Below are positions 1 to 64,000 of a stretch of 64,000 nt of DNA, one piece after another. The notes beneath the pieces were generated by a model, which did not search any database, was not told the origin of the DNA, and saw nothing but the letters and a program-made list of their open reading frames with translations. The DNA comes from Fodinibius roseus (GTDB lineage Bacteria; Bacteroidota; Rhodothermia; Balneolales; Balneolaceae), in contig NZ_FQUS01000007.1 of the NCBI RefSeq assembly GCF_900129315.1, positions 62,001-126,000 on the forward strand, in the 5' to 3' direction. A program made the translations under genes and the position numbers. How positions within the stretch are numbered: position 1 is the first letter of the stretch; each line of letters opens with the position of its first letter.

Positions 1-506
1 AGCATTGCTCTCTTACAGGTGGTTTTCTTGTATTCAGGCATACAGCAGAGCGCCATCATACAACACATATAAAGAGAGCAGAACATTCGCATCGTTTTCA
101 CTTTGTAATTATTTCGTTCATTCGCCCCTAACTTAAAAGTAGTATTGCAAAAAACAAAAATTTTTTATGGTTTTGTTTTAACGGTAAGAATCGTCTGTCC
201 CTTCTGTTCCTCCCGGTTAAAACCGTGACCGTCTTCCGGCAAAAAAAAGGAGATGAAACGCAGGACGTGCGGTAATGGCAGAGTAGCTGGTTTATTTATT
301 TTACTTAAAGAGGTCTTTGCAAAACCGTTATTTTGCCCCGTCTTGACATTGTCGCAATTTCAACATCCTCATATATTTTTTATACACACTGTGGTTTTGA
401 AATCGCTCAGGGGTTGGTATTGCCCCCCTGGCTTTTTAAAGCCCTCTTGATAGAGAGCCAGGACGCTTAATCAGGCACGGGAGACTACGGGATCAGTCAC
501 GCGGGA
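1..506. other. Intergenic region at window start
   Basis: No convincing gene. It holds one copy of the dispersed palindromic repeat (308-449). A 9-base inverted repeat (TGCTCTCTT at 6-14, AAGAGAGCA at 72-80) may belong to the control region of a gene outside the window. Just after the mrp stop codon (which lies on the minus strand) there is a short imperfect direct repeat of the form GGGA..CTACGGG at about 479-510. A 65-codon open frame at 253-450 runs through the repeat and is not supported as a gene. Confidence 0.6.
308..449 (+). repeat. Dispersed palindromic repeat, copy A
   Basis: About 140 bp with complementary ends: AAGAGGTCTTTGCAAAACC on the left pairs with GGCTTTTTAAAGCCCTCTT on the right. 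An inner arm pair, GCAATTTCAA (354-363) and TTGAAATCGC (397-406), encloses the conserved loop motif CATCCTCATATA. It shares the core TCTTTGCAAAACCGTT and the stretch TCAGGGGTTG with copy D at 63.1 kb. It lies downstream of mrp, whose transcript runs towards it. Confidence 0.8.
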
Positions 507-1679
507 CTACGGGCGAATTTTGATATCAATTTTTTCCGTCGGATCTTTCGATTGATTCCGGATCGCAAGCTGTTGAATCACATTATTGGAGAGCTCCACA
601 AAGGCCTGCGCCGACCGGGACTCGAGTCCCTCTTCCAGTACAATCGGCTTGCCGGCATCTCCGCTTTCACGGACGGCCTGCTCCAGCGGTATTTCGCCCA
701 GGAAGTTGGCTCCGATTCGCTCAGCAAGATCGCGGGCGCCGTGTTTGCCGAAGATATGATATTTTTTGCCGGGCCTGTCTTCGGGGATAAAATAGGCCAT
801 ATTTTCGACCAGTCCCAGGACCGGGACGTTTACTTTCTTAAACATGGCAACGCCTTTTCGAGCGTCATCCAGGGCCACCGTTTGCGGGGTGGAAACGATG
901 ACGGCTCCCGTCAGCGGAACGGTTTGTACCAGCGTCAGCTGGATATCGCCGGTTCCCGGGGGAAGGTCGAGCACGAGATAATCGAGTTCCCCCCATTCAA
1001 CTTCTTCCATAAACTGTTTGACTGCACTGGTGACCATCGGTCCCCGCCAGATCATGGCCTGGTCGGGGTCCACCAGCAGTCCCATCGACAGAAAGCGGAT
1101 GCCGTACTTCTTGAGAGGGATCAGCTTTTTCTGGGTCGTGATATTGGGACGCTCATGCGTATCCATCATCGTGGGGATACTGGGACCGTAGATGTCGGTA
1201 TCCAGCAGTCCCACCTTCGCCCCCGTGCGGGCCAGTCCGCAGGCCAGGTTAACCGCTACTGTAGATTTGCCAACTCCGCCCTTGCCGGAAGCAACGGCGA
1301 TTACATTTTTGACGCCGGAAAGCAGCTCCTCTTCCCCCTCATCTTTTTGTCGCTTCTTTTTTTTACGGTGTCCCTGGCCCGGAAAGGCCTGCTCCTCTCC
1401 CCGACCGTCTTCCCGGTCCCGGAATTTAGAGATATTGACCGCCGTGGTGACATCCAGCACGGCCCCTTCGTCCACATACGTGCGAATGGCTTCTTCGCAC
1501 TTTTCTTTGAGATGGGACTCCAGCTGGCTGTTTTTTTCGGGGAGATCGATCGTGAAGGTAATAAAGCTGTCTTGCACGATTAGATCTTCAATCATGTCGA
1601 GGGTGACGAGATCTTTCTCCATCTCGGGATGCATCACATGGGTCAGGGCCGTGCGTACTTGCTGCTTGTTAATCGGCAT
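507..1679 (-). CDS. mrp: Mrp/NBP35 (ApbC) family iron-sulfur cluster carrier ATPase
   Basis: Cytoplasmic P-loop ATPase that in this family carries and transfers Fe-S clusters to apoproteins. The N-terminal 90 residues resemble the MIP18/DUF59 domain. A charged K/R-rich linker leads to the ATPase domain, with the deviant Walker A GKGGVGKST near residue 132 and the family motifs DTDIYGPS, WRGPM and LPPGTGD. The start is placed at MPINKQQV; the open frame continues 21 codons further upstream, but that extension looks unlike the family. About 390 residues is normal for Bacteroidota Mrp. It is divergent from gcvT. I do not see the C-terminal CxxC pair found in some Mrp proteins, so cluster binding by this protein is inferred from the family only. 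Confidence 0.93.
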   Translation of the reverse strand: MPINKQQVRTALTHVMHPEMEKDLVTLDMIEDLIVQDSFITFTIDLPEKNSQLESHLKEKCEEAIRTYVDEGAVLDVTTAVNISKFRDREDGRGEEQAFPGQGHRKKKKRQKDEGEEELLSGVKNVIAVASGKGGVGKSTVAVNLACGLARTGAKVGLLDTDIYGPSIPTMMDTHERPNITTQKKLIPLKKYGIRFLSMGLLVDPDQAMIWRGPMVTSAVKQFMEEVEWGELDYLVLDLPPGTGDIQLTLVQTVPLTGAVIVSTPQTVALDDARKGVAMFKKVNVPVLGLVENMAYFIPEDRPGKKYHIFGKHGARDLAERIGANFLGEIPLEQAVRESGDAGKPIVLEEGLESRSAQAFVELSNNVIQQLAIRNQSKDPTEKIDIKIRP

Positions 1680-2073
1680 GTTAAAAAAAGGTTGGTTTAA
1701 GCTCGCTAAAATTAGTTTTATAAGATAAGGATTTATATCCACATGCTAAACGTATTCACCCGTCTTTCTCACACATAAAAATTCAGGCTGAGCAATCCGG
1801 GCTAATACCTGAAGAATTCATTCTTCATTCTATTCAGAAATGCGTATTTTATGCAACTGAAATTATGAATAGCCCCAAAGCCGGATATTCAGATAAAAAT
1901 ATTTTCCTCCTGGAAAACCCGGTATCGGATCTGTCCGGGTTGTTTATGGGTTGTGGTCGTTATTACATTTGATAAGAGGTGGCAAGAAAGTTAAAACTGA
2001 CAGCTCATTAAATTCCGGCTCACAGGAAGCACAACAGGTCCGCAATGAGCAAACGGTAATTAAACAACAGGCC
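1680..2073. other. Divergent mrp/gcvT intergenic region
   Basis: About 390 bp between divergent genes, expected to hold both promoters. I see no clear riboswitch here; in particular I could not recognise a glycine aptamer upstream of gcvT. The gcvT frame stays open back to 1951, but that 41-residue extension has no family resemblance and is treated as untranslated. Confidence 0.5.
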
Positions 2074-3171
2074 ATGCTGAAACGAACACCCTTTTATAAA
2101 CTCCATGAGGAAGCGGGAGCAAAGCTTATTGATTTTGGCGGCTTTGACATGCCCGTGCAGTACGAGAGTATCCGCAAAGAACATAAGGCTGTTCGCAATG
2201 CGGTAGGGATGTTTGACGTATCACATATGGGCGAATTCCTTATCACGGGCCAGGAGGCCCTGCCGTTGATTCAGCATGTGACGATTAATGATGCCTCTGC
2301 CCTGAAGCCCGGGAAAGCGCAGTATTCGGCCATGTGCTACGAAGATGGAGGTATTGTCGACGATTTGCTGGTATATATGCTGGGGGAGCATGAGTATATG
2401 CTGGTGGTTAATGCCTCGAATATTGAAAAAGATTTTGAATGGATAGCCAGGCACAATTCGTTTGAGGCCGAGTTGCAAAACCGATCGGATCGTACCTGTT
2501 TACTGGCGGTACAGGGACCAAAATCGGTGGAAACCCTGCAAAAACTCACCGAAACCAACCTCTCCGGCATTACGTCTTATACATTTGAGACCGGCACGCT
2601 GGCAAATTGCGACGAAATGATCCTTTCGGCGACCGGCTATACGGGAGAAGAGGGATTTGAGCTCTACTTTAATAAGGATCAGTCGTCCCCCGAGGGCGTA
2701 TGGCAGGCTATAATGGATGCCGGCGCGGACTTTGGTATCGAGCCCTGCGGACTCGGGGCCCGTGATACGCTGCGCCTCGAGATGGGTTTTGCCCTTTATG
2801 GGAATGATATTACCGAAGATACGCATCCTCTCGAAGCGCGAATGGGCTGGCTTACCAAGCTGGAGAAAGATAACTTTATTGGAAAGGATGCGCTTGTGGA
2901 AGCGAAGGAGAAGGGGCCGGACCGGCAGTTAGTGGGGTTTGTCATTGAGGATAAGCGAGCGATCCCCCGATCCGGATACGACCTGTTCGATGAAGAGGAT
3001 AACGAAATCGGTTTTGTAACCAGCGGTACCCGGTCCATTACGCTGGACAAGAATATCGGGATGGGCTACGTGAGCAGGGAGTTTAGCGGGGAAGGTTGTA
3101 CGGTTCATGTAGATATTCGGAACAGGAAGGCCCGGGCTGTCATACAAAAACCCCCTTTTATAGAAAGATAG
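2074..3171 (+). CDS. gcvT: Glycine cleavage system T protein (aminomethyltransferase)
   Basis: Transfers the methylene group from the aminomethyl-lipoyl H protein to tetrahydrofolate, releasing ammonia, in glycine breakdown. The start at [18 protein letters not shown] matches the usual family N-terminus. Recognisable stretches are [10 protein letters not shown] (near residue 47), the [19 protein letters not shown] region, [15 protein letters not shown] and the C-terminal GYVSREF. About 365 residues is the usual length for GcvT rather than for the longer sarcosine dehydrogenase relatives. The P and H proteins are not in the window, so the system is dispersed. The gene ends 37 bp before comB and may be cotranscribed with it. 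Confidence 0.95.
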
Positions 3172-3208
3172 TTTCTTAAGAAGCAGATAAGCATTAACGG
3201 TTAATGTA

Positions 3209-3964
3209 ATGAGTCACGAATTCATGAATAACAAGATTGACGTTTTTATATCATCCCAATCATTTCAAGAGGAAGAACTGAGAGACAAAACAGCGGTTGT
3301 GGTTGATGTGTTGCGGGCAAGCTCTACCATGATTACCGCCCTGCATAACAGGGCCAAGGGTGTAATTCCGGTTGCGGATATGGGGGATGCCAGCAAGATT
3401 TCCCAAAATCTCGACTCCCCTCACTACTTGTTATGCGGAGAAAAGGACGGGGTTAAAATTGAAGGCTATGACCTGGGAAACTCTCCCCTCGACTACGACG
3501 GGGAAAAGGTAGAAGATAAGACGATTATTTTAAATACGACGAACGGGACCAAGGCGATCAAACGTGCGGGCCTGGCAGACAGGGTTCTAATCGGTTCCTT
3601 TCTTAACTTGCGTACACTGATAACGGATCTTGAGAAAGTGGAAACGGATATTGTCCTGGTCTGTGCGGGATGGAAGGGTCGCCTGGCACTTGAGGATTTA
3701 CTTTGTGCTGGAAATATTATTTACGAACTTACAGACGGAATATTACCCCATAATGTGCAAGACGGGGCCAAGGTAGCTTTTGGTCTTTATGAGAAATTTG
3801 GTGATGATATAGAACAGGCAGTCAAGACCTCAAATTATGCCGTTCGGTTAAAAGATCTCGTAAGCGAAGAAGATATTGCTTATTGTTGCCAGCGCAATAA
3901 GATGCAGGTACTGCCAGTAATGAAAGAAGGTATTATTTCGGATTTCTATGGCAAAGAAAAATAG
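3209..3964 (+). CDS. comB: ComB family 2-phosphosulfolactate phosphatase
   Basis: Member of the ComB family, named for hydrolysis of 2-phosphosulfolactate to sulfolactate in coenzyme M synthesis; in bacteria the physiological substrate is often unknown. Family signatures include VVVDVLRASSTM near residue 31, the GEKDGVKIEGYDLGNSP segment, ILNTTNGTKA and the CAGWKGRLALEDLLCAG block near residue 151. A second ATG five codons in (3224) is an alternative start. The last 17 bases overlap ftsK, suggesting translational coupling. No other sulfolactate or coenzyme M gene is visible, so the role here is open. Confidence 0.9.
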   Translation: MSHEFMNNKIDVFISSQSFQEEELRDKTAVVVDVLRASSTMITALHNRAKGVIPVADMGDASKISQNLDSPHYLLCGEKDGVKIEGYDLGNSPLDYDGEKVEDKTIILNTTNGTKAIKRAGLADRVLIGSFLNLRTLITDLEKVETDIVLVCAGWKGRLALEDLLCAGNIIYELTDGILPHNVQDGAKVAFGLYEKFGDDIEQAVKTSNYAVRLKDLVSEEDIAYCCQRNKMQVLPVMKEGIISDFYGKEK

Positions 3965-6506
3965 TTCCGGCAGGTTTCTGGGAGGACTTACGGAATCCCG
4001 GAAAATGGAGATTATTGGTATTTTGGTGATGGCCCTCGGCGGCCTGATAGGGCTCAGTATATTAAGTTATCATGCCTCCGATTATAATCTCATTCAGTCG
4101 CTCTCGACCGATAACCTGTTTAGTGTTGACCGGGGACCCGCCCTGCGTATTCAAAATGGGCTTGGTGTGGTGGGAGCCTACCTGGCGCATTTTTTTGTGT
4201 ATAGGCTTTTCGGCTATATGAGCCTTTTCATCCCTGTTATCATTCTGTCCTATGGCTGGGTTATCTTTCGGAATCATGATGCCGGTCAGCTGCTCTGGCC
4301 CACCGCCTACGGCATTTGGAGCATGGTTCTCTTATCCACAATCCTGGGGTGGTTTAATGCGGAATATGACTGGTACTCTTCGGTATGGAATGGATCCGCC
4401 GGCATTGCCACGGCGCGGGTGTTACAAAATATAACCGGGATCGGATCGATTATTATCCTGGCCGTCCTGTTGGTAACCACGGTTCTGGCGCTGCTGGACC
4501 GGGACCTGCAGACGACCGTGGATACGGTCAAGGGATGGTTCTCGGATATCAGAGCGTCGTTTGCGGACTGGCAGGAAGAGCGGCAGGCTCAAAAAAAGAA
4601 CAAACAGCGGCAACGTGAAACGGAAGCCCAGCAGGCGAAGGTTCAACAACAGCAACAGGCTGAGCAGCAAATGCGCAGGCAATCCCAATCCCAATCAGGG
4701 TCCCCGTCGCGATCCCCCCGGCAGTCTGCTCCCTCATCTGACAGGGAGACCGGCAGGAAAGGCCCGCCCGAATCAACTTCGATTGATGAAATTGTAGAAC
4801 GATCACAGCAGCAGGATCGCGAGCGTATACGGCGTGAGCAGCAGGAGGTGCAGTCGCTGGACCAGCGTCCCCGCGCCGATATAGAAAAAAAACAGATTGT
4901 CGAAGATCATGAGGATGATGTCGATATCTCAGTATATGTGGGCGAAGGAGATGAAGAGGCGGGAGACCGGGAACTCGATCGCCAGAATAAGGACAAGGCC
5001 CGGGAAGTGCCCAGGGTTAAATACAAGTTTCCCACGGTGAAGCTGCTGGATTCCCCGCCCAACGAAGGCAATGAAGTGGATCTCAACGAGATCAAAGAGA
5101 ATAAACGCATCATCCTGGATAAGCTGAAGCGCCATAAGATAGAGATCCGCAGCATTAATGCCATTGTGGGTCCCACCGTCACGCTTTACGAGCTCGACCC
5201 GGCTCCCGATGTGAAGATCAGCAAGATCGAGAGCTATGCCAATGATCTGAAGATGGCGACCGCTGCCAGGGGCCTGCGTATTATGGCCCCCATTCCAGGA
5301 CGCTCGGCGGTTGGTATTGAAGTGCCCAACGGCAAGCGCGAGATTGTGTATATCAAGTCGGTCATCAATACGAAGAAATTTGTGGAAAGTGACTATGAGC
5401 TGCCGCTGGCGTTCGGAAAAACCATCGAAAATGAAGTTTTTATGGTCGATCTCACCCGGATGCCGCACCTGCTGATTGCCGGAGCCACCGGATCCGGTAA
5501 GACGGTGGGGATTAATACGATCATCACCTGCCTGTTGTACAAGTGTCACCCGGATAATCTGAAGTTCGTGATGATTGATCCGAAAAAGATCGAATTGTCG
5601 CTCTACCAGAAGATCGAGGACCACTTCCTGGCGACTATACCGGGTACCGAAGATCCCATTGTCACGGATACCGCCAAAGCCCAGGAAACGCTGGAAAGCC
5701 TTACCATGGAGATGGATGAGCGGTATGACCTGCTGAAAGAGGGGATGGTTCGGGATATCCGATCGTATAACAAAAAATTTGATAACGGCGAGCTGGATGA
5801 AGAGGAAGGGCACCGCCATCTGCCATATATCGTCGTGCTGGTCGATGAGCTGGCCGACCTGATGATGACGGCCGGTAAGCAGATTGAAGAACCGATCGCG
5901 CGGCTGGCCCAGCTGGCGCGGGCGGTAGGCATCCACCTGGTGGTGGCCACCCAGCGACCCTCGGTCAATGTCATTACCGGGACCATCAAAGCTAACTTTC
6001 CCGCACGAATTGCGTACCAGGTGGCTTCCAAAGTGGATTCGAGAACGATCCTGGATACCGGCGGGGCCGACCAGCTGATCGGCAGCGGCGATATGCTGTT
6101 TACCAACGGCGGGGGCATGACCCGCATCCAGAACGCTTTTGTATCGACCGAAGAGGTGGAAGAGATCACCGGGTTTATCGGAAACCAGCGCGGGTATAAT
6201 AAAAAGTACGAGCTACCAGTTATCCAAGAAGAATCTTCCAGTGGTGATATCCCCGATCCGCTGGAGGATATCGATGAGCTGTTTGAGGCGGCTGCAAAGA
6301 TTATTGTCCTGCACCAGCAGGGTTCGGTGTCGCTGCTGCAGCGCAAGCTGAAAATCGGCTATAACCGGGCTGGGCGTATTATCGACCAGTTGTTTAATGC
6401 TGGTGTCGTCGGACCCTATCAGGGCAGCACGGCACGCGACGTACTGGTAGAAGATGAAGAAGAATTAGAACAATTATTAGATGAATTGGACGAATTCAAT
6501 CGCTAA
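3948..6506 (+). CDS. ftsK: DNA translocase FtsK/SpoIIIE
   Basis: Septum-anchored motor that pumps chromosomal DNA during division and helps resolve dimers. About four membrane segments lie in residues 20-185, followed by a low-complexity Q/R/S- and D/E-rich linker (about 200-370). The motor follows, with Walker A GATGSGKT at about 512-519 and Walker B VVLVDELADLMM near 628. The C-terminal gamma winged helix spans roughly 775-835 (HQQGSVSLLQRKLKIGYNRA region). 852 residues is typical for Bacteroidota. It starts inside comB and its end overlaps lolA by 26 bases, so all three genes are probably read from one mRNA. Confidence 0.97.
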   Translation: MAKKNSSGRFLGGLTESRKMEIIGILVMALGGLIGLSILSYHASDYNLIQSLSTDNLFSVDRGPALRIQNGLGVVGAYLAHFFVYRLFGYMSLFIPVIILSYGWVIFRNHDAGQLLWPTAYGIWSMVLLSTILGWFNAEYDWYSSVWNGSAGIATARVLQNITGIGSIIILAVLLVTTVLALLDRDLQTTVDTVKGWFSDIRASFADWQEERQAQKKNKQRQRETEAQQAKVQQQQQAEQQMRRQSQSQSGSPSRSPRQSAPSSDRETGRKGPPESTSIDEIVERSQQQDRERIRREQQEVQSLDQRPRADIEKKQIVEDHEDDVDISVYVGEGDEEAGDRELDRQNKDKAREVPRVKYKFPTVKLLDSPPNEGNEVDLNEIKENKRIILDKLKRHKIEIRSINAIVGPTVTLYELDPAPDVKISKIESYANDLKMATAARGLRIMAPIPGRSAVGIEVPNGKREIVYIKSVINTKKFVESDYELPLAFGKTIENEVFMVDLTRMPHLLIAGATGSGKTVGINTIITCLLYKCHPDNLKFVMIDPKKIELSLYQKIEDHFLATIPGTEDPIVTDTAKAQETLESLTMEMDERYDLLKEGMVRDIRSYNKKFDNGELDEEEGHRHLPYIVVLVDELADLMMTAGKQIEEPIARLAQLARAVGIHLVVATQRPSVNVITGTIKANFPARIAYQVASKVDSRTILDTGGADQLIGSGDMLFTNGGGMTRIQNAFVSTEEVEEITGFIGNQRGYNKKYELPVIQEESSSGDIPDPLEDIDELFEAAAKIIVLHQQGSVSLLQRKLKIGYNRAGRIIDQLFNAGVVGPYQGSTARDVLVEDEEELEQLLDELDEFNR

Positions 6507-7116
6507 CCTCTTACGGGTATTAGCCTGTACGATCTTTTTGTTAGGTGTCACGAAGCCCCTTCTTGCCCAGGAGAACCCGTTTTCACAGCTGAAAGAGAAG
6601 TTTGAAAACGGTCAAATTTTTTCGGCCGACTTTCAACACCGGTCCGTAGACTCCTATACCGGGGATACCGTATCCAGCGACGGATGGATATGGGTGGGCC
6701 GTGAGCAGTACAAGGTACGGGCCGATCATCAGTCGGTGGTAGTGAACGGAAAAACCTCCATGGTCTATGATAACAACCGGAACCGGGTTATCATTAGCAC
6801 ATATGAGCCATCGGAAGATGATTTTGCTCCCTCGCGCATTCTCAACGGCATAGATTCAACGTTCTCCGTGGAGGCCGAGGAGCGCCGCGAGGACCAGTTT
6901 TATATTCGATTGACCTCTGACGATACTTTTGCTATCTACAAAAAGGTAGAGATTTTTCTTTCCAGCGACCTTATACCTCTTAAAATTCGGGCCGTAGATC
7001 CGGTGGATAATGTTATAACGACGCAATTTAATGACGGAAAATTTGTTCCGGCCAGGCAAGAGATGTTTCATCTCGATTACCCGGAAGGAGCCGAAGTTGT
7101 TGATATGCGGAACTAA
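6481..7116 (+). CDS. lolA: LolA-like outer-membrane lipoprotein carrier
   Basis: Periplasmic chaperone that shuttles lipoproteins from the inner membrane to the outer-membrane receptor. A signal peptide ends near ...KPLLAQ (residue 30). The rest matches the LolA pattern: an early FSADFQHRSVDSYTGDTVSSDG segment, a WVGREQYKV strand, and ILNGIDSTFSV followed by late strands where the DLIPLKIRAVD segment replaces the usual DxxxxxP motif. It starts 26 bases before the ftsK stop; ftsK-lolA adjacency is common in bacteria, which supports the call. Lipoproteins elsewhere in the window (SusD, DUF4843, PKD-like, metzincin) are the kind of clients it would serve. Confidence 0.88.
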   Translation: MNWTNSIANLLRVLACTIFLLGVTKPLLAQENPFSQLKEKFENGQIFSADFQHRSVDSYTGDTVSSDGWIWVGREQYKVRADHQSVVVNGKTSMVYDNNRNRVIISTYEPSEDDFAPSRILNGIDSTFSVEAEERREDQFYIRLTSDDTFAIYKKVEIFLSSDLIPLKIRAVDPVDNVITTQFNDGKFVPARQEMFHLDYPEGAEVVDMRN

Positions 7117-7171
7117 TAGGATGGGATCACATTAATTGCTAAAACCAGTGGAAAATTCGGCTTAATCCATT

Positions 7172-8203
7172 ATGCTTAAACGTTTTTTGAAAATTGCTCT
7201 TGCCCTGATGCTGGGAGCCGTATTTCTGTGGCTGGCGTTTCGCAATGTCCGCCTGCAGGAGGTTTGGGATTATACCAAGAATATCCAGTTCGGGTGGGTT
7301 TTGCCGTTTGCGATAGCAGCGTTTTGCAGCCATGTATTTCGCGCGGAGCGCTGGCGGCTGCTTATTGAACATGACAAGAAAGGGCTGGATAGTTCCACGC
7401 TTATCTCGGGAGTGCTGGTAGGCTATCTGATGAACCTGGTAGGTCCGAGGCTGGGCGAGGTTTCCCGTCCGATGTATGTGGCCAGAAAAGAGGGATTAAG
7501 CACCTCCAAGCTGATCGGGACCATTGTGTTGGAACGCATTGTGGATGTGATGGTCATGTTTTTTCTGATGGCCGTTGTCTCGGTATATATTATCGCCGAT
7601 CTCGCCCTACTGAAACAGATTTTCGGCGATGACACCATCAACTTTCTGACCAATGAATCCAGCTTGTTGACCTACGGGTGGACCATCCTGCTTTTAGGTA
7701 TTGTTGCTTTTATCGGCTACCTGCTGATCCGGGTTATCATATACCTGGGCAGGAAGTCGCCCCTGCTGCAAGGCTGGATTGATCGGGTCAGAGATGCGCT
7801 CGTGATGTTTAAAAATGGCATCCTTTCGGCGCGCAAGGTAGAGCGCTGGTGGCTTTTCATGCTTTATACGGCCCTTATCTGGTTTTGTTATACCCTGATG
7901 ACCTACATCCCGTTCTGGATGTTCGATATGCAGGAGGCCTACCAGCTGGATATGCTGGATGCACTGGTGATTACGGTTATTTCCGCCATCGGCATTGCAA
8001 TTCCCTCGCCCGGGGGACTGGGTACCTATCACTATTTTGTCAAGCAATCGCTGCTGGTGCTGTTTGCCGTCCCGGCGGTCACCGGCATCGCCTACGCAAC
8101 GGTTACGCACGCCGGGATGGTTATTTTTGTGGCCTGTATCACGCCTATTGTACTATTTATCGATAAACTTCGTTCAACTAAAGCGGGTAAACCGGTGGTG
8201 TGA
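7172..8203 (+). CDS. Lysylphosphatidylglycerol synthase/AglD-type membrane protein (UPF0104, flippase-like)
   Basis: Polytopic inner-membrane protein of 343 residues with about eight hydrophobic segments and no soluble catalytic domain. It matches the integral-membrane part of the AglD/MprF (lysylphosphatidylglycerol synthase TM) family; signature-like stretches are RAERWRLL near residue 51, VGYLMNLVGPRLGEVSRP and the PSPGGLGTYHYFV loop near residue 275. Family members act in lipid or glycolipid translocation or modification; no substrate can be assigned. It begins 55 bp after lolA. A hairpin overlapping its stop codon may terminate the transcript. Confidence 0.82.
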   Translation: MLKRFLKIALALMLGAVFLWLAFRNVRLQEVWDYTKNIQFGWVLPFAIAAFCSHVFRAERWRLLIEHDKKGLDSSTLISGVLVGYLMNLVGPRLGEVSRPMYVARKEGLSTSKLIGTIVLERIVDVMVMFFLMAVVSVYIIADLALLKQIFGDDTINFLTNESSLLTYGWTILLLGIVAFIGYLLIRVIIYLGRKSPLLQGWIDRVRDALVMFKNGILSARKVERWWLFMLYTALIWFCYTLMTYIPFWMFDMQEAYQLDMLDALVITVISAIGIAIPSPGGLGTYHYFVKQSLLVLFAVPAVTGIAYATVTHAGMVIFVACITPIVLFIDKLRSTKAGKPVV

Positions 8204-8225
8204 CCGCCGGTAAATTATTATTTTT
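8191..8225 (+). terminator. Probable intrinsic terminator after the AglD-like gene
   Basis: ACCGGTGGT (8191-8199) pairs with ACCGCCGGT (8203-8211) through a three-base loop, with one G-U pair. It is followed by AAATTATTATTTTTG. The hairpin spans the TGA stop codon of the upstream gene. The T tract is interrupted, so efficiency is uncertain. Confidence 0.5.
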
Positions 8226-8361
8226 GTACTTTAGTCGAAACAGAAGAGCCTCAGGCAGGTATAAACGTCCGGCAATTGGGCATTAATGGTTGCTAAAAAA
8301 TTAGTACATTAAAACTGATTTTCATCGGCATTCAGCCTTTACTGAAATTATCCAACAACCC

Positions 8362-10065
8362 ATGAAACGCATTCTAACTGGTACTTTTCTATCGTTTTTT
8401 ATAGCAATAGCTGCTTTTCCACTGGCTGCCCAGGACCGGCAGGGCGGGGATGATGATGCGATGCTTCCGGAAATAGATCCGCAGGATATTGAAATTCGCA
8501 GCGAGTTTAATGCGCGTTTTCCCGGACTTCGGCGGCAGCCGATCCTTGGTTTTGAGCCGGCTTCACGGGTCTACAGGATAGATTCCGACCGCATGCCCTA
8601 TATTGAAAGCCGCGAAGAGGTCGTGGCCGACCTCCCCATAAGTGATATGGCCCGGCCTGATCCGCCTCCCTATGCCCGGTTGCACTATTCCCCGGATATT
8701 AACGCCTTCGGACGGGTGGGCGGCGGCAGCTATACCAGTCCCGAAGCCAACTTCTGGGGCGTAACGCGACTGAATGATAAGAGTTATATCGGAGGAGACC
8801 TGGATTTTTCGTCTTCGGAGGGACACCTGGACGGACAGGCGAGCAGCTTTCGGTTTTTGACAGCCAACGGAGAATTTGCCACAAAATTAGACGAACAGAC
8901 ACGCCTGGGATTCGATCTGGGTCTGCAGAACAGCTTTAATCATATGTATGGCGTGGAAACGTCCCTGGATATTCCCGACAGTCCGCGCAAAGAGCATGGC
9001 GGATTTGATATCGGGGCGAATCTCGAGCGGATGAAAAACGGCGTGGCAGGATGGCAGATGCAGGCTCATATGCGATATTATGATGCCCGCGTGCTGGCCG
9101 GCGATCTTTCCGGGGAGACGGACGAGGGGGTGTATAACGTTTCGCTGGCAAAAAGGTGGGCGGGAGCCAGCCCCATGGAAACCATTACCGCAAAACTGGG
9201 CGGACGGATGGGGGATTACAGCAATAGCATGGTGGCCGACCAGTGGATGACGGGCCAGGCGGGCGTTGAATACCAGCGGCTGTTTAACTATGAGTTGCAC
9301 GTGACTGTGGATGCCAGCATTTATTACGGATCCGACGCCTTTGAGGACAAGGTCTATTTCGGTCCCTCTGCAACCGTTGAACTGCCGCTTTTTGAAGGGG
9401 CCACCCTGATCGGGAATATCGGCGCCAGGCCCTACGTGCGTTCGGCGGAGCAGCTGCACACCACCAACCGGTTTTTGAATTCCGGCAATAACTTTCGGCA
9501 TACCTATAAAATGTACGGGTCGGGTGAGCTGAAACTGACCTATTCCGAAGTCGGCACGCTGTCGGGCGGCATCCGCTACGAGGATATCTCCAATCACCCC
9601 GTCTTTGAACGGAATGCAGTTGCCACAAACCCGGATCAGCTGCTGTTCTACGAGGTGCGATATGCCGATGCCACGAACGTCCGGCTGTATGCCGCGGCTA
9701 CCCACCAGGTGGTGCCTGAAAAATTTTGGCTGAGCGGGGAAGCGTATGCGCAGCTGCCGGAGCTGCGGGACGGGGGGCGTATCCCCTTCTCGGAAAAGCT
9801 GGGCTTGAATTCGGGATTCGGGTTGAAGCTGTTCGACGGGATGACGATCGAAGGCTGGGCCGATTACCGGGGCATTCGGGAAAACGACCAGGGACAGGAT
9901 ATGGAGGATTACCTGCTGGTGGGGGGACAGCTGGACGTATCGATCACCGACAAGATCGGGGTCTACGGGAAAGTCGTCAACCTCCTGGATCAGCAGTACC
10001 AGCAGTGGGAAGGATATGTAGAGCGTCCCCTGCAAATTTATGGCGGACTCACTTTTAAATTATAG
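8362..10065 (+). CDS. TonB-dependent-receptor-like outer-membrane beta-barrel protein without a plug
   Basis: 567 residues with a clear signal peptide (cleavage after ...FPLAAQ, near residue 24). An acidic, proline-containing region (about 25-105) precedes a long series of alternating amphipathic strands. The terminal LQIYGGLTFKL, ending near an aromatic residue, resembles a barrel insertion signal. NLLDQQYQQWEGYVERP near the end resembles the last strands of TonB-dependent receptors, but I see no plug domain or carboxypeptidase-like N-terminal domain. The location, 16 bp before the HU-like/SPOR/ExbBD/TonB genes, suggests an envelope role. The substrate is unknown; it may be structural rather than a transporter. 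Confidence 0.75.
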   Translation: MKRILTGTFLSFFIAIAAFPLAAQDRQGGDDDAMLPEIDPQDIEIRSEFNARFPGLRRQPILGFEPASRVYRIDSDRMPYIESREEVVADLPISDMARPDPPPYARLHYSPDINAFGRVGGGSYTSPEANFWGVTRLNDKSYIGGDLDFSSSEGHLDGQASSFRFLTANGEFATKLDEQTRLGFDLGLQNSFNHMYGVETSLDIPDSPRKEHGGFDIGANLERMKNGVAGWQMQAHMRYYDARVLAGDLSGETDEGVYNVSLAKRWAGASPMETITAKLGGRMGDYSNSMVADQWMTGQAGVEYQRLFNYELHVTVDASIYYGSDAFEDKVYFGPSATVELPLFEGATLIGNIGARPYVRSAEQLHTTNRFLNSGNNFRHTYKMYGSGELKLTYSEVGTLSGGIRYEDISNHPVFERNAVATNPDQLLFYEVRYADATNVRLYAAATHQVVPEKFWLSGEAYAQLPELRDGGRIPFSEKLGLNSGFGLKLFDGMTIEGWADYRGIRENDQGQDMEDYLLVGGQLDVSITDKIGVYGKVVNLLDQQYQQWEGYVERPLQIYGGLTFKL

Positions 10066-10081
10066 TTAGTGGACAAGCAGG

Positions 10082-10285
10082 ATGGATCAGGAGTTCTTGC
10101 AAGCATTTGTTGAAGTTGTGCGCGAGCAAATGGCTCAGAGAAATAGCGTGAGAATTGAAGGTGTGGGATCATTCCGCGTCGAGCACAGGAAACAGTTTCA
10201 AAAGCAGTACGACAATGGTCGTGTTGTGATGATGCCTCCCAAGGATACCATCAGCTTTACCCCTGAAAAGCAGCTCCAGTCATGA
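10082..10285 (+). CDS. Small HU-like DNA-binding domain protein
   Basis: 67 residues. The central VRIEGVGSFRVEHRKQF stretch, the basic arm KQYDNGRVVMMPPKD and the closing ISFTPEKQL follow the HU/IHF beta-arm pattern, but the usual first helix is shortened (HU is about 90 residues). It resembles the CCDC81-type prokaryotic HU domain better than a nucleoid HU. Its stop overlaps the next start by four bases (ATGA). The next gene carries a second HU-like domain, so the pair may originate from one two-domain protein or form a heteromer. Confidence 0.75.
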   Translation: MDQEFLQAFVEVVREQMAQRNSVRIEGVGSFRVEHRKQFQKQYDNGRVVMMPPKDTISFTPEKQLQS

Positions 10286-11445
10286 CAACGGTTAACCAAG
10301 AACAATTGATAAGATTACTTGCCGAACGGACGGGCATGGATGAGGAGCGTGTGGATCGGCAGATTGCGGAGCTGACGAATCATATTCGACAGGTCGAAAC
10401 CGGACGGGACCCCGTTCGGATAGAGGGATTTGGTACGTTTAGGACGGTTCAGGATCGATTGGAGTTTATCCCCTCGGAGGTCCTGTCTACAGAAATTAAT
10501 AATAAATACGCCGGCATGAAGCCGATTGAACTCATCGGCGCTTTTAAAGAGCCGGATGGCACAGACGTACCGGTGGCGGGCCGGCCGGATGAAGCGGAAG
10601 TACAGGAGTCTCTGGAGAAAGAGATTGAGGCCCCTGAATTAAACGGCAATGGCTCGGATTCCCCCGAAGAGGAAACCCCGGAAGCGGAGCCCGTACCGCC
10701 GGCTGAAGTATCGTCCGGGGCTCCCCCGGAGGAGAAGCCGGGAGACAGGGACCCGGGGGGCCGGAAGGAAGAAACACAGGACGAGGATGGGGTAGATTCT
10801 GCAGAACCGCCGGTATCGACCGCCCCTGCCGCCGTGAAGGCGGACAACGGTACGCAGGAGACAACCGAATCTCTTGATAACGATCCGCTGGGGAAAGCTA
10901 TTGTAATTCTCGCCGTTATTCTTACTTTATCTGTCGCCGGCTGGTTAGCTTATGATTTCGGCCTGTTTGGATCCGCTGGGGCCGGCAGCGACAGCTCTCC
11001 GGCTTCCTCCGGCATGCCTGCTGAGCAGCAGCGCATGGAGCAGGAAAATGCCGGATCGTCCGGTGAGCAGACCAGCGGAGAAGAGGTTGAAAATACCCAG
11101 CCTGCGGAACAGCCGCCGGAACCGCCCGGCGGGGAGGGCAATGAGACACCGGCTTCAACCGTTGAAACAGAGCCGTATGGGTTGTATGGCGAATTTAACG
11201 AGGATGTTGACACTGGCTTCTTTACCATTGTAGTACACTCTCTGCGCACGATGGAGCTGGCCGAAGAGAAAAAGCAGGGCCTGGTGGCAGAAGGTTTTCG
11301 CACCAGGATAAAGGAGACGGATGTCAGCGGAAGTACGTATTACCGGGTAGGCATCGGACAATTTTCCACTATCGGAGCGGCCCAGGAAGCGGTCCGGGAG
11401 CTGCCCGAACCTTATCAAAATAATAACTTTATTAATCGTTTTTAA
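10282..11445 (+). CDS. HU-like domain / transmembrane / SPOR domain protein
   Basis: 387 residues with an unusual layout. An N-terminal HU-like domain of the CCDC81 bacterial type (about 1-90, including VRIEGFGTFRT) faces the cytoplasm. A P/E-rich linker (about 95-200) leads to a single membrane helix near 206-226. A low-complexity periplasmic stretch precedes a SPOR domain (about 310-380, including YYRVGIGQFSTIGAAQEA). SPOR domains bind denuded septal peptidoglycan glycans; the HU-like half may bind DNA or protein. The combination is known in Bacteroidota but its function is not established. The gene is 31 bp before exbB, linking it to an energised envelope complex. Confidence 0.85.
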   Translation: MTTVNQEQLIRLLAERTGMDEERVDRQIAELTNHIRQVETGRDPVRIEGFGTFRTVQDRLEFIPSEVLSTEINNKYAGMKPIELIGAFKEPDGTDVPVAGRPDEAEVQESLEKEIEAPELNGNGSDSPEEETPEAEPVPPAEVSSGAPPEEKPGDRDPGGRKEETQDEDGVDSAEPPVSTAPAAVKADNGTQETTESLDNDPLGKAIVILAVILTLSVAGWLAYDFGLFGSAGAGSDSSPASSGMPAEQQRMEQENAGSSGEQTSGEEVENTQPAEQPPEPPGGEGNETPASTVETEPYGLYGEFNEDVDTGFFTIVVHSLRTMELAEEKKQGLVAEGFRTRIKETDVSGSTYYRVGIGQFSTIGAAQEAVRELPEPYQNNNFINRF

Positions 11446-11476
11446 CCATATAGTTGTAATATAGAGGATCAATTTT

Positions 11477-12229
11477 ATGCAAGCCTTACTTTTCTTTTGG
11501 ATACAGTCTCAACCAGACACCTCAGCCGCAGACACCTCATCAATAGCTGACAGCCTGAGCTTAGCCGCCCAGCAGGAGAACATGTCGATGCTGGAATTGC
11601 TTGCGGAGGGGGGCGTGCTGATGATTCCTCTGTTTCTGCTGTCAATCGTCGCCATTTTTGTGATTGCCGAACGGTGGCGGTCGCTCAACAACTCCCGCAT
11701 TGAAGTAGACGGCTTCCTGCGTACCGTTGAGGGGATGCTGAAGGACGGAGATCGCGAACGGGCCCTGACGTATTGTGATAGTATTGACAAGCCGCTGGCC
11801 CGCATTCTTAAAGCCGGTATTCGTCGCCTGGGTCGTTCTATCCGGGATATTGAAAGTGCCATCAGCAATGCCGGGAAAAAAGAGATTTTTCATCTCGAAA
11901 AGCGCATGAACTGGCTGGCAACGATTGCGGGTGTTGCCCCGCTGGTCGGGTTTACGGGGACGGTTACCGGAATGATCGAAGCCTTTATGGATATTCAGTC
12001 GCTGCAGGGGAATGTGAATCCCAGCGTGCTGGCGGGAGGAATCTGGGAAGCGCTGATCACCACTGCGACCGGTTTGATTGTGGGTATCATCGCCTACGGG
12101 TTTTATAATTTTCTACTTGGTAAAATAAATCGTACCGTTCATGAGTTAGAAAATGCATCGGCGGATTTTATCGATATGCTGCAGTCGCCATCCAGTAAAA
12201 AGAAACAAGAAGCACAGAAGGTACGGTAA
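11477..12229 (+). CDS. exbB: MotA/TolQ/ExbB family proton channel protein
   Basis: Inner-membrane channel subunit that, with the next gene product, uses the proton gradient to drive TonB- or TolA-type energy transfer. 250 residues with three membrane segments: about 40-65 (VLMIPLFLLSIVAIFVIAER), about 150-175 (ATIAGVAPLVGFTGTVTGM) and about 190-220. The GxxxxLGxxGTVxGM-like signature appears as APLVGFTGTVTGMIEAF. TolQ and ExbB are hard to separate by sequence; the neighbouring TonB-like gene favours ExbB, while SPOR and envelope neighbours allow a Tol-like role. Its stop overlaps the next ATG by one base. Confidence 0.93.
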   Translation: MQALLFFWIQSQPDTSAADTSSIADSLSLAAQQENMSMLELLAEGGVLMIPLFLLSIVAIFVIAERWRSLNNSRIEVDGFLRTVEGMLKDGDRERALTYCDSIDKPLARILKAGIRRLGRSIRDIESAISNAGKKEIFHLEKRMNWLATIAGVAPLVGFTGTVTGMIEAFMDIQSLQGNVNPSVLAGGIWEALITTATGLIVGIIAYGFYNFLLGKINRTVHELENASADFIDMLQSPSSKKKQEAQKVR

Positions 12230-12639
12230 TGGACTTTAGAGAAGATGAAAATAAAATGGAGCCGCTGACGCTGTTTTCACAGTCGTCACTGACAGATATC
12301 GTGTTGTTGCTGCTGATTTTCTTCCTGCTGACCTCTTCCTTTGTTACGAACTTCGGCATTAAAGTGAATATTCCGGAAGCGGAAACCGGCGCGCAGACCG
12401 ACTCACAATTCATTAATGTGGCCGTTACGAAAGAGGGAGAGTTCTTTGTAAACGGGGAGCTGACCGGGAAAGGCATGCTGGCCTCCGCACTGCAGGAAGC
12501 TAAAAATGAGAATCCGGAGGGCACCCTGGTACTGCGGGCCGACAAGGATGCTATTGTCGATAATGCGGTCCGTGTCATGAATGTCGCCAAAGCGTTGCAG
12601 TTAAATATTGTGATGGCTACGGAACAAAATTCACAATAA
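12229..12639 (+). CDS. exbD: ExbD/TolR family biopolymer transport protein
   Basis: 136 residues with one membrane helix (about 20-42, TDIVLLLLIFFLLTSSF) preceded by a short cytoplasmic tail. Asp23 in SLTDIV sits where the family keeps its proton-carrying aspartate. The periplasmic domain ends with VLRADKDAIVDNAVRVMNVA, the usual ExbD/TolR pattern. It overlaps exbB by one base and precedes tonB by 10 bp, so the three are surely one operon. Confidence 0.94.
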   Translation: MDFREDENKMEPLTLFSQSSLTDIVLLLLIFFLLTSSFVTNFGIKVNIPEAETGAQTDSQFINVAVTKEGEFFVNGELTGKGMLASALQEAKNENPEGTLVLRADKDAIVDNAVRVMNVAKALQLNIVMATEQNSQ

Positions 12640-12649
12640 CAGTCCTTAC

Positions 12650-13474
12650 ATGGAATTACCTACATTCCAAAAAGAAGAAGATCGTTTCGCCCTGATGGTT
12701 ACGGGTGGGGTGCATGTAGCGCTGGTGATCATATTTCTGTTATATTCCTTTACCATTCAAACCAAGGCCCGTCCCTCTTTTATCGAAGTCCAGTTCGGTG
12801 AGTTTCAGTCGGGCTCGCCGGCCGAGTTTGCCGAACAGCAAAATGAGGAGGTGGCCACGCGGCCTGACCCCTCGGAAACAGAACCGGAAAATCCGGATCC
12901 TGATACTCCGGATCCCGCCGAGGAGCAGCAGGAAACGACAGAAGAAACCGCCAAGCAGGTTGATCTGGCGGATCAGACCGAGGAGATAGAGGAGGAAGAA
13001 GTTCAAACTCCTGATACGGATGAGGTGGATCCCGAAAAAGAAACGGCGACGGAAGAGCAGCAGGAAGTGACGGTCCCGCCCCAGACGGAGCAGGATGAAG
13101 TCCGGCAGGAGGGGGCGGAAAGCAGCGGCGACCCGCAGGGAAGGACCGGCGATATTCAGTCGGACCAGGGCACGGGTAACGAGCAGGAGAAATCCGCTCC
13201 CTATGAATTGCGCTGGGAGGGAGACGTCGACCGTGCTCCCATGGTACAGCCGCTGCCCGAAAACCCCACGGATTTGGAAGCAACCCTGACCATCCGGTTT
13301 GAAGTAAAGCCGGACGGTACGATCGGACGTATTGTCCCGCTGAAGAAAATGAATCCCGAATTGGAGCGGGAAGTATTGCAAACCCTTCGAAGCTGGCGCT
13401 TTTCCCGCCTGCCCTCCGGCGTGCCCCAGCAGTCGCAGTGGGGAACCATCACCTTCCGGTTTGTACTCGAATAG
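12650..13474 (+). CDS. tonB: TonB family energy transducer
   Basis: 274 residues: one N-terminal membrane helix (about 20-38), a long low-complexity spacer rich in E, P, D, T and Q (about 50-175) able to span the periplasm, and a C-terminal TonB domain (about 190-274, with TIRFEVKPDGTIGRI, LRSWRFSRLP and TITFRFVLE). It would contact TonB-dependent receptors such as the SusC-like and barrel proteins in this window. The spacer is acidic rather than the usual PK/PE mix. A TolA-like assignment is possible, but the C-terminal domain pattern is TonB. Confidence 0.9.
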   Translation: MELPTFQKEEDRFALMVTGGVHVALVIIFLLYSFTIQTKARPSFIEVQFGEFQSGSPAEFAEQQNEEVATRPDPSETEPENPDPDTPDPAEEQQETTEETAKQVDLADQTEEIEEEEVQTPDTDEVDPEKETATEEQQEVTVPPQTEQDEVRQEGAESSGDPQGRTGDIQSDQGTGNEQEKSAPYELRWEGDVDRAPMVQPLPENPTDLEATLTIRFEVKPDGTIGRIVPLKKMNPELEREVLQTLRSWRFSRLPSGVPQQSQWGTITFRFVLE

Positions 13475-13818
13475 CTGACTGTTTCCTGAAAAAGGAGACC
13501 CGTTTATGCTCTTTTGGGAATCGAGCTTTGCGAGATTTTTCAACTCTACATGCCCCCCCGGTATCAATATTCAGAGAAACCAAAGTAAAACGTGGGATTA
13601 CATTTAAATTAAGATATCCAGCCCTATAGCCAACCTGTAGTACTATCAAATTTATTTTCTTCAGTTACTTTAATTTTATATGGTATGAATTAGTAACAAA
13701 ATATTTTTTGAATTGAATAGTTATGGCCCGAAACGTATGTGTATATATAGCAGATGACCATTAATTCTGCTCGACAACACAAGTTCATCTTGGGCGGCTT
13801 GCCAAGAATGTTCAGACT
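13475..13818. other. AT-rich intergenic region downstream of tonB
   Basis: About 340 bp with no supported gene. Base composition falls sharply after about 13580 and stays AT-rich through the next two genes. The frame of the downstream fragment opens after a TAA at 13762-13764, with no good start codon before 13819. Confidence 0.5.
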
Positions 13819-14223
13819 ATGCTGCAAAATGAGCAACCCATTGAGCTGAATATTGTGCCGGATAAATCGATGGTTATGGGGAAAAAAGAGACAGAACAGC
13901 TTGATGATGGAGGGCTATATTGGGAAGGAACACTTCAAAATCGAATAGGTGAGGTCAGGTTGGTAGCAGATAATGAAGGGGTAGTAGGATATCTTAAAGC
14001 ACCATCGGATTCTTTATTCTATAAGTTTCAGCCCATTGGGGATGGACTGCATGCCGTGATCCAAGTTGATCCAAGCAAAGCCATTCCTGATCATTCTTCA
14101 GATAATCCTTCTGGTCCTCCAGATTACGGGGATTGTTCCAGAGAGGCTATTTACTATGTTACGGCACAAAACCGGACCGGGGAGTCAAGCTATTTTCATA
14201 CAGAACGAGTTTGTATAGAATGA
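13819..14223 (+). pseudogene. Probable remnant of a secreted metalloprotease propeptide
   Basis: 134 residues with no signal peptide or membrane helix. The pattern W-x-G-T-L-x-N-x-x-G-E-V-R-L-V near residue 34, then GVVGYLKAPSDSLFYKFQPIGDG and LHAVIQVDPS, resembles the N-terminal propeptide of bacterial reprolysin-like zinc proteases. The protein stops at residue 134 and no HExxH catalytic domain follows. The reading frame also extends upstream of the ATG to the stop at 13762 with plausible protein-like sequence. I therefore read it as a decayed fragment of a larger gene; a small intact protein of unknown function remains possible. Confidence 0.45.
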
Positions 14224-14292
14224 ATGAAGCTGAACAATTAAATGCGTTAATTAATTATGCTTAGCATATGTAATAATAAGAACAAGCGAATC

Positions 14293-14880
14293 ATGGGATA
14301 TATTATTCAATTTGTAGTTCTGGTTGGATTACTTATGATTTCGACAAGCGGTCATGGTCAACCCCTCCAAGTTGAGGTTTCTGTAGCCGGACAGGGTATT
14401 GAGGGATCCCCATCTGTTTATGGAAAAGATTTGAGGATATATCCCGGCTTAACTGTGGCATACCAAGTGGCAGAGTACCACCGTATTGGGCTCACGTTGT
14501 CAGTTCTTTCAGGGAGCCTGTATGAATCCCGGAATCCGGGAGAAGAATCGGGGACCAATATTCAAATGACCACTTACCCGATTGGGTTACAATACCAGTA
14601 TCGTAGGTTACCGAATGCTTTGTTACAACCATACCTGAAGGCTTCGCTGCTTGTAATGCCGACAAAAGATGAGTGGGAGACAGACACTCCGGCCTCACAA
14701 GCAAGTTCTGTAAACGGGGGTGCCAACCTTGGGTTAGGGGTCGACTGGAAATTAACGCGTAAGTGGGGCATGTTCTCGACTATTAACTACCGGTTGGTTT
14801 TTGAGGATAAGAAGAGGCCACTGCAACATATTGATTTAGCCGGCTTTAATGCACAGCTGGGATTAAAGGTATATCTTTGA
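14293..14880 (+). CDS. Small outer-membrane beta-barrel protein, unknown function
   Basis: About 195 residues from the chosen start MGYIIQFV, which opens directly into a signal peptide ending near ...SGHGQ. The frame also runs from ATG 14257, adding 12 residues. The mature part alternates hydrophobic and polar residues in strands (LTVAYQVAEYHRIGLTLSVL, IGLQYQYRRL, QLGLKVYL at the end), typical of an eight-stranded porin-family or OMP_b-brl barrel. No enzyme motif is seen. It lies in the AT-rich islet with the protease-propeptide fragment and may share its foreign origin. Confidence 0.65.
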   Translation: MGYIIQFVVLVGLLMISTSGHGQPLQVEVSVAGQGIEGSPSVYGKDLRIYPGLTVAYQVAEYHRIGLTLSVLSGSLYESRNPGEESGTNIQMTTYPIGLQYQYRRLPNALLQPYLKASLLVMPTKDEWETDTPASQASSVNGGANLGLGVDWKLTRKWGMFSTINYRLVFEDKKRPLQHIDLAGFNAQLGLKVYL

Positions 14881-15251
14881 AGCAATTAAGTATCCCTGTA
14901 TTTTTTGTATAGCTAATCAAACTAAGTGGTTTCTTACACCCCTCGTTAGGGCTTTTTAGAAAACTAAAGTCTGACTGAACAAAGATCTATGAAAGCGGTT
15001 CATTTGGAGTTACAGCATCCGCCCATTGGCAGAAGGCAAGTTCTAAAGCTTTTTTTATTTAATAGACACTATTTGTCTCAATAGACCTCTTATAAATGGA
15101 CTCAAATCGTCTGACTCTCGGCACGATTTTACTCCTATGCTAAATGTCTTTTTTGCCCCTTTTTCCTCACTACAAGGGGTTGACCGTACTTACTTAGAAA
15201 GGACATCTAATTGGATGTAGATGTGCTTTCTCGGGGGAATGTTGTACCGAA
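14881..15251. other. Convergent intergenic region
   Basis: About 370 bp between convergent genes. I see no gene. It contains a strong hairpin near its right end (15196-15231) and a weaker short inverted repeat near 14938-14957. Confidence 0.5.
15196..15231 (-). terminator. Hairpin downstream of the oxidoreductase gene
   Basis: AGAAAGGACATCTA (15196-15209) pairs with TAGATGTGCTTTCT (15218-15231), 13 of 14 positions, with an eight-base loop. It begins about 20 bases past the minus-strand stop codon at 15252. There is no good T tract after it, so it could stabilise or process the 3' end rather than terminate. Confidence 0.45.
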
Positions 15252-16418
15252 TCATCCCGCAAGCGGGCGTATATATCCCTCTTCTTTATCGAAATTCAGA
15301 GGTACTTCCTGGCCGGTGTCGGCCGACTCATAGATCGCTTCCATAATAATCATGTCGCGCTTCCCCATCTCACCGAGCACGATGGTCTGGTCGTCTTCGA
15401 GGATACAGCGGGCGAAGTCATCCATTTGCAGCGCCTGCTGGTTGACCTGCGGAAAATCCATGGGGCCTTCGCTGGTGTCCCCCCGGATGCCGCTGTAGCT
15501 GTAAGCGGGACTGAGTTCCGCCCAGCCATCACTTGCTTCCAGGCGGAAGTTATTTCCGCGATCTTCGTAACTCGACTCGCCGTGCAGCACTACGTTATTG
15601 GGAAAATTCAGATCCCATCGAATCGTCCCTTCCACTTCCGGGAAATTATCGGGGTTTTGAGTTTCATCCCAGGCCATGACCGACACCGGCAGCTGTCCTA
15701 TCGTATAGAGACCCGCCTGGATCACATAGATACCCACATCCATCAGGGGTCCACCGCCCGCCATCTCCTTGTCAAGACGCCAGGCGTCGGGGTCGTTCAG
15801 GGGAAAACTGTGGGCGCCGCTCATCTGTTCTGCGGCCCCCAGTACCTCCTGGCGGCCCAGCCGCATCATCTCCTTATTATAGGGCTCGAAATGCAGCCGA
15901 TAGCCGATCGAAAGCTTGCGTCCGGCTTTCTGGCAGGCATCGATCATTTGCTGGCAGTCCCTGACCGAAGTGGCCATCGGTTTTTCGCAAATGACATGCT
16001 TGCCGGCCTCAGCGGCCCGGATGGAGTACTCGGCGTGCATGCTGTTGGGCAATACCACATAGATGATATCGATATCGTCATTGTCAGCTACCTGGTCGTA
16101 GGTCTCGTAGTTATAGATGTTGGATTCGGGAAGGTCGTATTTCCGGGCCCATTCTTTCTCCTTCCGCGGCGTGCCGGTTACGATGCCCGAGAGCTTGCAC
16201 AGTTTCGTCTCCTGCAGGGCCGGTGCCAGCTGTCCGGTTGCATATCTGCCGAGTCCGACCAGGGCCACCCCGAGTTTTTCGTTTTCGGGAAGTTCAGCCA
16301 GTCCCGCAGCCGCCAAAAAACGCTTTGTACTATCAATCATGGCAAGGCCCGGCAGCATAGCCACTGAACCGAGACCGAGTGAAAGATGGGAAAGAAAGTC
16401 ACGTCTTGAATAACTCAT
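15252..16418 (-). CDS. Gfo/Idh/MocA family oxidoreductase with Tat signal
   Basis: 388 residues. The N-terminus MSYSRRDFLSHLSLGLG is a twin-arginine signal, predicting export in folded form with its dinucleotide bound. A Rossmann fold follows (GVALVGLGRYATGQ near residue 50). The family EKP motif appears as VICEKPMATSV near residue 140, and GGGPLMDVGIYVIQ and the C-terminal alpha/beta domain match the family. Members oxidise or reduce sugars and related polyols; glucose-fructose oxidoreductase is the best-known exported member. The substrate is not predictable. It is divergent from the secreted orphan at 16.6 kb and has no sugar-transport neighbours. Confidence 0.88.
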   Translation of the reverse strand: MSYSRRDFLSHLSLGLGSVAMLPGLAMIDSTKRFLAAAGLAELPENEKLGVALVGLGRYATGQLAPALQETKLCKLSGIVTGTPRKEKEWARKYDLPESNIYNYETYDQVADNDDIDIIYVVLPNSMHAEYSIRAAEAGKHVICEKPMATSVRDCQQMIDACQKAGRKLSIGYRLHFEPYNKEMMRLGRQEVLGAAEQMSGAHSFPLNDPDAWRLDKEMAGGGPLMDVGIYVIQAGLYTIGQLPVSVMAWDETQNPDNFPEVEGTIRWDLNFPNNVVLHGESSYEDRGNNFRLEASDGWAELSPAYSYSGIRGDTSEGPMDFPQVNQQALQMDDFARCILEDDQTIVLGEMGKRDMIIMEAIYESADTGQEVPLNFDKEEGYIRPLAG

Positions 16419-16631
16419 AATTAACTCCTTGTTGTTGGTATAAAACAGTTGTTAATATCAGCAGCTTGTGTTTAATGGGGATGTAAGCTGTATTTGGCAC
16501 ATCTGATTTGTTTTTATACAGCTTTTATGACGCTGTCGGCGAATCCCTGCATTTCTAATACGAATAACATGATGAAAAACATGACGGAATTCGTATATTT
16601 TACTCAATTTCTATTTAAAAAGAAGATTCCC

Positions 16632-17279
16632 ATGGGATATCATAGTCAATGGTCATTGGTATCGGTAATAGTAGCGTTCATGCTCTTTAATGCTGTGGTG
16701 AGCACGGCAGTGGGACAGCAAACCCTGCCTGATTCCCGGCAGCAGATTTCAGCGGCTGTAAGCCCCGCACCCGGGAGTATGCAGGCCGGGGCGATGGTGC
16801 TGGGATATAACGCCGATACCACCCTGTCCACGCTGAGAGAGGGAACGAATAACTTGATTTGTATTGCGGACGACCCGCGGGACTCGCAGTTCCACGTGGC
16901 CTGTTATCACAAGGATCTCGACCCCTTTATGGAACGGGGACGTGCATTGAAGGCGAAGGGGATGTCGCGGAAAGAAGTGGACCTGATTCGACGTTCCGAG
17001 ATAAATTCCGGGCAACTGCCGATGCCTGAGAAGCCGATGGCCCTATATTCTTTATCGGGTCCGGCTGACGCTTTTAATTATGACGATGCCACAGCAGAAG
17101 AGGTTTCTCCCACCTACGTGGTCTATATTCCGTTTGCCACCGAAGCTTCGACCGGATTGGCTACAAAACCGGCCAGCAAAGGAGCTCCCTGGATTATGGA
17201 ACCGGGTACGCCCTGGGCGCATATCATGGTCACAACGGGCGAAACCATAGATAAACAGGTTGAGACTGAAAGCCCGTAA
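16632..17279 (+). CDS. Secreted protein of unknown function
   Basis: 215 residues from ATG 16632 (MGYHSQWSLVSV), chosen because it starts a signal peptide that ends near ...STAVGQ; the frame is open 46 codons further upstream without a plausible protein. The mature part has short repeated-looking phrases, a Cys pair (LICIADDP and HVACYHKD) that could form a disulfide, and ends PWAHIMVTTGETIDKQ. I do not recognise a family. It is 43-49 bp before proline dehydrogenase and may be cotranscribed with it. Confidence 0.6.
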   Translation: MGYHSQWSLVSVIVAFMLFNAVVSTAVGQQTLPDSRQQISAAVSPAPGSMQAGAMVLGYNADTTLSTLREGTNNLICIADDPRDSQFHVACYHKDLDPFMERGRALKAKGMSRKEVDLIRRSEINSGQLPMPEKPMALYSLSGPADAFNYDDATAEEVSPTYVVYIPFATEASTGLATKPASKGAPWIMEPGTPWAHIMVTTGETIDKQVETESP

Positions 17280-17328
17280 TTTGTTATTTTCATCGTTTTC
17301 AGGGGAAGGATAATTACAGAAAGTGCAC

Positions 17329-18183
17329 ATGAAGTTACCGTTTGTTTTGGCAAAGCGTTTTGTGGCCGGTGAATCGTTTGAAGCCGCCGCACCCAAAGTT
17401 AAAGCACTGAATGAAAAAGGCATCAAGGTTACGCTGGACCTGCTGGGCGAAAATGTTGAAGACCGTGGAATGGCAGACGAGATGGTAGCCAACTATATAG
17501 GTCTGCTGGAAAATATCAGCACCGTCGACAGGATGGAGAGCTCCATTTCGATAAAGCTTACCATGCTGGGACTTGATATTGATATCGATTACTGCCGGAC
17601 TAATTTGTTTAAACTGCTGGATGTTGCTCGTGAACAGGACCAGTTTGTCCGGATCGACATGGAGGGGTCGGATTATACGCAGCATACCATTGACCTGTAT
17701 AAAGACGCTTTCAGGGAATACGGGAAGCATGTGGGCATTGTCATCCAGGCCTACCTGCATCGAACGAAGAACGACCTCACGGAACTGGCCGGGTTGGGGG
17801 CGGATGTGCGGCTGTGCAAGGGAGCCTATAACGAGCCGGAAGATATCGCTTTGCAGGATATGAGCAAGATCCGGGAAGCATTTAAAGATTATATGAAAAT
17901 ATTGCTTGACAAGACCCCCTGTCCGCGTATTGCTACCCACGATGATGAGCTGATTGACTGGACCCGTAAATACACCACAGACCAAGACATCGGTCCCTCG
18001 CGCTTTGAGTTCCAGATGCTGTACGGCCTGCGGCAGGAGACGATGGAACAGCTCACCCGGGAAGGATATCAAACCCGCATATATGTACCTTTTGGCACGA
18101 TGTGGCTTCCCTATTTCAAGCGCCGGCTGACGGAGCGCAAGGAAAATATTTGGTTCGTACTTTCTACCTTGTTCAAGAAGTAA
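17329..18183 (+). CDS. Monofunctional proline dehydrogenase
   Basis: FAD enzyme of the PutA/PRODH family that oxidises proline to pyrroline-5-carboxylate, the first step of proline use. Family motifs are KLPFVLAKRFVAGES at the start, KLTMLGLDID, VRIDMEGSDYT, VIQAYLHRT, RLCKGAYNEP, FEFQMLYGLR and the C-terminal RIYVPFGTMWLPYFKRRLTER, which holds the proline carboxylate-binding arginines. About 285 residues fits the short stand-alone type. A GTG six bases upstream (17323) is an alternative start. The partner P5C dehydrogenase is not in the window. Confidence 0.94.
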   Translation: MKLPFVLAKRFVAGESFEAAAPKVKALNEKGIKVTLDLLGENVEDRGMADEMVANYIGLLENISTVDRMESSISIKLTMLGLDIDIDYCRTNLFKLLDVAREQDQFVRIDMEGSDYTQHTIDLYKDAFREYGKHVGIVIQAYLHRTKNDLTELAGLGADVRLCKGAYNEPEDIALQDMSKIREAFKDYMKILLDKTPCPRIATHDDELIDWTRKYTTDQDIGPSRFEFQMLYGLRQETMEQLTREGYQTRIYVPFGTMWLPYFKRRLTERKENIWFVLSTLFKK

Positions 18184-18297
18184 AAGCAGGAGGACGGGGA
18201 TGAAAAGCAGAAGGGAAAAGAGAAGCAGCGGCCGTTCGCATGATTTTCACTTCTTTCTCCGCAGCCGGTTTCACAGAGCTACACACCTTATTTTGAT

Positions 18298-20454
18298 ATG
18301 TTAATGCAAATGGACATCAAACGGCTGAGGCTGATGCTGCCTCTCCTGGCGGGGGCTGGATTACTTTTTATTCCCCTGGCGGGGGATTTTCATATCGAGT
18401 CGGCCATTCTGGCATCGCTGGCGGGTTGTTTTTGGGCCGGTCTCAGGGCATGTGGTCACAGCCGGCAGAAAAGTGACTTTTATTCGGCCCTGACCGTAGC
18501 CGGTTATCTGTATGTGGGGGGACTGCCGCTTGCGGTGAATGCGCTTGCCGGCGGCTGTTTTTCCGTCCACGGGCTGGCTTTCTGGCTTATTTATCCGCTA
18601 CCCAGCGTCTTTTTCGGCTATGCTGTGGGACGATTGGCAAGAAAATGGGGGCTGTGGTACCGGCGGACCGCAACCACCGTCATTTTGTTGATCATCGGAG
18701 TCGGGGTCTTACTGGTTGAGTTTTTTAATTACCCGCAGCTGTATTTTTTTAACCACGTTTGGGGAGGCTGGGCAGGCCCTATTTACGATGAGGCGATCAC
18801 GGTCAGCGGCGCTGCGTTTTTTTTCCGGTCGATGACGGGACTCTGGGCACTGCTGCTCTGGCATATTCCATCCGCCGGAAGCGATAGGCTTGCTGTGTGG
18901 ATCGTCGGGATCTCCGCCGTGGGCCTGGGAGTTGGTTACACGCAGCTGGCCGAGACCGGCATTATATCTCCCCCCTCGTATATCCAGGCCGTTCTGGGGG
19001 GGAGCCTGGAAACCGAGCACTTTCAACTCTATTACGACCGGGAGTATTACAGCGATTACGAAATCCGCATGCTGGCCCGTGAGCATGAATTCTACCTGGA
19101 GCGGATTTCTGATAAGCTTAAACTGAATCCGGCTGACTTTAGTCACAAAATCGAAAGCTATCTATATGCTCATCCCTGGCAAAAGAAGCGATTGGTGGGA
19201 GCAAAGTTTACCAGCTTTGTGCCGGTGTGGTTGGCCCGGGATCAACTGCACATAGCCAAACAACAGATCACAGGAAGCCTCAAGCACGAGCTGGTGCATG
19301 TGGCCGCCAAGCAGTTCGGCAACGCGCTGCTCAATGCCAGCTGGAGCATTGGTCTGGTAGAGGGACTGGCGGTTGCGGTAGACGGGGGGTCGTCGCCCAC
19401 CACGACGGTCGACCAGATGGTAGCCGCTGAAAAACCGTATCCCGGCCCCGAAGCCCTGCGGCAAGCGTTGTCCCCGTGGGGATTTTACAGCGGGCGATCC
19501 GGCGTGAACTATATGACCGGCGGTTCGTTTGTGCAGTATTTGCTGGACCGGTATCCCGCTGAACATATTAAAGAGGCCTATCGCACCGGGGATGTCGGGG
19601 ACGCTTATCCGCAGGACTGGCAGCTATTGGTCGGGGGATGGCACCGTCACCTGGATTCCGTAGCAGTTGATTCGACAGACCGGCGGAATGCCCGGCAACT
19701 TTTTTCTATACCGTCCCTGTTGGAGCAGCGGTGTCCCCATGTCGTATCAGCCTTTGCTTCCGCGTGGGATAATTACCGGTACTACCGGGCCGCAGGTGAT
19801 ACGGCAGAAGCCCTGGTTGCGCTTGACCGGGCGCTGGTCGAATCCGATAGCCTCCCGTCCATCCAGGCGGAGTGGAGCTACCGACACCTCGAAGCCGGAG
19901 AACCTGGCGCGGTTCGCAGGGTCGCCTCGTTAAAGGATACAACACTGGACCTGCAGCTGTTGTATGCGGACGCTTTTGCCCTGATCGGTAATCGGGAGCA
20001 GGCCAGGGCCCATGTAGAACAAGCCCGAACTATTTATGCCTCCGGTCCCGATACGCTGCGAAAAGAGGCGCTGGATACCCGCACGGGTAACCGGCAGTGG
20101 CAGATCTATCGCCGGTTGACGTACGGGCGGGAGCTGCCCGATTCCGCCACCTTTGACAAAGCGTTGTACCGCACGAAAATACGAGCGGTTCGGGCCTCCG
20201 TCGAACAGGAAGAATGGGCAAGCATGATGGGTTATGCCGAACAGCTGCTTGAGCATCCGTTGCGGGACGACTTTTTTGATGATTACCTGGCATTGATTCA
20301 TCATTTGTGCTTTCAGCGGGAGGATGAGGCTGCCCTGGAATGGATCCGGAAGTTAAGCCGCACCGGACTGAGGGACCGGCACCGGCAGCGATTGAACCGG
20401 GAAATCGATTGGCACTACTTTTTGAAAAACCGAGAAAATTTTGAAAAACCCTAA
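18298..20454 (+). CDS. Membrane-anchored gluzincin-type metallopeptidase with C-terminal helical repeats
   Basis: 718 residues. About seven hydrophobic segments occupy residues 1-215. A soluble domain follows with HELVH at residues 330-334 and a glutamate at 355 in GLVEGLAVAV, the spacing expected of a gluzincin zinc site (HExxH then E about 20 residues on). This matches the Peptidase MA-like superfamily. From about 480 on, alanine-rich helical pairs look like TPR-type repeats. It would face the periplasm if the membrane part is even-numbered. The natural substrate is unknown. It stands alone between proline dehydrogenase and ompA. Confidence 0.72.
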   Translation: MLMQMDIKRLRLMLPLLAGAGLLFIPLAGDFHIESAILASLAGCFWAGLRACGHSRQKSDFYSALTVAGYLYVGGLPLAVNALAGGCFSVHGLAFWLIYPLPSVFFGYAVGRLARKWGLWYRRTATTVILLIIGVGVLLVEFFNYPQLYFFNHVWGGWAGPIYDEAITVSGAAFFFRSMTGLWALLLWHIPSAGSDRLAVWIVGISAVGLGVGYTQLAETGIISPPSYIQAVLGGSLETEHFQLYYDREYYSDYEIRMLAREHEFYLERISDKLKLNPADFSHKIESYLYAHPWQKKRLVGAKFTSFVPVWLARDQLHIAKQQITGSLKHELVHVAAKQFGNALLNASWSIGLVEGLAVAVDGGSSPTTTVDQMVAAEKPYPGPEALRQALSPWGFYSGRSGVNYMTGGSFVQYLLDRYPAEHIKEAYRTGDVGDAYPQDWQLLVGGWHRHLDSVAVDSTDRRNARQLFSIPSLLEQRCPHVVSAFASAWDNYRYYRAAGDTAEALVALDRALVESDSLPSIQAEWSYRHLEAGEPGAVRRVASLKDTTLDLQLLYADAFALIGNREQARAHVEQARTIYASGPDTLRKEALDTRTGNRQWQIYRRLTYGRELPDSATFDKALYRTKIRAVRASVEQEEWASMMGYAEQLLEHPLRDDFFDDYLALIHHLCFQREDEAALEWIRKLSRTGLRDRHRQRLNREIDWHYFLKNRENFEKP

Positions 20455-20957
20455 AGCCGGAAATGCCGCTTCGGCTATAAGTAGTCAAGACAATCTGTAT
20501 TTGGTTTATTAAGATAAACTATGTAAGATAGGTCAGTGACTGGTTCAAATGAAGAGGTGAAACTTCGTTTCAACCGGCCAGGGAGATCATGCTGTTATTT
20601 ACAAAATCTGCTATGCCTTTAGCTGGGATGGAGTTAGCCTTTTTAGTAAAAGTTCCGGCGATGCATGACAGGAAGAGAAATTCGCTCATTTACAATTTAA
20701 TTTAATAAAGAATTAAAGCACCTGTGTGGGCAGTCGCTATGGAAGAGATCGATTTAAGGCTTTCTAAGTGCATTAAAAATAATAACTTAGCTATTATAAA
20801 GGAGTCAGCGGACAGGTTGAAAAAAAATATTGTTAATATTTAGAAAAATTAGGGAACTTATGAGCTGTATTGAGCTTTTAATTAAACGTTACAACGTCAA
20901 AATTAAATAATCGGAATCAGGCGTTGGCCTGAATTATAATTAATCTTAGGAGGTTTT
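20455..20957. other. Long leader region upstream of the OmpA gene
   Basis: About 500 bp without a gene. The last 250 bp are strongly AT-rich and should carry the ompA promoter and a long 5' leader. No element matches the dispersed palindromic repeat convincingly. Confidence 0.45.
20948..20953 (+). promoter_or_regulatory. Strong Shine-Dalgarno site of the OmpA gene
   Basis: AGGAGG ends four bases before the ATG at 20958. Most genes in this window lack a clear site, as is usual in Bacteroidota, so this perfect match fits a very highly translated surface protein and fixes the start. Confidence 0.75.
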
Positions 20958-22391
20958 ATGTTAAAGAAGCTACTTTTAGCCGCAACCATGTTATGCCTAT
21001 TTGTGCCTGCCTTGCACGCACAAACGGAGGATCATCCAACGTGGATGAGCATCCATCTCGGGCATAACGAATATGATGGTGATCTCGGGAATGAGATGCT
21101 TGAGTATGAGGTCGATACAGACTGGTCTGCAGGTATTGGGTTACACCAGTATTTGAGCCCGTCTTTCGATTTTGATGCCATTCTGGAATACGGATACCTG
21201 GATTATAAAAACCAGGAAGATCCGAATGATGTCAAAGCTCACAACAGCTTTGGTACGAAGTATGTAAATGCCAACCTCATGCTGCGATATAAGTTGGCAA
21301 ACGGATATATTTTTAGCCAGAATGCAACCTTACAGCCATTCCTGGCTGCAGGTGTTGGTGTTACTCCCTACTTTGGTGGTAGCGACAATATCTATGAAAA
21401 TCCTACTGGCCCCGTCAATGATATCGACAGCCGGATAGGATTGGGTATTCCCCTTGCCGCCGGGTTTGATATCAGCTTATCCGAGAAGACAAAGTTATTC
21501 TTAAAAGCCACCTATAACCGTACCTTCGTTGATGGATTTGACGGTCAGGCCGGCAGTGGCGCAAGTAACATCGATGGCAAAAGCCACGATGATTTCTTAG
21601 TGACTTCTGTTGGATTCAAGTTTAACATTAGTCCTGATCCCGACGCCGACGGCGACGGCATCCCCGACGATGAGGATCGCTGTCCGCAAACCCCCGGACC
21701 GGAAGAATTCGATGGCTGTCCTGACACGGATGGCGACGGTATTCCGGATATAGATGATCGTTGTCCTGAAGAGCCGGGCGAAGCTGAATTTGACGGCTGC
21801 CCTGACACCGACGGCGACGGCATCCCCGATTATGAGGATGAATGTCCTGAAGAGCCGGGCGAAGCTGAATTTAACGGCTGCCCCGACACGGATGGCGACG
21901 GTATTCCTGACAAAGATGATAATTGTCCTGAAGAGCCGGGCGAAGCTGAATTTGACGGCTGTCCTGACACCGACGGCGACGGCATCCCCGACTACGAGGA
22001 TGAATGTCCTGAAGAGCCGGGTCCCGCATCCAATAACGGTTGTCCGCAAGTTGACTTCGACTTTGAAGATGTGAACTTCGGATTCGATCAGACAAATATC
22101 GAGCAGCAGTTCGAAAGCGAACTGAATCGTCTGGCCGATGAACTGATTGATAACACCGATCTCAAAGCAACCTTGAGAGGTCACGCCGACCGTATCGGAC
22201 CTGCGCAGTATAACTTGCGCCTGTCTCAGCGTCGAGCCGAGTCTGTCAAGAGTTATCTTGAGGGACAAGGTGTAAGCGGTGACCGCATCTTTACCGAAGG
22301 CCTGGGTGAATCTCAGCCTCTGATTGAGAATGCGAACCGAGAAGAACGTCGACAAAACCGTCGAGTAGAAATCGAGGTAGAGCAATTGTAA
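20958..22391 (+). CDS. OmpA family protein with thrombospondin type-3 repeats
   Basis: 477 residues, three parts. A signal peptide (to ...PALHAQ, residue 22) and an outer-membrane barrel occupy residues 23-225. Five calcium-binding type-3 repeats of 27 residues follow (about 229-363), each with D-x-D-G-D-G-I-P-D and a conserved Cys pair. A peptidoglycan-binding OmpA domain ends the protein (about 370-477, with LRGHADRIGPAQYN and NRRVEIEVEQL). It should anchor the outer membrane to the cell wall. A strong ribosome site and a strong terminator fit high expression as a single gene. Confidence 0.95.
   Translation: MLKKLLLAATMLCLFVPALHAQTEDHPTWMSIHLGHNEYDGDLGNEMLEYEVDTDWSAGIGLHQYLSPSFDFDAILEYGYLDYKNQEDPNDVKAHNSFGTKYVNANLMLRYKLANGYIFSQNATLQPFLAAGVGVTPYFGGSDNIYENPTGPVNDIDSRIGLGIPLAAGFDISLSEKTKLFLKATYNRTFVDGFDGQAGSGASNIDGKSHDDFLVTSVGFKFNISPDPDADGDGIPDDEDRCPQTPGPEEFDGCPDTDGDGIPDIDDRCPEEPGEAEFDGCPDTDGDGIPDYEDECPEEPGEAEFNGCPDTDGDGIPDKDDNCPEEPGEAEFDGCPDTDGDGIPDYEDECPEEPGPASNNGCPQVDFDFEDVNFGFDQTNIEQQFESELNRLADELIDNTDLKATLRGHADRIGPAQYNLRLSQRRAESVKSYLEGQGVSGDRIFTEGLGESQPLIENANREERRQNRRVEIEVEQL
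21642..22046 (+). repeat. Five tandem 81-bp repeats inside the OmpA gene
   Basis: Units start at 21642, 21723, 21804, 21885 and 21966. The inner units share long identical DNA stretches (for example GAAGAGCCGGGCGAAGCTGA), beyond what the protein repeat requires. Two codon variants alternate (GACACGGATGGCGACGGT and GACACCGACGGCGACGGC), which points to recent duplication of a two-unit block. Confidence 0.85.
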
Positions 22392-22417
22392 CGCACAAAA
22401 AGCTCAAAAACTGAAGA

Positions 22418-22450
22418 AAGGCCCCGCTTTAATTAGCGGGGCCTTTTTTT
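22418..22450 (+). terminator. Rho-independent terminator after the OmpA gene
   Basis: AAGGCCCCGC (22418-22427) pairs perfectly with GCGGGGCCTT (22436-22445) across an eight-base loop and is followed by a run of T. This is the clearest intrinsic terminator in the window. Confidence 0.93.
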
Positions 22451-22589
22451 ATTTATAGGGAGTTTTTGTAATGTGATTCTGCAAAGCTCTTTAACCCGAA
22501 TTTCTTGGTGAATAATCCGGTTTAACCATATACGTATCAGCATGAGAAATACTGGTTAGGATAATCCGGGCCAAATAACAGATTAAGCT

Positions 22590-23369
22590 ATGAGACTTTG
22601 GATTGTAACACTCTGGTTCGTAATCAGCGTCATCGGTAATCCTGCGATGGCCACTTCTCTCACAGATGATTCAACACTGGTTGTTGTCTCTTACAATATC
22701 AAAGCTGGACGAGGAATGGATGGCCAATTGAATCTTCGCCGCACGGCAGATGTGATTAACCGATTGAATCCTGATATTGTTTTTCTCCAGGAAGTTGACA
22801 GTGTGACTCATCGAACCGAAGAAGTCGATCAAATGATGAAATTGGGAGAATGGACGAATATGAAGCCTGTTTTTGGAGCGCATCGGCCGTATGATGGTGG
22901 AGCGTACGGTAATGGAATACTCACGAATATCCCCATCAAGAAGCAACAAATACACCAGTTGCCAATGACAGCAAAACCACTCACGGCTTTATCTGTTCAA
23001 CTTCTTAATAAAGACTGGGAATCACCTATCTGGATTACTGGGATTCATTTGTATATGACTGCAGAACAGCGCATGGCCCAGGCAAAAAAGCTTAATAAAA
23101 TTCATCAGGATTATATAGTACCTGTGATCATCGGAGGTGATTTTAATTCTACCGCAGATTCCCAAGTTATGAGATATCTGTCCGAACAATGGCAAATTCC
23201 CGCTAAGAAGGGCAATTCCGGCACGTATCCCGCCGATGACCCCGTAAAAGAAATTGACTACATCATATTTAAGCCCAACAAATATTTTAAGGTTCTCGAA
23301 TCTTATGTAGCGGAAATTCCTCTTGCTTCGGACCACCGCCCCTATGTACTCAAGCTAAAGCTTAAGTAA
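22590..23369 (+). CDS. Exported endonuclease/exonuclease/phosphatase (EEP) family protein
   Basis: 259 residues with a signal peptide (to about ...NPAMA). EEP-fold motifs are in order: SYNIKAG near residue 34, the catalytic LQEVD near residue 67, GGDFNSTADS near residue 188, and the terminal ASDHRPYVL with the catalytic Asp-His. Family members cleave phosphodiester or phosphomonoester bonds in nucleic acids, phospholipids or inositol phosphates; export suggests an extracellular or periplasmic substrate. Base composition is somewhat lower in G+C than that of its neighbours. It stands alone and is convergent with the next gene. Confidence 0.88.
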   Translation: MRLWIVTLWFVISVIGNPAMATSLTDDSTLVVVSYNIKAGRGMDGQLNLRRTADVINRLNPDIVFLQEVDSVTHRTEEVDQMMKLGEWTNMKPVFGAHRPYDGGAYGNGILTNIPIKKQQIHQLPMTAKPLTALSVQLLNKDWESPIWITGIHLYMTAEQRMAQAKKLNKIHQDYIVPVIIGGDFNSTADSQVMRYLSEQWQIPAKKGNSGTYPADDPVKEIDYIIFKPNKYFKVLESYVAEIPLASDHRPYVLKLKLK

Positions 23370-23632
23370 TACTTAACCGCTTATTTTGCATCTATTCGTC
23401 GTGAATAATCAATGAGCCAGTCAACTGACCAGCACAGCCAATATTTGTCGTATAAGGGGCGGTTATGTAAAGCAGTCAACGGGTGTCGGCGAGGTCTGTC
23501 CCCTTTATGCGTATTCTAAATGAATCCCAGGGCGATAACCAAGCAGCTATCATCTAATATCCGCAGGCAATAAATAAAAAGAGCCAAAAAAGCACAGTAT
23601 ATTCAATAAGTATATTTGTTAGGTAATCCGGG

Positions 23633-25606
23633 TCAAAGGGTGAGCGAAGCTTTGATCACAAATTGCAGTGCCTTGTCCAGTCCCAGCGTGTGGTAGCGGA
23701 CTTCGGTATTCAGGAGGTTCCGCACGGAAAAAGTGGTTGCCAGCCGCTGATTCCAAAACCATTTTTTGGCGGTTATATCCACCTTCAGGAAGGAGGGAGT
23801 TCTCGTACGGAAGGTCCCGTATTGCAGCGGGTATTGGGGCTGGAGCGACCGATAGCGTTTGCCGTCAAGATTTTGATATTCTTTCCACTGTGATGAACTT
23901 CGATAGGCGGTCAGCAGGGAAAACGACAGATCGCTGGCGGGCTGAATGTTGAATTCATAGGTCATGCGGTTTTGCGGGGTCTGCTGCCAGTACGAGCGGT
24001 AGCGGTTCGTGCCGCTCAGCGTATACTGCATCATCACATTGAACTGGTGGCTCAGCCTGGAATTCAGTTGCTGGGAAAGTCCCAGCCGAAGGTTGAAGCG
24101 GTTTCCCTCTTCAGAGGTGAATTCGAGATCCTGTGGCTGGGTATACAGCCCCTGAAACTGCTGCTCATGAAGAGCCACCACCTGCCAGGGTATATTCAAT
24201 GCATAGTGATGGAGGGCCTGCCCCTTAAAGTGAAAGGATGTTGAGGGCGCGAGTCGAATGCGGTTGGTCAATTGAATACTCCCCGCTCTATTCCTTTGGG
24301 AGCTGATGGGCGTGTCAATACCGATCCCCAGCTGTGAATAAAGCGTATAGCCGTGTCTGTACCAGTAGGTACTGCTCTGCTGCCGGTAATAGAGCAGCTC
24401 GTCGTAATCAATATCCCCCTCTACGGTCCAGCCGTCCGTAAGCTGGTGCCGGGAGCTGAGGGAGAAAGAGGCCGCGGTTTCACGGGCAGCAATATCTACA
24501 TTCAAATCCGCATCAAGGGTGTGACGGGCATGGAGCCGTGCATGGAGCGATCCGAACAAGGTAGCAACGACCTGCTGACTCTCCATCTGCAACCCGCGGG
24601 TATCGCTAATCTCAAGTGAAGCGCCGGACCTGAACCGCATGTTATGTTGCCGGTAGCGGGAGGATAGCGAAAAGTGGTGGCTCAGCTGCTGCCAGTCGAA
24701 GTCATAGCCTTTGTTATTGAGCCGGTAATCCATGAACTTCCGATGGGCCAGATAGCGTCCGCTGACCTTCCAGGGACCGGATTCCCGCGCTGCCTGTACC
24801 GCCAGCTGGCGATAGCCGGTGAGCGAAGGTACTTCCCGTCCAAACGGCTGGAAAAAGACGTATTCTTCATTATTGCTCGATAATCCGCGGGCTCTGATGT
24901 TCCAGCGGTCGGACTGATAGCCGATTTCGGCAAGCCCGTTTGTTACGGTGGTTTTGACCGCATGCCAGACGTTGTCCACATACGAATAATTTCCGATGCG
25001 ATGGTGATTATTCAAGTTTGTCGGCTGATGCTGCCGCAGGGAAAACTGTCCCCGGGCATACCAGCCGGAGGATCGATAGGCGAACCCGGAAAAATAATGA
25101 GGTCCCCTGCGGTCGATATTGGGGGTTACCTTTGACGAATCGTAGCTCCACGGTCCCGGATCTTCTATCTGGTTGCCGACGGTAAAGGATCCGTAGACAC
25201 TTAGCCCGCTGTCCGGCCGGGGGGTATGCAGGTTGAGATACCCCGCCCGGCTTAACGTTTGGTTATATACCCGGGGTTCGGAGCTGTAGCTTATCCGGCT
25301 GATCTGCTCTATGGACGAGGGCAGCATGTTTAGATTTTGCCAGTTAAAAAAAGAGAAATCAATGGGAATGTCATCCAGGTATATCGTGGGCTGGGGACCG
25401 TAGAACCCGTACAAGCCGGTGTTTACGCGGTAGGTGAACCCGTCCGTCGTTACTGCATCCCACTCGGGGATGGTATGCAACAGGTCGTTGGGATTGATGA
25501 GTATGGAGGTGTTCAGGCTATCGCGCTTTTCGGCGGAGTATTGAGCTGTGCTCTGCCAGGGCAGGCAACAGAGAAATACCAGTATGCTGAGTAGTAATCG
25601 GATCAT
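23633..25606 (-). CDS. TonB-dependent-receptor-like outer-membrane protein
   Basis: 657 residues with a signal peptide (to ...QSTAQ). The N-terminal region has a compact plug-like segment (PTIYLDDIPIDFSFF, then LPSSIEQISRISYSSEPRVY), after which the protein is a long barrel with many aromatic strand ends. There is no N-terminal carboxypeptidase-like or STN domain, and the C-terminal NLLNTEVRYHTLGLD stretch resembles other TonB receptors. The substrate is unknown. Its start overlaps the stop of the upstream gene by four bases, so the two are coupled and probably act together at the outer membrane. Confidence 0.78.
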   Translation of the reverse strand: MIRLLLSILVFLCCLPWQSTAQYSAEKRDSLNTSILINPNDLLHTIPEWDAVTTDGFTYRVNTGLYGFYGPQPTIYLDDIPIDFSFFNWQNLNMLPSSIEQISRISYSSEPRVYNQTLSRAGYLNLHTPRPDSGLSVYGSFTVGNQIEDPGPWSYDSSKVTPNIDRRGPHYFSGFAYRSSGWYARGQFSLRQHQPTNLNNHHRIGNYSYVDNVWHAVKTTVTNGLAEIGYQSDRWNIRARGLSSNNEEYVFFQPFGREVPSLTGYRQLAVQAARESGPWKVSGRYLAHRKFMDYRLNNKGYDFDWQQLSHHFSLSSRYRQHNMRFRSGASLEISDTRGLQMESQQVVATLFGSLHARLHARHTLDADLNVDIAARETAASFSLSSRHQLTDGWTVEGDIDYDELLYYRQQSSTYWYRHGYTLYSQLGIGIDTPISSQRNRAGSIQLTNRIRLAPSTSFHFKGQALHHYALNIPWQVVALHEQQFQGLYTQPQDLEFTSEEGNRFNLRLGLSQQLNSRLSHQFNVMMQYTLSGTNRYRSYWQQTPQNRMTYEFNIQPASDLSFSLLTAYRSSSQWKEYQNLDGKRYRSLQPQYPLQYGTFRTRTPSFLKVDITAKKWFWNQRLATTFSVRNLLNTEVRYHTLGLDKALQFVIKASLTL

Positions 25607-26217
25607 TGCAGAAAGTTTTTAAGCCAGGAAGGGGTGGCGAATGAACGGCTGATCCCGAAGGAGATCAGTCCCACGGACAGGGGATGATAGGTCAGGGTCC
25701 GGTTGTAGGCAAAGCCGGAGTGAATACGCCACGGGCTGTTTCCCGGGCTATATTCCAGGCGCGCAATCAGTTCATAGGCGAATTCGCTTTCATGGGGATC
25801 AAACGGGTATGCTGCCCAGCCGTTTGTCGGGGGATAGACCTTGGGGTTGTCGAAGGAGATGAAGTTGTTGCCAAAGCGCAGTCCGGGCGCCAGTGTCAGT
25901 CCCCGGTAAAGCGTAAAAGGGTACTCCCATCCGATATAAATGAAATAGGATGAAAAGTCGGCCTCCCCGTAATCCGGGTTTGCAACATTATAATCGGTAT
26001 AGCGCAGGCCCGCCTCCAGGTTGCCTGCATGATAGGTTACCCGGGTGCCGAGATGCAGGCTCGGCGAGCTTTCCCAGTTGTCGGTAAACGCATTTTGCAG
26101 AACCGATACGGCGCTGTTTGCATCCACAGTGAAGCGCTCGTAGCTTCCCTCCTGCGTATAGCCCGCCCGGGCCGCAAGGAACAGGAAAAAACCGAGGATA
26201 ACTACTTTTTTTATCAT
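25603..26217 (-). CDS. Predicted small outer-membrane barrel protein, unknown function
   Basis: About 204 residues from MIKKVVILGFF, chosen because it starts a signal peptide ending near ...RAGYTQ; the frame runs 19 codons further upstream. The mature protein is rich in aromatic residues and alternating strands (LHLGTRVTYHAGNLEAGLRY, FIYIGWEYPF, LAPGLRFGNN), as in small outer-membrane barrels. No family is recognised. It overlaps the receptor-like gene by an ATGA, so it is the first gene of a two-gene operon. Confidence 0.62.
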   Translation of the reverse strand: MIKKVVILGFFLFLAARAGYTQEGSYERFTVDANSAVSVLQNAFTDNWESSPSLHLGTRVTYHAGNLEAGLRYTDYNVANPDYGEADFSSYFIYIGWEYPFTLYRGLTLAPGLRFGNNFISFDNPKVYPPTNGWAAYPFDPHESEFAYELIARLEYSPGNSPWRIHSGFAYNRTLTYHPLSVGLISFGISRSFATPSWLKNFLQ

Positions 26218-26464
26218 AATTTTTGGATGTCTGGGCCGCATTTTCGGCAAAAAAAAGTCTGAACGAGCGTGCACGGCAGATGCTGTGAAATCACTACTAT
26301 TAAAATGGCATGTGAATGCTTCACAGCGAGAGACTATCTCCCTTATGTTCAGTAAGGCCGTGGGAAATGATAAAAGTTACTGTACTATCAAATCCATCTA
26401 CAAATAAAATATAATTGGTTTTTGTAGTCAGGCGGCCGGCCTGTTGCCGGGGATATACTAACGA

Positions 26465-27598
26465 TCAGGCGAACCGGTCCGTCAGCCGGTCAATCAGGTA
26501 GCCGCTCTCCTCGAGGGCCTGGTTGGCAAAGCTGCCGAAGAAATCGGTCACTGCTTCAAATTCCTTGATAAATCCTTCTTTATCGTCCTCTTTGACCATC
26601 CGGGTCAGCCGGTCGTTATGCTCGATAAAGTTAAGCAGCAGCTGCCGGCGTTCTTCATTGGCAAATACGATATCCGCATAGAGTTCGGCGCTCTGGGCAA
26701 AGATCCGCCCGGTCATCATGAGTTCTCCACGGTATATGGGACTGGAATACTCCAGGATGTCCCGGGGATCCAGGTCATAGGTTTTCATAAATGACCCGTG
26801 CAGCAGGGCTACGAAATGGCGCAGTCCCTGTACCAGGTGCATTACGTGATCGTGCTTTTGCGGGTCGGCTTCAATAACCCGCATTCCCCACAGCCGGGCT
26901 TGTTCCACCATCCATGCGGAGGCCGCTTCATCGCGTCCCACACAGGCGACCATAAGCTGCTTGGAGAGATTGTTGACGTCAGGGCCGTGCATGGGGTGGA
27001 GTCCCAGTACCGGACCGCTGTGCGCTTCTTTCATCACTTCGATGGGATCGGTCTTATTGCTCGTGAAGTCCGCAAGAACGGTACCCTTGTTTAACTTCGG
27101 GGCCAGGCGACGGATGACATCTGCCGTTACGTTGATGGGCACGGTGACAATAGCGAGGTCCAGCTTCGGGGCCATCTCCTCGAGTTCATACCAGTTGTGC
27201 TTATCGATTTTGTATACCGTGTGTCCCGATTGCTCGAAAATACGCGTATACAGCCGCCCCATCCCACCTCGGGCCCCCACAATTAACACGTGTTTGGGCT
27301 CTTCGGTGGCGCGCGGGAACTGGCTGGAGGACTGGCTGGCGCGGGAGGAGGCCATGATCATCCGCAGAAAATCTTCCGCCCAGTCGGGATCCAGTCCCCG
27401 CTCCCCGGCCATCTGTCGAAATTTGTCGGTTTTGTCGTCCTCCCGTTTGGGAGCAAAAATGGGCAGCTGGTTCCGGATCTTCTTTTCTATCACTTCATGT
27501 ACGATGCTGCTGCGTTCAGAAAGCAAATCCAGCAGCTGCCGGTCAATTTCGTCAATGCGGCTGCGCTGGGGTCCTAATTTTTTTTCGTCTTTTGTCAT
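26465..27598 (-). CDS. tyrA: Bifunctional chorismate mutase/prephenate dehydrogenase (T-protein)
   Basis: 377 residues combining two steps of tyrosine synthesis: chorismate to prephenate, then oxidative decarboxylation to 4-hydroxyphenylpyruvate. The N-terminal AroQ helix bundle (about 1-95) shows RIDEIDRQLLDLLSERS and the PKRE motif. The dehydrogenase follows with a Rossmann motif VLIVGARGGMGRLY near residue 110, SNKTDPIEVM and LHPMHGPDV. The fused layout matches enterobacterial TyrA and occurs in some Bacteroidota. It is transcribed away from uvrB. I do not see an ACT domain, so feedback control by tyrosine would act through the catalytic domains. Confidence 0.94.
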   Translation of the reverse strand: MTKDEKKLGPQRSRIDEIDRQLLDLLSERSSIVHEVIEKKIRNQLPIFAPKREDDKTDKFRQMAGERGLDPDWAEDFLRMIMASSRASQSSSQFPRATEEPKHVLIVGARGGMGRLYTRIFEQSGHTVYKIDKHNWYELEEMAPKLDLAIVTVPINVTADVIRRLAPKLNKGTVLADFTSNKTDPIEVMKEAHSGPVLGLHPMHGPDVNNLSKQLMVACVGRDEAASAWMVEQARLWGMRVIEADPQKHDHVMHLVQGLRHFVALLHGSFMKTYDLDPRDILEYSSPIYRGELMMTGRIFAQSAELYADIVFANEERRQLLLNFIEHNDRLTRMVKEDDKEGFIKEFEAVTDFFGSFANQALEESGYLIDRLTDRFA

Positions 27599-27815
27599 GC
27601 TATCTTGTAATTAACCAAACTGTTTTGTGTAAAGCGAAGCCGTTAAATTAAAGTTTTACTATCAATTGCCCTAAAAAAATGTGATTTTTATAGAATGATT
27701 ATGTGCCGATTTCGTTTTCTTATAAGGTACATAAAGCTGAAATCGCAGGACCCGGAGACCTCCTGCTTCCGGAAGCCCTTCCCTGCAGTCTTAACAGGAA
27801 AAATACAGTTATCAG

Positions 27816-29864
27816 ATGTCTCAATTTGATTTACAATCTCCCTGGCCTCCGGCCGGTGATCAGCCCAATGCCATCAAAGAGCTGGTGGAAGGCGTTGAAA
27901 AAGGCGACAAGTACCAGACGCTGCTGGGCATAACCGGTTCCGGGAAGACCAGAACCATTGCCGACGTGATCGACCAGGTGGAGCGGCCCACGCTGGTGAT
28001 GAGCCACAACAAGACCCTGGCCGCTCAACTGTATCGCGAGCTCAGTGATTTTTTCCCGAACAACCGGGTGGAGTTTTTCATTTCCTATTATGACTACTAT
28101 CAGCCGGAGGCCTACCTCTCTTCTCAGGATAAATATATTGAAAAAGACCTGTCAATCAACGATGAGATACAGCGGCTTCGGCTGCGGGCGACCAGCTCGC
28201 TGCTGTCCGGCAAAAGGGATGTCATCATCGTTTCATCGGTGAGCTGTATTTACGGTATCGGGTCGCCCTCGGAGTATGCAAAGCTGATTATCAAGCTTCA
28301 AAGCGGGATGGAGATCCCCCGGAACAAGCTGCTCTATGACCTGGTGGACCTGCACTATACGCGCAACGACCGGGAATTCAGCAGGGGAACCTTCCGGGTG
28401 CGGGGGGATGTGGTGGACCTGTATCCCGCCTATGCCGAGGACGGACTGCGGATTTCTTTTTGGGGCGATGAAATTGAGAAGATGGAGATCGTGGATACCG
28501 ATTCCGGGAATGTGCTGGAGCAGGTGGACGAGTTTCATATCTATCCCGCATCGCATTATGTGACGACCCAGGACCGGCTGGAGCAGGCGATCGACCAGAT
28601 ACGCGATGAGCTGCACTGGCGGGTCGGCACGCTTACGGACGAAGGCAAGCACCTGGAGGCGAAGCGGCTGGAGCAGCGCACGCTTTTTGATATCGAGATG
28701 ATGCAGGAGATCGGCTATTGTTCCGGCATCGAAAACTACTCGCGATACCTGAGCAATCGAAAGCCTGGAGAGCGTCCCTATTGCCTTTTTGATTATTTTC
28801 CCGATGATTTTCTGCTGGTGGTGGATGAAAGTCACCAGACGGTCCCGCAGATATCGGCGATGTACGGCGGGGACCGGTCCCGGAAGACCGAGCTGGTAGA
28901 GCACGGTTTCCGGTTGCCGTCGGCGCTGGATAACCGTCCGCTCACCTTCGAAGAGTGGGAGAGCGTGACCAACCAGGCTATTTTTGTGAGCGCGACCCCC
29001 AGCGATTATGAGCTTGAGAAGAGCGGCGGCGTCTTTGTGGAACAGATCGTGCGTCCCACCGGACTGATGGAGCCGGAGATTGAAGTACGTCCCGTCGACA
29101 ACCAGATCGACGACCTGCTGGAAGAGATCCGCAAGCGGGTGGAGGAAGGAGACCGGGTGCTCTGCATTACGCTGACGAAACGATTGAGTGAAGAGCTGAG
29201 CGAGTACCTGAAAAGTGTGGGGATCTCGGCCGCGTACATGCACAGCGAACTCAGTGCCATGGAGCGGGTGGAGGTGCTTTTTAAATTCCGGCGCGGGGAC
29301 TTCGATGTGCTGGTTGGGATCAACCTGCTGCGGGAGGGGATCGATATCCCCGAACTGAGCCTGGTGGCCATCCTGGATGCCGACAAAGAAGGGTTTCTGC
29401 GGTCCGAAACCTCCCTCTTCCAGATCGTGGGACGGGCGGCCCGAAACGTCAACGGCAAGGCGATCATGTATGCCGATAACATTACCGACAGCATGCGGAC
29501 CGTCATCGAGGAAACGGAGCGCCGCCGCAAGATTCAGAAGGAATACAACGAAGAACACGGGATTACCCCGAAGACCATCGAAAAAGAGCTCAAGCCGCTC
29601 GTGGATCCGGCCCTCATATCTTCCCGGAATTTCGACCTTGATGACGAGGATGAAGTATCCAAGGAGCCCCTTGAAATGGTGAAAGTAGCCGAGGAAGGCA
29701 TTAAGTACAAAGCCAATCCCGCGATGAAGGAGATCACGTTCGACAACAAGGAGAAGTTCCTGGAGTACCTGCACGACTCGATGAAGACGGCCGCCCGGAA
29801 TATGGAGTTTGAAGAGGCTGCCCGCATCCGGGATCAGATTGAACAGCTGAAGGGGGAGCTTTAG
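27816..29864 (+). CDS. uvrB: Excinuclease ABC subunit B
   Basis: DNA damage-verification helicase of nucleotide excision repair. 682 residues with Walker A GITGSGKT near residue 38, the beta-hairpin YYDYYQPEAY near residue 92, helicase motifs VVDESHQTVPQ and FVSATPSDYE, INLLREGIDIPE, QIVGRAARN, and a C-terminal UVR domain (about 645-680, MEFEEAARIRDQI) that meets UvrC. The length is standard. The long open frame on the opposite strand is a shadow. uvrA and uvrC are outside the window. Confidence 0.98.
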   Translation: MSQFDLQSPWPPAGDQPNAIKELVEGVEKGDKYQTLLGITGSGKTRTIADVIDQVERPTLVMSHNKTLAAQLYRELSDFFPNNRVEFFISYYDYYQPEAYLSSQDKYIEKDLSINDEIQRLRLRATSSLLSGKRDVIIVSSVSCIYGIGSPSEYAKLIIKLQSGMEIPRNKLLYDLVDLHYTRNDREFSRGTFRVRGDVVDLYPAYAEDGLRISFWGDEIEKMEIVDTDSGNVLEQVDEFHIYPASHYVTTQDRLEQAIDQIRDELHWRVGTLTDEGKHLEAKRLEQRTLFDIEMMQEIGYCSGIENYSRYLSNRKPGERPYCLFDYFPDDFLLVVDESHQTVPQISAMYGGDRSRKTELVEHGFRLPSALDNRPLTFEEWESVTNQAIFVSATPSDYELEKSGGVFVEQIVRPTGLMEPEIEVRPVDNQIDDLLEEIRKRVEEGDRVLCITLTKRLSEELSEYLKSVGISAAYMHSELSAMERVEVLFKFRRGDFDVLVGINLLREGIDIPELSLVAILDADKEGFLRSETSLFQIVGRAARNVNGKAIMYADNITDSMRTVIEETERRRKIQKEYNEEHGITPKTIEKELKPLVDPALISSRNFDLDDEDEVSKEPLEMVKVAEEGIKYKANPAMKEITFDNKEKFLEYLHDSMKTAARNMEFEEAARIRDQIEQLKGEL

Positions 29865-29874
29865 ATTACCGTTC

Positions 29875-30018
29875 ATTGTTATTGGTTATGACACGGCCAC
29901 AAGAGGCATGAAAGTTGAATGGCAGCACTCGCACCGCCTCTGAAAAAGGGATATACGATTTTTTAATTTGCCAGCAGCCTACAGTGATGTAACCAATAAC
30001 GGATAACCAATAATCAAT
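29875..30018. repeat. Inverted repeat between uvrB and the methyltransferase gene
   Basis: ATTGTTATTGGTTAT (29875-29889) is complementary, with a one-base difference in register, to ATAACCAATAATCAAT (30003-30018). A second partial right arm lies at 29990-30000 (TAACCAATAAC). The arms enclose about 110 bp without a gene. Confidence 0.6.
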
Positions 30019-30026
30019 AACCAGGA

Positions 30027-30578
30027 ATGAGTACGCTTACCTATCTGAAAAGTTTCTTCAAAGACAAGGATGTCGCTTCCGTGACCCCCACCTCTAAGTT
30101 TTGCATCCGCCGGGTATGCCGGCCGATCGACTTAAGCCGGGATCAGACGATCGTGGAATACGGAGCGGGCGCCGGCGTTTTTGCAGACTACCTGCTGCCC
30201 AGAATGACCCCGGGCTCCCGGCTGATCCTTTTTGAAACCAACGAGCTGTTGTTTGAAAAGCTGCGGGAAATTGATGATCCCCGGGTCTCGCTGTTCGACC
30301 AAAGCGTGGAGTTTGTCACGGATCTGCTGGGGGATGAGCTGATCGGCAGGACCGATTTCATTATTTCCGGCATTCCTTTTTCCTTTTTGGATGAGCAGTC
30401 CAAAGCCTCGGTGCTTCAGCAGAGCGTAGACCTGCTGAAAGAGGGCGGAAAGTTCCTGGCCTATCAGACCTCCGGACATCTCAAAGAACCGCTCCGGAAC
30501 GCATTCGGGAACCTCAAGACCAGCTGGGAGTGGCGGAACATCCCTCCGATGACCATCTATGAGGCGGAGAAGCGGTAG
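30027..30578 (+). CDS. Class I SAM-dependent methyltransferase (PmtA/KsgA-like)
   Basis: 183 residues with no signal peptide. The opening ASVTPTSKFCIRRV and SAM motif I IVEYGAGAGVFADYLL near residue 45 are typical of the small branch of phospholipid N-methyltransferases and rRNA adenine dimethylase-like enzymes. FETNELLFEKL supplies the acidic ribose-binding residue, and IISGIPFSFL replaces the usual NPPY-type motif IV. Amine-lipid methylation is the better guess; a nucleic-acid target cannot be excluded. It may be cotranscribed with uvrB, 162 bp upstream. Confidence 0.72.
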   Translation: MSTLTYLKSFFKDKDVASVTPTSKFCIRRVCRPIDLSRDQTIVEYGAGAGVFADYLLPRMTPGSRLILFETNELLFEKLREIDDPRVSLFDQSVEFVTDLLGDELIGRTDFIISGIPFSFLDEQSKASVLQQSVDLLKEGGKFLAYQTSGHLKEPLRNAFGNLKTSWEWRNIPPMTIYEAEKR

Positions 30579-31063
30579 TGAAAAGGCAATAAGAAAAGGA
30601 TAGATGTATCCCTCCTGTCAACTGTTTCCTATTTTGCATTAATCTTAATTAATTAGTGTATACAAATAATTTACATTAGTTATATTAACTATTTATGATT
30701 TTTAATAGTATTATTTTATATAAAAAATATTTTTTATTAGTTCGCGAAAAATAATTATCTATTAGGAGGTTTTTGAAAAAGCAGGAATTTCAGTCAATTT
30801 CGTAGCCCTTTGCAACGGCACTCAAATTTGAGCTATACGTACTGTTCGATATGCCAAACTATATCAACGGCTTAATCTTTAATTTCTACTATTTCATTAA
30901 TAATCCGGGATAAGCGCATGCGAGGATGTTGAATATGCAAGTAGGCAGAAATTTGCCAGAAGAAAGGTTTTGCAAAGGGTATCATTAAAGCAACAGGATG
31001 GTTTATTACTGGGTTTTGACCGTTGATATGCGACCGTTAGGAACATAAAGACGACATTGAACA
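30579..31063. other. Regulatory region upstream of the ECF sigma gene
   Basis: About 485 bp. Positions 30640-30760 are extremely AT-rich with many A/T runs, suggesting bent DNA or an AT-rich promoter. The right half is occupied by enlarged repeat copy E (30768-30979). About 84 bp separate that repeat from the TTG start of the sigma gene. Confidence 0.55.
30768..30979 (-). repeat. Dispersed palindromic repeat, copy E (enlarged)
   Basis: About 212 bp, in reverse orientation. The ends GGTTTTTGAAAAAGCAGG (30768-30785) and AAAGGTTTTGCAAAGGGT match the family termini. Read in the repeat's direction it keeps TTCAACATCCTCGCATGC, the family loop motif, but carries about 70 extra bases between the loop and the far end. 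It lies directly upstream of the ECF sigma gene. Confidence 0.65.
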
Positions 31064-31642
31064 TTGTCTGAGCAGATTTCTTTTAAAGACATTCGCAAAG
31101 GGGATGAGGAAGCCTTTGAAAAGCTTTTCCGGCAGTACTATAAGCAGTTGTACCGGTTCGTCTGGGGATATGTGGAGTCCCGTGCGGTAGCGGAAGAGCT
31201 GGTACAGGATGTTTTTTTAACCATTTGGGAAGAACGGGAGGACATAACCATTGAGCGGTCCCTGAAATCCTACCTGTTCGGTGCCGCCCGCAACAAGAGC
31301 ATTGACTGGCTGCGCCACCAAAAGGTCGAAAAAGCTTGGCGGAAAGAGGAGAAAAAAAGGAAACAGGCGCAAGAGCGGCCCGGCTTGAACCGCCAGCTCC
31401 ATAACCGGCAGATGCTCAGGGAGGTCAAGCGGACGATCCGGGACCTCCCGCAAAGACAGCGGGAAGTGTTCATGCTTAGCCGGTATGAGCAGATGACGTA
31501 CAGGGAGATAGCGAAGACGCTGGAAATTTCAGAAAGTACGGTAGAGACCCATATGAGCCGGGCCCTGGAGTCCCTTCGCAACAAATTCATGCCCCTGCTT
31601 ACCCTGGCAGGCGGCGTGTTGCTTGTCCCCCCTGTTTTTTAA
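31064..31642 (+). CDS. FecI-type ECF sigma-70 factor
   Basis: 192 residues. Sigma region 2 (about 15-85) contains FRQYYKQLYRFVWGY and AEELVQDVFLTIWEER. Region 4 (about 120-175) contains LPQRQREVFMLSRYEQMTYREIA and SESTVETHMSRALESL. The hydrophobic tail LLTLAGGVLLVPPVF is common in Bacteroidota FecI-like factors. TTG at 31064 is the only start available, since TGA precedes it two codons upstream. It should be held by the FecR protein encoded next and direct transcription of the susCD operon. Confidence 0.93.
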   Translation: MSEQISFKDIRKGDEEAFEKLFRQYYKQLYRFVWGYVESRAVAEELVQDVFLTIWEEREDITIERSLKSYLFGAARNKSIDWLRHQKVEKAWRKEEKKRKQAQERPGLNRQLHNRQMLREVKRTIRDLPQRQREVFMLSRYEQMTYREIAKTLEISESTVETHMSRALESLRNKFMPLLTLAGGVLLVPPVF

Positions 31643-32003
31643 AAGACCTTTGCAAAATTTCGCCATCTCATACTCAATCTTCTGCCGTTCTTTCCGGTTT
31701 TTCCATAAAGCCCGGAAGGCATGGCGGACTTGGCAACCCTACTGCTACTCCGCCGTATTTGACCGGATACCGAGGGTTTTTGTTAAATAGTTCCCCATTT
31801 GTCTCAAAAAGACCTCAAAATACGACTTAATTTGTCCGGCTCTTCCGGCGTCTCTAAGTCCGCCAGACGACTCATCTCGGTTATTCCGATTTTTTTTAAA
31901 AAAAGATGTAGGGGTAAACCTCTGCCCGCACGTCACACCTGTAGAAAGCAGGAAATACATGCTACTGCTGTTATTTGCTATCAGGAATTCAACTTTTTAA
32001 TAA
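31643..32003. other. Spacer between the ECF sigma and FecR genes
   Basis: About 360 bp with no gene. It starts with CCTTTGCAAAA (31648-31658), like the end of the dispersed repeat. A perfect 9-base inverted repeat, GGCGGACTT (31723-31731) and AAGTCCGCC (31856-31864), encloses the middle. Confidence 0.5.
31888..31945 (+). promoter_or_regulatory. Possible conserved sigma/anti-sigma spacer motif upstream of fecR
   Basis: A T/A tract followed by GATGTAGGGGTAAACC and then a CACGTC-like element. From memory, a similar T-tract, TAGGGGTA and ACGTC pattern recurs before FecR genes in Bacteroidota; its function is not known to me. It may be a promoter or leader for fecR-susCD. Confidence 0.35.
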
Positions 32004-33074
32004 ATGTACCCGGAGCAAGTCAAAAATTACATTTCAGGAAGCTACTCGGCCGAGGACAAGGCATTTGTCGAGCAATGGGTCAAAGAGAAGCCGGGCCGGC
32101 AAAAGAAACTCAAAGAACTCAAGGCGGTGTGGGAAAAGACCGGGTCGCTCCGGCTCCTCGAAGAGGAAGATGTTACCAGCGCATGGTATTCATTTAAGAC
32201 AAAAATGGAGGAAAAATCAGCGCCAAAGTATCCTTCCGCAGCCGGCCATTCGAATTACTATAAAACGAATTACCGTACAAAAAAGGGCGTCACCTCCTGG
32301 TCCGTGCTGTTTAAGGCGGCGGCTGTGTTGCTTGTGGCGGCGGGACTTTTTTCCGTTTACCTGTCTGAATACGCTCCCACTGAAGAAGCGACGGTCTCGG
32401 AAGCGCCCGTTGAGCATACGATACGATCGGAACGGGGAGAGCGGGCCACGTTTCGGCTAAGCGACGGGACGATAGCTACGCTGAATGCGGGAAGCACGAT
32501 CCGGTACAGCGAGTCCTTCGGAAAAAACACCCGTGAAATAGCATTGGAGGGCGAAGCATACTTCAGGGTCAATAATGAAGGTCAAACGGATCCCTTTGTT
32601 GTAAACACCGAAAAAGCAAGCGTCAGGGATATAGGCACGGAATTTAATGTGAGAGCCTACAACACTGAAAATACGGATATAGTCGTATCAAAAGGCCGGG
32701 TAGAAGTGTCGACTTTAAAGGATTCAGCCGCGACAGGCAACCGGGTGACTGTCACAGGCGGGGATATGGTTCGCGTGACCGGCGAAAATTCACCGCTGGT
32801 GGTACAAAAGGCAGACCTCGAATATGCGCTCGCCTGGCTCGATGAAAAACTAATGTTTAAAAAAGAACCCTTCCGGGACATTAAGAAAAGGCTTGAACGA
32901 TTTTATGACGTACATATAACGGTCAAAGACAGTGTGCTGAACAGCAAGAAAATAACAGCCTCCTTTGAGGAGGAAGAATTGGAACAGGTGATACGCGTAT
33001 TGGCGCTCTCACTGAATGCGGAATATGAGATAAGCGGAAGGACGGTCTTGTTAAAGAGGAAGGATCAGCAATAA
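32004..33074 (+). CDS. FecR family anti-sigma factor
   Basis: 356 residues. A short cytoplasmic part (about 1-95) that binds the sigma factor precedes one membrane helix (about 98-118). The periplasmic FecR domain follows (about 135-235, with TLNAGSTIRY and ALEGEAYFRV). A C-terminal STN-like DUF4974 domain ends the protein (about 285-352, KKEPFRDIKKRLERFYDV). It should receive a signal from the STN domain of the SusC protein encoded next and release the sigma factor. It starts 13 bp before susC. Confidence 0.95.
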   Translation: MYPEQVKNYISGSYSAEDKAFVEQWVKEKPGRQKKLKELKAVWEKTGSLRLLEEEDVTSAWYSFKTKMEEKSAPKYPSAAGHSNYYKTNYRTKKGVTSWSVLFKAAAVLLVAAGLFSVYLSEYAPTEEATVSEAPVEHTIRSERGERATFRLSDGTIATLNAGSTIRYSESFGKNTREIALEGEAYFRVNNEGQTDPFVVNTEKASVRDIGTEFNVRAYNTENTDIVVSKGRVEVSTLKDSAATGNRVTVTGGDMVRVTGENSPLVVQKADLEYALAWLDEKLMFKKEPFRDIKKRLERFYDVHITVKDSVLNSKKITASFEEEELEQVIRVLALSLNAEYEISGRTVLLKRKDQQ

Positions 33075-33087
33075 TATCACAAAAAAG

Positions 33088-36000
33088 ATGTCGAAAATAA
33101 GTAAAAGCCAGAGCAGAGGATTCGTGCTATCAATCGTAATGGTTATGGGACTTACCCTTTCATTGAGCGGGCAAAATATTACGGAAGTGCTTTCAACAAC
33201 CGGGATGAACCAGGGAAGCTCCTCCCAGGTTGTACAAAACCGGGTGTATACGATTGACCGGCCGGTCAGGGGCCTGGGGAATATCCTGGCATACCTGGAG
33301 AAGGAAACGGGACTTACCTTCGTCTATCGGCAGGAACTGGTCGCCCCTTATTCCGACATGAGCCTGCAGGAAGACAGCCGAAATACCCTGGAGGGATTTT
33401 TAAACGATCTGCTCGAAGGTACCCCGCTTTCGTATACGGTATCCCGGGATTACATTGTTCTGACGGATAAAAGAAGCTTGCGAGCTGCGCTGCAGGATAC
33501 GGTTATAAAAGGGGAGGTAAGGGATGCCGCCAGCAATGAGACAATGCCCGGGGTCAATATAAAGGTAAAGGGGACCCCCCGGGGCGTTTCTACCGGTAAA
33601 GAGGGTAAGTATGAGCTGGTGGTGCCCACCCTGCGGGATACGCTGCTCTTTTCGTTTATCGGCTATAAAAATAAAGAAGTGCCGATCAACGGGAGAACCC
33701 TGCTGAATGTAACCCTGGAGCAGGAGACCTCCGAATTGTCTGAAGTCGTGGTAACCGGCGTTGTTAACCGGGAGGCTCAAAGTTTCACCGGCTCGCATGT
33801 CACCATCAGCAATGAGGAATTAAAGCGGGCGGGCGGCAACGACAACCTGTTCAAATCGCTTCAGAATATCGATCCCGCCTTTGTGGTATTTGAAGACCTG
33901 GCCCAAGGATCGAACCCGAACAGCCTGCCGGAAATGCAGCTGCGCGGCACGTCCACCTTTCCGGCTGAGGAGACCGGGCTGAGCTCGGAGCTCAAGGGAA
34001 ACTACCTGAAGAGCCCGAACCAGCCGCTGTTCATCCTGGATGGCTTCGAGACCACCGCTGAGGACGTGTTTGACCTGGATGTGAACCGCGTGGAGAGTAT
34101 CACGATCCTGAAGGACGCCTCCGCCAAGGCGTTGTACGGGTCGAAAGCAGCGAACGGGGTGGTCGTCATCGAAACCAAGCAGCTGTATGCCACCGATCCC
34201 ATTATTACCTACAATGCCAATATGTTTGTAGAGGCTCCGGACCTGTCCAGCTATAACCTTACGAATGCACTGGAAAAGCTGGAAGCCGAACGCATCGACG
34301 GGGTCTATGAGGATGATGATCCCCAGGATTATATTGCCTTGCAGCAAACCTACAACGCTCGCCTGAAACGGGCGCGAGAGGGACTCAATACCGACTGGAT
34401 GTCCAAACCGCTGCGCAATGCCGTAGGCCAGGATCACTCGATATCCGTTGAGCTGGGGACCGAAGACTTGAAACTTCTGGGGGGCGTATCGTTTGGTGAC
34501 GACCAGGGGGTTATGAAAGGATCCTACCGCAGGAACCTGTCGGGTAATATCAAAGCCTCCTACCGGGTAGATAACTTTTTGCTCAGGAACAACCTGCAGG
34601 TGAATAAAAAAAGCACGCGGAATTCGCCCTATGGCGAGTTTGCCGAGTACTCGCGAATGAATCCCTACTGGACCGCCGAAAACCCCGACGGGAGCATTCC
34701 CTACTATGCAGAAGTAGGAGTCTATCAAAATACGAGTGGGGCGGTTTCCAGCAATGTCCGGTTTACAAACCCGCTTTACAACTCTACGCTGGATTCCAAA
34801 AACAGCTCCAGCTACCTGAATTTCAAAAACAATTTTTACCTGGAATGGCATATCCTGCCCGAGCTCAGAACAACCGCCCGGGTGAGCGTAAGTACCTGGG
34901 ATAACGAAGCGGATGAGTTCTACCCGGCCGAACACACTATGTTTGAGAGGGGAGTATACCTTGACCAACCGGAGAGAAAGGGATTATACCAGCTGAACAG
35001 CGGGGAGCGCAACAGCTTGTCCGGCGACCTGAATATGACCTATACCAATGAAATCGGGAAACATTTTTATATGGGGAATGCGGGCTTCAAGATCAGCGAG
35101 GAGAACTACAGCGAGCTTATTCACACGGTGGAGGGGTTCCCCAGCGAGCGGCTCAATGACCCTATTTTCGGCCGGTCGTATGCATTGGATTCCAACCCGG
35201 ATGGAGTGGAGGGGATAAACCGGGAGGTCAGCCTGCTGGGCATCGGCTCCTACATGTATGACGAGCGGTATATGGCCGACCTGACGCTGCGGAGCAGTGC
35301 TTCTTCTCAGTTCGGAGCCGACAAGCGCTGGGCCGGTTTGTGGAGTTTCGGTCTCGGCTGGAACCTGCACAACGAGTCGTTTCTGAAGGACCAGCAGGTT
35401 GTGGACCGGCTGAAGCTCCGGGGATCGGTCGGTTCCACCGGGAATCAGAATTTCAGGACGAACGAGTCGATCAGCACGTATTCCTACTACCTGCAGTCGT
35501 TTTACGATGGGTTTGTGGGATCCTATACGCAGAATATGGCGAATCCGGGTCTGCAGTGGGAGAGCAAATTCGATTACAATGCGGGGATAGACGCAGACCT
35601 CGCCAACCTGTCCCTGCGATTCGACTACTACGAAAGCTATACGGAAAATCTGGTGACCGATCTCACCATCCCGAGCTCCACCGGCTTTACAACGGTCAAG
35701 GAAAATGTCGGGCGGATCAAAAACAGCGGGATCGAGGTCAAGGCCTCCTACCTGCTGGTCTCGCGAAGCGAGGGATTTCTATCCCTGAATGTCGGCGTTG
35801 CTACCAACAAGAATGAAATCATTGACCTGTCGGAGGCCATGAGCAATCACAACGAGAGGCTCGAAGAGCAGGCTGCCAACCGGTCAAACAGTGAGCCGGT
35901 CCTTAAATATGAAGACGGGCGGTCCATGAACGATATCTGGGCTGTGCCGTCTATGGGGATCGATCCGGCTACCGGGAATGAAATCTACGTGAAGCGGGAC

Positions 36001-36552
36001 GGAAGCACCACCTACGAGTACGATCCCGGGGATATGGTGGCGGTCGGCAACAGCGAACCGGACTACCGGGGCAATTTCGGGGTGAACGGAGAGTATAAAG
36101 GATTCGGCCTGAGCGTAATAGCCCGCTTTAAGGGAGGGGGACAGATGTATAACCAGACCCTGGTCAACAAGGTGGAGAATGTGGATATCCGCTATAACGT
36201 GGACCGGCGGGTCCTTACGGGGCGATGGAAGGAGCCCGGGGACCAGGCACAATTTAAGCGGTTGGGGCTGTATTACCAGGATGATCCTGATGGGGATAAT
36301 TCCAATACAGATTTCAGAAGAAGAACGCGGCCGACGTCCCGGTTTGTCCAGGACCTGAATCAGCTGGACATCGCTGCCATAAGCCTTTACTATCATTTCA
36401 GTCCCCGGCTGCTTGAGCCTATCGGCGTGCGGAGGCTCAGGATAGGGGCCAATATGAATGATGTGGCCACTATTTCTTCGGTGAGAATCGAACGGGGCCG
36501 GCAATATCCGTTTGCCCGCCGCGTCTCCTTCTCATTGTCTGCAACGTTTTAA
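33088..36552 (+). CDS. SusC/RagA family TonB-linked outer-membrane transporter with STN domain
   Basis: 1154 residues. A signal peptide (to ...LSLSGQ) is followed by the STN signalling domain (about 50-130), a carboxypeptidase-like regulatory domain (about 138-210, VRDAASNETMPGVNIKVKG), the plug (from about 218, VVVTGVVNREAQSFTG, with SITILKDASAKALYGSKAANG) and a long barrel. It forms the membrane pore of a pedal-bin importer with the SusD lid and draws energy from TonB. The STN domain links it to the FecI/FecR pair upstream. The substrate class cannot be read from the sequence; neighbours are peptidases, not glycosidases. Confidence 0.96.
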   Translation: MSKISKSQSRGFVLSIVMVMGLTLSLSGQNITEVLSTTGMNQGSSSQVVQNRVYTIDRPVRGLGNILAYLEKETGLTFVYRQELVAPYSDMSLQEDSRNTLEGFLNDLLEGTPLSYTVSRDYIVLTDKRSLRAALQDTVIKGEVRDAASNETMPGVNIKVKGTPRGVSTGKEGKYELVVPTLRDTLLFSFIGYKNKEVPINGRTLLNVTLEQETSELSEVVVTGVVNREAQSFTGSHVTISNEELKRAGGNDNLFKSLQNIDPAFVVFEDLAQGSNPNSLPEMQLRGTSTFPAEETGLSSELKGNYLKSPNQPLFILDGFETTAEDVFDLDVNRVESITILKDASAKALYGSKAANGVVVIETKQLYATDPIITYNANMFVEAPDLSSYNLTNALEKLEAERIDGVYEDDDPQDYIALQQTYNARLKRAREGLNTDWMSKPLRNAVGQDHSISVELGTEDLKLLGGVSFGDDQGVMKGSYRRNLSGNIKASYRVDNFLLRNNLQVNKKSTRNSPYGEFAEYSRMNPYWTAENPDGSIPYYAEVGVYQNTSGAVSSNVRFTNPLYNSTLDSKNSSSYLNFKNNFYLEWHILPELRTTARVSVSTWDNEADEFYPAEHTMFERGVYLDQPERKGLYQLNSGERNSLSGDLNMTYTNEIGKHFYMGNAGFKISEENYSELIHTVEGFPSERLNDPIFGRSYALDSNPDGVEGINREVSLLGIGSYMYDERYMADLTLRSSASSQFGADKRWAGLWSFGLGWNLHNESFLKDQQVVDRLKLRGSVGSTGNQNFRTNESISTYSYYLQSFYDGFVGSYTQNMANPGLQWESKFDYNAGIDADLANLSLRFDYYESYTENLVTDLTIPSSTGFTTVKENVGRIKNSGIEVKASYLLVSRSEGFLSLNVGVATNKNEIIDLSEAMSNHNERLEEQAANRSNSEPVLKYEDGRSMNDIWAVPSMGIDPATGNEIYVKRDGSTTYEYDPGDMVAVGNSEPDYRGNFGVNGEYKGFGLSVIARFKGGGQMYNQTLVNKVENVDIRYNVDRRVLTGRWKEPGDQAQFKRLGLYYQDDPDGDNSNTDFRRRTRPTSRFVQDLNQLDIAAISLYYHFSPRLLEPIGVRRLRIGANMNDVATISSVRIERGRQYPFARRVSFSLSATF

Positions 36553-36578
36553 AAAATGGATAAGCATACCCAATAGCT

Positions 36579-38063
36579 ATGAAGACACAACGGCAACCTA
36601 TAGTAGTAGTATTTTTAACAGCTATCATGATCATGCTCACAGCCTTTTCCTGCCGGGACTGGCTCAGCGTTACCCCGAACTCCCAGATACGCGCGGATGA
36701 GCAGTTCGAATCGGAATCCGGGTTTAAAAATGCGCTGACCGGCGTGTATGTGGGAATGACCTCGACGGACTCCTACGCCAAAGACCTGAGCTGGAATATG
36801 GTGGATATCCTGAGCCGGCAATACGCCCCGTTTACCAGCGGTGCGGATTATTATGACTTGCAAGAGTACGAATACGGGACGACCTTTGCAGCCGGTAGGA
36901 TTGATGCCGTCTGGCAGAAGTCCTATAACACCATTGCCGATATAAATAATATCCTGGAGTACCTTGAGGAAAACAGGGAGGTACTGGATGACTATGACCA
37001 TGACATCATAAAGGGGGAGCTGCTGGGCCTGCGGGCCTTTCTGCATTTTGACCTGCTGCGCCTGTTCGGCTACGGCAACCTGGAGGAGCGCGCGGGGCTG
37101 ATGAGCGAGGCGGCCGTCCCCTATGTCACCGACTACAGCAAAGAGATCCCGCCCCGGCGGAGTTATGAGGAGACCTTCCGGCTCCTGAACGAGGACCTCG
37201 AAGAGGGACTGGAGCTGTTGCAGTCGGACCCCATTTATGAGGATCCCGACCGGTCGGATGAATACGAGAATACCATAGGAGAGGAAGACTTTTACGATAA
37301 CCGAAAGGTGCGCATGAATTATTATGCGCTCAGGGCCCTCCAGGCCAGGGCCCTGCTGTGGCAGGGAGGAATGGAGCATATGAACAGCGCCCGCCGGGCG
37401 GCCGAGGAGGTGATCAGTGATGGGCCGGCCGAGCTCATCGACGGACAGACCTATGACGTCGGCTCGGATCCCATTTTATCCCCGGAGGTGCTTTTTAGCC
37501 TGGATGTCAACGGCTTTGAGGATATCGTGAACCCGTTGTTGACAGCGACCGATGTCACGGATTATGATGCGCTGTATTTGAGTACGGAAACCACCAACGA
37601 ACTGTACGAGACCGATAACGTGAATGTCGGTCCCCCTGATATCCGCTACAACAGCCTGCTGGACGATCAGTCGCTGGGGTATGTCAGTGTCAAACTGCTG
37701 CAGAGCGACAATACCGCTATTCCCTCCCGCAATATATTACCGCTGATCAAAATGCCGGAGATGTACTACATCGCGGCGGAATATTACCTGAACAACGGCG
37801 AGCTGCAGCCCGCTATCAATTACCTGAACAGGGTGCGGACCAGCCGGGGGATCATAGAGGAAATTCCGGACGACGCCGATGCGGAGACGGTTGAAGAGGA
37901 GCTGTACAAGGAGTACCGGAAGGAATATGTCAGTGAGGGACAACTATTCTTTTTCTACAAGCGATGGGGCGTACCCTCCATCCCGGGGCTCTCAGAGAGC
38001 GTGAATGCAGATGATGATATTTATGTGCTGCCTTATCCCGACAGCGAATCCATCTTCCGGTAA
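36579..38063 (+). CDS. RagB/SusD family surface lipoprotein
   Basis: 494 residues. The lipoprotein signal ends in TAFSC (residue 25). The N-terminal SusD-like domain shows FKNALTGVYVGMTS and a helical TPR frame (IADINNILEYLEE, LRAFLHFDLLRLFGYGN). The C-terminal RagB/SusD part includes LIKMPEMYYIAAEYYLNNGELQPAINYLNRVRTSRG, then YKEYRKEYVSEGQLFFFYKRWG, typical of the family. It is the substrate-capturing lid of the SusC pore, 26 bp upstream. Confidence 0.96.
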   Translation: MKTQRQPIVVVFLTAIMIMLTAFSCRDWLSVTPNSQIRADEQFESESGFKNALTGVYVGMTSTDSYAKDLSWNMVDILSRQYAPFTSGADYYDLQEYEYGTTFAAGRIDAVWQKSYNTIADINNILEYLEENREVLDDYDHDIIKGELLGLRAFLHFDLLRLFGYGNLEERAGLMSEAAVPYVTDYSKEIPPRRSYEETFRLLNEDLEEGLELLQSDPIYEDPDRSDEYENTIGEEDFYDNRKVRMNYYALRALQARALLWQGGMEHMNSARRAAEEVISDGPAELIDGQTYDVGSDPILSPEVLFSLDVNGFEDIVNPLLTATDVTDYDALYLSTETTNELYETDNVNVGPPDIRYNSLLDDQSLGYVSVKLLQSDNTAIPSRNILPLIKMPEMYYIAAEYYLNNGELQPAINYLNRVRTSRGIIEEIPDDADAETVEEELYKEYRKEYVSEGQLFFFYKRWGVPSIPGLSESVNADDDIYVLPYPDSESIFR

Positions 38064-38127
38064 CCAGGGAATATGAGAAAGAGAATATGCTATTATTTGA
38101 ATTGATAATTGTCAGAACACGAAGGCT

Positions 38128-38868
38128 ATGAAGAAAAAAGAACTTGTTATCTGCGGTGTTGTGCTGCTTGGAGCCGCGGTTTTCAGCGGATGCGAGCAGG
38201 AGGAAATCATGTCGTATGATGAGGAGTATACCGCTCTGAATTTCACGGCCGATTCGACCACCTATTCTTTTCTGGATAACCCGGAGGATGAGTATGTCCA
38301 GGAGATTACCCTGCAGGTCATGGGCGACAGTACCGGCCATGATCGTCCCATTACCCTTGAAATCATAGAGGACTCCCTGACAACCGCGGGAAGCAGTGAT
38401 TATGACATGATGGAAGGGGTGGTGCCGGCGGGACAATTTACGGGGGTCCAGTCCATACGATTATATAACTCCGAAAAGCTCGACAGCAGCCGGGTGTCCC
38501 TCCATTTCAGAGTGGAAGACTCAGGAGACTTTAAACCGGGCAATGCCGAATCCGATGATTTCCTGTTGACCTGGACCAATGAGGTTGTACTCCCCGAATG
38601 GCGGTGGTATTCCTATTTCTTTTGCACCGAGCCGAGCAGCACGGCTTACCGGATTATTGTCGAGCTCACGGGGTTTACGGAATTAACCCGGAGGGACGTG
38701 TATTTTGATGTTGGGGTATCGGGGATGAGGGCGCTGGGAAGAGAGTTCGGCGACTATATCAAACAGTACAACCAAGAGCATCCCGACGATCCCCTCCGGC
38801 ATGAAGACGGTCCGAGGGAGGGCGAGTTGATCGAACCCATTTATTATACCCAAAGTGAATATGATTGA
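38128..38868 (+). CDS. DUF4843 domain lipoprotein
   Basis: 246 residues with a lipoprotein signal ending VFSGC. The mature part opens with EEIMSYDEEYTALNFT and has an Ig-like pattern with VPAGQFTGVQSIRLYNSEKLDSS, matching the DUF4843 lipoproteins found downstream of SusCD in Bacteroidota. Such proteins are taken to be surface-exposed substrate-binding accessories. It is 64 bp after susD and 12 bp before the PKD-like gene. Confidence 0.82.
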   Translation: MKKKELVICGVVLLGAAVFSGCEQEEIMSYDEEYTALNFTADSTTYSFLDNPEDEYVQEITLQVMGDSTGHDRPITLEIIEDSLTTAGSSDYDMMEGVVPAGQFTGVQSIRLYNSEKLDSSRVSLHFRVEDSGDFKPGNAESDDFLLTWTNEVVLPEWRWYSYFFCTEPSSTAYRIIVELTGFTELTRRDVYFDVGVSGMRALGREFGDYIKQYNQEHPDDPLRHEDGPREGELIEPIYYTQSEYD

Positions 38869-38880
38869 GATTAAGTTATT

Positions 38881-40413
38881 ATGAAAAGAGAAAGCATACA
38901 CCTGTTATTGTTTCTGACCCTGATCAGCCTGGGAGCGGTCTTGTCCTCCTGCCGGGATGACTCCACTACCTACGCAACATCAGAAATCCCGGGGGTCGTG
39001 ATCGATACGACGGGAATGCCCCAACTCCGCCTGTTGCAGTTTGAAGAGCTGGAGGTCGCACCGGAACTTCATACGGAGGGAGTAGGCGAATCCGATCTGA
39101 GCTATGAATGGCGCCTATACTATGCGCAGAATGATACGCTCTCTGAAGTGATCAGTGAGCAGCGAAACCTCGAAGGCTATGAAGTGGAGCTTACCCCGAA
39201 TGAAGAGGATGACCCTTACCAGGTCCAGTACACGGTTACGGATGAAAGCAATGGACTGGAGTATATTATGGCCTGGCCGCTCTATGTGATGAACAGCCTG
39301 GGCGAGGGGCTGGTGATTGCCGAAACGGATAACGGGTCAGATACCGATCTGAGTCTTATTATGGCGCCGGAAGTGACAGAGGATTACTCCGAAGTAAACA
39401 TCCAGCGAAAGGTCTACTCCACCATTAACGACGAATTGATACCCGGCCTTGTCCAGGATATGCAGCCGGTCAATATTTATGGAGATCCGGTCCTGTTAGC
39501 CATCACGGGGCAATCCGTCATGAGAATCAGCAGGCTGGACTATTCATATCACTCTATGAACGAGGAGCTTTTCCACTATGCTCCTTCCCAATTCAGCCCG
39601 CAGAAATTAGGGGGTATTTATCAGGGCACCGTCCTTGTAAATAACGGGGACCTATACGAGGAATATCTGCGTTCGAGCAGACGCTTTACCGCTCCGATTG
39701 ATGCACCGTTTCCGTTTACGGTCCCCGCGCAGGTGGCACTGGACGCTGTGCTCTATGAACAAATACCGGTCACCTTTTATGACGAGGTGAACGAGCAGTT
39801 TATATACTACGAAGCGGGAGAAGAAATGAATCTTATGCCTTCCGGATCGGGGGAGACCTTCGACCCGTCGGAGGTAACCAACAAGGAGAACATGGCGGCC
39901 GGTGTGGCTGTCAACGGGGATTTCAGGCATTTGCTCAGGGACAAGGATTCGGGCAGTTTTACGCTGTATATATTTAATGATGAGGTATCCAACTACCCCG
40001 ACCCGGTAACGCCCCCGCTCCCCAAAGCTATGTACGATTTCTCAGGCGCCCCGGCTATTGAGCAAGCTGAATACTTTGTATTGCCCGACAACCAGCGCGT
40101 GATGTATTATGCCACGAGCACTACCGTCTATGCTGCGCTGTACAGCACCAGCAGCCCCGTATTCGAGGAGCGCTACACCGCTCCCGCCGGGGAGGAAATC
40201 ACCTCCCTGCAGCTGTACCAGCAGTCGGGCTATCCCAGCGATGATCCATTTATAGATACCAACCACCGCCAGCTGGTGATGTCCACCTACGATGGCTCAG
40301 AGGGGAAGGTGTACCTGCTGCCGATTACCAACCTGGGCGTGGGTAATATTGATGAAGGAAATATCAAAAGCTTCGGCGGTTTTGGACGCATTACGGCCAT
40401 TAAGCCCCAGTAA
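38881..40413 (+). CDS. PKD-like family surface lipoprotein
   Basis: 510 residues with a lipoprotein signal ending VLSSC. An N-terminal PKD-like domain (about 50-145, DLSYEWRLYYAQNDTL and YQVQYTVTDESNGLEY) leads to a larger beta-rich part with propeller-like repeats. This architecture accompanies DUF4843 lipoproteins in SusCD loci. It is the last gene of the compact susC-susD-DUF4843-PKD run, and probably aids substrate capture. No catalytic motif is visible. Confidence 0.82.
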   Translation: MKRESIHLLLFLTLISLGAVLSSCRDDSTTYATSEIPGVVIDTTGMPQLRLLQFEELEVAPELHTEGVGESDLSYEWRLYYAQNDTLSEVISEQRNLEGYEVELTPNEEDDPYQVQYTVTDESNGLEYIMAWPLYVMNSLGEGLVIAETDNGSDTDLSLIMAPEVTEDYSEVNIQRKVYSTINDELIPGLVQDMQPVNIYGDPVLLAITGQSVMRISRLDYSYHSMNEELFHYAPSQFSPQKLGGIYQGTVLVNNGDLYEEYLRSSRRFTAPIDAPFPFTVPAQVALDAVLYEQIPVTFYDEVNEQFIYYEAGEEMNLMPSGSGETFDPSEVTNKENMAAGVAVNGDFRHLLRDKDSGSFTLYIFNDEVSNYPDPVTPPLPKAMYDFSGAPAIEQAEYFVLPDNQRVMYYATSTTVYAALYSTSSPVFEERYTAPAGEEITSLQLYQQSGYPSDDPFIDTNHRQLVMSTYDGSEGKVYLLPITNLGVGNIDEGNIKSFGGFGRITAIKPQ

Positions 40414-40769
40414 ATTATTAAATGCAAAAGAATGATTTTGAAAGCAGTCCCTTACATATAAATATAATTAACGGCTGGATTTACTTCCCGATTTTCCCCT
40501 ACCTTTAGGGATAAGGGCGGATCTCCTGTCTATATGCCGGCCGTGTACGAAACCAGATGTAACAAACTATGGTAACCGTTTAACCTGCTAATCAAGTAAC
40601 TTATACCTATAATTTTTTGAAAAACCAGGAATTTTGTCCAGGATCAGGGCCAGAGGAGGGTTGGAATCGCAGCATATCGCCTATATGTGAGGAGTTCAAT
40701 CGACCGATAACGCCGACATCGCTCAAAAGAACGGTTTTGCAAAGCCATTACTTAGTAAACAAAGATTAA
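40414..40769. other. Spacer between the SusCD run and the metzincin genes
   Basis: About 355 bp. Apart from repeat copy B (40614-40746) it holds AT-rich sequence. Copy B ends only 24 bp before the metzincin ATG, so the repeat would lie in the 5' leader or promoter of that gene. Confidence 0.6.
40614..40746 (-). repeat. Dispersed palindromic repeat, copy B
   Basis: About 133 bp in reverse orientation. The ends TTTGAAAAACCAGG and GGTTTTGCAAAGCC are family termini. Read in the repeat's direction it closely matches copy C at 46.2 kb: both have AAAACCGTTCTTTT, a TCGG-rich segment, CTCACATAT, ATATGCTGCGATTCCAACC and AAAATTCCTGGTTTT in order. It directly precedes the metzincin pair, while copy C follows it in the opposite orientation. 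Confidence 0.82.
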
Positions 40770-43499
40770 ATGAGTAAAAAGAGAATGACGAACAAGATTT
40801 TGTATGTGCCCGTTGTGTTATTGCTGGCGATGTTGATGAATGTCGCCTGCCAGTCAAGTGAAACCGTCCGGAAAAGCCAGGCACCGGCCGTGACCCATAC
40901 GGCAACGGATACCACCGATGCCGACTCGGATACGACGGGTGCGGAGACGGATTCCACTGAAACCGAGGAACCGTCGTCATACGAGGAGATTGTGGAGGAG
41001 GCGGACAGGTCCGCAGAGGGCTTGCTGAATCTGTATTATAAGGATGAGAAGCTGTACCTCGAGGTGCCCTTCGATCTTTTGGGGCGGGATATGCTCCTGT
41101 CGTCGACTATATCCGAGATCAGCGACAATAAACTGGGGACCGTCGGAGCCAAGCCGCACAATCCCCTGCAAATTCAGTTCGCCCGGGTCGACTCGGTACT
41201 GTTGCTGCAGAAAATTCAGAAAGATGCCATTGCCCCGGACAACAATCCCGGCATTCACCGGGCGCTGGACAGGAACAGTATAGGATCGGTGCTGAGAAAG
41301 TTCGATATCGAAGCGTACAACGAGGAGGAGACGTCGGGGATCATCGAGGTAACCGATTTCTTCGTCAGTGATACCGAAGAGTTGTCGCCGTTCGGGCCGA
41401 TCGGGATGACTATCTCGTCCGCTCTGATAGATCAAAAGCAATTTAAAAAGAACCGGTCCTTTATCGGCGGCTTTAAATCCTTTGAAGACAATCTGACGAT
41501 CAAAAGTCACCTTTCGTACGAATATACTCTGAAAGAACAGGCGGGGAGCAGCACGGAAGAGGACACCCCCTTTACCGCGGTCATGACCCGTACCCTGCTG
41601 CTTCTGCCGGAGGACCGGATGCGACCCCGTATCGCAGATCCGCGCATCGGTGTTTTTACGACCCGCAAGAATAAATATTCGGGGTCGGGGGACAAAGTGG
41701 AACCTGTGCGCTACGCCCGGCGATTCCGGCTGGAGCCCAGGGATGTCGAAGCCTATAACAACGGGGAGCTGTCGGAACCGGTGGAACCGATCACCTTTTA
41801 TGTGGATTCCGACTTCCCCGAGAGCTGGCGGGCCACCATCAAGTCGGCGATCAGGGACTGGAATGAGACGTTTGAACGCATAGGATTCGAGCATGCGGTC
41901 CGGGCCCTCGATTACCCGGAAGAGGATCCCGAGTTCGATCCGGACAATCTTAAATACAATGTCGTGCGCTATGCGCCCGCCTCGGTGCAAAACGCCATGG
42001 GGCCCTCCTGGATCGACCCGCGAACGGGGGAGATTCTCAATGCTTCCGTGTATATCTATCATGATATTGTACGGCTGCTGAACAGCTGGCGCTTCATCCA
42101 AACGGCCCCGGCCGACAAAGCGGTCCGGCAAACGAAGCTCCCCGAATCATACCGGAAAGAGGGCATCGGCTATGTGGTCCGCCACGAAATCGGTCACACG
42201 CTGGGATTCATGCACAACATGGCGGCCTCCCACGCGGTCCCGGTCGATTCCCTGCGGTCGCCCTCGTTTACCAGGAAGCACGGCACCACCTATTCCATTA
42301 TGGACTATGCGCGCTACAATTATGTGGCTCAGCCGGGGGACAAAGAAAGGGGTGTACAGCTGACGCCGCCGAAATTCGGGTTGTATGACTACTATCTGGT
42401 GGACTGGAACTACCGCTACTTTCCCGAAGAAGTGTCGAAAGAGGATCAGAAAGAACGGTTGACCCGGTTGGTGGATGAAAAAGCCGGTGACGACCGGTAC
42501 CGCTACGGTGCCCAGGGAGCCTACCTGGATCCCCGTTCTCTGAGTGAAGACCTGGGGGACGATGCGGTTGAGGCCTCAACATACGGTATTGATAATCTTA
42601 AATACGTGATGAATCATATAAACGAGTGGGTGGAAGAAGAGGATACGGATTACAGCTACCGCCAACGCATCCGGAACGGCATGATCATGCAGTATGTCCG
42701 CTACCTGAATCATGTATACCGGAATGTCGGGGGGATCTATCTCAATAAAAAATATGTGGGTGATTCGCGTCCCCATTACCGTTCCGTACCGCGGGAAAAA
42801 CAGCGGGAAGCTTTTCGTATGCTGCTGGAGGAATTGAACCGGCTGGATTGGCTTGAACAGGAGGAGGTGGTAACAAATCTGCCGCTGACCGGCAGCCCGT
42901 CGGCTGTTATCCGGAATCAACTCATCGAAGTGATTTTGGGAGCCCCGGAACGAGTTCATCTTTCCGCCTTAAAATCCCGGGAAGAAAATCCCTATAGCCC
43001 CGAGGATGTGATGGAGGATATATTCAACTCGCTCTGGAAGGAACCTTTACAGGAGAAGTCCACGCTCACGGAGGCCGAGCGCGAATTTCAGAAAGCCTAT
43101 GTTCAGGCGGTCATTGCTAAAAGCGGGCTGGAGAGAGCAGGTGCCACCGGTACCTCCGCTTTTGCATCAGACGACAGGGATGCGCATGAGCTTAGGATAA
43201 AGTTGCCCGAGTTTGTGGAGGAGCACCTGCGGACGGAGTTCGGAAGCGACCTCTATCGGAAGTACATTGCCCCAATCTCCTCGCATGTCAATGCCGGAAG
43301 GTCGGACCCCGTGTCGGCCTCTTTCGGCACCGCCCGCATTCGCTTTCACACGAAGCCGGTATTGGATCACTTGAATTACACTTATTTGAAGAAGGTCAAG
43401 TCGCTGCTGGAAGAAGCTGTGGCAGATGATACCGCTGCTGCCGGTGCCCAATCACACTATGAACTGTTACTGCGCAATATTGAAAACGTTATTCGCTAA
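40770..43499 (+). CDS. Zinc-dependent metzincin-type metalloprotease lipoprotein (DUF5117/DUF5118 family)
   Basis: 909 residues. A lipoprotein signal ends near MNVAC (residue 27), followed by a T/D/E-rich tether to about residue 70, so the enzyme is likely displayed on the outer membrane. The full metzincin zinc motif HEIGHTLGFMH is at residues 472-482, with Glu473 as catalytic base, and a Met-turn SIMDY follows about 35 residues later. The N-terminal half matches the DUF5117/5118-type region seen in Bacteroidota zinc-dependent metalloproteases, including MLLSSTISEISD and MRPRIADPRIGVF. It would act on the proteinaceous substrate of the adjacent importer. Confidence 0.92.
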   Translation: MSKKRMTNKILYVPVVLLLAMLMNVACQSSETVRKSQAPAVTHTATDTTDADSDTTGAETDSTETEEPSSYEEIVEEADRSAEGLLNLYYKDEKLYLEVPFDLLGRDMLLSSTISEISDNKLGTVGAKPHNPLQIQFARVDSVLLLQKIQKDAIAPDNNPGIHRALDRNSIGSVLRKFDIEAYNEEETSGIIEVTDFFVSDTEELSPFGPIGMTISSALIDQKQFKKNRSFIGGFKSFEDNLTIKSHLSYEYTLKEQAGSSTEEDTPFTAVMTRTLLLLPEDRMRPRIADPRIGVFTTRKNKYSGSGDKVEPVRYARRFRLEPRDVEAYNNGELSEPVEPITFYVDSDFPESWRATIKSAIRDWNETFERIGFEHAVRALDYPEEDPEFDPDNLKYNVVRYAPASVQNAMGPSWIDPRTGEILNASVYIYHDIVRLLNSWRFIQTAPADKAVRQTKLPESYRKEGIGYVVRHEIGHTLGFMHNMAASHAVPVDSLRSPSFTRKHGTTYSIMDYARYNYVAQPGDKERGVQLTPPKFGLYDYYLVDWNYRYFPEEVSKEDQKERLTRLVDEKAGDDRYRYGAQGAYLDPRSLSEDLGDDAVEASTYGIDNLKYVMNHINEWVEEEDTDYSYRQRIRNGMIMQYVRYLNHVYRNVGGIYLNKKYVGDSRPHYRSVPREKQREAFRMLLEELNRLDWLEQEEVVTNLPLTGSPSAVIRNQLIEVILGAPERVHLSALKSREENPYSPEDVMEDIFNSLWKEPLQEKSTLTEAEREFQKAYVQAVIAKSGLERAGATGTSAFASDDRDAHELRIKLPEFVEEHLRTEFGSDLYRKYIAPISSHVNAGRSDPVSASFGTARIRFHTKPVLDHLNYTYLKKVKSLLEEAVADDTAAAGAQSHYELLLRNIENVIR

Positions 43500-43500
43500 G

Positions 43501-46125
43501 ATGTCATTTAAGATCGTAATGAAGAAAATAAGTCTTGCCGTTGTGCTCCTGGCTATGTTTGGTGGGATATCAATGGCGCAGGAAAAAGAGGATTCCACCC
43601 GGACCACGGATTATGAGGAGCTGTTTGAGGACAAGCCCGTGGAAAGTTCGGAGGGTATGATGATCCTGCGCAAAATGGACGGGAAGGTCTATTTTGAGTT
43701 TCCCACGGAGCTGCTGGATAAAAAAATGCTTCTGGGCGCCTCCGTAGAAGCCACCAGCAATGCCGCGGATGCGGCGATGGGAGAGCAGCCGGACGCCCCT
43801 CTGCCCATTTATTTTACGATGGATGATTCCACCATCTACCTGCGTGAAGTCAAGGTATCGCCTGTGACCGGGGACAGCGCGCGGGCCATACAATCTGCCC
43901 TTGAGAAGAATAACCTGGGCCCCATTCTGGATTCTTTTGATATCGAGGCCGTTACACCGGACAGTTCCGCGCTGGTTTTTGACGCCACGGGCATCTTTAT
44001 AAACGGCAGGGATGCCATTGATCCTTTCGGTCCCTATGCCGGTGTTTCCTCTTTATTTGCCAGCAAAAAACCAACATTCAAGAAAGGCCGCTCCCAGCTG
44101 GTCGACGTCTCGGCTTTTGAAGATAATATCACGATCACGAGTTATCTGTCCTACGACATATCCTCCTCCTTTTTGGGATTTCAGACGGAGAATGAACGTC
44201 CCGCCACCTACCGCATGAAGCACACCCTGGTGTTGTTGCCGGATCAGACCATGCGCCCGCGAATCAGTGATCCTCGCATAGGAATTTCTTCCAATGAATT
44301 TTACAGGATTTCCGGTCACGACAACGGCACAGAGGAGGTGCGGTATGCCAACCGGTGGGAGCTTCGGCCGGAAGACCCGGAAGCGTTCAGAGAAGGGAAA
44401 CCGGTCGAGCCGGTGGTCTTTTACATTGATAATACCTTTCCCGATGCCTGGGTCCGCTACGTGGAGGAAGGCGTAGAAGACTGGAACAAAGCGTTTGAAC
44501 AGGTGGGGTTTAAGAATGCGCTGGTGACTCGCCCGTTTCCGGAAGATGACCCCGACTTCGATCCCAATAACATTAAATACACGACGATAAACTATGTGTT
44601 TAGCAATAATGAAAGGGCCAAGGGACGAACATGGGTGGATCCCCGCTCCGGGGAAATTCTAAGTGCGTCGGTTTCACTCTACCAGGGAGTGCTGGACCGG
44701 CTGCGCAGGAGCATGTTTATCCAGATTGGGGCGGCTGAAAAGCGCGTCAGAACGACCGATATTCCGGATGAACTGCTGGGCAAGGCCATCAGGGACGTGA
44801 CCGCACGGCAGGTGGGGCAAACGCTGGGCCTGACCCGCAATATAGGGGCTGCTTCGGCTATTCCGGTGGATTCCCTGCGATCACCGTCCTTTACCAGGCA
44901 ATACGGGATCACTCCCTCCATTATGGATAATGTAACCTTCAATTATGTCGCCCAGCCCGGTGATGTCGAGCGTGGCGTAAAAATGACGCCCAATGATTTG
45001 GGAGTGTATGATTACTATGCCATCAAGTGGCTCTATACCCCCATCCAGGAAGCTGACAGCCCGGAAGAAGAGGTTCCTACGCTGAGAAAATGGATTGCCG
45101 ATAAAATTGACGATCCCATGTATCGCTACCGGGAATACGATTCGAATAGCACCCGGGACCCGAATTCACATCGTAATGTACTGGGCTTGCTGGGCAGCGA
45201 CCGGTTACAAGCCGCACGCTATGCGATTAAAAACCTGAAGTACGTATTTGAGCATATGAACGAGTGGGTCAATGAGGAGGATGAGGATTACCGGTTTCAA
45301 ACCGAGGTAAACTTTTCGGTTCTTAATATCGAGTTTTACTGGTACTGGCGGCATGTTTTAACCAATATCGGGGGCATTTACCAGCATCGGAAGTATGAGG
45401 GCGACCCATTTCCGGCTTTTGAGGTGGTGTCCGAAGCAAAGCAGAGAAGGTCGCTGACCTTTTTGCTGGAGTCGCTGGAAGCCACCTCCTGGATGAATAA
45501 CGAACGCATCAACCGGGAGATGAATAATATCAACGGGGATGTACAGAACCGCAAAATAGCGGTCTTGTTCCCTTATATCCTGCGATGGGGCGTGGACCGG
45601 ATTGAGGTGAGTCAGCAGAAGGCATACGGCGCTACGTACACACAGCAGGAGTTTTTAAATGATGTATTCGATTATGTCTGGGAAAGTACCATGGCAGGAA
45701 GCATCCCGACCAGGGCGGAACGCATGATGCAGACGCTGTTGACCGATTACCTGATTGACAACTCACCGATCCGGGATGGAACAGGCGAGGAGGGAAGTGG
45801 TGCGAGTGCCAGTGCGTATACATGGACCGACAACGACCGGGCCCTGCTGCAATACGGGCTGCCGGATTTGTCCAGCCACAATAACCGCATATTTGCCCTG
45901 TATGGGGATGGAGCCGCAATGTCACAACTTACTATTGAACGTCTTACGGGCCTGCCGGCCCGCGCCAACAGCGAAAGTACAGCAGATATCTCGGATACGA
46001 TGTACACCTTACTGAAAAAAAGTAAAAAGGTGCTGGAAACGGCGGTTGACGAGCAGGAGGGGGATGTTAAAGAGCAATATGAATATCTGCTGCTGAAGCT
46101 TACCAAGGCACTGGAAGCGGATTAA
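43501..46125 (+). CDS. Metzincin paralogue with destroyed zinc site (pseudoenzyme)
   Basis: About 874 residues, starting one base after the previous stop codon (ATG 43501; MKKISLAV at 43519 is an alternative). A cleavable signal peptide ends near ISMAQ, so unlike its neighbour it is not a lipoprotein. It is collinear with the upstream protease throughout, for example IPVDSLRSPSFTRQYG and FNYVAQPGD, and keeps the Met-turn SIMDN. At the zinc motif (residues 436-446, nt 44806-44838) it reads RQVGQTLGLTR: all three His ligands and the catalytic Glu are replaced. The frame is intact over its whole length, so a conserved non-catalytic role (binding, partner or regulator) is more likely than decay. 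Confidence 0.9.
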   Translation: MSFKIVMKKISLAVVLLAMFGGISMAQEKEDSTRTTDYEELFEDKPVESSEGMMILRKMDGKVYFEFPTELLDKKMLLGASVEATSNAADAAMGEQPDAPLPIYFTMDDSTIYLREVKVSPVTGDSARAIQSALEKNNLGPILDSFDIEAVTPDSSALVFDATGIFINGRDAIDPFGPYAGVSSLFASKKPTFKKGRSQLVDVSAFEDNITITSYLSYDISSSFLGFQTENERPATYRMKHTLVLLPDQTMRPRISDPRIGISSNEFYRISGHDNGTEEVRYANRWELRPEDPEAFREGKPVEPVVFYIDNTFPDAWVRYVEEGVEDWNKAFEQVGFKNALVTRPFPEDDPDFDPNNIKYTTINYVFSNNERAKGRTWVDPRSGEILSASVSLYQGVLDRLRRSMFIQIGAAEKRVRTTDIPDELLGKAIRDVTARQVGQTLGLTRNIGAASAIPVDSLRSPSFTRQYGITPSIMDNVTFNYVAQPGDVERGVKMTPNDLGVYDYYAIKWLYTPIQEADSPEEEVPTLRKWIADKIDDPMYRYREYDSNSTRDPNSHRNVLGLLGSDRLQAARYAIKNLKYVFEHMNEWVNEEDEDYRFQTEVNFSVLNIEFYWYWRHVLTNIGGIYQHRKYEGDPFPAFEVVSEAKQRRSLTFLLESLEATSWMNNERINREMNNINGDVQNRKIAVLFPYILRWGVDRIEVSQQKAYGATYTQQEFLNDVFDYVWESTMAGSIPTRAERMMQTLLTDYLIDNSPIRDGTGEEGSGASASAYTWTDNDRALLQYGLPDLSSHNNRIFALYGDGAAMSQLTIERLTGLPARANSESTADISDTMYTLLKKSKKVLETAVDEQEGDVKEQYEYLLLKLTKALEAD

Positions 46126-46128
46126 AAT

Positions 46129-46157
46129 ATGGAGACCATGTATGTTATGGTCTCCAT
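46129..46157 (+). terminator. Perfect hairpin after the pseudo-metzincin gene
   Basis: ATGGAGACCAT (46129-46139) pairs perfectly with ATGGTCTCCAT (46147-46157) around a seven-base loop, three bases after the stop codon. There is no T tract. It is a likely transcript end or processing site of the metzincin operon and lies just outside repeat copy C. Confidence 0.6.
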
Positions 46158-46165
46158 CTAATAAC

Positions 46166-46308
46166 AGAAGCCTTTGTAAAACCGTTCTTTTACCCCATGT
46201 CGGTGTTATCGGCCGGTTGAAACTCTCACATATTGGCTTATATGCTGCGATTCCAACCTCCCTCCGGCCTTGACTTAGAATAAAATTCCTGGTTTTCAAA
46301 GGCTTCTA
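46166..46308 (+). repeat. Dispersed palindromic repeat, copy C
   Basis: 143 bp with the best-preserved ends: AGAAGCCTTTG (46166-46176) and CAAAGGCTTCT (46298-46308) are perfectly complementary, followed inward by AAAACC/GGTTTT. Inner arms GGTTGAA and TTCCAACC enclose CTCACATATTGGCTTATATG. TCTAATAA occurs at or next to both outer ends, possibly a target duplication or chance. It lies between the pseudo-metzincin gene and rplS, whose transcript also runs towards it. Confidence 0.85.
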
Positions 46309-46356
46309 ATAAAATCAACTATATGCACTACCTGAAAAAAGAGTGTTTCTCCTTAC

Positions 46357-46779
46357 TTACTCTTCTTCCTGGGCCTCAGCTGCGCTATTCCGTTCTTCGG
46401 CTGCCCGGTTTAGCTCGCGAACCGTATTCTGATTTTGATCTTTTTCCTTGACGCGGGCCGACTTGCCCTGACGCTCTCGCAGGTAGTAGAGTTTCGCCCG
46501 TTTGATATCGCCCTGTTTGCGCAGCTCAATTTTGTCGATAAACGGTGAAAAGAGCGGAAAAATACGCTCTACTCCGATATTACCGGCCGAAATTTTACGA
46601 ACCATAAACGTTTGGTTGGCACCGGAACCCCGGCGGGAGATAACGAGCCCTTCAAACTGCTGGATTCGTTCTTTGTCTCCTTCCCGCACGAGATAGTGCA
46701 CATTTACCGTATCCCCGGTTTTAAACTCGGGGTACTTATCGGTCATTAATGTCTGTTCTGCTAATTTTAACTTATCCAT
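46357..46779 (-). CDS. rplS: 50S ribosomal protein L19
   Basis: Large-subunit protein at the 30S/50S interface. Residues 1-115 give the normal L19 fold: [57 protein letters not shown] and [21 protein letters not shown] 25-residue charged tail follows ([19 protein letters not shown]), so it is longer than the usual 115. It is the last gene of the ffh-rpsP-rimM-trmD-rplS block. Confidence 0.97.
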
Positions 46780-46790
46780 GATAATTTTTA

Positions 46791-47486
46791 CTACTGTTCG
46801 TTTCTAAATTTTTTATACATCTCAGGACGTACTTGTTTGGTACGCTCCAGCGATTGTTTCAATCGCCATTCTTTCACTTTTTGATGATTACCCGATCGCA
46901 GTACCTCCGGCACATTCATCCCCCTGAATTCGGCGGGACGCGTGTAGACCGGTCCCTCCAGCAGATCGTTTTGGAAGGAGTCGGTCAGTGCGCTTTCCGC
47001 ATCGCCCAGCGCGCCGGGCAAGAGGCGAACGATCGCATCGGTCATCGCCATAGCCGGCAACTCGCCGCCGGAAAGTACATAGTTGCCTATGCTGTATTCC
47101 CGGGTGATCAGTTCATCCCGCACGCGCTGATCGACCCCTTTGTAATGGCCGCACAGGAACAAGAGGTTTTCCTTGACGGAAAGCGCATTTGCATCCTCCT
47201 GTTCAAACAGTTCGCCGTCGGGCGCGGCAAAAATGATTTCATCATACGGCCTCCGGCTCGTCAGCTGTTCGACACAGGAGAATATGGGCTGAGGTGTCAG
47301 CACCATGCCGGCGCCCCCGCCATACGGGTAATCATCCACCTTCCGGTGCTTGTCTTTCGAGTAATCCCGCAGATCGTGAATACGGATCTCCACCAACCCC
47401 TCTTCCCGGGCCCTGCCCACAATACTGTGATTCAGGGGTCCTTCCAGGAGCTGCGGTACGGCCGATATGATATCAATACGCATCAT
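46791..47486 (-). CDS. trmD: tRNA (guanine-37-N1)-methyltransferase
   Basis: SPOUT-fold enzyme that methylates G37 next to the anticodon and prevents frameshifting. Starts at [14 protein letters not shown] (47486; MRIDII three bases later is equal in merit); the open frame further upstream overlaps rimM. Family motifs are [45 protein letters not shown] and the C-terminal [20 protein letters not shown]. The length (232) is standard. Confidence 0.97.
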
Positions 47487-47494
47487 ATTTATTA

Positions 47495-48034
47495 TTAGAC
47501 ATCCCCCAGTTGTTCGAGGTTCCGGCAATGTATCTGCCGGTGCTCCTCGTCGACCTCCGTAACATACTCGTCCACAAAGGGGACCAGCAGCTGTTCCAGG
47601 TTGCGGGTGGAGATCTGCAGGATGGGATGAGCGGGGTTGTAAAGCACCTCTTCCACGGTGCCGATCCGGCTGCCGTTCATCCGGACCTCAAAAGAGGTCA
47701 TATCCACCGGGTCATCCTGCCGGTCCAGCAGGTGTTCTACCTGTTCGCGATCCGCATAAACCGCATACTGTTTCAGCCTGTCGGCCTGTGTGCGATCAGT
47801 CACGTGCTCAAATTGTACAAAGAACGAAAGTCGATTGTGTTTTTCCTGCACCCGGACCGACTCCACCCGGGCGGGGACCAAGTCCCCTCTGGCATTTTCT
47901 ATACGTACCAGATCAAGCGAATCAAAAAGTGTAGGAGCGTCCAGTTCGGAGATGATCAACACTTCTCCCTGTACGCCGTGAGACCGGGCAATATACCCGA
48001 TTTTCTGATACTGGTTTTCAATTGATTCCAGCAT
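47495..48034 (-). CDS. rimM: Ribosome maturation factor RimM
   Basis: Assists 30S assembly at the S19/16S head region. 179 residues: the N-terminal beta barrel (YQKIGYIARSHGVQGEVLI) and the C-terminal PRC barrel (SFEVRMNGSRIGTVEEVLYNPAHP, then LLVPFVDEYV) are both present. It lies between rpsP and trmD as in most bacteria, 8 bp before trmD. Confidence 0.95.
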   Translation of the reverse strand: MLESIENQYQKIGYIARSHGVQGEVLIISELDAPTLFDSLDLVRIENARGDLVPARVESVRVQEKHNRLSFFVQFEHVTDRTQADRLKQYAVYADREQVEHLLDRQDDPVDMTSFEVRMNGSRIGTVEEVLYNPAHPILQISTRNLEQLLVPFVDEYVTEVDEEHRQIHCRNLEQLGDV

Positions 48035-48097
48035 AATGGGCTTGGCCCTGCCGATAATACGTTCGGCAAAGCGTTGCTTTGATAATGATCGTTTATT

Positions 48098-49207
48098 TTA
48101 TTCTTCCTCGCCGTGCTTATCGTCCCATGCACGCCGAACGGTTACCCGGTCTTCCTCTTCCGTTACAAAACCTTCTAATTCCTCCAGCGGCGTATCCTCG
48201 ATATGCGAAATGGCCTCTTTGGCGAGCATCTCGCTGGAAACCGGCGTACCGGATTGATCTGTTTCCTCTTCCGCTTCCTGCTCATCGTCCCCGGCATCTT
48301 CTTCATCTTCAGAAGCTTCCGCTTGTTCGTCCTCGTCCTCTGCTTCATCGGGTTCCGGCTCTTCATCTTCAGAGGCCTCCGCGTGCTTGTCCTCCGCTTC
48401 CTCTTCTGAGTCCGGCGCCGATTCTTCTTCGGCTGATGAAGCTTTTTCCTGCTCCTCCGTTTCATCCCGGTCGTCAGCGGAAGGCTCCTGCTCTTCGGTG
48501 TCCTCCTCATCCTCTTCTGATGCATCCGCGGACGCCGCTTCCTGGTCTTCGTCTTCCTCATCCTCGGAATCCTCCTGAGCCTCGACTTCCGCTTTCTGTT
48601 CCTCTTCTTCTTCAGCGGTTTCTGTTTCTTCGGCCTCTGCATCGGCTTCTTGGGCTTGTGCCTCCTGAGGTTCTTCCGCTTCCGTTTCCTCTTTATCGGA
48701 AGCCTCTACCTCTTCTTCTTCATCCGCTTCTTCCTGCTCATCTTCTTCCGCAGCAAGCGCTTCCTGCTTGGCCTTTTCGCGGGCCGCTTCTTCCGCTTTT
48801 TTCTTAAGCTGCTTCTGGAACTCTTTCTCCTCGGCTTCGAGCAGGGCCTGTTGGCGTTCCTTGCGCGTGGGCACTTTCTTTTCCTTGGCTTCACGCTTTT
48901 CACGCCATTCTGTTAGGGCTTCTTCAATCTCTTCTTCCGACTTACCCCATCGCACCAGGTGCATTTCGTACATGATCCCCTGATTCTTAAAGATGGAACG
49001 AACGGTATCCGAAGGCTGCGCTCCCTGCCTTAACCAGTAAAGAGCGCGTTCCCGGTTCAGTTCAAGCTGATTCTTGGGGGTGATGTTATCAAAACGACCC
49101 AAGTCTTCGATGATTCTGCCATCTCTGGGTTTTCGGCTGTCGGCCACTACGATATGATGGATCGGTCGTTTTTTTCGACCTCTACGTTGTAATCTAATTC
49201 TTAACAA
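48098..49207 (-). CDS. rpsP: 30S ribosomal protein S16 with very long acidic C-terminal extension
   Basis: Residues 1-80 are a normal S16 (MLRIRLQRRGRKKRPIHHI, GRIIEDLGRFDNI, ERALYWLRQGAQPSDTV). Where most S16 proteins end, this one continues to residue 369. A K/E/R/A-rich helical stretch (about 95-150) leads to some 170 residues that are mostly E, D, A, Q and S. The last 45 residues are again ordinary in composition (AKEAISHIEDTPLEELEGFV, then VTVRRAWDDKHG) and may be a small folded or binding motif. Bacteroidota S16 proteins often carry 60-90 extra residues; this is far longer. The TTG start follows a GGAG site. The gene is second in the ffh block. Confidence 0.95.
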   Translation of the reverse strand: MLRIRLQRRGRKKRPIHHIVVADSRKPRDGRIIEDLGRFDNITPKNQLELNRERALYWLRQGAQPSDTVRSIFKNQGIMYEMHLVRWGKSEEEIEEALTEWREKREAKEKKVPTRKERQQALLEAEEKEFQKQLKKKAEEAAREKAKQEALAAEEDEQEEADEEEEVEASDKEETEAEEPQEAQAQEADAEAEETETAEEEEEQKAEVEAQEDSEDEEDEDQEAASADASEEDEEDTEEQEPSADDRDETEEQEKASSAEEESAPDSEEEAEDKHAEASEDEEPEPDEAEDEDEQAEASEDEEDAGDDEQEAEEETDQSGTPVSSEMLAKEAISHIEDTPLEELEGFVTEEEDRVTVRRAWDDKHGEEE

Positions 49208-49346
49208 TGGATTATCTCCTTATTTATAACTTTAATTTTGCGTTGATTTCTATAGAGGATATTGTCGGAACCTTGCGCAATACAAGTGCGTAAACAAAGA
49301 TGCCGGACTGGGCTAAACAGTACGCGGCATCCGATCATATATTCGT

Positions 49347-50699
49347 TTATCTGCCAAAGGGTAGTTTGTTTTTCATGCCTTTCATGCCCTGCATCATTTG
49401 ACCCATCTTGCCCATGCCGGAAAATGATTTCATCATCTTCTTCATTTGCTTAAACTGCTTGAGCAGGTCATTGATGTCAGAAACGCGGGTCCCCGAACCT
49501 TTGGCAATACGTCGCTTTCGGGTGGCGTTCAGAATATCCGGGTTGTGTTTCTCTTCCGGGGTCATAGAGCAGATAATGGCCTCGATAGGCTTGAAGGAGT
49601 CGTCGTCGATATCAGCGTCCTGCAACGCCTGCCCGGCTCCCGGAATCATACCAACAAGATCCGAGAGGTCGCCCATTTTCTTTACTTGCTGCAGCTGCTC
49701 GTAAAAATCCTCCAGGTCAAAGCTGTCAGACTTTATTTTTTTCTGCAGCTCCTGTGCTTCTTTTTCGTCAAACTCTTTTTGGGCTTTCTCGACAAGCGAA
49801 ACCACATCTCCCATGCCCAGGATGCGTTGCGACATCCGGTCGGGATAGAAGGGAGAGAGAGCGTCCAGCTTTTCGCCGGTGCTTACAAACTTAATCGGCT
49901 TTTGAACCACCGTCTTAATCGACAGGGCAGCCCCGCCGCGGGTGTCGCCGTCAAGCTTGGTCAGCACGACACCATCGTAATTGATGGTTTCATTAAATTC
50001 CCTGGCCGTATTGACCGCATCCTGTCCCGTCATGGAATCGACGATAAACAGGGTCTCATCGGGCTGAACCGCCTCTTTAATCTCGGCAACCTCATTCATC
50101 ATCTTTTCGTCCACGTGCATCCGTCCCGCCGTATCAATAATAACGGTATCCAGGGCCAGGCTTTTGGCCATGGATACAGCTTCTTTGGCTACGCGGACGG
50201 CATCTTTCTGTCCGATGGAATACACCGGCACATCGATGCTGTCAGCCAGCGTTTTCAGCTGGTTGATGGCAGCGGGACGATAGACATCGGCTGCCGCCAG
50301 TATAGGGCTCCGGTTGTTTTCCTGTTTCAGGTACCGGGCCAGCTTGGCGCTGAAGGTTGTTTTACCGGAACCTTGCAGGCCGGCAATAAGAATGACGGTA
50401 GGAGGGGTGTCGGCAACGGCGATGTCAACCCGTTCCTGCCCGAGTATCCCGGTCAGTTCATCATGGACAACCTTCGTAAACTGTTGTCCTGGGTTGACGG
50501 CCGTCAGCACATCTTCGCCCATGGCGCGATCCTTGATATCGTTCGTGAACTGTTTGGCAACTTCGTAGTTCACGTCGGCATCCAGCAGCGCACGGCGTAT
50601 CTCCCGGACCGTCTCCGCAATGTTGACATCCGTAATCTTAGATTCCCCCTTCAGCGACTGGAAGGCCTTATCTAATTTTGACGAGAGATCTTGAAACAT
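49347..50699 (-). CDS. ffh: Signal recognition particle protein Ffh
   Basis: GTPase that binds signal sequences of nascent membrane proteins together with 4.5S RNA. 450 residues: the N domain helices (FQDLSSKLDKAFQSLKGESKIT), the G domain (GLQGSGKTTFSAKLA near residue 107, DTAGRMHVDE, TKLDGDTRGGAA) and the methionine-rich M domain (from about 330; KQFKQMKKMMKSFSGMGKMGQMMQGM in parts). The gene leads the rpsP block, 139 bp before rpsP. The 4.5S RNA gene is not in the window. Confidence 0.97.
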   Translation of the reverse strand: MFQDLSSKLDKAFQSLKGESKITDVNIAETVREIRRALLDADVNYEVAKQFTNDIKDRAMGEDVLTAVNPGQQFTKVVHDELTGILGQERVDIAVADTPPTVILIAGLQGSGKTTFSAKLARYLKQENNRSPILAAADVYRPAAINQLKTLADSIDVPVYSIGQKDAVRVAKEAVSMAKSLALDTVIIDTAGRMHVDEKMMNEVAEIKEAVQPDETLFIVDSMTGQDAVNTAREFNETINYDGVVLTKLDGDTRGGAALSIKTVVQKPIKFVSTGEKLDALSPFYPDRMSQRILGMGDVVSLVEKAQKEFDEKEAQELQKKIKSDSFDLEDFYEQLQQVKKMGDLSDLVGMIPGAGQALQDADIDDDSFKPIEAIICSMTPEEKHNPDILNATRKRRIAKGSGTRVSDINDLLKQFKQMKKMMKSFSGMGKMGQMMQGMKGMKNKLPFGR

Positions 50700-50972
50700 G
50701 GGTGTTCGTGGATTCTAAATGGTTTTCGTTCGTGCGATGAAATAAGCACGGGCGCAAAGTCTCGCAAAATAAGGACAATGAAGGCTATTATCAACAGGAT
50801 ATATATTTTAAAAGCATATAGAATTATTGGCAGAGCTTGATACAATATTGTCTGATGGGTTTTCCAAAAGGCTTCTGGCAATAATTTCAAAGCCTTTTCG
50901 GATTTGATAATAAACTTTTGTTATTTTCGAAGGCGTAAACTAATGGAAAGAAAAGACTGAGGTAATAAATTT

Positions 50973-51821
50973 ATGGCGGATGGACAAGGATATGGCTTGT
51001 TAAAAGGGAAAAAGGGGCTCATCTTCGGTGCACTGAACGAGCAGAGCATCGCATGGCGCATTGCGCTGGCCTGCAAGCGGGAGGGAGCGGAGTTTTCCCT
51101 GTCGAATGCGCCCGTGGCCCTGCGTTTCGGAGAGCTGGATAAACTGTCGGAACAGACCGGAGCGGAAGTCTTTCCCTGTGACGTAACCAAGGAAGACGAG
51201 ATTGAGGAATTGATGCAAGAGGTGAAAGAGGAGCACGGGAAGATTGATTTCATCCTTCACGCCATTGGCATGTCGCCGAATGTTCGCAAGAGTGATAGCT
51301 ATCAGAAGCTAAATTACAACTGGATGCAGCAGACCCTGGATATCTCCGCTATTTCGCTGCACAAGGTTATTCGCTATGCGGACGAGGCCGGAATATTGAA
51401 TGAGGGAAGCAGCATTGTGGCCCTCTCCTATATCGGAGCACAGCGGATCTTTTCGAAATACAGCGATATGAACGACGCCAAGGCGCTGCTGGAGAGCGTG
51501 GCCCGGAACTACGGGAGCCGCCTTGCAGACCGGGGCATCCGCGTCAACACGATATCGCAGGCGCCGACCAAAACATCGGCCGGGAAGGGCATAAAAGGAT
51601 TTGACGGGATGTATACCTTCGCCGATAAATTAGCGCCCATGGGCAATCCGTCGGCCGATGAGTGTGCGGATTACTGTGTCACGCTGTTCTCCGACCTGAC
51701 GCGCAAAGTGACGATGCAGAACCTCTATCACGATGGCGGTTTCGTCAATGCCGGCATCGACGAGGAGATGATTAACGACCTGGCAAAACTGTACGGGGAG
51801 GAAGACCGGGAAGCAGAATAG
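50973..51821 (+). CDS. fabI: Enoyl-[acyl-carrier-protein] reductase, FabI type
   Basis: NADH-dependent last step of each fatty acid elongation cycle. 282 residues with the FabI nucleotide motif LIFGALNEQSIAWRIA near residue 17, DVTKEDEIEELM, LHAIGMSP, the catalytic pair Tyr and Lys in KYSDMNDAKALLES, and NTISQAPTKTSAGKGIKGF. The sequence places it with the triclosan-target FabI group rather than FabK or FabV. It is divergent from ffh and stands alone. Confidence 0.96.
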   Translation: MADGQGYGLLKGKKGLIFGALNEQSIAWRIALACKREGAEFSLSNAPVALRFGELDKLSEQTGAEVFPCDVTKEDEIEELMQEVKEEHGKIDFILHAIGMSPNVRKSDSYQKLNYNWMQQTLDISAISLHKVIRYADEAGILNEGSSIVALSYIGAQRIFSKYSDMNDAKALLESVARNYGSRLADRGIRVNTISQAPTKTSAGKGIKGFDGMYTFADKLAPMGNPSADECADYCVTLFSDLTRKVTMQNLYHDGGFVNAGIDEEMINDLAKLYGEEDREAE

Positions 51822-51997
51822 TTTACTTCTGTGAATGTTTTCGATTTTCGGGTTTATAACATGTTCCACGAAGAAGAATCCGACCAGCAACAGCTTGATT
51901 TCAAGTGACGAGAGTTTTGCAGTTGGCTATAAACTCTGCAGGTAAATGACCGGCCTCCAATCCAAATCCCCGTTATACTGAGGGCACGTCTACTGAT

Positions 51998-53605
51998 TTA
52001 TGATACCTGGAGGGCACCCGGGGTACCGTTTTTAACGATAAAGGAGGCTCTTGTTTTAACAGGTGCACCTGAGCTGGTGACATAGGGCAGGATACGAAAA
52101 TCCGCTCTAAACTCCTCCGGCGTCAGCCTGCAGCGGACATAGCCCCGCTGGGCATTGAAGAATTTGATATGAGGATTTTCCCGTAACAGCCGTTTGCCGA
52201 GTGAATTCGTATCCTGCCCGTCACCGGAAGATGAAATACTGGTTCCCATAAATTCGGTACCGAGAACCGGGGAATCGGGATTACTGAAATCTTCCTTCAG
52301 ATTATTTACCCAGTTTTTATGGGAATCCCCCGTCAGTACCACCATGTTTTTGATATCATTGGTTTTCAGTACCTCAAACAGGCGATTTCGCGACGCTACA
52401 TAACCATCCCATTTATCCATGCTGTAGGCCGTGCCCTCCCCGGCTTTTCGATCCCCCTGGGCCATCATAATCTGCTGAGGTAAAATGTTCCACCGGGTAT
52501 CAGAATTTGCTAAGTTGTTAAACAGCCAGGTTTCCTGCTCGTCGCCCAGAATGGTACGGGAGGGATCCAGCCGCTCGGAACAACCCGAATGAACGCCGTC
52601 GTCACAGGCGAAGTCCGTTCGAAACTGGCGGGTATCAAGGACATTGAACGTTGCCAGGTCTCCAAAAGTAAAATCCCTGTACAATTGCATGTCTATATTC
52701 TCGGGTATGGATGCCTTTCGCAGCGGCATGTGCTCGTAATAGGCCTGAAAGGCGTTGGCGCGCCGGGCTAAGAAGTCTTCGTTATTATCATAGGGAGGCC
52801 CTTCTCCGCCCCAGTTGTTTTTGACTTCATGGTCATCGGGCGTCACAATCCAGGGAAAAGCGGCGTGGGCGGCCTGTAAAGAGGGATCACTTCTATACTG
52901 TGCGTACCTGATGCGATAATCTTCCAGCGAATAAATTTCATGGATGGGCAGATGTCCCCGGCCGATTTCGCCCTGTCCGCCTTTTTCGTAAATGTAATCT
53001 CCCAGGAAAAAAACGACATCCAGACCTTCTTCCACCAGGTGATCATAGGCGGTATAGTATCCCGATGCATAATGCTGGCAGGAGGCAAAAGCAAAGTTCA
53101 GTTCATCAGGTTTGGCGCCATAAGCGGGTGCTGTTTTGGTCCGTCCGATGGGACTCGTTTCACCATTCGCACGAAACCGGTAATAATACCAGCTGCCGGG
53201 AGCCAGTCCGTCGACCTCCACGTGGACAGAGTGTCCGTATTTCGGCCCCGCAACGGTGCTGCCCGAGCCAACAAGCTGGCTGAATGACCGGTTTCTCGAT
53301 ACTTCCCAGCCGACTTCCACCTGTTCCGGGGGCATCCCTCCCCCGATCAACGGGTTGGGGGCCAGTCGGGTCCACAACACAACACCGCCCGGAAGGGGAT
53401 CGCCTGATGCTACGCCAAGGGTGAAGGGGTAGTTCAGTGATTTGGCGGAGGTATGCAGGAACGGGAAAGCAGAAGTCAATCCAAGCCCGGTTAAGGTAAT
53501 GGCCGACTTTCGCAAAAAGCTGCGCCGGTCCAGCCGGTTGGTTTGTGGCTGCTCAACCTGTTGTTCTTCCCCTTCAGTATTATCTTTCATGCCGGTTTTA
53601 TTCAT
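51998..53605 (-). CDS. phoD: PhoD-like alkaline phosphatase with Tat signal
   Basis: Exported phosphatase or phosphodiesterase of the PhoD family, which uses calcium and iron and releases phosphate from esters such as teichoic acids or nucleotides. 535 residues. A twin-arginine signal RRSFLRKSAIT near residue 28 shows Tat export. A fibronectin-like N-terminal domain (YPFTLGVASGDPLPGGVVLWTRLAP) leads to the catalytic domain, with FLGDYIYE, TPDDHEVKNNWGGE and LTGDSHKNW metal-binding motifs. An internal ATG five codons in is an alternative start. No pho regulon neighbours are seen. Confidence 0.94.
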   Translation of the reverse strand: MNKTGMKDNTEGEEQQVEQPQTNRLDRRSFLRKSAITLTGLGLTSAFPFLHTSAKSLNYPFTLGVASGDPLPGGVVLWTRLAPNPLIGGGMPPEQVEVGWEVSRNRSFSQLVGSGSTVAGPKYGHSVHVEVDGLAPGSWYYYRFRANGETSPIGRTKTAPAYGAKPDELNFAFASCQHYASGYYTAYDHLVEEGLDVVFFLGDYIYEKGGQGEIGRGHLPIHEIYSLEDYRIRYAQYRSDPSLQAAHAAFPWIVTPDDHEVKNNWGGEGPPYDNNEDFLARRANAFQAYYEHMPLRKASIPENIDMQLYRDFTFGDLATFNVLDTRQFRTDFACDDGVHSGCSERLDPSRTILGDEQETWLFNNLANSDTRWNILPQQIMMAQGDRKAGEGTAYSMDKWDGYVASRNRLFEVLKTNDIKNMVVLTGDSHKNWVNNLKEDFSNPDSPVLGTEFMGTSISSSGDGQDTNSLGKRLLRENPHIKFFNAQRGYVRCRLTPEEFRADFRILPYVTSSGAPVKTRASFIVKNGTPGALQVS

Positions 53606-53824
53606 GAGTCTTTTATAATGTTAAACGGTAACGAAGGCGTTGTGCGGTAACCTCAAATCGTAGCCTGTTTTTCTCCGAATATTATTCTGAGATTAAAATA
53701 GTATATGCCGCTCCCATAGTCTTTAAGGAAATGTTAAGGAAATATTAGCATTATGATAGATTCCTGAATTGCCTTTCAATGAAGTAATTCAACTTGTTCT
53801 GGAAAGGTACAGGTTATTTTGGGT

Positions 53825-55801
53825 TCACTTTTCATTTTTCTGAAATCTTCTCAGCAGTTCGCCCAGGAATTTGTTGGCATACACCTTGTTAATATGATCC
53901 ATGTCCGCCAGGATGACGAGCCGGTCCTTGCTACGCGAAAGCGCCACATTGAGCAGGCGCGGAACCGCCAGCCCGTTTTTTTCTTCATCAAAGGGCCGCA
54001 CCGAGTAATGCCGCCGCCGGCCGTATGAGTCCTCCCCGCTCATGACAGTATCAAAAATGATCACCTTCTTTTCCCTTCCCTGGAAGGTGTGGATCGTTCC
54101 CACTTCCACGACATCCAGTCCCTGCTCATACAGCTCGCCCCGGATATCGTACACGGTGCTTCGAAAAGGCACAATGACGCCGATTTCCTCCATCGGCACA
54201 TGGTTTTGGAGGATCAGTCGCTTCAGTATCCGGGTCAGGATGACGCTGTGGACCTCATTTACGGGACTGAATCCCCGTCCCTCGTCTTTCTGGGTAAGCT
54301 CCGGGCCGTACTTTTGACTGTCAATCACATGGACCGTGGGCGCTTTGGCTGTTGTCGGGGCAGATGTCATCTTCCGCTCGTTGCCGGGGGCGGCCGTTTT
54401 CAGTCGTCCCTCATAGAACACCGAACTCAATACCTCCGCCAGGTCTTTGTTCAGCCGGTATTGCGTGTCAAAAAAGGTGGTCAGCGGGCGGTTCCGGTCG
54501 TGCCACGCAAAAAGGTCTTCGGTGCTTTTTGCTTTGGAGGCATAGGTAAAAATATCTTCTTCCAGGAACTGACGAGCTTCCATGTCGCCTGTTATGGCGA
54601 TGGGGGGTAGCTGCATGGGATCACCCACCACGACAATATGGTCCCCGGCCATGGCCGTCAGCACCATCAGGTACGGCAGGTTCGCCATCGACGCCTCGTC
54701 GATGACGACGGCGTCAAATTCCTGCCCGTCAAAGAGGTCGGAAGTACACACTTTAGCCAGGGTCGTTGCCACCAGCTGCATGCCTTCAAGCTCCCTGCGT
54801 TCGTTGACGGAAATGAGGCGGTCAACTTTTTCCTCCAGCGCCGCCTCGCCCCCGTGCTTGTCGAGCCGTTCGCCCAGCCTGGCGATCTCATCATCCAGCT
54901 CCTGCGGTACCGATTCCCCGTGATCCATCAGGTTGTCGATCTCTTTTTGGAGCTTTTGATATTTCCCCAGCAGGTTGGAAAGGTCGGCGGCCTGCCGTTC
55001 CTGTTCCTTTGCTTTTTTTTCAATATGCCGGTCGAACAGCACCGTTTCCAGCCGCTCGCTGTCCAGCGCCATTTCCCCGAAACGCGTCGCCTTTTCTTCC
55101 AGGTGTTCTTTTTCTACCGCCGTCAGCGCCTCCAGCGCACTTAGCAGTCCCACATCCACCGCCCGGTTGGTATTCGCCGCGAAGAGCACCCGTTTCCCCT
55201 TGATCAGGTAGTTGGCAATCATAAAGCCGAGGGTGGAGGTCTTGCCCGTTCCCGGGGGACCCCAGACATACAGTACCTTGTTTTGAAGGGCTTTGAGCAG
55301 CGATTCGTGCTGGGCGTCGTTTCTTCTGCTGTCGTCGAGCACACGTGTGTCCGGGTCCTTGCTGTGGTGCCGGTCAGCGTCGGGGTAAAACAGGCGTCCT
55401 ATCCGTTCCCGCACCTGCCGGTCTTCCCTGTCCAGTATTTTTTGGAGTTCGGTACGGAGCCGGCGCAGGATAAAATCATTCTCCCACTCCAGGGTTACCT
55501 TTGGGAGGGTGCCGCCAAAATTATGGGGAAAATGCAGGATCGCCTTTTCCTCGGATATTTCAACCGGGTAAAGCTCGAATTCTTCCTCATAGCCTTCCAT
55601 TTCCGCGCGGATGATTTCCGCGAACCGGAGGGAGGTGTTTTTTGACTCAAACTCGTAATAGAACACCCCCGGCGGGTGATGGTCCGACAGCACCCCATCA
55701 AACAGGACCTCGTGGGCCGGCTTTTCGCGCACCGCCTCTATCTCGGCATTGACCGCCTCCAGCGCCCGCTTGATGAGTTTTTTGACTTTTTTGTCAGACA
55801 A
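53825..55801 (-). CDS. Superfamily 1 DNA/RNA helicase (UPF1/DNA2-like AAA family)
   Basis: 658 residues. An N-terminal region of about 140 residues has no recognisable domain. Walker A GPPGTGKTSTLGF is near residue 180 and the Walker B DEAS near residue 365, with a helical insertion between them (about 225-330). C-terminal SF1 motifs are VVGDPMQLPPI, DTQYRLNKDLAEV, VGTIHTFQGREKKVIIFDTV and LLNVALSRSKDRLVIL, the last two typical of UPF1/DNA2/SMUBP-2-type helicases. Its cellular role is not predictable from context. The GntR regulator gene lies 305 bp upstream in the same direction. Confidence 0.88.
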   Translation of the reverse strand: MSDKKVKKLIKRALEAVNAEIEAVREKPAHEVLFDGVLSDHHPPGVFYYEFESKNTSLRFAEIIRAEMEGYEEEFELYPVEISEEKAILHFPHNFGGTLPKVTLEWENDFILRRLRTELQKILDREDRQVRERIGRLFYPDADRHHSKDPDTRVLDDSRRNDAQHESLLKALQNKVLYVWGPPGTGKTSTLGFMIANYLIKGKRVLFAANTNRAVDVGLLSALEALTAVEKEHLEEKATRFGEMALDSERLETVLFDRHIEKKAKEQERQAADLSNLLGKYQKLQKEIDNLMDHGESVPQELDDEIARLGERLDKHGGEAALEEKVDRLISVNERRELEGMQLVATTLAKVCTSDLFDGQEFDAVVIDEASMANLPYLMVLTAMAGDHIVVVGDPMQLPPIAITGDMEARQFLEEDIFTYASKAKSTEDLFAWHDRNRPLTTFFDTQYRLNKDLAEVLSSVFYEGRLKTAAPGNERKMTSAPTTAKAPTVHVIDSQKYGPELTQKDEGRGFSPVNEVHSVILTRILKRLILQNHVPMEEIGVIVPFRSTVYDIRGELYEQGLDVVEVGTIHTFQGREKKVIIFDTVMSGEDSYGRRRHYSVRPFDEEKNGLAVPRLLNVALSRSKDRLVILADMDHINKVYANKFLGELLRRFQKNEK

Positions 55802-56106
55802 AGGGATATCGCTATTAGTTATAAATTATTGGTGTCCGGAGAAACTTTTAAAACGCTCAAAAAAGAGAGCTGGTTTTCCCCATTTCTTTCTGCTCGGCCC
55901 GCCCGTTCCCTTTCCGCGCCTCATCTGCCAAGGCCGGGAGCATGGAATCGCAAACTTTTTCCAGATTAACCGGGAGACCATATGAACAGGAATTTGGAAT
56001 CAATTTACTATTTAAAAAACGGACCATATAGCCTTTTATCAATAAAAGTATAATGTATAATTTTTTACCGGACACTAATGATTCTCCATTCGTAATTCCC
56101 AATTTA
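55802..56106. other. Spacer between GntR regulator and helicase genes
   Basis: About 305 bp, upstream of the helicase gene on the minus strand. AT-rich flanks surround a compact G+C-rich block at about 55865-55950. An open frame runs through it on the minus strand, partly inside the GntR gene in another frame, but I see no start or family support. The block might be a structured leader or a small RNA; this is only suggested by composition. Confidence 0.35.
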
Positions 56107-57000
56107 CTACTGGTCCCAGAGCTCAGCCCGGATGGTATCGGCACTTTTCGGGGAAATTTGATATTCCAGTTTAATGCGCCGGCGGTCCGGAATTTTCTGT
56201 TCCACCAGTTTGGCGCTCTGCGCCGTGTACAAGATGAGATCAGCCTCCCGGACGAACAGCGGCAGGGACTTCCCGTAGGTTGCACCCGCCACGAACGAGC
56301 CGCCAAATTGAATACTCACCTTTAATTCATTGATGATTTTGGGAATGGTCTGGTCCTCCGCGGTCACCAAGCCGATGGTTTCAATGGCCGCCCGATCCAC
56401 AATGGAGAGCAGCGTATCGGGATTGATGCTGTAGACAATCGGCAGCAACCGGCCTTTTTCAGCATACTCGCGAAACTTGTTTACCAGCTGTACGGGCACG
56501 AAAAGAGCGTCGTAGTTGACGGTCTTGTTGTATTGATTCGCATTCAGCACGCGGCTTCGCACGCCCACTTCCCGCTGAATGGCATCGGCAATCATTTTGC
56601 CAAGCTCATCTGTTTCGCCAATGCTGGCACAGCTTTCGATCCGGTCGGGCCAGTCCATAAAGCTCAGCTGCTCCTGGAAAAGCTCATCCAGTTCCGACTC
56701 ATCGAGGCCATAGCCGATCAGCTCTTCCAGGAGCTTACGCATCTTTTCGGCACCTATCTCCAGCCGGTCGGCTTTATCCAGGTTGGTATTCTGCCGTTCC
56801 ACGATAAAGCCTTTACCGCGTTCGCCACGGATAAGCCCTTCATCCGCCAAAATGTGATACGCTTTGCGTACCGTATGAAAACTCGACTCCAGCTGCTGTC
56901 CCAGCTGACGCGTAGAGGGCAGCGTTTCGCCCACCTGGAACTGCTTGGTGGCGATCATCAGGCGGATCCGGTCGGCAATATATTTGGCGGAGGTTTTCAC
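56107..57000 (-). CDS. GntR family transcriptional regulator
   Basis: 297 residues. An N-terminal winged helix (about 1-72) shows KYIADRIRLMIATKQFQVGETLPSTRQLG and the recognition segment SSFHTVRKAYHILADEGLIRGERGKGF. The C-terminal part (about 95-297) is an effector or dimerisation domain that does not match FadR, UTRA or aminotransferase types by eye; it has alternating alpha/beta character. It starts with GTG directly after the stop of the DUF5615 gene, with no gap, so it is translated with the toxin-like pair. The target is unknown, perhaps its own operon or the helicase downstream. Confidence 0.82.
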   Translation of the reverse strand: MKTSAKYIADRIRLMIATKQFQVGETLPSTRQLGQQLESSFHTVRKAYHILADEGLIRGERGKGFIVERQNTNLDKADRLEIGAEKMRKLLEELIGYGLDESELDELFQEQLSFMDWPDRIESCASIGETDELGKMIADAIQREVGVRSRVLNANQYNKTVNYDALFVPVQLVNKFREYAEKGRLLPIVYSINPDTLLSIVDRAAIETIGLVTAEDQTIPKIINELKVSIQFGGSFVAGATYGKSLPLFVREADLILYTAQSAKLVEQKIPDRRRIKLEYQISPKSADTIRAELWDQ

Positions 57001-57363
57001 TTATTTTCTAACGCGTATTCTATGAGGTTCAATTAGCAGTAACTTGCCTGAATAATGATCTTGAAGTGGATGATTTAAAAAGTAATTATTCAATCGCTCA
57101 AGAATTTGATCAATGACTTCAGGCCTATTTTTAACCTGTAATGCAATAATGCCGTGATATTGATGAGGCGGATAAATTATAAGATCAGCAAAATCGCCAT
57201 TAAGTGTTAATAAAATAGCATTCAACGATTGAGCTTCTGAAATAACTTGTTGGTCTGGAGCATTCGTAGGAAGATGGTCTCTTAATAAATGGACATTATA
57301 TCCCTGATGCTTTAAAAAATCACTGACAGATCGTGGAACACAATGATCTATAAAAAACCGCAT
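57001..57363 (-). CDS. DUF5615 family PIN-like protein (toxin-like)
   Basis: 120 residues. The N-terminal FFIDHCVPRSVSDFLKHQG and the mid-protein ILLTLNGDFADL preserve acidic positions of the PIN-like nuclease fold (Asp6 and the Asp in NGDF). Proteins of this family pair with DUF433 proteins and are predicted type II toxin-antitoxin nucleases. It overlaps the DUF433 gene by one base. The sequence is clearly more AT-rich than mutS and the regulator. Confidence 0.84.
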   Translation of the reverse strand: MRFFIDHCVPRSVSDFLKHQGYNVHLLRDHLPTNAPDQQVISEAQSLNAILLTLNGDFADLIIYPPHQYHGIIALQVKNRPEVIDQILERLNNYFLNHPLQDHYSGKLLLIEPHRIRVRK

Positions 57364-57584
57364 CAGGCTGTCAATTCAAATTCCGAAAGATCTCTGGCGT
57401 AACGAAGACAGGCTTTGATATCATCTTTTGTAAGGTCAGGAAACTCTTCAATAATTTCTTCAAAATCATATTCTGAAGCAAGGTAGCCCAAAATCAGACT
57501 TACCGGTATCCGTGTATTCTTTATTCTCGGTTTCCCTTTTAAAACATCAGGCGTACTTTCAATATGATTTTGCCAGTCTTTCAT
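57363..57584 (-). CDS. DUF433 family antitoxin-like protein
   Basis: 73 residues with the DUF433 pattern: near the start VLKGKPRIKNTRIPVSLILGYLASEYDFEEI (given here across positions 14-45), then FPDLTKDDIKACLRYARDL. It is a small helix-turn-helix-like fold regularly encoded just before a DUF5615 protein. It is first in the three-gene unit DUF433-DUF5615-GntR. Like its partner it is AT-rich. Confidence 0.88.
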   Translation of the reverse strand: MKDWQNHIESTPDVLKGKPRIKNTRIPVSLILGYLASEYDFEEIIEEFPDLTKDDIKACLRYARDLSEFELTA

Positions 57585-57665
57585 GATCTTATTTATTCAT
57601 TCATACTAATATATGCAAAATTTTAGTTTCTTTTATAAAGCAACAATCCCAATTTACAAGGCCTT

Positions 57666-60356
57666 CTACTTACGCTTCTCCACCAGCTTTTTCAGCTCCG
57701 AGACCAGCATCAGCGATTCGATGGGCGTCATGCGGTTGGGGTCGGAGGCCTCCAGTTTGTCGATCAGCATTTCGAGGTTGGGATCGATCTGGGTTTGGAA
57801 CAGCGACGGCTGGGTAATCTGCTCCTGCTTCTCCATCTCCCGGGCGGCTTTTTTGACCGCCTCTTTCTTTTTCCTGGCGCCTTCCTCAAGAGTACCGTTG
57901 CGGTCGGTGACATCCAGGCTGTGGCTCTCAAGATTTCCGAGGATCTCTTTGGCCCGTTCGATGACAATGGAGGGCAGGCCCGCCATATCGGCGACCTGGA
58001 TGCCGTAACTGTGGTCGGCGCCGCCGCGGACCAGCTTGCGGAGAAAAATGACTTTGTCGTCGTGCTCTTTGACCGACACATTGTAATTTACGATATGGTC
58101 GTACATATTTTCCAGTTCGTTCAGCTCGTGGTAGTGGGTGGCGAAGAGCGTCTTGGCGGCCACGGAGGGCTGGTTGTGCAGGTATTCGGCCAGCGACCAG
58201 GCAATACTGAGTCCGTCGAACGTGCTGGTGCCGCGGCCCACTTCATCCAGCAGAATCAGGGAATTGCGGGTGGCGTTATTAAGGATATTGGCCGCTTCGT
58301 TCATTTCCACCAGGAAGGTGCTCTCGCCCGCCGCCAGGTTGTCGGAAGCCCCCACGCGGGTAAAGATCTTGTCCACCAGTCCGATGTGGGCCTGCTCGGC
58401 CGGCACGAAACAGCCGATCTGCGCAAGCAGCACGATAAGCCCGGTCTGGCGCAGGATAATACTCTTGCCCGCCATATTGGGACCCGTGATAATTAAAATC
58501 TGTTCGTCTTCATTCTCCAGGTGGATGTCATTGGGTATAAACGGGTCGCCGGGCGGGAGGGTCTTTTCCACCACCGGGTGCCGCCCCTTGGTAATATCGA
58601 TCACCTGGTCGTCGGCGATGGCCGGCTTGCAGTAGTTATTGCGGTAAGCGACCTCGGCGAAACTCTGCAGGCAATCGAGCTCGGCGAGGGCCTGGGCAAT
58701 CTGCTGCACCTCTTCGGCAAAGTCCGCCACATACAGGCGCAGCTCTTCGAACAGTTCGTATTCGAGGGTTTTGCTGCGCTCTTCGGAAGAGAGGATTTTC
58801 TCCTCGACCTCCTTCAGTTCAGGGGTGATGTAACGCTCGGAATTCACCAGGGTCTGTTTGCGGATGAAATGATCCGGCACTTTCTCGGTATGCGTGTTGG
58901 TGACCTCGATATAGTAGCCGTAGACCTTGTTGTAGCCGATTTTTAGCGAGTTGATACCGGTTTCGGCGGCCAGCTCATCTTTAATTTCGCTGATATAATT
59001 TTTGCCGTTGCGGGCAATATCGCGCAGCTCGTCCAGCTCCTCGTTAAACCCGTCTTCAAAAATTCCGCCGTCGCGCACGCTGGCCGGGGGATCCTCTACA
59101 ATGGCCTTTCCGATGCGTTCCTGCACTTCCACCAGCAGTTTCAGGCGATCCAGGATATCATTCAGCAGGGGCTCTTCGAGCTGGTTAAACTGCATTTTTA
59201 TGCGGGGAACCTGGGCCAGCGACCGCTTCAGCTTCTCGAGGTCACGGGCATTGGCACGTCCCACGCATATTCGGGAAATAAGCCGCTCCAGGTCGCCCAC
59301 CTGTCCCAACTCCTTGCGCAGCTGCTCCCGTACGTCGTGGTTCACGTGCAATGCTTCCACCGCGTTCAGCCGTTCCCGGATCGGGCGCATACGTTTGAGG
59401 GGACGCATGATCCACTTGCGCAGCAGGCGTCCCCCCATGGCCGTGGCCGTATCGTCAAGGATCGAGATAAGCGTACCCTCACTTTGTCCCTCCTGTATTG
59501 TTGTGGTCAGTTCCAGGTTGCGCTTTGTCGAGCCGTCCAGCGCCATATACTCCTTGTTCTCGAACGACTGCAGCCGCTTAATATGTCCAAGTGACGCCTT
59601 TTGAGTCTCCTGCAGGTAGTGCATCAGCGCACCGGCTGCCGTGTGGGCTATTTCCTGTTTTTCCACGCCAAATCCTTTCAGGGAATGCGTTTCGAAATGG
59701 TCGGTCAGGAGGTTGTACCCGTACTCGCCCTCGTATACCCAGTCTTCAATGAAGGTAAGGTTGTAATCCAGCAGTTCTTCGGGGACATTGTTCTTCAGGT
59801 TCTGTGGCAGCAATAGTTCGGAGGGGGTCACCGACTGCAGCAGATCGCTGAGCTGCCGCCTGGTGATCTGGCTGAGCGCAAATTCGCCCGTGGATACATC
59901 CGAGAAAGCCACGCCGGCCGTTTTTCCTTCCCAGTAGACGGCTGCGGCATAATTATTCCGTTTGTGTTCCAGTAATTTTTCGGACATCGTAACGCCGGGC
60001 GTCGTAATCTCCGTCACTTCCCTGGAGACGATCTTGCGTCCCGCTTTTTTTGCGTCGGATGGATTTTCGACCTGCTCGCAAACCGCTACCCGGTGGCCCT
60101 TTTTCACCAGTTTCGGCAGGTAGGTGTCCAGGGCGTGATAGGGAAAACCAGCCAGGGGCGTCTGGTCGCTTCCATTGTTGCGTTTGGTAAGCGTGATCCC
60201 GAGCTCTTCGCTCACCAGTTCGGCATCGTTGGCAAAGGTTTCATAAAAGTCGCCGACCCGAAACAGCAGAATCGCTCCCTCGTGTTCCTCCTTGATATCG
60301 TGATACTGGCGCATCAGCGGGGTTAAATCTTTTTTCTTTTTTTTCGTGGAACTCAT
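57666..60356 (-). CDS. mutS: DNA mismatch repair protein MutS
   Basis: Mismatch-recognition ATPase. 896 residues. Domain I carries the mismatch-contacting Phe-x-Glu motif in GDFYETF near residue 36. Domains II-IV follow, then the ATPase with Walker A GPNMAGKS at about 622-629, the ABC signature-like STFLVEMNEAANIL, and Walker B LILLDEVGRGTSTFDG. The C-terminal dimerisation tail (about 800-896) is present (DPNRMTPIESLMLVSELKKL). The length is typical of MutS1. It is divergent from the YihY gene. Confidence 0.98.
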   Translation of the reverse strand: MSSTKKKKKDLTPLMRQYHDIKEEHEGAILLFRVGDFYETFANDAELVSEELGITLTKRNNGSDQTPLAGFPYHALDTYLPKLVKKGHRVAVCEQVENPSDAKKAGRKIVSREVTEITTPGVTMSEKLLEHKRNNYAAAVYWEGKTAGVAFSDVSTGEFALSQITRRQLSDLLQSVTPSELLLPQNLKNNVPEELLDYNLTFIEDWVYEGEYGYNLLTDHFETHSLKGFGVEKQEIAHTAAGALMHYLQETQKASLGHIKRLQSFENKEYMALDGSTKRNLELTTTIQEGQSEGTLISILDDTATAMGGRLLRKWIMRPLKRMRPIRERLNAVEALHVNHDVREQLRKELGQVGDLERLISRICVGRANARDLEKLKRSLAQVPRIKMQFNQLEEPLLNDILDRLKLLVEVQERIGKAIVEDPPASVRDGGIFEDGFNEELDELRDIARNGKNYISEIKDELAAETGINSLKIGYNKVYGYYIEVTNTHTEKVPDHFIRKQTLVNSERYITPELKEVEEKILSSEERSKTLEYELFEELRLYVADFAEEVQQIAQALAELDCLQSFAEVAYRNNYCKPAIADDQVIDITKGRHPVVEKTLPPGDPFIPNDIHLENEDEQILIITGPNMAGKSIILRQTGLIVLLAQIGCFVPAEQAHIGLVDKIFTRVGASDNLAAGESTFLVEMNEAANILNNATRNSLILLDEVGRGTSTFDGLSIAWSLAEYLHNQPSVAAKTLFATHYHELNELENMYDHIVNYNVSVKEHDDKVIFLRKLVRGGADHSYGIQVADMAGLPSIVIERAKEILGNLESHSLDVTDRNGTLEEGARKKKEAVKKAAREMEKQEQITQPSLFQTQIDPNLEMLIDKLEASDPNRMTPIESLMLVSELKKLVEKRK

Positions 60357-60565
60357 CAGTGATTCTGGGTTGAATACGTTGTGTATTTGTTTCAGTCAAA
60401 GGTATGAAATTGACGGTTCTTTAAGAAGCAGCCGTCTTACGGTGTGTTCTTTAAAAACAGCAATAGCGCATGAGAAATCAATTAAAAATCCGACCTTTCC
60501 CGGAAGTGTAATTTAAGTTAGCATTAAGAGCACTCAGCAGTTATCTTTTAGCTCTTTACTAATTT

Positions 60566-61483
60566 ATGAGAAACAAAGTGCAGAAGTACAAAAAATTCTG
60601 GCAGCTCATCGTCCGGCTGCTGAAGAAGAAAGACATTTTTTTTAACGCGTCTGCTATCACCTTCAACCTATTTATTTGTGCGATACCCTTTACGCTGCTG
60701 ATGATCTCTATCATAGGTTATGTGCTTACCTATGACGAAGCGTTCAATGAAATTCTTCGTTATGGACGCGAGCTGTTTCCCAGTTTTACCTATGAGTCAG
60801 AATCAGGAGATGTGTACCGGGGCGCCGTGACCCTGGAGACACTGCTTAATCCGCTGATCGGAGCACGGCAGATTTTCGGAATTATGGGGACAATTATCCT
60901 GGTTTTCTTTTCCCAGGGGTTATTCCATACGCTCAAGCACGTCGTGTTTGATATCTTTGATATAAAAGATCGCCGTCATCCTATCTTAGAGATGGTCTAC
61001 AACTTTTTTACCTTCGGGTTAGTGGGCAGCGTTTTCCTGTTTTTCAGCCTGATCATTTCACTCGTATCCCTGGTATCCATCAATGAGCTGCCGCTGCCAT
61101 TTACGGATATGGTGTTTGAGCTGGGTTGGCTGTATGAACTGCTCAATCTGGTTATCCCTGTTTTATTTACCTTTTTTCTGTTTTTTATCATTTTCCGGTA
61201 TATAACGGAAAAACGGATGCAGCTGAAAGTGGCTCTGCTCGCCGCCCTGACCTATACCATCCTTTTCGAGCTGGCCAAGTTCGGGGTCGGCTGGTATCTG
61301 GAGTATGCCCTCCATTCCTACCGCTATTTTTACCAGGGATACACGATCCTGGTTATCATTGGTGTGTGGGCATTCTATTCTGCAGCCCTTTTTGTTTTTA
61401 GCACAATCATTGCCCGGGCTTACCAGCAGGTTTTTGTTGAAGATCAATCTATCCCGAGGAACCCGTATACCGTTATTTCATAA
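60566..61483 (+). CDS. YihY/virulence factor BrkB family membrane protein
   Basis: 305 residues with about six membrane helices. Family signatures are an early FNASAITFNLFICAIPFTLLMISI segment, the central ARQIFGIMGTIILVFFSQGLFHTL, and near the end ALLAALTYTILFELAKFGVGWYL and YTILVIIGVWAFYSAALFVF. Long mislabelled as RNase BN, the family is membrane-embedded and has no established activity. It is 78 bp upstream of the glycosylase gene and probably cotranscribed. Confidence 0.9.
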   Translation: MRNKVQKYKKFWQLIVRLLKKKDIFFNASAITFNLFICAIPFTLLMISIIGYVLTYDEAFNEILRYGRELFPSFTYESESGDVYRGAVTLETLLNPLIGARQIFGIMGTIILVFFSQGLFHTLKHVVFDIFDIKDRRHPILEMVYNFFTFGLVGSVFLFFSLIISLVSLVSINELPLPFTDMVFELGWLYELLNLVIPVLFTFFLFFIIFRYITEKRMQLKVALLAALTYTILFELAKFGVGWYLEYALHSYRYFYQGYTILVIIGVWAFYSAALFVFSTIIARAYQQVFVEDQSIPRNPYTVIS

Positions 61484-61561
61484 GCTTTCCTCTTTCGAAT
61501 CAATTATGCATTAGCTGCTTAACTTCAATCACTAAACGGGTTAAAAAAGTAAATATATACT

Positions 61562-62170
61562 ATGTCCGGCCATAAGCTTCCCCTTTCATTTTACCGGCAG
61601 CCCGATGTTGTCCGTCTCAGCCGTCAGTTAGTGGGCAAGGTGTTGTGTACCCAAACCGGAGATACTCCGGTGACGAGCGGAATTATTACCGAAACGGAAG
61701 CCTATTCCGGCCGCAACGACAAAGCCTCCCACGCTCACGGCGGCCGCCGGACGCAGCGCACGGAAACCATGTACCGGGCCGGAGGTATCGGGTATGTATA
61801 CCTGTGTTACGGCATTCACCATCTGTTTAATGTGGTGACGAACACAGAAAATGAGGCCGATGCGGTACTGATTCGTGCCATTGAGCCGCTGGAAGGCCGT
61901 GAAATGATGATGCAGCGGAGAGGAGCAGACCGAATTTCTCCTTCCCTGACGGCGGGGCCCGGTCGCCTGAGCCAGGCGTTGAATATTACGACCGCCCTTG
62001 ATGGGATCGATCTCACCGGAAATACCATCTGGATTGAAGACCGGGACCGTTCGTTTGCCGATCATGAAATGGTGGCTGCGCCCCGTGTCGGCGTTGATTA
62101 TGCCGGTGAGGATGCACGGCTTCCCCGGCGTTTTTATGTGCGGGGAAACCGCTGGGTCAGCGCAAAATAA
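61562..62170 (+). CDS. DNA-3-methyladenine glycosylase, AAG/MPG type
   Basis: Base-excision enzyme that removes alkylated purines. 202 residues, starting MSGHKLPLSFYRQPDVVRLSRQL. The catalytic glutamate lies in TETEAYSG near residue 43. MYRAGGIGYVYLCYGIHHLFN supplies the intercalating and substrate-pocket tyrosines, and AGPGRLSQALNIT is the usual binding loop. It matches the eukaryotic-type AAG family rather than E. coli AlkA or Tag. It adds to the repair genes mutS and uvrB here. Confidence 0.95.
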   Translation: MSGHKLPLSFYRQPDVVRLSRQLVGKVLCTQTGDTPVTSGIITETEAYSGRNDKASHAHGGRRTQRTETMYRAGGIGYVYLCYGIHHLFNVVTNTENEADAVLIRAIEPLEGREMMMQRRGADRISPSLTAGPGRLSQALNITTALDGIDLTGNTIWIEDRDRSFADHEMVAAPRVGVDYAGEDARLPRRFYVRGNRWVSAK

Positions 62171-62171
62171 A

Positions 62172-62197
62172 AAGGCCCATCCCCATGGATGAGCCTT
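62172..62197 (-). terminator. Intrinsic terminator of the DUF4168-like gene
   Basis: On the minus strand AAGGCTCATCC pairs with GGATGGGCCTT (10 of 11), loop ATGG, followed by TTTATTTT. On the plus strand the hairpin starts right after the glycosylase stop but has no T tract, so it mainly serves the minus-strand gene and could also help end the plus-strand transcript. Confidence 0.75.
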
Positions 62198-62222
62198 CAC
62201 AAGGTATAAAAAAAGGGAACTA

Positions 62223-62723
62223 TCAGTTCTGTTGTCCGTTACCCATACCGGCAATTTCCTGGAATCGCTTCATCACTTCGGGATTGGTGCGTACCGCCTG
62301 CATAATCTGTTGAAACCGCTGGGGCTGCAGGCCATTATCCTGGATGATACTCACCATTTCCTGCTGGGATTTTTTTTGCATTTCCATCAGCTTGGGCTGG
62401 ATCGCTTTCATGGTCTCTTCCTCTTCTGCGGAAACTTCCACGGAGTCCGCCATTTTGGGATTGCGCTTGCTCATCATAATCTTTCGGAAGCGCTCCATTT
62501 CCATATCTTGCTCTGCAAGCATAGAATCGACTTCATCTCTCATTTTTTGCTGGACTTTTTGAGACTCGGTAGTGACATCGGCAAATTTTTCAAGCTCTGC
62601 ATCCGTGATGCTATCCGCCTGGGCAGGTTGCTGCTGCTGAGGTTGTTGAACTTGAGCAACGGCCGATCCGGCCATAAGTAACAACCCGGTTAAGACGGGC
62701 ATTATCGTTTTGAAAAACTTCAT
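62223..62723 (-). CDS. DUF4168-like secreted protein
   Basis: 166 residues with a signal peptide ending SAVAQ, then a short glutamine/proline stretch (about 24-35). The rest is helical and rich in M, Q, K and E, beginning DAELEKFADVTTESQKVQQKM and repeating late as LQPQRFQQIMQAVRTNPEVMKRFQEI, the pattern of DUF4168. The family is periplasmic with no known function. The gene is convergent with the glycosylase and has its own terminator. Confidence 0.75.
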   Translation of the reverse strand: MKFFKTIMPVLTGLLLMAGSAVAQVQQPQQQQPAQADSITDAELEKFADVTTESQKVQQKMRDEVDSMLAEQDMEMERFRKIMMSKRNPKMADSVEVSAEEEETMKAIQPKLMEMQKKSQQEMVSIIQDNGLQPQRFQQIMQAVRTNPEVMKRFQEIAGMGNGQQN

Positions 62724-63275
62724 AAAGTGAAATCTAAATTAAAAATTAACATCCTTTCCCTAAGAAGTTGGACTAATATAGAGATTATTTGTTCCGAATT
62801 AAAACAACCCGCAGACAGCTGATATATTGTGGAACCATTTGAACGTACGTCGATCAACCATCCGTAATCATAACAAGTTCGGTCCTGTAAGGGTTATATC
62901 AGAGTACCAGTGATGAGCAGCTTTTATTTTCTGGCTACCGGAAGAAACAGGTTTGGCAAAATGGTCGCATTTATAAACCGTAAACCAAGCCTGGGGCAAG
63001 GTAGGGGGATGGTACGTTGACCGGGAGAAGAGTTAGTTTCGTATTGTTTGGAGCGGACTCCTTTTATATTTTATTAGTAGGCTTTGCAAAACCGTTCTGT
63101 TGGTCAACTTTTGCATTTTCGCGTATACACCATCCTCACATATGTTGTCGTGGATGTTGTGGGTTTGAATACGTTCAGGGGTTGATATTGACCAAAATCC
63201 CCGGTTTTTCAAAGCTTGCTTTTAATTTTATACAAGGCATAAAGCCAGGAGCATCCACCACATACCTCATCGAAT
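62724..63275. other. Intergenic region upstream of the cobalamin-binding protein gene
   Basis: About 550 bp between divergent genes. Its right part holds repeat copy D (63080-63216). I looked for a cobalamin riboswitch but could not find the GCCACTG-type core. Segment 62940-63030 has G-rich runs but no recognisable aptamer. An open frame at 63017-63367 runs through the repeat and into the next gene in another frame and is rejected. Confidence 0.5.
63080..63216 (+). repeat. Dispersed palindromic repeat, copy D
   Basis: 137 bp. The ends GGCTTTGCAAAACCG and CCGGTTTTTCAAAGC are complementary except one base. Further inside, TTGGTCAA (63100-63107) pairs perfectly with TTGACCAA (63188-63195), and CGTAT (63122-63126) with ATACG (63169-63173). 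The loop motif CCATCCTCACATATG is present. It lies 60 bp upstream of the cobalamin-binding protein gene. Confidence 0.83.
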
Positions 63276-64000
63276 ATGCGTATTGTCTCGCTGCTTCCAA
63301 GTCTCACAGAAATAGTTTCGGCACTGGACAGGAAGGAGCATCTTGTGGGACGTTCGCACGACTGTAATTTTCCGCCCGGTATTACTGCTTTGCCTTCCTG
63401 TACGGAGCCCAAATTTCAGGCAGATGGAACCAGTTATGAAATGGATCAGCGGGTTAAAGCGATTCTTCAGGAAGGACTCTCCGTTTACCGGGTGGATGCG
63501 GAGCAGCTTGCAAAACTGAAACCTGATATCATTTTAACTCAGGATCATTGTGAGGTTTGTGCCGCTTCGCTAAGTGATGTGCAGGAAGCGGTGCAATCGA
63601 CCCTCGCTGAAGAGGTTACTATTATTTCGGTGTCTCCTACCGACCTTTCTTCGGCGGTGGATGCCGTTCGCATTGTGGCTCGTGCTATAGAGGCCGAAAA
63701 AGAAGCGGAAGAGCTAACGGCACAGATGAAAGAAGACCTGCGGGAGATTCAGCGGCAGACACGGCCCCTTCGCCGTCCCGATGTTCTCTGCCTTGAGTGG
63801 CTGAATCCGTTGATGGCTGCGGGCAACTGGGTGCCTGAGCTTGTGCAGCTTGCCGGAGGGACCCCGCTGGCTGCGACAGCAGGAGCCTATTCACCAAAGC
63901 TGGAATGGGAAAAAGTGAGGAGGTTGAATCCCGGAATTATTACCATAGCCCCCTGCGGATATGAGATTTCCAAAACACTTGCGGAGCTTGATACGGTAAC
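63276..64000 (+). CDS. Cobalamin-binding protein of the BtuF family (cut by window end)
   Basis: At least 241 residues; the 3' end is outside the window. MRIVSLLPSLTEIVSALDR opens directly into the first lobe of a periplasmic-binding fold, with no signal peptide. SHDCNFPPG near residue 27 corresponds to the SHECD(F/Y)PP motif of BtuF-like proteins, followed by ILTQDHCEVCAAS with a Cys pair, LCLEWLNPLMAAGNWVPELVQLAGG near residue 170, and EWEKVRRLNPGIITIAPCG. Members bind vitamin B12 for uptake or salvage; without a signal the protein may act in the cytoplasm or its export signal may be missing. Confidence 0.88.
   Translation, partial: MRIVSLLPSLTEIVSALDRKEHLVGRSHDCNFPPGITALPSCTEPKFQADGTSYEMDQRVKAILQEGLSVYRVDAEQLAKLKPDIILTQDHCEVCAASLSDVQEAVQSTLAEEVTIISVSPTDLSSAVDAVRIVARAIEAEKEAEELTAQMKEDLREIQRQTRPLRRPDVLCLEWLNPLMAAGNWVPELVQLAGGTPLAATAGAYSPKLEWEKVRRLNPGIITIAPCGYEISKTLAELDTV

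Follow-up and report, generated by a model that had tools for sequence, protein, structure and literature searches.

The window analysed here, a 64,000-nucleotide stretch of the Fodinibius roseus genome, carries five copies (A to E) of a palindromic repeat. Copy E, at 63077-63219 on the plus strand, is a complete element of 143 bp, and the family profile R1 matches it over 63079-63217 with 108.7 bits. The borders of its left (63077-63093, plus strand, GTAGGCTTTGCAAAACC) and right (63203-63219, plus strand, GGTTTTTCAAAGCTTGC) terminal repeats were set by the target duplications of the family. Outside them lie two 5-bp flanks, TATTA (63072-63076) and TTTTA (63220-63224), which are identical at four of five positions and form a decayed target duplication. 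Inside, the arms TTGGTCAA (63100-63107, plus strand) and TTGACCAA (63188-63195, plus strand) pair in the predicted fold as an inner stem. Apart from short frames that overlap one another, the surroundings of copy E hold just the beginning of the next gene, an open frame at 63276-63998 (MRIVSLLPSLTEIVSAL...) immediately downstream that presumably resembles a BtuF-type periplasmic binding protein. No terminator-like site was found in 62900-63400, the sole stretch scanned, and a terminator or promoter function at copy E is unsupported.

All five copies named by an earlier sequence-only reading of this DNA exist and are members of one family, as seen in the sequence itself, by blastn and with R1. 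Bounds are given including the 17-bp ends, and copies B and C are oriented opposite to A, D and E. Copy A (310-446, plus strand, R1 87.8 bits) is flanked by TTAAA and TTGAT, which match at three of five positions, and copy C (40610-40749, minus strand, R1 83.4 bits) has decayed outer arms and the flanks TAAGT and TAGGT (4/5). Copy D (46167-46306, plus strand, R1 84.1 bits) has the arms AGAAGCC/GGCTTCT and GGTTGAA/TTCCAACC; the border given by the automatic flank comparison was out of register in this copy, and its flanks, TAACA and TAATA (4/5), were therefore read by eye from the printed sequence. Copy B (30766-30982, minus strand, ends approximate) contains an apical insert at 30808-30910 (minus strand, approximate bounds) that by eye looks like another small repeat; R1 matches this copy in two halves, 30911-30978 and 30768-30807, and no duplication lies in register. 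Several details of the earlier description need correction. The arms now given for copy D had been ascribed to copy C but belong to the copy at 46166, and TTGGTCAA/TTGACCAA, ascribed to D, occur in that at 63080. The outermost arms, said to be complementary in each copy, pair no more in the copy at 40614, and CATCCTCACATAT, called the loop, is really the left side of the apical stem. Against their own dinucleotide shuffles, copies A, D and E have an advantage in folding (DNA z -2.4, -3.5 and -3.4, respectively), whereas copy C (DNA z +0.8) and copy B folded with its apical insert (RNA z +0.4) have none.

The second small repeat, CCGGATTATTCACGAAA ... AATCCGGG, is variable and was seen within the apex of some copies (window ~30808-30910; contig C34 ~2838 and ~164652) and also standing alone (C34 ~208212), so that some copies are composites. 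The motif scan for this repeat did not list copy B itself.

The earlier reading had proposed a genome search for further copies, and this search returned many with common ends beyond the five. Since RNAalifold gave no pair on 30 own-genome copies, R1 was built from these 30 by sequence only, without structure, and the copies it found are thus free of structure bias; the alignment holds 30 of 34 collected copies and omits L008, L012, L013 and copy B on account of gaps or an insert. In the 5.08-Mb genome R1 matched all 85 candidates scored among 1810, giving at least 85 copies, and blastn matched all 40 scored among 239, giving at least 40. About 32 distinct copies, counted by hand with halves and a nested pair included, lie in the only 437 kb that were unselected for density (C34 and C28:1-195500), which extrapolates to roughly 370 copies genome-wide. 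Five copies in 64 kb, previously described as dense, are therefore the genome average.

Further statistics rest on 119 copies with intact ends, taken from 139 non-overlapping hits in 916 kb, part of which was chosen because it carried copies. The element has the form GARRSCTTTGCAAAACC...GGTTTTTCAAAGSYYTC with 17-bp ends, a median length of 140 bp (137-143 bp in 91 of the 119 copies) and the consensus GAGGGCTTTGCAAAACCGTTCTTTTGGCC...GACCAAAATTCCTGGTTTTTCAAAGCCTTC, and its end motif occurs 170 times in the genome at no more than one mismatch, against a single occurrence of the reversed control. Two subfamilies with different inner arms account for 89 and 27 copies. Pairwise identity has a median of 68%, and copies are 16-18% diverged from their subfamily consensus; they are old. 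One pair, on two contigs, is 97.8% identical.

The flanks carry the trace of insertion. Exact 5-mer duplications border 20 of the 119 copies against 0.8 in shuffled partners, the 5-bp setting being the best of 256 length-and-offset settings tried, and exact 4-mer duplications border 26 against 2.0. Flanks are identical at four or more of five positions in 55 of the 119 copies, where 500 shuffles averaged 8.1 and never exceeded 16. This agreement is limited to five positions in one register and ends at the element border; the duplications have the loose form TNNNA. The outer arms, all of the pattern GARRS/SYYTC, are enclosed by the 5-bp duplications; because flank agreement stops at the border, these arms are the tips of the element. 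Moreover, one copy is nested inside the apex of another (C28 ~136640-137060, L089), with TCACA on both sides, by eye one base off the family register. This nested copy and the 97.8%-identical pair point to past movement, as judged from their sequences.

Dispersal is mostly between genes. Crude ORFs contain seven of the 119 copies, compared with 68% of random positions, and joining the flanks yields a spanning frame no shorter than 150 aa for 12 of 114 copies, compared with 280 of 600 random positions; from these spanning frames a few copies may sit in genes, ORF calling being crude. Neighbouring genes are convergent at 19 copies, tandem at 61 and divergent at 24, which is near the orientation of random intergenic positions, and a preferred gene orientation was rejected on this ground.

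Shorter forms also carry the mark of insertion. A 36-bp element (C20:44940-44975) consists of little beyond the two ends and has TTATA on both sides, and a 72-bp derivative in a relative (G033) has an exact 5-bp duplication, so that the palindromic interior is not strictly needed for movement. The two-ended scan gives a lower bound for such forms, as it overlooked the 36-bp element and added a single other one. Elsewhere in the F. roseus genome, a 128-bp element whose ends are similar and whose interior resembles GTCATCCTGAA lies at C26 ~43895-44022 between ATACA and ATATA.

With R1 at E 1e-3 and 85 candidates scored per genome, at least one copy was found in 14 of 38 genomes, F. roseus included. 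Within the genus the copies so found lie in three of 11 genomes, namely G003 (at least one), G006 (one place, on both strands) and G011 (at least three), and among the 85 scored per genome there were at least 26 matches in G030 and at least 30 in G033. The end motif, at one mismatch or fewer, occurs 96 times in G004, 28 times in G008 and 196 times in G033, with 0-2 occurrences of the reversed control. Of the 30 two-ended rows listed for nine relatives, 10 are bordered by exact 5-bp duplications, in G033, G008, G004, G028 and G019, and 38 of 47 distinct elements of relatives are 137-143 bp long. Some elements of G004 and G008 have other interiors between the same ends, again with exact 5-bp duplications.

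Two further observations concern these relatives. G004, which appears to be Fodinibius halophilus 2W32, has many end pairs spaced by 129 bp (e.g. L092 1389-1517); the few that were read are near-identical MITEs with the same ends, an unrelated interior (GTCATCCTGAA...) and in some cases exact 5-bp duplications, and from these sequences they were probably active recently. In single copies of G030 (L283), G033 (L276) and G022 (L285) the apical stem is, by eye, swapped for a hairpin of the CCCCGA...TCGGGG type.

The family consists of miniature inverted-repeat transposable elements (MITEs), short non-autonomous passenger transposons. At ~140 bp they are too short to carry a transposase, and the ends point to an insertion sequence (IS) that encodes one. 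An identical 94-95-bp sequence starting GAAGGCTTTGCAAAACC stands at five contig ends of the F. roseus assembly, which is what a recent multicopy IS breaking the assembly would produce; the assembly, 99.2% complete overall, leaves the interior of this five-copy element unassembled. Both ends are retained by a decayed copy on C59, with ...TTTGCAAAA... on the left and GAAGGCTTTGAAAAACC on the right, and its difference of C on the left and A on the right recurs in the MITE consensus, a hint that hangs on one base. In the same assembly no intact IS5-type transposase gene was seen, only decayed remnants on C42 and C59; there was by eye no transposase-like frame beside L152 and L153, and neither an initial Pfam scan of the 87-aa C59 frame nor an exact 24-base scan of the genome contigs gave a match.

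The C59 frame led to complete relatives, among them three transposase genes of G031 with open frames of 352-368 aa. Five two-ended IS of ~1.28-1.32 kb were found in relatives: three of 1278 bp have exact duplications (ATTAA in G051; TATTA and TTAAA in G004), and the flanks of two 1315-bp copies in G031 match at four and three of five positions. The three transposases scanned, two from G031 and one from G051, contain PF01609 (DDE_Tnp_1) and PF05598 (DUF772) and score 246-268 bits with NCBIfam NF033581 (IS5_4; cut-off 140), whereas the IS1182 model stays below its cut-off. By these scores the candidate partner transposase of G031 and G051 belongs to the IS5 family. A 5-bp duplication is not known to be typical of IS5 groups. 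These Balneolales IS have the same or closely similar 17-bp ends as the MITE and 5-bp duplications; unlike it, they are ~1.3 kb long with a transposase, and their interior is by eye unlike that of the MITE. Indeed, element and IS have only ~17 bp in common at each end, and the IS ends of G004 and G051 depart from the motif at several bases. IS with MITE-like or the same ends are present in G031, G051 and G004, and in the F. roseus genome as an end and remnants only. The element-rich G030 and G033 gave no transposase match at E 1e-5, where broken contigs could hide one. On such comparisons, an IS5-type partner of the MITE is well supported. Mobilisation in trans is something we infer, from the ends in common and the length of the duplication, rather than observe, because the F. 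roseus assembly is without an intact gene and G030 and G033 are without a transposase match.

As a side observation, the flanking 5-mers of two oppositely oriented IS copies in G031 (L161 and L162) look swapped by eye: TATTA is the left neighbour of one and the right neighbour of its counterpart, a pattern that an inversion between the two copies would produce.

The sequence-only reading had further held that the stems change in step between copies. The statistical test of covariation upholds this strongly between genera and only modestly among the F. roseus copies. For the comparison between lineages, 18 elements from 12 genomes were aligned: 14 hand-picked from the 47 distinct full elements of relatives, three of the picked rows (G012, G029, G036) carrying ends that depart from the motif, and four own copies, with G027, most rows of G030 and G033 and most long-insert rows omitted. 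In this alignment, 83.8% of cells are paired against 72.8% after shuffling, and 29 pairs show double changes against 17.6. The covariation score is 0.347 against 0.159 (sd 0.012), for a structure derived from the same alignment and with relatedness of rows ignored; it was matched by none of 500 shuffles, and slid versions score 0.06-0.14, none reaching it. RNAalifold alone finds 26 pairs in the 18 rows, 17 of them with double changes.

Within the genome the picture is different, and rare changes are mostly uncompensated. Over the 119 copies, 68.2% of cells are Watson-Crick against 63.3% from independent columns, and double changes number 317 against 169 expected. Much of this is explained by the subfamilies, within which the Watson-Crick fractions are 69.1 against 66.9% and 66.8 against 64.7%, with 4 of 55 pairs reaching p<0.01 in each. 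Among variants confined to one or two copies, 9 of 150 cells in the big subfamily (4.4 after shuffling) and 7 of 121 in the small one (5.3) have a complementary partner; for single-copy variants the counts are 5 of 50 (1.9) and 3 of 57 (2.5). The excess is clear and small for variants in at most four copies (25/335 against 11.9 in the big subfamily, 22/205 against 11.4 in the small one); for variants in at most eight copies of the big subfamily it is 56 of 611 against 35.2. We infer that transposing lineages retain the palindrome and that it is mostly lost from copies once resident, since this reading fits both covariation tests. The earlier proposal that it is the fold, whether DNA hairpin or RNA, that is conserved is half right: the palindrome is kept between lineages, but in residents rare changes at paired sites mostly lack compensation.

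The RNA side of that proposal found little support. G-U cells number 832 against 907 expected in the own genome and 91 against 112 in the 18-row alignment, the A-C cells 382 against 450 and 45 against 66, and single changes yield G.T and A.C about equally (287 vs 260; 64 vs 50). The window has no Rfam match at the gathering threshold. As G-U is not in excess, G.T and A.C are about equal and an Rfam match is lacking in the window, a symmetrical, DNA-level property is favoured. On the other side, the minus strand folds better by a mean of 1.66 kcal/mol, in 72 of the 119 copies (p 0.004; base-shuffled copies 0.43), and U-G or G-U is the commonest pair at four pairs, in 11-17 of the 18 rows; both speak for RNA to a small degree. 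Retention of the fold in individual copies with tolerance of G-U, the mark of a structured RNA, is not supported by the rare changes and the G-U counts.

The family has the features of a MITE: it is short, has terminal inverted repeats and target duplications, lacks a transposase of its own and is accompanied by an IS with similar ends. The MITE-like nature suggested earlier is borne out by the common ends, the 5-bp duplications, the nested copy and the IS with like ends, and that the family is a MITE by kind is near certain. Its mover, judged by ends and transposase genes, is very likely an IS5-type jumping gene. A review of prokaryotic MITEs (PMC10969869) names the ERIC/IRU elements and describes bacterial MITEs, such as the Correia elements of Neisseria, as likewise short, with terminal inverted repeats, many copies and no transposase. 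Correia elements live in another host and have described promoter, IHF and RNase III roles; the target duplications of the present family are 5 bp long. The ends of Correia elements probably differ from those of this family, and the ERIC/IRU elements of enterobacteria are similar-sized imperfect palindromes between genes. Among the titles listed from the open-licence PMC literature we found no reports of MITEs or insertion sequences in Balneolales or Fodinibius.

The earlier reading had also considered a REPIN-like element. In REPINs, a Y1 tyrosine transposase (RAYT) mobilises pairs of REP palindromes in the form of single-stranded hairpins. The copies are indeed palindromic, numerous and mostly intergenic, and the REPIN study PMC3116915 describes a dispersed palindrome with compensating arm changes as found here. 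Y1 matches occur in G004 (8), G033 (3) and G030 (4). REPINs go with RAYT Y1 transposases, however, and the REP-associated transposase sought in F. roseus was not found: none of the five candidates scored matched PF01797 in an assembly that is 99.2% complete, and the similar ends bound DDE IS elements instead. IS200/605-type insertion proceeds without target duplication, whereas 5-bp duplications are present here. A REPIN is rejected on these grounds, and we give it almost no credence. Equally far-fetched is the view that the outer arms are complementary only through insertion into existing palindromes, e.g. terminators. It would account for the variation of outer arms between copies, but the arms share GARRS/SYYTC and lie within the 5-bp duplications, which led to its rejection; the stretch scanned around copy E (62900-63400) has no terminator-like site, and gene orientation is near that of random intergenic positions.

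A structured RNA, either a regulatory or a processed transcript, could instead have been spread by a transposon, with its fold selected in each resident copy. The strong covariation between lineages, the three of five window copies that fold better than shuffles, the minus-strand advantage, the four U-G/G-U pairs and the small excess of compensated changes in residents would suit it. Against it stand the one- or two-copy variants, compensated in just 9/150 and 7/121 cells, the G-U cells that do not exceed expectation, the near equality of G.T and A.C, the window without an Rfam match and the presence of a copy in only three of 11 same-genus genomes at E 1e-3 (85 candidates scored per genome). 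We regard this explanation as quite improbable, and the repeat is probably not a functional RNA. Somewhat better placed, and still rather unlikely, is a palindrome that is not selected at all, its arms being kept alike by arm-to-arm templated correction as the lineage evolves. In quasi-palindrome template switching, one arm is corrected with the other as template. The between-lineage changes are mainly Watson-Crick replacements with no G-U excess, and the small compensated excess in variants of at most four copies (25/335 and 22/205) would also be consistent with it. Templated correction should nevertheless reach all copies, and those that have diverged by ~16-18% stay mostly uncompensated, which speaks against frequent correction.

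We return to the MITE, and consider it highly probable that the family is moved by an IS5-type transposase in trans and that its palindrome belongs to the spreading of source copies and not to host use. An IS5-type DDE transposase encoded elsewhere would act on the 17-bp ends and move the ~140-bp element in trans. The palindrome would matter for, or be renewed in, the spreading of source copies, and the folded form of a landed copy would be useless to the host. Across the order the interior stays palindromic while its bases are exchanged, and in F. roseus the rare changes of residents are mostly uncompensated. More tentatively, the palindromic DNA form could itself be a selected trait of the transposing source copies in this DDE (IS5-type) system, a possibility that we hold to be less likely than not; it is suggested by a length kept in the genomes of 12 relatives and by a pairing pattern kept in 18 rows from 12 genomes while stem bases are replaced, although the resident F. 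roseus copies decay. The selected form might be, for instance, a hairpin or cruciform that brings the ends together or lessens the harm of landing. To our knowledge, no such structural requirement is known for DDE elements of this type.

The finding would account, by a transposon family, for the dense repeat in a genome of the Fodinibius group. Furthermore, it suggests that covarying stems need not indicate a functional RNA, as structure may be kept on a mobile lineage and mostly lost in its residents, and it allows selection for spreading to be told apart from selection for function in the host. Given forms of 36, 72 and 140 bp, the part that the palindrome plays in DDE transposition can be tested directly.
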